Assembly: GCA_000697665.1 (NCBI GenBank)
Contig: KL197793.1
Span: forward strand, 41,582-64,752
Reading direction: 5' to 3'
DNA: 23,171 bases
From: Jaapia argillacea MUCL 33604
Taxonomy: Eukaryota > Basidiomycota > Agaricomycetes > Jaapiales > Jaapiaceae
Positions 1-23,171 of this stretch are shown piece by piece (position 1 is the stretch's first letter; every line of letters starts with the position of its first letter). The notes beneath the pieces are model-generated. The model did no database searches, was not told the origin of the DNA, and saw nothing but the letters and a program-made list of their open reading frames with translations. The position numbers were made by a program, and so were the translations under genes.

Positions 1-465
1 CATCGGGTACACTATCTTGCAAGCCATATCTGTATACAGATTTGCCTTCAGGTACAACATCTCCATGCAGAATCTGTATACAGATATGCTGTCGGGTACA
101 CCATCTCTTCAACTGTATCTGTACAGATTTGACCACTGGGTAGACCTCTTCCACAAGGGATCTGTATTGGGTGCCTGATCGGGTACACCATCTCTTAAGC
201 CAAATCTGTACAGATTTGACCACCAGATAGACCACTCTTATCAGGGATCTGTATTGGGTGTCTAATCGGGTACACCTCCTCTTAAGTCATATCTGTACAG
301 ATTTGACCCCCTGGGTAGACCACTCTCATCAGAGATCTGTATTGGGTATCTCATCAGATACACCATCTCTTAAGTCATATCTGTACAGATTCTACCCCTG
401 GGTAGACCACTCTCATGCAGAATCTGTACCTCGGATACACCATGTCTATGGGAAATTTGTACACT
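1..465. repeat. Tandem array, 87-88 bp unit built of two 43-45 bp half-units
   Basis: The heptamer ATCTGTA recurs at 28, 72, 117, 160, 204, 247, 291, 335, 379 and 422, a step of 43-45 bp throughout. Half-units alternate: one kind carries a perfect palindrome (ATCTGTATACAGAT at 28 and 72, then ATCTGTACAGAT at 117, 204, 291 and 379), the other reads ATCTGTATTGGGT (160, 247, 335). A second marker, TCGGGTACAC, recurs at about 3, 92, 178 and 266. The array continues off the left edge and decays by about 465, just before the gag start at 494. Its place makes it the untranslated leader of retrotransposon A. An open frame (258-1046) runs through it by chance and is not annotated as a gene. Confidence 0.85.
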
Positions 466-493
466 CGGGTATACCATATGTTAAGGGGGAAAA

Positions 494-3205
494 GTGCAGA
501 ACAGAGTGGTCCCACACGTCGGATGGAATCCTCCGAACTTTAGAATGGATCGAACTGGTGGTCCTTGGGACAATCGAGGCAATGCTCATTCACAACCTCC
601 TCCACAACAGCAACCTCTCATTGCTCCTTTCGAGACCCCTCCAGAATACCCTTACCCAGATAATGGAGGACACCCTTCCAGAGGAGGATGAGACTCGCCA
701 CCTGGAGGAGGAATACCCAGAGGAGGAGGACCTTCTTCAGGGTGAGGACCTCCCCCAGGACGAGGACCTCCAGGCAGAGGAGAACCTTCTGGCGGAGGAG
801 GACCCCCTAATGGAGGAGGACCCCCAGGCAGAGAAGGACCCCCTAATGGAGGAGGACCTCCAGGTGGAGGCTTTGGCGTTCCTGGGCCTCCCGGACCTCC
901 CAGACCTCCTGGGCCACCTGGACCTCCAGGAGGAGTGGCTAATGCAGGATGGTATCAACAGCCCCCATCACTTGTCCCGCAAATCCATACCAAGCTCCAA
1001 ATGGATGACCTACCTACTTGGGACGGTAATCACGACATGGCGATGAATTATTTCTTCGTTATACAAGAGTTAGCTTCACTAGGTGGGTACATCCCTCAGC
1101 AGCTCCCTATTGCTCTTGGGACTTGCTTAGATGTTGATTCTTCCATTTGTAAATGGTATGGAGGAATACCAGCCAAAGGGAGACCGTGGATGTGGCAACA
1201 CTTCTCCCACTATATCTACATGATTAAGATGTATTGGCTAGGACCCAGTTGGATGTGCAAGCAAAGCGAGATATTCCAGGAGATGAAGTTCCATCAAAAG
1301 GGTCATGAATATGAGAAGCCTCGGGATTTTGTCCAGAGGCGAATACTCTACTCTCGAATGCTGCTTCTCGCTGAATTTGACTCGTGGGTGGAGGTGGAGT
1401 TGGTATTCTGAACAGCTCCACTGTCCTGGCAAGCCATCGTCGCCTACTCGTCTATTCCCAACGTCCTAGTTCTACAAACAGCAGTTGCAACCCATGAAGA
1501 GGCCCTTATCGATGCTGTGCCAGCCCGTGCCCAAACTCATTTTGTAGATCGACAATACGAGCAAGTGGTTAAGAAACTCGATTACCTCATGCGTCATAGT
1601 TCTTGGAGGAACCACGAGTACCCCCCTTCCTTGGCACGAAATGGTGAGACACCCATCATTAAACCATCAGCCACCGTCAAAATGATGGATACGGAAGCCG
1701 AGAGTTGGGAAGAGAACCCGGTCGACCCCATCCTAGCAGAAGGATACTCCACCTTGAAGCAACAGACTCATCCCCCCCCTAAGGGCGGATATTGCTTCCC
1801 TAAGGCTGATCATGTTAAAAGTCCAACTCGTCCTCCACCATCTCTGTGTAGGAGTTGTGGGAGTGCTCTCCATTGGGATAAGGAATGCCCGTACTACACA
1901 CAGTTCAAGGCTCTCAGGAAGAAATTGGCAAACTTCTCGTCGAATGATAGTTACTTCGATAGACCCCCTGACAAGGAACTTTTGTACAATTCTACCTACA
2001 AGCACTTTATTAATCAAGCGGTTGCTGACTTGTATACCGGCCTGGACCCTGGAGGGACTTCTTCATCAGAGAACAAATGTGCCTACAAGATGCAGATGGA
2101 GGAGGTGATAGATGAGGAATTCCTCCCTCGACCTTCCAAAGCCCTGAGAGGAGACAGCATACTGGAAGAATGCCTTGTAGACGAAAGGGAAGTGGAATCA
2201 ACCACGCAGTCAAGCCCGCTATGGGAAGGCCCTCCCTCTCCTGCTTCACCAAGAACTGTTCGAATATCCAAAAAGAGACGGACAGCTCCAGGGTACTCTG
2301 CAGTGGGAGTGTCGGTTGTCTCAATGCGAGGAAAGGTCAGCCATCTCGATAACAAAGAGATAGACCTCAGACTTGATTCTTGTGCAGACATCTCCTTGAT
2401 CTCGCTGGACTTCTATGAGTCCCTCAAATTCACACCGAAATTGAGACAAGGCCTCAAAATGAAGCTCTACTGGCTTACGGAATGGGACACTGTAATGAGC
2501 AGCTATGTTGTAATGCTGGTATATGTACCCACCAAGGAGGGGCTAATCCTGGAAATGGGAGTTGAAGCATATGTGGTGCCAAACATGACGGTCCCAGTAC
2601 TGTTAGGCGAAGACTTCCACCTTAACTACGAGCTCAGTGTCTCTCGGAATGTTGAGGTCGGAACTGTCATCCACGTAGGATCTCGCTCTGAGAAAATAAG
2701 AGCTGTAGGGGTGATGCACACTAAAGACTTCGACAAGGTCTGGAAGAGCATCCATTCACTCCAGTCCTTTGTCAAATTGAAATCACACCGCCCAAATAAA
2801 GTTCGAAAGAAGGCAAGGAAGCAAAAGTTTGGAGAAGATGTGTGGCTCATCAGAGCCGAAAGAGATTATCATCTCCTCCCCCACACCGTAAGGAACATCT
2901 GGGTGGAAGGCGACTTCGGGAAGGAAAAGGAGTGGATGGTAGAGAAGTTTTTATTGCAGAATGCAGACAAATCGTTCTTCGCGATTCCTAACACATTGAT
3001 ATCATCAATGAACCCCATTATTCCAATAGCCAACCCCACCAATGTACCAAGAATGATTCGCTGTGGTGAAGTCATAGGGAGGATGTCAGATCCATCTCTC
3101 TTTTTTGATAAGCCCCAAGATCTCAAGCACCTAGAGGACCTTCTGAACAGTTCAGCTCAGACTTCCCTCATTCTCGAGTCTCTGCAAGTTTCCGGTAGCT
3201 CTTGA
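494..3205 (+). pseudogene. Gag and protease region of retrotransposon A (broken by stops)
   Basis: The frame opens at ATG 494. After about 65 codons come a Gly/Pro-rich collagen-like tract (about 692-938, runs of GGPPNGG and PGPPGPP), a capsid-like Trp-rich segment (about 990-1500) and a CCHC zinc knuckle (CRSCGSALHWDKEC, codons 1847-1888) that would bind element RNA. A retropepsin-like aspartic protease follows, with active-site LDSCADISLIS (Asp codon 2375) and a downstream VLLGEDF. In-frame TGA stops lie at 689, 743, 1409 and 3203, and the frame is otherwise continuous; the apparent restart at 1517 is a GTG and not a real start. Arg (CGA) is a plausible ancestral codon at each stop. The gene is therefore dead as written. 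Protease and knuckle assignments are secure by motif; the capsid assignment rests on position. Confidence 0.85.
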
Positions 3206-6200
3206 GTGAACAAAGGTTCACTTAAAGCTACAACAGGAGTTGATCCTCCCATTCAGGAAGCAAGTAGTTGGTCTAGTTCTTCTACACAGGTAGGGGAGAG
3301 ACCGCTTGAACGACCGCCGACCACCAGGGAAGAATCAGAAGTCTGGGGTCCTAAAACTTCTGAGATACTGGATACCTCGGTCTTCCCTTCCTCGAACATG
3401 GAAGGGATATTAGATGTGGGAGACTTACTGGAACATCTCCGAGAGAAGGCTTGGGACATGCTGTGACATCGTTCTGGAGCATTTGGCTGCGATGGATGTT
3501 TGGGTCACTATCCTGCCCGAGTTCACATCCGTACAGTCAACGGTCTCAACCCTATTGCCGTACCAATGTACGGAACTTCTCCTGCCAAACGCCTAGTCAT
3601 TGAGGAGCAACTGGCCAAATGGTTCAAGCAAGGTGTCATAGAGCCCTCTAAGAGCCCTTGGAGCGCTCCGGTTGTCATCGCCTACCATAATGGAAAACCA
3701 CGCTTTTGCATCGACTATAGGCAACTGAATGCTGCTACAATAGTGGACGAATTCCCCATTCCACGACAATCCGAGATACTTGCCTCCCTATCTGGGGCTC
3801 AGGTCCTCTCCTCCCTCGATGCTCTATCAGGGTTCACTCAAATCGAAATTGACCCATCAGACGTTGAGAAAATGGCTTTTCAGACACACAAGGGTCTATT
3901 CCAATTCTTAAGAATGCCCTTTGGGCTACGAAATGGACCATCGATCTTCCAGCGAATCATGCAGTCAGTTCTAGTGCCGTATCTATGGCTATTTTGCCTC
4001 GTATATATTGATGATATCGTGGTATACTCTAAATCTCATGAAGAACACATCGAGCACCTGGACAAGGTGCTTGAGGCCATCAAATTGGCGGGCCTGACTC
4101 TGTCTCCAGACAAATGTCACCTGTTCTACTCTTCAATCCTCCTCCTAGGGCACCACGTATCCTGTTTGGGTCTGTCTTCGCACCAGGAGAAAGTACGAGC
4201 AATCGTGGAAATGAAGCGACCTATGAAGGTGTCCAAGCTACAGACGTTCCTGGGCATGGTGGTATACTTTTCGTCATTTATACCCTACTACACTAGTGTA
4301 GCAGCTCCACTGTTTCAGCTACTAAGGAAAGGAGCAAGATGGAACTGGGGGGCAGATCAGGAACATGTGTTTCAACAGGCAAAGAAGGCCCTACAGCTAG
4401 CCCTGGTCTTAGGACATCCTATACAGGGCTTGCCTTACAGGGTGTACTCCGATGCCTCAGACAAAGCTCACAGCTGTGCGCTACAGCAGGGACAACCCAT
4501 ATGAGTTGCAGACCTGAAGGGCACCAGGATCTACAAGCAATTGGAAAAAGCCTTCCTGGCAAAAGAGCCCGTACCAACCCTAGTACCAGGATTGTCCCAG
4601 AAGATCCAAGACGCCCCTCTCCCAGGAGAATGGGGGGCCACACTGGATGACACCACTGTCCACGTGGAAAGGGTCATAGCATACTGGTCCCACTCTTTCA
4701 AGGATGCAAAGAAACAATACTCAGTGACAGAACGAGAAGCCCTAGCTGTGAAGGAAGGACTAGTAAAATTTCAACCCTTCATCAAAGGGGAAAAGATCAT
4801 TCTAGTCACTGATCATGCAGCTCTCCAGTGGGCACGAACTTATGAGAATGCGAACCACCGCCTCACATCATGGGGAGCAGTATTCTCAGCATACCTACCA
4901 GACTTAGAAATTGTTCACCGAGCAGGTCGAGTCCACTCAAACATAGACCCACTGAGCAGCATCCTGCGTGAGCCTCCTCCTCACCAATCCCCAAGAGCAG
5001 GTGATAGGCCATCCCTAACCCCAGATAACTCCCTTGCAGAGGAATCAGAACAAGCCCAGGAGAGGCAACCAGTGAATAAGGTATCATTCTCGGTGTCGAG
5101 CATCGCGGATCTACTCGAAGCAAAAACCAATGCAATGGCTTTCACCAGAAGTAAAGGCTCTGTACCAGAGGAAGATGTTCCTAACATTCCACTCCAGTTG
5201 AACACACCGGCCACAAAAACTCATAAGAAGCCTCGGGGCCCAAGGCAAGCAGGAGCCCAGAAGTCCCGCCGACAACAAGCTGGCCTGCATAGTATGGTCC
5301 CTCCCCTCCCTGGTACAACCACACTACCACCCAGCAGTGATCCTTACAAGACACAACAAGCATGGGAAGTGGATCATCCCCCTCCTATGCTGCATGTCAC
5401 TCTGAATTAAGATGTGTTGAAGGAATTTGTGGAAGCGTATCACCATGACCCGGCTTTCCAATCCAAATGGAATGAGGAGGTCTCTGAGCACAATCAGTGG
5501 TACCCAGGTTGTAGATTCTACAAGGATCAGCAAGGCCTACTCTTCTTTCGAGATGCAGACTTCATCCCACGGTTGTGTGTCCCGAGAGGATTGCGTAACT
5601 CACTACTCCGACAAGCACATGAATCCCCATACAAAACAGCACACACAGGACTGGAGAAGCTCTGGATGGTGTTGAGTGGCAGGTTCTTCTGGCCCAACAT
5701 GAAGAAGGATATTGAGCTCCATTGTCACACCTGCGACATTTGCCAGAAAATCAAGCCGTCCAACTTCAATCACTATGGCTGCCTGATCCCCACTATGATA
5801 CCCACTCGGCCCTATGAATTGATATCTATGGATCTGATTATGGGTCTCCCATGGTCAGATGGATTCAATGCAATCTGGGTGGTAGTGGATAGGCTCACGA
5901 AGCATGTACAATTCGTCCCAACCACTACAGGCCTCACGGCAGAAGGTTTTGCAGCATTGTTCATCAAGCACGTTGCTTGCCACTATGGTCTTCCGGACTA
6001 CATCATTACGGATAGAGACCCCCGATGGACCTCTGATTTTTGGAAAGCCATATCAACAGCGATGAAGCTACGAATGTCTCTCTCCTCTTCTCACCACCCA
6101 CAGTACGATGGTCAGACAGAGATTGTCAACAAGGCCCTGGAAATCATGCTTCGGGCATATGTGGCAACGGATAAAACTTCCTGGGCAAGATGGCTTCACG

Positions 6201-6331
6201 TCCTGGAGCATGCCTATAACTCTACTCCTTCATCTACCACGGGTGAAATACCATATTTTCTCCTCTACGGATTCCTCCCTAAAGGCCCACTGGACTTCCT
6301 AGCATACCTCCACACCAGCCACAATCTCTGA
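3206..6331 (+). pseudogene. Reverse transcriptase, RNase H and integrase of retrotransposon A (broken by stops)
   Basis: The frame continues directly from the gag-protease part. The RT core has FCIDYRQLNA, FGLRNGPSIFQ and the catalytic YIDD (4004-4015). RNase H follows with VYSDASDKA, TEREALAV and LVTDHAALQW, giving its acidic residues. The integrase has an N-terminal HHCC zinc-binding region (CHTCDICQK near 5730) and a catalytic core with Asp at 5831 (SMDLIMG), Asp at 6011 (ITDRDPRW) and Glu at 6119 (DGQTEIVNK). Thirty-five residues separate the second Asp from the Glu, so it is DD35E. Stops are TGA 3464, TGA 4502 and TAA 5408 (C-to-T from CGA or CAA fits all three), and the frame ends at TGA 6329. 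Homologous-looking text continues in the +1 frame, so a small indel near 6300-6329 is likely. Confidence 0.9.
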
Positions 6332-8264
6332 ACCAGCGGCCACTCCAAGGGAGGATCTGTGGCCATACGAAGGCTTATTCTCTGATGAGGAGGAAGAGGG
6401 CTTGGTCCCCCCAGATGACACTCCCATGCCAGCCAACCAAACAATCATCTTCGATGAAGATCAGGGATCTCTGTTGCCTATGGAAGTTTGTCAATCTCCC
6501 AATCTGGCACTGCCAAAACCGAGGGTTACACCGAGTAGCCGCTCACCATCTCCAGGGAACGAGGACCTCACCTCCAAAACACACTCTCTGCCTCATTTCC
6601 AATCGACTTCTTGCTCTCAGTCTCCCTATCCTCACTCCCAACCTCAATCCCAATCCCAATCTCGCTCACACCCACCCACAAGCCACTACTTGCATTCGTG
6701 ATCCCCACTCAGACACGGCTATTCACATTCATGATCTCCACCCCCATACTGCTACTCTCGTTCACGATCCCCACCTTGCACCTCATCCAGCTCTCGCTCT
6801 CGGTCGACTATGTCCCTTAAATCTCAGATGTCGTATCATACGGACTACCGGTTGTGGGATAGATATAGGAGGAGCCGAAGCCCTCCCCGGCCATTGCAGG
6901 GTAGGGCGCAACACAACAAGGATGGGAAGCATTGGCGTCTGGCCTCGATTTGCCAAGAGTCGGGCAGGGGTGATTTCACTCAGCGGCACCCTCCTCTATG
7001 GGATCACATTAGGGGAGGAGAATTATGCGACCACATAGCACCAGCCCCACAGAAGCGACCACTGCAGGAACATATCGACACAAGTAGTTCGGCTGGAGCT
7101 ACAACCCAACCATCCTCCTCACAAATATATCATCACAAAGATGTCGATATGGAACCCCGTGGACAACGAGCTACTCCTCCTCATGCACTGGTCGACTGCA
7201 TCAGGAGTGCCTCGCCACCTGCTCCAGTCAGGACAACCCCACATATGGTCGATATTTCAGTCGAATCCATGGGAGAACCACCTGAATCAACTGGACAGAG
7301 CATGGTCTCCTTTATCGCCACCTCCTTTGCTGATAAGTGGGGCTACTCACCTCTAGCTGGAGCCTGGGCACATGCCAGGTTCATACCCTCAGCTCTGGTA
7401 TGCCTACAGGACTCCACCATCATATGCGACCCTCAGTCTGAAATCCTGCTCTACTACCTGGTCAATGCCAATCTGTCCTGGTCAGCCGAGGAAGTTGTAG
7501 CCCATGCACAGCAGATAGGGGCTTACTGCAGGCCAGTATTCGACGCTTCGTACATTAGGTCCATGGCCGCCAGCTTGTCGAGAGACTTCACCTCAGCAAG
7601 TAGCAGCAACCTCCCAGATGAGTTTCACGGGGGCAACAGATTCCTCCATATCAGCGTCAAGGAGTTACAGAACCCTCGACGACTTTGTCACAACTATCTC
7701 AAAGCAGTTGCATCCCTCTTAGGGAGGCCACACATGCGCAGAGTGTGGAAGGAAGGTGGCTTACTCTGGAGGATAGCGATCCAATACGGATCCCCCGACC
7801 TGGGTATGCTCAGTCTTATGGGCCCCTCTGATCACGCAATCTTACAGGATATTGTGCACTACGAGGACTGCAGCAACCTAGTTGATGATGCTGTCACTCA
7901 GCAGGAGCAACAACTCTTACTGGGGTATGTGGACAACGGCTCGAGCCTGTGGCCCCCCTTAGACCTGTTTGAAAAGTGGAAGGATTGGAAGGGGTTTTGG
8001 ACTCCAGGATTGGAGAAGTGGTTTCAAGGGATTCACTCTTCAGTCACCATGGACAGGATGTCACCTCTCACACCCAACGGATGGAAGAAGAAACTCAAAG
8101 GATTCTACTTCGCCAGGACAGACGTTGACCTGACGCCAGGAACTCTCTCTCACGCACAAGATCTGTGTTTCAAACTCAGACAAGCCTTCCCGGGAACCTT
8201 GAGTAGTCATCTACTGCCTCCATTGCGATGGGAACATGAGTTGTATGCTATCACTAACGACTAG
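6303..8264 (+). pseudogene. Third ORF of retrotransposon A, Arg/Ser-Pro tract plus uncharacterised C-terminal domain
   Basis: Frame with codon starts divisible by 3, open from just after a TAG near 6299. The first ATG is 6426, and the frame ends at TAG 8262-8264. The N-terminal part is acidic. At about 6600-6810 it becomes a Gln/Ser, Arg/Ser-Pro tract (QSQSQSRSH, YSRSRSPP, SSSSRSRS) like SR-rich proteins. TGA stops at 6699 and 6732 both fall inside this tract, where Arg is expected. The rest (about 6810-8264, 484 codons without a stop) is a globular-looking, Trp-rich domain I do not recognise, with segments such as ELQNPRRLCHNYL and WKDWKGFWTPGLEKWFQG. There is no chromodomain, signal peptide or obvious membrane segment, so it does not look like an envelope gene. 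It either continues pol after a frameshift or is a separate 3' ORF. Confidence 0.65.
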
Positions 8265-8272
8265 GGGGACTC

Positions 8273-8788
8273 TGTGATGGGAAAGTGACTGGTAGCCATG
8301 GGTAACAGCAGGAAGATACCGTTTGGACTTTGATATCATTTGTAACTCTGCACATGCTGTACATTTGAGTTTAGCTGTTAGGAATAATTACTACTACTGC
8401 ACATCATTCGCGTTTGGGGTCAGAGAGACCGCCGTCCAGGCGAAAGTGCTTTGTCATCGCTCTCAGCTTATTCTCGCTTCTCACCGTCATTCCCAATCTG
8501 AGGAATGAGGCTCGAGAGGTCCTGCCTGCTTTTACAGGTCTATCATCTCTCCAGAACACGACCTTACCACGTTCCTCTCTGCTAGGGCATACACACAGGT
8601 GTACACGCTCAGTGGTTGATCCTCCTGCGACCGTAGACAGCTACGGGGACAGGAACGTGATTATTCACGTGTATCGACTGCAAGTTACCTATCGAGGTCT
8701 TCACACCTCAGCTCCGGCGAGTTCACCAGTCGTCTGTAAGACATCCTCCTGGACAAGAGTGACAATTCGTACGTATACAGCCGTTACA
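8273..8788 (+). repeat. Probable 3' LTR of retrotransposon A
   Basis: Starts with TGTGATGG right after a G-rich stretch (GGGGGAC at 8264-8270) that follows the third ORF and could serve as polypurine primer. Ends at about 8788 with ...CGTTACA, after which integrase codons of another element begin (TCTGCAGTG, reading SAV). The TG...CA ends and about 516 bp length suit a Ty3/gypsy LTR. No second copy is in the window, so both ends are inferred. TCTGC (8789-8793) is a candidate 5-bp target duplication. The long open frame crossing into it (8414-8926) fuses LTR sequence to integrase by chance. Confidence 0.6.
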
Positions 8789-9866
8789 TCTGCAGTGCTC
8801 AAAACTCTTCTCAATCGGTTTGGAGTACGATCAGCACTCAGTACAGCCTTCCATCCACAGACTGATGGAGCTACAGAAAGAATCAATCAAGAAACAGAAG
8901 TCTATCTCCGAACATTCTGTAATTGAAACCAGAACAACTGGCTGTCGCTCCTGCCAATTGCAGAACTCACTCACAACACACGAGTGCACTCTGTCACCAA
9001 GAAAACCCCATTCGAACTAATGCATGGTTTCACACCAAACATCACCCCATCCCTGAAACTGGCACCAGATGTTCCCTGAGCAGACCTGTGATTAGAACAA
9101 CTCTGAGAAGCAAGGAAAGAGGCTGAAGCATGCTTCATCATAGCTGCCGAAGCTATGAAAAAACAACACGACAAGTATGGAGAAAAGGGACCCCAATTCT
9201 CGAAAGGAGATTATGTTTGGCTAGAAGGAACAAATGTTCGAACCGAATACCCTTCCGCCAAACTATCACCTAAACGCCATGGACCCTTTGAAATCGAAAC
9301 CATCATAGCCCCCAGAACATATTGACTGAAACTACCGAAAAAATGGAGAATCCACCCAGTGTTTCATGCAGGACTTCTCACTCCATATGTCAAAACTGAT
9401 GCACACAGACCCAACTTCACCAAACCACTCCCAGATCTAATTGAAGGAGAAGAAAAATATCGTTAACTCGAAATACACAAATCAGAAGACCAAAAAGAAC
9501 ATCAAATATTTGGTCAAATGGAAAGGCTATCCAGAATCCGACAATACTTGGGAACCAATTGGAAATCTACATCATGCATCAGAATACATTGAAGAGTTCC
9601 ACAAGAAGAACCCCAAATCACCTTGATCAGCCTCCATTCTACTTGCTGCATTGAAAGTACCAGAAGAACAGTGGACTCGTGCATGGATTGACATGGAAGC
9701 GAGCCATGCCGCAAGGCAATGCTTCCATACATCCCCAGAATTTTTACCGCAAAATCCCAATCCTAGGAGTATAAGAACTCGATTCCTAAACTTCATTCGA
9801 CAGCATTCCACTGTTCCATTGAAATATCTGTACTCTCGACCTCTTCAGTTCACCCATCTGCTCTAA
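8789..9866 (+). pseudogene. Integrase C-terminal half with chromodomain, element B
   Basis: The first recognisable residues are SAVLKTLLNRFGVRSALS, followed by STAFHPQTDGATERINQ, which holds the catalytic Glu region of the integrase core. The DNA-binding tail follows (FSKGDYVWLEG, AKLSPKRHGPFEI, KLPKKWRIHPVFHAGLL). The frame then shifts by one near 9455, and a chromodomain follows (IKYLVKWKGYPESDNTWEP, about 9505-9570), predicted to steer integration by binding modified histone tails. After TGA 9624 (probably CGA, as SPRSAS is a plausible reading) the same frame continues about 80 codons to TAA 9864-9866. Five TGA and one TAA break it. The Asp residues of the core lie in the missing left part. 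Confidence 0.85.
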
Positions 9867-9868
9867 AC

Positions 9869-11023
9869 ATGTCTTTCACCTACTCTGATAACAGCTACAA
9901 TGGCGAGTCTCCTCTCGTCTCGTCACTCCCATCCCTTGTCTCGATCACGACCTCACTCCCTGCCTATGGGTCTTCCCGCAAGGAAGACAATGATGCCTTC
10001 GATAGTATCTATTACAACCCACCAGTAGAAGTAAAGAGAGAACCACTCTCTCCTCGTATCCCAACTCCCCTACCTCCTTGAAATCCAACTCTGGTCGCCA
10101 ACCATAAGGCGACCTGCAGAACTGAATCCCCAACCACCACGTCGCCTTCCACGCCCCTCACCAAACCACCATCCCTCGATAATTTATGGCTTAGTACCAA
10201 TTTTCACACCTCATACAATGTATGGGGAAATACTATCAATAATCATAAATCACCATCACCCTCCCCTCCACCTGTTCGTCAATCTGGTTAAATTCCATCG
10301 ACCAAATGCTGGAATTGCAACAGGTTGGGGCATGAGAAGAAGGATTGCCTCTGTCCTCACACCACCAGACCTCGTCCTTACCGACAAACTGCCAAGAAAC
10401 CCCGTTTCCCTACCACTCCACCTCCTCCTAGTCCCTCCTATCATCCCAAAACCCCCGACTACATTCAGAACCCACAGCCGCTCCCTCCAGTCCCTACTCC
10501 AGCTCGATCCCCCATTCATGTCCCAACACCCCTACCTCATCCTTGGACACCCCCAACTACCATCCCAGCCTACGTTGAACCAGAGGTTGGCCCAGCCTTC
10601 ACATGGCCACCTCCTCCTATGACGAAATACACTGCAAGGGGCCCAAACATGATGCTGGCAAACACCTACACTAAACATTTGGCATTCCTTGATCAACAAG
10701 AAACTCAGGCTCATCAAGGAGTCCAAGTGGCACTAGAGTTGTGGATGTCTTGGGCAAGACAACGAGAACAACACCTCAACATGAGTGCTGGATGAGATTG
10801 GCCACAGATCGCCCTCGTTTATCGACGAGCTCCTCCCCCGCCAAATCAAGACCTCTATATCCCTCGAACCATCGACTTTAATGGCCCACTTCCGACTAAC
10901 AATGTTAAAGCCAAAGTCGACAAGGTGGTCAAGCTCGCAGAGATACCAGGACCCTCTTGGGACAAATGGAACAAATTCACTGGGTCCCAACAACTCGCAT
11001 TTCAGGAGAAATATTGGGCTTAG
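9869..11023 (+). pseudogene. Zinc-knuckle (CCHC) ORF downstream of pol in element B
   Basis: ATG 9869 lies 2 nt after the pol stop TAA 9864-9866. The frame runs to TAG 11021-11023 (385 codons) with TGA 10079, TAA 10289 and TGA 10793; each fits C-to-T from CGA or CAA. Order: a Ser-rich N-terminus, a perfect CCHC knuckle (CWNCNRLGHEKKDC, 10307-10348), a long Pro-rich stretch (about 10360-10620), a helical-looking segment (KHLAFLDQQETQAHQG, ELWMSWARQREQ) and a C-terminus with IPGPSWDKWNKFTG. I see no capsid, protease or RT motif. A nucleic-acid-binding Gag-like role is inferred from the knuckle. It could be a displaced gag, an extra 3' ORF, or the body of a non-autonomous element sharing this LTR. 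Confidence 0.65.
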
Positions 11024-11034
11024 AAAGGGGATAG
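11022..11034 (+). other. Polypurine tract next to the element B LTR
   Basis: The purine-rich run AGAAAGGGGATAG overlaps the stop codon of the zinc-knuckle ORF and abuts the LTR start TGTTATG. This is the expected position of the plus-strand primer for reverse transcription. Confidence 0.65.
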
Positions 11035-11419
11035 TGTTATGAACCACGCTTCATCAGGACTATTTTCATTTTTACTTCGCTTCACCTCACTTCATCATCT
11101 GACTACGGACTACAGACTCATTTCCTTTGACTCAACTTGACTCCTTACTTACTCATCATTACTACAGACTTACTCATTGTTACTATGGACTACGCTTCTA
11201 TCCAGTATATATACCTGCCTGTATTTGCTAACATCCCCCATCTTGTTCACTTTGTCAATACAAGTCTTTACTTGCATTCCTACAAAGTCTGACTTGGTCT
11301 CCATCTGGTTTCCTCTCCTTATCATCCTCATACCACCTCACTCTGTGTTGCAACCTAAGTACCATCAGAGAAGTACACTGTCTTGACTTCGGTACTTCAT
11401 TGAAGTAACGACTTTAACA
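11035..11419 (+). repeat. 3' LTR of element B, 385 bp
   Basis: Begins TGTTATGAACC and ends CGACTTTAACA, giving 5-bp inverted ends TGTTA/TAACA. It is preceded by a purine tract and followed immediately by the broken TET/JBP-like gene. The first half holds a cluster of imperfect ACTACRGACT/ACTCATT repeats (about 11100-11195), the middle a TATA box. CCCTG (11420-11424) is the candidate target duplication. The partner LTR is not in the window. Confidence 0.8.
11206..11213 (+). promoter_or_regulatory. TATA box inside the element B LTR
   Basis: TATATATA lies about 170 bp into the 385-bp LTR, a usual place for the promoter that starts retrotransposon RNA. As this is the 3' LTR it could drive transcripts rightward, antisense to the TET/JBP remnant. 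Activity is inference. Confidence 0.5.
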
Positions 11420-12327
11420 CCCTGTGTCTCAGAATATGCCCACTAATCGCAGTCAACATTCCAGGTCTCTGTACCATCATATTTCCCCACCAAAGCGAGC
11501 AGGTCATACCATCCATACCAGCAATTGGGATCTCTGTGGAGGGGAGTTTCCCTGTTTGCAATCACCAAACACCCCGTATATACTGAAACCCACAATTCAG
11601 CGGCTTGTTCATGTCCCCACTGGTCACGTATGGCTTGTTGAGCTCGGAGTCCATAGTAATACAGTGAGGGATGGATGATGTGGAGAATATCATTCATGAT
11701 TGCGGTGGTTTCCAACGTCTCCCGAAACCACTTTGATATCCCACCCAGTCAGCCCCGATCATGCATCACGGTGGAGACATGGAGCTTGCTGTCTGGAGTC
11801 TGCGTGGCTTGATTTGCATATGATGAACTGCTTGGAATGGACAACTTACCAAATGACCCAGGGCAAACCAAGCAGGACTCAGGTTCACGACACCTGGCCA
11901 GATGTGAGGGCATACGGATAAGGGCTTGAAGTACTCCTTCTGTTGTCTCCAACTGCAATGGGAGGCACTCCTCGAACTGATCAAACTCGATCCTAGCTGA
12001 TGATTGAGATGGCAAGTTGAAAGGAACAAGTCATACTTGTGGCAACATCGTTAGGACAATATTGAATACTGGTCACGAGAATACAAAACTCACCTGTCGC
12101 TCTGCTCAGAGCAGGGATTGCAGGTGCCAAAATAAGATCAGACCATTCTGGTCCACAACGATACAGGGCGTGGTCTGGATGGGGAGATCTCTGGTGAACA
12201 GAGGTTTGAAGAGTATGTCCAAGTTTGCCTCTTTCTGCTCATTCATCCCATTATTCTTGACACTGACGTCACATGAGTATTCATGGGCACTCCGAGGAAC
12301 CCAGACTGCTATTGTGTGAGAGCACAC
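11420..12327 (-). pseudogene. TET/JBP-like 2-oxoglutarate/Fe(II) dioxygenase, truncated by element B
   Basis: Read on the minus strand. Exon A (about 12327-12094) has RDLPIQTTPCIVVDQNG; exon B (11996-11850) has VNLSPAWFALGHL; exon C (11799-11420) has NRETPLHRDPNCWYGWYDLL and VGKYDG. Introns 12093-11997 (GTGAGT..CAG) and 11849-11800 (GTAAGT..CAG, 50 nt) join them in phase 0. The HRD triplet (codons 11538-11530) would supply two of the three Fe(II) ligands. This pattern matches my memory of the basidiomycete TET/JBP family, which oxidises 5-methylcytosine and is often linked to Kyakuja-Dileera-Zisupton transposons. Stops are TGA 12108, TGA 11751 and TAG 11445. The gene ends abruptly at the LTR of element B, so the last Fe-binding His and the 2-oxoglutarate-binding Arg are absent. 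Exon A's 5' end and any further N-terminal exons are unresolved. Confidence 0.65.
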
Positions 12328-12473
12328 ATGATAAGATGACTTTGAAGACTTACTGGGATGAGTGTATGTTCCCGAAGTTCCTCAGCGAAAATTGTAAACC
12401 GTTCCATGACTATTGTAATATCACAATCAGTAAGCTATTCCAGTCCTCATTGCTAACCCACTGACGTCGATTC

Positions 12474-12853
12474 TGGAAGACAGTAACCTGGATTTAATTC
12501 CGGATGGTGCTGAAGGGAGGAATAAGAAATGCCCTGAGGATTTACAGCTCTAATATGATGGGGATGGTCGCCCAAATATTCCCACAAGTTTGCCTACCAG
12601 TCAGGGAAGGTTGGCGGTTGTGATGTAAGACTATTTGAATGTGGTATATGGTGAGGATGGCATACTCCTTTCTAGATCCTCAACTAACATTGCCCTGGTT
12701 GGCTATAGCGACTGGAGTGGAGGGTGACAAAGTCCCTTGGTCTCTTGTATCTAAGAACCCCGAAGCATACATCAATAAGTGTTTCCTGCCCAACAGTGGC
12801 ATACTATGTGATCCCTCTCACATGCATGTAGCTGACATGCAACAGTTGCTTTG
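12474..12853 (+). pseudogene. Degenerate ORF, multicopy basidiomycete type (uncharacterised)
   Basis: Two stretches read as protein on the + strand. One, near 12480-12555, has LIPDGAEGRNKKCPEDLQL followed by a TAA and then YDGDGRPNIPTSLP. The other, near 12735-12851, has VPWSLVSKNPEAYINKCFLP and CDPSHMHVADMQQLL. Between them the frame changes and TAA and TGA stops occur, so this is a remnant. AEGR.KKCPED and DPSHM...LL resemble, in my memory, an uncharacterised protein found in many copies in mushroom genomes; I cannot name a function. It points away from the TET/JBP remnant, as a divergent pair would. Confidence 0.4.
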
Positions 12854-12871
12854 AAGAATCCAGGACTGTCC

Positions 12872-12951
12872 CATCAGGGAAATCCCCCCCCACCAATTAT
12901 CTCAAAATATCTCTAATTAGTAGGAAAATGGTGTAAATCCGTGAAAATCAC
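12872..12951 (+). repeat. Left member of a degenerate inverted repeat pair
   Basis: Blocks in order: CATCAGG (12872-12878), GGGAAATCCCCC (from 12877), CACCAATT (12891-12898), and a 28-bp stretch at 12924-12951 that starts GAAAATGGTG and ends in GTGAAAATCAC. About 20 of these 28 bases match the reverse complement of 19313-19340. The region is AT-rich and repeats GTGAAAATC again further in (near 13045), so part of the likeness could be low complexity. Confidence 0.45.
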
Positions 12952-13234
12952 TATTTCTGCTAATCCAGCCACATTCGCTTTGCCAGAACAAGGGTCATGA
13001 AAATCAAAGCAAATTTTCGATGAATTTTCAAGCTCTGGTGAAAATCCTCAGCCATTCAGCATCAAATTTGTCCCCAATACGACGAGATCATCTTCGTGTT
13101 TTCAGTCAAGGGCAATCGGTTGACATCACATTAAGGAGGTGTATTATTCCGAACTCTAACTAAACGAATGACATGGGTATCATGGACACCAGCGTGTGTG
13201 CTGCAAACCACTGTAATCTCGGCGCCTCTCGCCT
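12952..13234. other. Non-coding stretch downstream of the DUF6532 gene
   Basis: No coding text found on either strand. AT-rich, with short GAAAATC and AAATTTTC repeats in its left half. It probably contains the 3' untranslated region of the DUF6532 gene. Confidence 0.4.
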
Positions 13235-15872
13235 CTAGTCGTCGACTTCCATATCACTGAGATCGACCTTCACAACTTGGTCCTTGACAGAATGGTCGGC
13301 ATTGGAGCCACTTGGAGGGAATCATCAGGGCAAGAGTTGGTGAGAGGAAATCAAGCACTCACGAAGCTAGAACATACACCTTCCTCAAGAGTTTATGATA
13401 TTTTGTCGGATTTTTCTCGATCTTCGCCAAGGACGCAATATGCTTTCGATAGGTGCCGTAATAGACTGAGGCTGAAAAATCTGTACGCTTATATTCCCCC
13501 GTGCTCCAGTCGGTAAGTGCAGCATAAACCTGTAGAAGGATTAGTGAGAGAACACACAGATGACTTCGGGACACGTACCGCTGTTGCAGCAAGGGCAAGC
13601 ATTTCGGGAGAGACCATCGGCTCACCATCACGGGTCAGAGGAAATTTGGCGTGGCGGGTGGCTGCGTATGACGGGGACCCATCAAAGAATGCAGTTCGAA
13701 GAACGGACCCAAGGATGGGAGCTTGATATCCCTTCTTTGGGTTAAATTCGGAAGTCTAGGTCGAAGGAACCACGTTAATGATGCAGCAATGATCACGGAA
13801 AACAAGACAGACAACAGGATCACGGGGACAGATATAAAGGTCTCCCGACAGCAAATCCGTTATATATTTCGACAGGCCAGCTCTTGGAGTGAGATTGAAG
13901 CAGTGAGCCAAAGAAGACGCGGCAGCTGTTTTGGTCTTTCCGCGGAAGGTGCCAATCCGAGCTTCGGGCTAATTCGAGACGAAGAAATTCAATACAACTC
14001 CGTGGGATATAATGCACACTTACGATCTGTGCCATATCACTCAAGTATTCACCATCAGATCGCAGCCGTCGTCGTATCGCAGCGCGGTCACGGTCATCTT
14101 TCTCGCCAACGGCAGCGGCAAGAAGGGCATCTCGAACGATTGCGGTTTGACTATTGACCTCCGGAAAGGAATCGACGAAGCACACTGCGTCCTTGAGCTC
14201 CTCAATTGCGACGAGCAGGATAGCCCTCACGAGAGTACCCTGGGCCTTGAGAGATATCTTGCCTGAATCGGGGAAGACCATCCATGTTGATTCTGGCCAA
14301 GCTGGAGCGATGCTGGTCGGTTCTTCTACCTTGACGTGACCGTGAGAGGTTCTCTCAACTTTGACGGCGACTTGGCTTGGGCGAGGCTGGAATGAAGATC
14401 TGGTGTACTCAAGCTTCACCTTGGTGTTGCTGACACCAGCGCGTTGCTTCATGTCAATCTTTTGCGAAACAGTTCATTTGAGCATGAGGCGACGGGTTTT
14501 GACTAGGAGGGCATACCTGTGCTGGGACATTTCTGCCTGTGTCCCATTCTTTCTTTGGGTTGTTCTTACTTGCATGTCTTGCAGATAAAGTAGTCCTACA
14601 TATTTCAGAACGGAACGCAAAGGCAGCGTGTGGGTAAGGAGACTCACGGATCATCCAAAATCTCCACGTCAGATCCGTTATTCAAGGGTGAATAGCGGCG
14701 CAACTGGCCAGGTTCAGGAGAGGAGTCCTCGTCACTCAGAGGAGGAGGCTCAGCAAGGCCGAAGGAGCGCCCATGATGAGGAGGTTGTCGTGGCAGTCTG
14801 GTTTCAGTTTCCTCGTCACTGAATGTCACATCTTGATCGATTAGGTTCTTGTACCCGGCGCGACGCGTTTCGTTCTTCGAGGTCTTCACATCCTTAGGCT
14901 TCTGGTCACCTGGAAACGATGGTCGCTGGGATAAAATCATCCTCACTCAATCAATATCCTCTTGCCGATCTCAACAAAATCTACCTCATATGCCATCTTC
15001 TCGGCCAGCTTCAAAGGCTTTTTCTCGAGTTGCTTCAATTCCTCGTTGTCAGATTCTGGCTGTTCCACATCTGACTCTTCGTTGTTGGATTTCTCCTCAC
15101 TCAAGGGCAAAAGCTCATCCTCATCCTCATCCTCAACTGGCCTCGATGTCTTGACTATCGGGTTTGCGCGACCCGTGTTCCCACTCTTATCGGCTGTGAA
15201 TGGATGGGTTGGGATGAGCATTCCCGATGTGAAAGACACCCAGTCAAGTTGCTTGCCTTTCAGCTTGGGCTTACTCTTCTCATTGGTCACCATCTCAGCA
15301 TCTTCATCGTCGGATACATCAAAGTTCGCCGCTGCATGCTCCTTGGACAATGAAGCGCCGCGCTGCATCTTGCCATTTGGATGAATTGGGTGCTGTGCTG
15401 CAATCCATTTCAGGTTAGCAGTATCCTCCGTGGGAAGGGTAAGTTGGTCATACCTTTGGTCTTCTTCGCCTTCGACTGTGTCTGTTCATTTTGAACAGCA
15501 GAAGCTGCCCGTTTTCGAGTTGGCTTCACAAGTAGTCGAGCTGGAAGATTATACACGTTTATTCTGATTCAAGGCTAGGGATGAGAGGAGTATATCTCAC
15601 AAATGTTTGCTGCGGCAGTGGCTTTGGCCTGACGACTGGGCCGACGACCTCCGTTTTGATCTTCAGCGCCAGCTACTGGATCGGTCTTAGTCTTGAGCTC
15701 AAATATATTTGGAGATGCTAAACTTACCTTCATCTGCTTCCGGTCCATTCGTATGGGACTGAATTGCCTGTTCTGCCCTCTGTTGCTTCGCTGTGGCCCT
15801 CGTCGGTGCAGAACGCCCAGAATGGGAACTTTGAGCCAAGTTTGCTGTGTTAGTATTGGTTCCCTTTCCCAT
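13235..15872 (-). CDS. DUF6532 domain protein, 694 aa, 11 exons, apparently intact
   Basis: Start ATG 15872-15870, stop TAG 13237-13235. Exons (minus strand): 15872-15728, 15675-15601, 15540-15454, 15397-14985, 14925-14648, 14595-14517, 14458-14024, 13968-13816, 13755-13579, 13529-13363, 13310-13235. The total of 2085 nt stays in frame. Introns are 49-60 nt with GT..AG ends; only intron 8 has a weak donor (GTTGTC). The N-terminal 400 residues are low complexity and charged, with a DEDEDELLPL-type acidic run and LKLAEKMAYE. The C-terminal domain matches DUF6532 as I know it: AIVRDALLAAA, RLRSDGEYLSDMAQI, PEARIGTFRGKTKTAA, PILGSVLRTAFFDG, PEMLALAATAVYAAL and YRKHIASL. The biochemical role is unknown; the family is expanded in Agaricomycetes. 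Unlike all neighbouring genes it has no premature stop. Confidence 0.8.
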
Positions 15873-16016
15873 GGTGGTTGTTTGTATTCAGAGGAAGTGG
15901 CGTGGATTTGAGTCTTCTGTCACCTGTGTGACTTTCCCACATGACAATAAGGAGTGCGTAAGCAAGATACTTCGTGGTTGTGAGTCTCAGAGTGGTGTGC
16001 AATCTACTTGAATTCT
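15873..16016. promoter_or_regulatory. 144-bp bidirectional intergenic region
   Basis: Separates the start codons of the divergent DUF6532 and transposase genes, so it must hold both 5' untranslated regions and at least one promoter. No clear TATA box is visible. It contains TTTCCCACATG (about 15936-15946), whose core TTTCCCACAT recurs inverted near 19364-19373 downstream of the transposase. Promoter function is inferred from position only. Confidence 0.45.
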
Positions 16017-19000
16017 ATGTCCTTCCTCCTGACCTGCAATGGATGTGGTGGCCGATACAATCAAAGGGGATGGACTCGCCATTTCCGAACATCCACAAAC
16101 CCTGCCTGCGCTGCTCTGCGAAAACAGCATACATCAGCCCTCAATGAACCCACAGGCTCCAACTCAGGCTCTGATTCACTCCATGAGGACATGCCAGCTG
16201 GTCCATCTTCACCACCACCTTTCGACAGTGACTACTTTGGTGGTTCTTACACTTGGGAGGATCTTGGGTGGCAGGGAGGAGACGATTATGAAGAGGATGA
16301 GGGTGGACAAGGAGAGCGACAGATGGGGCAGCATGGGGATGATAGTGATTCTGATGATTCTGATGACGAGGGAAATATTGACCGTGGCTTTGACCGAGAG
16401 TGGGAGCCTGATCACTCTGCTGATCGGCAACCATCACCTATGCAGCAATCACCAAGCCCGAGTCCATGAGAGCCTCCCCCGGATCTACCGGGTGTATCGG
16501 TCTCAAGTCAGAATCAAAAAGAGCAGGTCGAAGAGAGCCTCTCCCGAGCACCAACCTTTGTTGAGCACTTCAAGGGGGATATGGCTGGGAGGCCGATTGA
16601 TCGAGACGAAGATACATCAGATCTGGTGTATGATGGAGGATACATGGGGATGAAGAAGGCCCTGGATTCAACTGATCCCAGTAACCCTTGGGCGCCATTC
16701 ACTTCCAAGATAGACTGGGAGTTTGCGCAGTGGGCAAAACTGTGAGGGCCTGGATCGACGTCGGTGTCTGAGCTACTGAGCATTGATGGAGTCAGTACAT
16801 CCATGTGTTCCGTTCAGCTCTCAGCCCTCACTAACCCACTCTGTAGATTCCTGAGAAGTTGGGGTTGTCTTTCAAAAATTCGAGAGAGCTCAACAAGATT
16901 GTCGACAAGCATCTCCCCGGCCGCCCTCGGTTCAAGCACGAACAGATTGTTATTGGTGGGGAAGCATTTGACATATACTTCCGCGATATCCTTGAATGCA
17001 TTCGGGCCCTATATGGAGATCCCGAATTTGCGCCATACCTTGTATTTAAACCGGAACGCCATTATGCAGACGAGGATTGCACGATTCGACTATATCACGA
17101 CATGCACACTGGGAAGTGGTGGTGGGCAACCCAGGTGAGCCGAATCGCCACCGTAACACACTCAGTGGCGAACTCATGACTTTCGCTGGGTGTAGAAAGT
17201 TCTGGAAGCGACACAGCCAGGGGCAACAATCATTCCTGTTGTCATCTCCTCGGACAAGACCCAGCTCACACTCTTCAGGAACAGGACAGCATACCCAGTG
17301 TATCTCACTATCGGGAATCTTCCTAAGGATATTCGCCGGAAACCGACCCGCTGAGGTCAGATACTCCTCGCCTACCTTCCCACAACAAAACTCGACCACA
17401 TGAAGAATAAGGCTGCGCGATGTCGCGCTCTTGCAAATTTATTCCACGGCTGCATGAAGAGAATTCTCTCTCCATTGAAAGATGCTGGGACCTCAGGAGT
17501 TCATATGGCGAGCGGTGACGGAGCTGTCCGGCGATGCCATCCCATATTTGCCACATTCATTGGTGATTACCCCGAACAGCTGCTCGTCGCCTGCTGTAAG
17601 AATGGGGAGTGTCCGTCATGTGTCGCACCAAACCAAGAGCTTGGTGCAAACAAATCTTTCCCTTGGCGAGATCTTGATGCGATTCAGGCTGCTCTCACGC
17701 TAGCAGATGGTCCCGATACGGCAGCTTTCAACCGGGCTTGCGTTGATGCTGGCATCAAACCGATCTACCATCCATTCTGGGAAGATCTTCCCTACGTCAA
17801 TATTTACCGGTCAATCGCTGTGGATGTTTTGCATCAACTGTATCAAGGGATCGTCAAGCACCTTCTCAAATGGCTTGCTGAAGCCTTTGGTGCCGATGAG
17901 TTGGACGCTCGCTGTCGTCGTCTTCCCCCAAACCATAATATCAAAATATTTAGCAAAGGCATCACCTCCCTTTCCCGGGTATCAGGCAAAGAGCACCGTG
18001 ACATGTGCTGAATCCTGATGGGTTTGATTGTGGACCTATGCCTTCCCAACAATTTCTCCCCCGTCCGACTTATTCGCGCCGTTCGTGGTATTCTTGACTT
18101 CCTCTACCTCGCTCAGTACCCCGCCCACACGTCCGACACTCTCCAATCCCTTGAAGAATCCCTTGATGAGTTCCATGCGAACAAAGCCATATTCGTCGAC
18201 CTCGGAATTCGCTCGCATTTCAACTTCCCGAAGCTACATGCTTGCTGCCACTACATCGATTGCATCAAAATGTTTGGGACAACAGACAACTACAACACGG
18301 AGACTTCCGAGCGCCTCCATATCGACTTCACCAAGGATGCGTATCATGCATCGAATAGGAAGGATGAATACCTGCAGATGACTTTGTGGGTGGAACGAAA
18401 GGAGAAAGTCCTCAAGCACCGGCTCTTTGTTCAGTGGCGGTTAGGTGGTCACAACCCAGTGATCCGGCATGTAGGACCTATTCACCATCCTAGGATCAAA
18501 ATGACTCGACATCCCTCCGCTAAGTCTGTCCCGTTTGCCAGGCTTATTCGGGACTACGGCGCAATGGACGTCGAAACCGCCCTCTGCCGTTTCATCGCAA
18601 AGCATCGGGAGCCGACGCTTCACGTATCCAGTATTGCATCCAGGGCATCAGCTGTTATTCTCCCATTCCGTGCAGTCCCGGTGTACCACAAGATCAAATT
18701 CTGGCACGAAAATCCACAAGATCCCGCCGCTGACGACGTTTTTGACGTCGTTCACTGTCGACCTCAGCGTAATGACAAATATGGTCGTCTCATCCCCGGT
18801 CGGTTTGACATGGTGCTGGTAAAGGTTGCGAACTCGGTGCGGTTAGGAGTTGCAGGTAATTATTCGAAGTTTCCTTTGTTTTATTGACCAAGATCTCAAT
18901 GACATCCCCACAGGCTACCGGGTAGCTCAAGTCCGAGCCGTTTTCCGACTTCCCCCCAAAGTTAGTCAGGCAATGTTTCCCTCGCACATTACGCCGCCCG

Positions 19001-19269
19001 AACACCTCGCCTATGTGGAATGGTTCACACCTTTCAAGTCGACGCCGGAACCAAACCACCGTATGTACCAAATTTCTCGTTCCGTCAAAGATGGGAAACG
19101 GGTTTCGGCAGTTGTTGCTGTGGAGGATATCCAAAGCAGCGTGCATTTGTATCCTCTCTTCGGACCAGTTCTTTGTCGTGCATGGTCGAGCGATGATGTC
19201 CTGGAGGAGTGTACTCGATTCTATGTGAATTGCTTCAAGGATCCGTACACACACATCACTTTGTATTGA
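16017..19269 (+). pseudogene. Plavaka-type DNA transposase, four exons, four premature TGA codons
   Basis: Exons 16017-16790, 16847-17134, 17196-18855 and 18914-19269 (1026 codons with stop) are joined by 56-61 nt introns in matching phases. ATG 16017 is chosen because the open frame further up starts only at TTG. The N-terminus has a CX2C-type zinc-finger-like motif (CNGCGGRYNQRGWTRHF, later Cys31), then an acidic disordered linker. The core has WAPFTSKIDWEFAQWAKL, GLSFKNSRELNKIVDKHLPG, DPEFAPYLVFKPERHYAD, TIIPVVISSDKTQLT, HMASGDGAVRR, IGDYPEQLLV, VDVLHQLYQGIVKHLLKWL and DNYNTETSERLHIDF. These segments match the Plavaka family of basidiomycete DNA transposons as I remember it. SSDKTQ, GDYPE or DVLH, and TSERLH are the likeliest sources of the DDE acidic residues (inference). 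TGA codons at 16467, 16743, 17352 and 18009 each replace a position where Arg fits, so the copy is inactive unless read through. Confidence 0.85.
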
Positions 19270-19312
19270 GCTAGTTATCTATGCGTCTGTAATACCAGAA
19301 GCAAATTTCCCT

Positions 19313-19400
19313 CGCGTTTTCACCCATTTTCACGATTTTCTTCAATTTCTGCAAATTGGTGCATATGTGGGAAATTTACCGAAGGGAGTTTTTCCTGATG
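19313..19400 (-). repeat. Right member of the degenerate inverted repeat pair
   Basis: Read on the minus strand from 19400: CATCAGG (19400-19394), GGTAAATTTCCC (19380-19369), CACCAATT (19361-19354), GAAAATCGTGAAAATGGGTG and on (19340-19313). The order is the same as at 12872-12951. It lies 44 bp beyond the transposase stop codon. Confidence 0.45.
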
Positions 19401-20024
19401 CCAGAGGACAACTTTGATTTCAAGATTGAGAGCGAAGGAAAGCAGAAGAGAGGGACCAATAAGGGGAAGAAAACAGCAAGAAAAGGTGAAGCATCCATTC
19501 CTTTCAACAGATGAATTTGCTGAGATAGAGCAACTCTTCATTTCGAGAAAGAAAGAAGATGGGGGGAAAGAATCAATTAAGTAGCATGGGGAAGGGACAC
19601 ACATCCTGAGGCAAGGTTCGGGATCAGGATGATGCATCCATGTCCAATGGATCATCTGATGAGGAAGGTGTGTGCCCTCCTTTGAAACGGAAATGCAATT
19701 ATTCATGGGTAAGCCAGAAGTGAGACATACCGATGCATCCAACAAGGAGGACGGTCCTCAACATCAATCTCATCCCCAAGTCACAACCAGAATGGGGAAG
19801 GAGAAGGGCAAAGGTATGCTTATGCAATCGTATATAGAGAATCATTTCACCAATTATGAGGACCAGTGAATGGACCTGCCACAAGCCCAGTCTCCAGTGG
19901 AAGGCTTGACTCCAATGAGAATGTACCCGGCCCCTCAAATTGCCATCGCATCTTGAAAAAGCAGACCTCGGTCAGGAGTCGACACCCTGGGAAGTGAGCT
20001 GGTTCTCATGGCACTGGGAATGAC
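19401..20024 (+). other. Stretch with possible further 5' exons of the mini-exon gene
   Basis: No complete gene can be placed. Several short open stretches on + look protein-like, for example KHPFLSTDEFAEIEQLF (about 19485-19535) and SMSNGSSDEEGVCPPLKRK (about 19637-19696), each next to plausible GT or AG splice sites. They may be extra N-terminal exons of the gene starting at 20025. A 141-codon minus frame (19745-19320) also exists and I regard it as a shadow. Confidence 0.3.
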
Positions 20025-21083
20025 ATGTGTAAGTGTCATTGAAACTAGACCCTCTCTGATTTCTGATGAGCCAGTAAGATTGGTCACCTGTCCATGCCCA
20101 GACTGTCAAGAAAAAGGCATACATTCAGAGTGAGAGCAAGGGTCAGTTTGGATCCACATGCAAGTGTTTTTACTGATACAGCCATAGACGATGGTCAAGA
20201 TACACCGCAGGACATGGGACGGAACCGCTCCATGACTCCTGAGGTATTCACTCAAGTCACAGGCGTTGGGTTGATGATCGCTTCCAAAGCTCGGAAGCCA
20301 ATGATGATAGAGTCCCAAGCTAGAAGCGAGAGATCGGGAGGAGGATCAGGGTTGGGATCAGGGTCGGGATTGGGATTATATCCCGAGGGTGATGCAGCTG
20401 CAGGTGATTCGACCATCAGAAGTTCAATGGACCTATCATAACCTCAATTGTAGATCCAGAAATTGTCTCTCACCATTCCAAGTTGAGACAGAGTGGAATT
20501 CGCTCACCGAAATCACCATCACCAATGACCAGAGGCAGTGAAGGTGAGTCAGCATGCAGTGATTGAACAAGTTGTATATCAATGTTGGTTGTAGATAATC
20601 GTCTTGTCGTGGGATCATCGAGGAGAAAACAGTCTGCGGTTCCAAGCATTTCATCCCAAGATGAAGGGACAAGCGATGGTGGGTTGTTATCCAATCATGG
20701 AACCCTTTTCTTATCACTGGACAGTGTGTAGATGATCATCCCATCTCTTCTTTCTCCTGGGAAAAACAGCCTGCCCTTACCAAAGGAAACAAGTCTTCAC
20801 AAACCCCATCTATCGGTTTAATGGGTGCGATACAGTTTTCTGTTTCACTGTTTCACTGTTTCTTTTCTTACCACCCACAGTGTCCGCGCAGAGGGCAACT
20901 GTTAGGACAGATATCGAGGAAAGCGATCCTGAGAACAGTGAGTCACCATTTCACAACAATGACAGAAGGATGACATTTCCTGGGGAAGAGGATGCCCCTC
21001 TACTCAATACCATTCGAAAGATGCAAGAGGATGCTGTAAGGCAATCAAAGAAAGACCTTCACAGAGATATGCAAACAAAATGA
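20025..21083 (+). CDS. Hypothetical Ser/acidic protein built from phase-1 mini-exons
   Basis: Minimal model from ATG 20025: exons 20025-20028, 20079-20129, 20182-20403, 20454-20543, 20595-20678, 20732-20815 and 20881-21083, stop TGA. The total is 738 nt (245 aa). The six introns are 50, 52, 50, 51, 53 and 65 nt, have GT..AG ends and are all phase 1; the second and last donors (GTGAGAGC, GTTTAAT) are weaker. The protein is hydrophilic, with a Gly/Ser-Leu run (GGGSGLGSGSGLGLYP), Ser/Lys/Pro exons and an acidic C-terminus (DIEESDPENSESPFHN, then KMQEDAVRQSKKDLHRD). No known domain, signal peptide or membrane segment. More exons may lie upstream, as a 30-nt phase-matched exon could start at 19999. 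The consistency of phase and intron size is the main evidence that this is a gene. Confidence 0.55.
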
Positions 21084-21233
21084 AGGAATCAGCACCTCAC
21101 ACAATTTGGTGACGCAAGTGAAATCCTGAAGTCACCCCATAACGGGAGAGGTTGAGACAAAGGCGACAATGACTTTGGTTGGTTGGGGAAGGGCAGATAC
21201 ATTATACATGACATTGTATGGAATTATACCCTG

Positions 21234-22127
21234 CTATGAACCCTCTGTTGCTAGTCCCCAGTCACACTCCTTGGCAGCTAGAAGAGCCGCCCTTATCAGT
21301 TCCATGGATGTCAGTCCAGTATCAAGGCATTGAGCAAGGAAGTCGGCCTCTTGTAGCTGTTGGGCTAGAGTGACAATAAACTCATTCTGAATGGCCATCT
21401 GGTGTCACAAGACACAGTTTGCGACAGCAGCTCGGTGACTTTGGGTCGATGTCATACCCCAGGAGATGGTGGGGTGGAACGATCCTGCCCAGGCACCCAC
21501 CAGACTGTTGGCACCCAGGGTGAAGGAGCTAGAGGCAGTGTTTCTTTTTGTCGACATGGTGTCAGTTTATGGGGGTACAACAAAACATCGAGAGCACTCA
21601 CATGAAGCTGATTCTGGCACTCAATAGGACTCATGCCGGCATCTAACCCTTGGAACATGAAAACTGAATTAGCTTGATGTCAGTGACATGATGGAAAGAG
21701 AGAAGAATGGAAACTCACAGTCTCCCATATGATCATTCACCCAGGTGTCAGGGATGAATGGAGGACTGTTGAAGATTCCCCCAACTGGCAAGGGTAAAAG
21801 TGGTGAATTGTTGGATGGTGGTCCAAACAAGGAGAAGCCTCCCACTGTTGGACTGGGATGGGCAGGAGGGATTTGACCATCATGGGACGGTCCTGGGAGA
21901 AGTTGTACTCCTTTGCCGTGTGATGTTGTCGGTTCGGGAGCAGGAGGTGGCTGATGCAAGAGAGTTGATTGAAGTTCATCACTATTTTTGGCCTCTTCGT
22001 ATGCATCGAATGCAGGTTCTGGTGATGGAACTAGGTCTGCATATGTGTTACAGGAGGAGCTTTGAGAGCTTGGAATGGTGTAGGCATTGTAAGCAAGGTT
22101 TTGAGAACTTGGAGGTGACTGAGCCAT
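21234..22127 (-). CDS. Hypothetical Ser/Pro-rich protein, minus strand (model partial)
   Basis: Exon 1 from ATG 22127 to 21719 encodes a Ser/Pro/Tyr-rich disordered chain (NLAYNAYTIPSSQSSSC, HQPPPAPEPTTSHGKG, FIPDTWVNDHMGD). A 55-nt intron (21718-21664, GTGAGT..TTCAG) leads in phase to exon 2 (21663-21602, FMFQGLDAGMSPIECQNQLH), ended by GTGAGT. The last part (21398-21234, stop TAG) reads MAIQNEFIVTLAQQLQEADF and LIRAALLAAKECDWGL, a helical segment. Between 21601 and 21399 the structure is unclear: either a 203-nt intron or another exon, since an ATG frame at 21557 (MSTKRNTASSSFTLGANS) runs into the last part through one TGA (21407-21405). The frame also stays open upstream to ATG 22217. No family recognised. 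It converges on the mini-exon gene with 150 bp between the ends. Confidence 0.5.
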
Positions 22128-22197
22128 TTCTGCATACACATCGAAGGTGCCTACAGTTGTTCTAGAACTTAGGCACCCGATAAGCAGGGAACCAGTG

Positions 22198-22760
22198 ATA
22201 CTTACCTTCGTCGACATCCATGTGGACTGGATTGATCACTTCAAGTGGGAGCAGGTGAGATTCTCCATATACATGTTCTCTCAATAGTTCCTTGACCATT
22301 TCACAGGGGCTGTGGGTGGCTGCTGCTGAGCGATTTCACAAGCTGAAATGGATTAAGCTGACAGTCCCTGCCATCCTCCTTTCTCTGCAGGTGGAGCTAG
22401 CTCATGCGAATCCCGACTTGCATCAGGTGTCTGCACAAGATGCACGAGTGTCAACGAGCCCCTGGACGAGCAAGCACACTTTGAAACCCATCCTGGATTC
22501 ATACAGGCGCAAAATTGGGGAGAATAGATGGTGGGAGCCCAGTAAGTGAATTTTATTGTTTCTAACTTTGTTTGTCATCTGACTCTACTTCCCAGATCAT
22601 GTTCATTCACCCCGTGTGGAAGCCTCCAACTCCGTTGAGAGCTCTGCTCCATCCAGTAAGTTCAGATTTCTGTCTCTGTGTCAATGTTTTGACTGCAACC
22701 CATTCAGCCATTTTTTCCAGTATTAATGGCCAGCGGACCATGCATATCGTCCATTGTTAA
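22198..22760 (+). CDS. 3' part of a hypothetical spliced gene, Trp-rich
   Basis: Exon segment up to 22254 (VDIHVDWIDHFKWEQ), exon 22307-22541 (GLWVAAAERFHKLKWIKL, VELAHANPDLHQVSA, SYRRKIGENRWWEP), exon 22596-22655 (HVHSPRVEASNSVESSAPS) and a last exon from 22708 to TAA 22758-22760. Introns 22255-22306, 22542-22595 and 22656-22707 are 52-54 nt, with GTGAGA or GTAAGT donors and CAG acceptors, and keep the frame. The 5' end is unresolved: no in-frame ATG lies in the first segment, and several AG acceptors exist at 22164-22195. This segment overlaps the possible upstream extension of the minus gene, so only one of the two extensions can be real. The last codons run into the first motif copies of the array at 22721. 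Function unknown. Confidence 0.45.
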
Positions 22761-23054
22761 TGCGCCAGCGGACTCGGCCGACCTAGGTCCGCGGCTTATT
22801 GTTAATGGCGCAGCGGACATGCCATTACTATTGCGTCAGCTGACCAGTAGCATCAGGTCGCTGAAGCATTAGTAATGGCACAGCCGACATTCCTATATAT
22901 CAGGCAGTGTCCGCTGTGCAGTGGTAATGTGTTGGCAGACATATCATTAGTAATGGCTCAGCGGACCTACTTCGAATAGATACCAGCGTAACCAATCCGC
23001 TGTAGGTTGATAATGTAGTGGCGGACCTTCCACTAGTAATGGCTCAGCCGACCT
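22721..23054. repeat. Cluster of about ten TAATGGC-CAGCGGAC motifs in both orientations
   Basis: Direct copies: 22721-22740, 22756-22774, 22801-22820, 22828-22845 (diverged), 22871-22891, 22949-22968, about 23011-23027 (diverged) and 23035-23054. Inverted copies: about 22856-22873, 22906-22930 and 22994-23015 (diverged). Consensus about AGTAATGGCNCAGCSGACC, with irregular spacing. Dense, short, both-orientation motifs are typical of subterminal regions of DNA transposons, where transposase binds. No matching cluster is present elsewhere in the window, so the element it ends, if any, extends beyond the right edge or its other end is unlike it. Confidence 0.75.
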
Positions 23055-23171
23055 GTGGGCAAGTCACGATCTGTCATGTAGAATTGCAACACCTTTGCAT
23101 GACATTCCCAGACTCCGGGTAGTCGTAGAGGCTCAGAGCCGACTCTAAAGGTGTCTTAGAGATGGTAGGCA
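23055..23171. other. Non-coding right edge with a small inverted repeat
   Basis: No coding text found. ACACCTTT (23089-23096) and AAAGGTGT (23147-23154) are exact inverted copies 50 bp apart and could form a stem or be part of a terminal inverted repeat. Nothing else is recognised before the window ends. Confidence 0.35.

What the first reader, a model, noticed from the sequence alone, without database searches (positions are those of the whole stretch)
12872..19400. DUF6532 gene as possible cargo of a Plavaka-type transposon
The intact DUF6532 gene and the Plavaka transposase share a 144-bp head-to-head promoter region and are enclosed by degenerate inverted repeats with four blocks in the same order (CATCAGG, GG.AAAT..CCC, CACCAATT, GAAAATSGTG...GTGAAAA). 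Basidiomycete TET/JBP genes are known to travel with KDZ transposons; a similar link between DUF6532 and Plavaka would help explain why DUF6532 genes are so expanded in mushrooms. The gene pair is seen directly; the cargo idea is inference.
Basis: partly seen in the sequence, partly recalled or inferred. Interest (0 to 1): 0.75.

Follow-up and report, generated by a model that had tools for sequence, protein, structure and literature searches.

The report
Hidden second gene of Plavaka transposons
A mushroom gene of unknown function (DUF6532) turns out, in this wood-rotting fungus, to be a regular second gene of Plavaka jumping elements, sitting back to back with the transposase and moving with it, which gives a testable reason why such genes are so numerous.

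Summary
Window 12872-19400 is a 6,529-bp Plavaka element of Jaapia argillacea: termini CATCAGG...CCTGATG, 2-bp target duplication CC, an intact 11-exon DUF6532 gene and, 144 bp away head to head, a transposase broken by four stops. Four more elements show both ends and 2-bp duplications around the same pair (5 of 10 tried); in four pairs of copies homology begins at the terminus. Of 16 Pfam DUF6532 loci, 15 are tied to a divergent Plavaka or its terminus. A second Plavaka clade carries a remote DUF6532 homologue missed by the six-frame search (hhalign E 3e-7, one exactly shared phase-0 intron): of 20 loci found genome-wide, 17 lie within 4 kb of Plavaka, all divergent. In all, 28 of 54 Plavaka loci have a divergent partner; most of the others were not read. 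Partner and transposase share history and purifying selection. So DUF6532 looks like a core partner gene, not passenger cargo. Most likely mechanism (inferred): a TNPA-like protein binding the subterminal repeats. No paper in the library searched links the two. One genome; no biochemistry.

The parts
12870..12871 (.). left copy of the 2-bp target-site duplication (CC)
   Evidence: flanks TCC | CATCAGG and CCTGATG | CCA
12872..13091 (+). left terminus (CATCAGGGAAA...) and subterminal region with repeated TGAAAA / ATTTTC words
   Evidence: end pair; shuffles; ATTTTC x8 and TGAAAA x6, both strands, over both 220-bp ends; 0 of 200 shuffles reach 8
13235..15872 (-). intact DUF6532 gene, 11 exons, 694 aa (P0001, JAAARDRAFT_201037)
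   Evidence: gene model; identity; PF20149 139.6 bits at aa 442-651
13419..13971 (-). part of the DUF6532 domain found by the six-frame genome search
   Evidence: C85:55000-55552
15873..16016 (.). 144-bp head-to-head intergenic region (presumed shared promoter)
   Evidence: no promoter test made
16017..19269 (+). Plavaka transposase gene, decayed: in-frame TGA at 16467, 16743, 17352, 18009
   Evidence: frames; PF18759 at 16871-17876; PF18759 213 bits; PF20722 DUF6830 27.5 bits
19181..19400 (-). right terminus (...TTTTTCCTGATG) and subterminal region
19401..19402 (.). right copy of the 2-bp target-site duplication (CC)

Best explanation
The stretch 12872-19400 is one Plavaka transposon of the CATCA..TGATG kind with two head-to-head genes: the DDE transposase and a DUF6532 protein. 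Shown here by sequence: DUF6532 (with a diverged homologue in a second Plavaka clade) is a regular, co-inherited, selectively maintained second gene of Plavaka elements in this genome (I put this part at about 0.9). Inferred (about 0.5): it is the Plavaka counterpart of the TNPA protein of En/Spm (CACTA) elements, a nuclear protein whose helical domain binds the short repeats near the element ends, brings the ends together for the transposase and controls the element's own bidirectional promoter. This would explain why the transposase is conserved while partner and end repeats differ from family to family. The window copy has lost its transposase but could still make the partner.
For: Linkage: Pfam DUF6532 loci within 4 kb of a Plavaka locus 9 of 16 (8 of the 9 divergent), within 8 kb 12 of 16; expected share 1.1% and 2.0%; Tet_JBP hits as comparison 0 of 25 and 2 of 25. 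Counting terminus evidence, 15 of 16 are tied to a divergent Plavaka or a CATCAGG terminus. Whole elements: 5 of 10 tried have both ends and a matching 2-bp duplication (CC, CA, TA, TA, GC). Paralogue pairs C22/C34, C20/C6a, C49/C64, C3/C24a are homologous from the terminus inward. Both clades: clade 2 (branch support 100/100) has a divergent gene homologous to DUF6532 in 10 of 11 loci examined; profile match prob 93, E 3.3e-7, score 53.3 against a maximum of 19.4 in 60 column shuffles; one spliced member passes the PF20149 cut-off (28 bits); one phase-0 intron at the same place in the domain. Genome-wide with five such proteins: 20 loci, 17 within 4 kb of Plavaka, 17 of 17 divergent; without the five query loci 12 of 15. 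Shared history: Mantel r 0.80, 0 of 10000 permutations. Selection: C20-C6a dN/dS 0.05 (partner), 0.07 (transposase), similar dS. TNPA-like pattern: partner faster than transposase in 8 of 11 (overlapping) pairs; repeated words near the ends that differ between families.
Confidence: 0.6

Rival explanations
1. Anti-silencing factor: DUF6532 is a VANC-like, element-encoded protein that recognises the element's own repeats and removes repression, rather than acting in the transposition reaction.
For: [quoted passage not shown] Some clade-1 elements (C22, C36, C64) also carry a TET/JBP-like dioxygenase, so these elements seem to invest in counter-silencing.
Against: The dioxygenase was not detected inside the window element nor, by tblastn, in the fetched stretches other than C22, C36 and C64, while the partner is widespread; a widespread gene fits a reaction partner at least as well.
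Confidence: 0.25
2. Passenger cargo: a host gene captured by Plavaka, as TET/JBP genes were captured by several transposon lineages, without a role in transposition.
Against: Present in both Plavaka clades with a shared intron position and one orientation; 15 of 16 Pfam loci and 17 of 20 clade-2-type loci are tied to Plavaka, so few copies can be host genes; constraint and history match the transposase.
Confidence: 0.1
3. Regulator of copy number or target choice (repressor, immunity protein) encoded by the element.
For: A divergent promoter arrangement is common for regulators (general knowledge); fast evolution fits self-recognition.
Against: No direct evidence; repeats at the ends argue for end binding (repeats at the promoter were not tested).
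Confidence: 0.12
4. Chance neighbours: a host DUF6532 gene beside an unrelated transposase.
For: None beyond the degeneracy of the window's inverted repeats.
Against: Binomial tails of 2.7e-14 (Pfam loci) and 1.5e-21 (clade-2 type without query loci), and paralogue boundaries at the termini.
Confidence: 0.01

Closest known systems
PlavakaB of Kojima 2025 (PMC12730594)
   Same: Plavaka transposase, termini CATCA..TGATG, 2-bp duplications in the 5 elements with both ends resolved; some relatives here carry a TET/JBP-like gene as TET+ PlavakaB do.
   Different: The passages and sections I read name no DUF6532 or other second protein; here a second gene was found beside 28 of 54 Plavaka loci, in both clades seen.
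En/Spm (CACTA) two-protein system TNPD/TNPA
   Same: Conserved DDE transposase of a related group, a second element-encoded protein that mostly evolves faster, and subterminal repeats that differ between families (compare passages of PMC2613891).
   Different: TNPA comes from alternative splicing of one transcription unit; here two separate head-to-head genes. Binding is not shown, and no sequence relation between DUF6532 and TNPA was tested.
VANDAL VANC anti-silencing proteins (PMC5735166)
   Same: Element-encoded second protein with family-specific repeats as likely targets.
   Different: Different superfamily (MULE, recalled); anti-silencing not tested here.
TET/JBP genes carried by KDZ, Plavaka, EnSpm and others (PMC12730594)
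   Same: Accessory gene inside fungal DNA transposons.
   Different: TET/JBP is scattered over many transposon lineages; the DUF6532 family here follows Plavaka (Tet_JBP hits near Plavaka: 0 of 25 within 4 kb). Other transposon lineages were not searched for DUF6532 neighbours beyond the 16 loci.

Membership tests
Plavaka transposon, CATCA..TGATG kind (PlavakaB) | Plavaka transposase domain (PF18759) | tested here: met
   (213 bits, cut-off 26.3)
Plavaka transposon, CATCA..TGATG kind (PlavakaB) | termini 5'-CATCA..TGATG-3' | tested here: met
   window 12872 and 19400; definition from PMC12730594
Plavaka transposon, CATCA..TGATG kind (PlavakaB) | 2-3 bp target-site duplication | tested here: met
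   CC; 2 bp also in C63, C20, C22, C49
Plavaka transposon, CATCA..TGATG kind (PlavakaB) | DDE residues and C(2)C, H(3-4)H motifs | not tested
   only the Pfam match was made
Plavaka transposon, CATCA..TGATG kind (PlavakaB) | intact transposase (autonomy; bears on activity, not on membership) | tested here: not met
   four in-frame TGA in the window copy
DUF6532 (PF20149) | score above the curated cut-off | tested here: met
   window protein 139.6 bits against 24. Clade-2 partners, three tested: C1a 28 bits (met), C16 16 bits (not met), C11 no hit
TNPA-like partner of a CACTA-type element | second protein encoded inside the same element | tested here: met
TNPA-like partner of a CACTA-type element | subterminal repeats differing between families | tested here: met
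   above all 200 shuffles in 5 of 12 sets (window included), 1-17 of 200 as high in 6, 70 of 200 in C1a
TNPA-like partner of a CACTA-type element | binds those repeats and is needed for transposition | not testable with these tools
   needs binding and transposition assays
TNPA-like partner of a CACTA-type element | known DNA-binding fold | tested here: inconclusive
   no confident match
TET/JBP-carrying transposon | Tet_JBP gene inside the element | tested here: not met
   the only window hit lies at 11467-11727, outside 12872-19400; C36 has one inside its element

The most novel reading that the evidence does not exclude
The DUF6532 superfamily is the obligate second protein of the whole Plavaka superfamily: every autonomous Plavaka needs its own fast-evolving DUF6532-type protein to recognise its ends, so that a large class of mushroom genes of unknown function are transposon genes, and Plavaka is a CACTA-like two-component system with its own partner family.
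Probability: 0.45. Interest if true: 0.85.

Novelty: new variant of a known kind. Interest (0 to 1): 0.76.

Why it matters
DUF6532 has no known role. Tying it to Plavaka would re-file these genes as transposon genes and so clean up counts of real gene families: the Ganoderma survey PMC8955403, for one, lists PF18759 and PF20149 side by side among domains that two of its Ganoderma species encode in addition to the others (passage). It would give Plavaka a second functional component and make the question of how Plavaka recognises its ends directly testable with one protein and one repeat array.
Full report
What the window holds. The window is C85:41582-64752 of a 43.7-Mb genome, that of Jaapia argillacea MUCL 33604, since the spliced DUF6532 protein is its deposited protein JAAARDRAFT_201037. 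The element runs from 12872 to 19400. Left end CATCAGGGAAATCCCC, right end (read inward) CATCAGGAAAAACTCC; flanks TCC| and |CCA give a 2-bp duplication CC. Kojima (PMC12730594; seen: outline, passages, Discussion part 1, section 3.2.3 and figure legends) gives CATCA..TGATG termini and 2-3 bp duplications for PlavakaB. Inside lie the DUF6532 gene (15872->13235, 11 exons, intact) and the transposase (16017->19269, four in-frame TGA), 144 bp apart.

Other elements in the genome. The Pfam search for Plavaka gave 133 exon hits, which I grouped by eye into 54 loci; that for DUF6532 gave 26 exon hits, 16 loci. Nine of the 16 lie within 4 kb of a Plavaka locus, 8 of these 9 divergent; 12 of 16 within 8 kb. 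With Tet_JBP hits as a comparison, 0 of 25 and 2 of 25. I looked for both ends in 10 elements (nine, C22). Five gave a CATCAG..CTGATG pair with equal 2-bp flanks: window CC (6,529 bp), C63 CA (6,575 bp), C20 TA (6,559 bp), C22 TA (11,598 bp), C49 GC (23,098 bp). The longer alignment of the 130-bp ends beats all 500 shuffles in C63, C22 and C49, is matched by 1 of 500 in the window and by 11 of 500 in C20. In the other five (C8, C24b, C33, C6a, C6b) no convincing pair was found; C6b has candidate ends with unequal flanks. Apart from pairing, four pairs of copies at different places are homologous from the terminus inward, to within 2 bases: C22/C34 (94% and 92% over the stretches compared), C20/C6a, C49/C64 and C3/C24a (97% over 969 bp). 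Adding termini, 15 of the 16 DUF6532 loci are tied to Plavaka: 11 by a divergent transposase (8 within 4 kb; C22, C34 and C49 further off), 4 by a CATCAGG terminus alone (C64, C36, C24a, C3). The exception is C10, on the same strand 3.9 kb from a deviant Plavaka.

A second partner in the second clade. A tree of 32 transposase domains splits into two clades with 100/100 support. All 11 elements with a Pfam-detectable divergent DUF6532 are in clade 1. In clade 1, C1c and C27 have none within 4.3 kb of readable sequence and carry stops; C1b, C66 and C82 could not be judged because most of the stretch upstream is N; C37 and C89 were not read on the partner side. In clade 2 the six-frame Pfam search finds none, but a spliced search upstream of five clade-2 transposases gave weak hits in C16 and C11 (64 and 56, other comparisons of that, positives 214-524; background up to 60). 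The open frames there led to a gene on the divergent strand in 10 of 11 clade-2 loci examined: C16, C60, C6c, C21, C1a, C11, C45, C15, C3, C17a; not C53. The profile of seven of these genes matches the profile of 11 clade-1 domains with probability 93 and E 3.3e-7; the score of 53.3 compares with at most 19.4 in 60 column-shuffled controls and stays at 38.9-54.8 (probability 69-94) when rows are left out. Against the other profile (A2, public sequences with long unrelated ends) the match was weaker, probability 19.5, E 0.0012. Of three spliced members scanned, C1a passes the PF20149 cut-off (28 bits against 24), C16 reaches 16 bits, C11 none. One phase-0 intron sits at the same place of the domain, after ALxLTA| in 14 of 16 clade-1 models and after ALALVAVA| or the like in clade 2 (five by the aligner, C16, C3, C11 and C45 by reading the GT..AG); two more phase-0 introns lie at similar, not identical, places, one of them only in C21 and C1a (by eye).

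Genome-wide test. To avoid looking only beside transposases, I searched the whole genome with five clade-2 proteins: 20 loci, 17 within 4 kb of a Plavaka, all 17 divergent, 2.0-3.3 kb apart; leaving out the five query loci, 12 of 15. C35, C43 and C59 have no Plavaka hit on their contigs. The other way round, 28 of the 54 Plavaka loci have a divergent partner: 11 of the Pfam kind, 17 of the clade-2 kind. Of the 26 without, 3 were read (C1c, C27, C53), 3 are mostly N, C10 has one on the same strand and 19 were not read, among them the weak or short Plavaka hits. On the partner side clade-2 elements end in TGATG just beyond the gene, in 6 of 7 loci read, and copies of one family are homologous up to that point or at most 10 bases beyond.

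Selection and history. Nei-Gojobori estimates: C20-C6a dN/dS 0.05 for the partner and 0.07 for the transposase with dS 0.89 and 1.02; C33-C6b 0.08 and 0.05. By pN/pS the partner is faster than the transposase in 8 of the 11 pairs for which both were measured (C20-C24b 0.37 and 0.15, C6a-C24b 0.38 and 0.21, C33-C6b 0.22 and 0.13, C85-C63 0.69 and 0.24, and four clade-2 pairs 0.30-0.47 and 0.08-0.12) and not in C20-C6a (0.09 and 0.11), C22-C34 (0.35 and 0.40) and C11-C45 (0.30 and 0.33). The pairs overlap, and synonymous sites are near saturation in the distant ones. Identity matrices of partner and transposase over 11 elements correlate with r 0.80, 0 of 10000 permutations as high.

Ends. In the terminal 220 bp (both ends for clade 1, the partner side for clade 2) short words are repeated, different words in different families: TCAGGA 8 times in C3, TCAGGA and CCTGAA 5 times each in C15, CCAGAG 5 times in C6c, ATTTTC 8 times in the window element, GCTACA 8 times in C20; in these five of 12 sets no shuffle of 200 was as high. 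Internal stretches of C3, C15, C6c, C16, C85 and C20 reach 2-5, but one internal stretch of C63 reaches 9. Weaker: C16 2, C60 7, C21 1, C63 6, C22 17, C49 13 shuffles of 200 as high; C1a 70.

The protein. AlphaFold2 on P0002 (C20 copy) with 18 sequences gives a confident helical domain (188 residues at pLDDT 90 or more) after a disordered N-terminus. No confident match in PDB or BFVD and none in the PDB by sequence. All 18 public proteins found carry PF20149 and come from basidiomycetes; their genomic neighbours could not be seen.

Extra gene in some elements. C36 carries a Tet_JBP-like frame (29 bits, below the cut-off of 34.9), C22 a homologue of it (47% identical; itself 13.3 bits), C64 a 39-residue piece of one: in C22, with its transposase, a three-gene element, in line with the TET+ PlavakaB of PMC12730594.

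How it most likely works. Shown: one element, two divergent genes, both maintained, end repeats that differ between families. Inferred: the DUF6532 protein binds the end repeats of its own family. The model is TNPA of En/Spm, which recognises subterminal repeats and, with TNPD, is required for transposition, and whose relatives share little sequence although the transposases are conserved (passages of PMC2613891). A VANC-like anti-silencing role (abstract of PMC5735166) is the strongest rival. Kojima finds Plavaka transposases recognizably similar to EnSpm, which makes a TNPA-like partner plausible.

Novelty. Four library searches show no paper linking DUF6532 to Plavaka; the one paper that names DUF6532 lists both domains in one sentence (PMC8955403, passage). 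The passages on Plavaka shown for PMC9674265, PMC8290104, PMC11244446, PMC11075540, PMC6396904 and PMC7473861 mention no DUF6532 partner (PMC11244446 speaks of gene clusters flanked by a Plavaka transposase in Amoebidium). Iyer et al. 2014 was not held. All counts are from one genome.

Noticed in passing
window 11443-11748 (minus): Weak Tet_JBP dioxygenase fragment (26.8 bits, under the cut-off) outside the left end of the element.
   Followed up: partly
window 3467-6331 (plus): Decayed retrotransposon: reverse transcriptase, RNase H and integrase domains in separate frames.
   Followed up: no
window 1-450: About 87-bp tandem units with TCTGTACAGA palindromes; similar repeats lie beside the Plavaka copy on C82.
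   Followed up: no
window 22752-23054: Short degenerate repeats around GTAATGGC.CAGC.GAC.
   Followed up: no
L089 (C22) 5182-5550 plus, L051 (C36) 222-608 minus: TET/JBP-like dioxygenase gene inside DUF6532-bearing elements: possibly three-gene Plavaka elements.
   Followed up: partly
C36:320554-322588 (L090): CATCAGGAAAA.CCC.AACTGAGA at both ends with flanks CA and CA: probably a 2,035-bp non-autonomous Plavaka-type element.
   Followed up: no
C24:396500-396875 and C36:313398-314028: Dispersed repeat, 26 matches in the genome, interrupted by the C36 terminus.
   Followed up: partly
C10:41768-47247: A deviant, long-branched Plavaka with a DUF6532 gene on the same strand, 3.9 kb away: possibly a third arrangement.
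   Followed up: no
C35:363305-363932, C43:265337-266169, C59:137940-138125: Clade-2-type partner genes with no Plavaka hit on the contig: contig ends, decay or freed copies.
   Followed up: no
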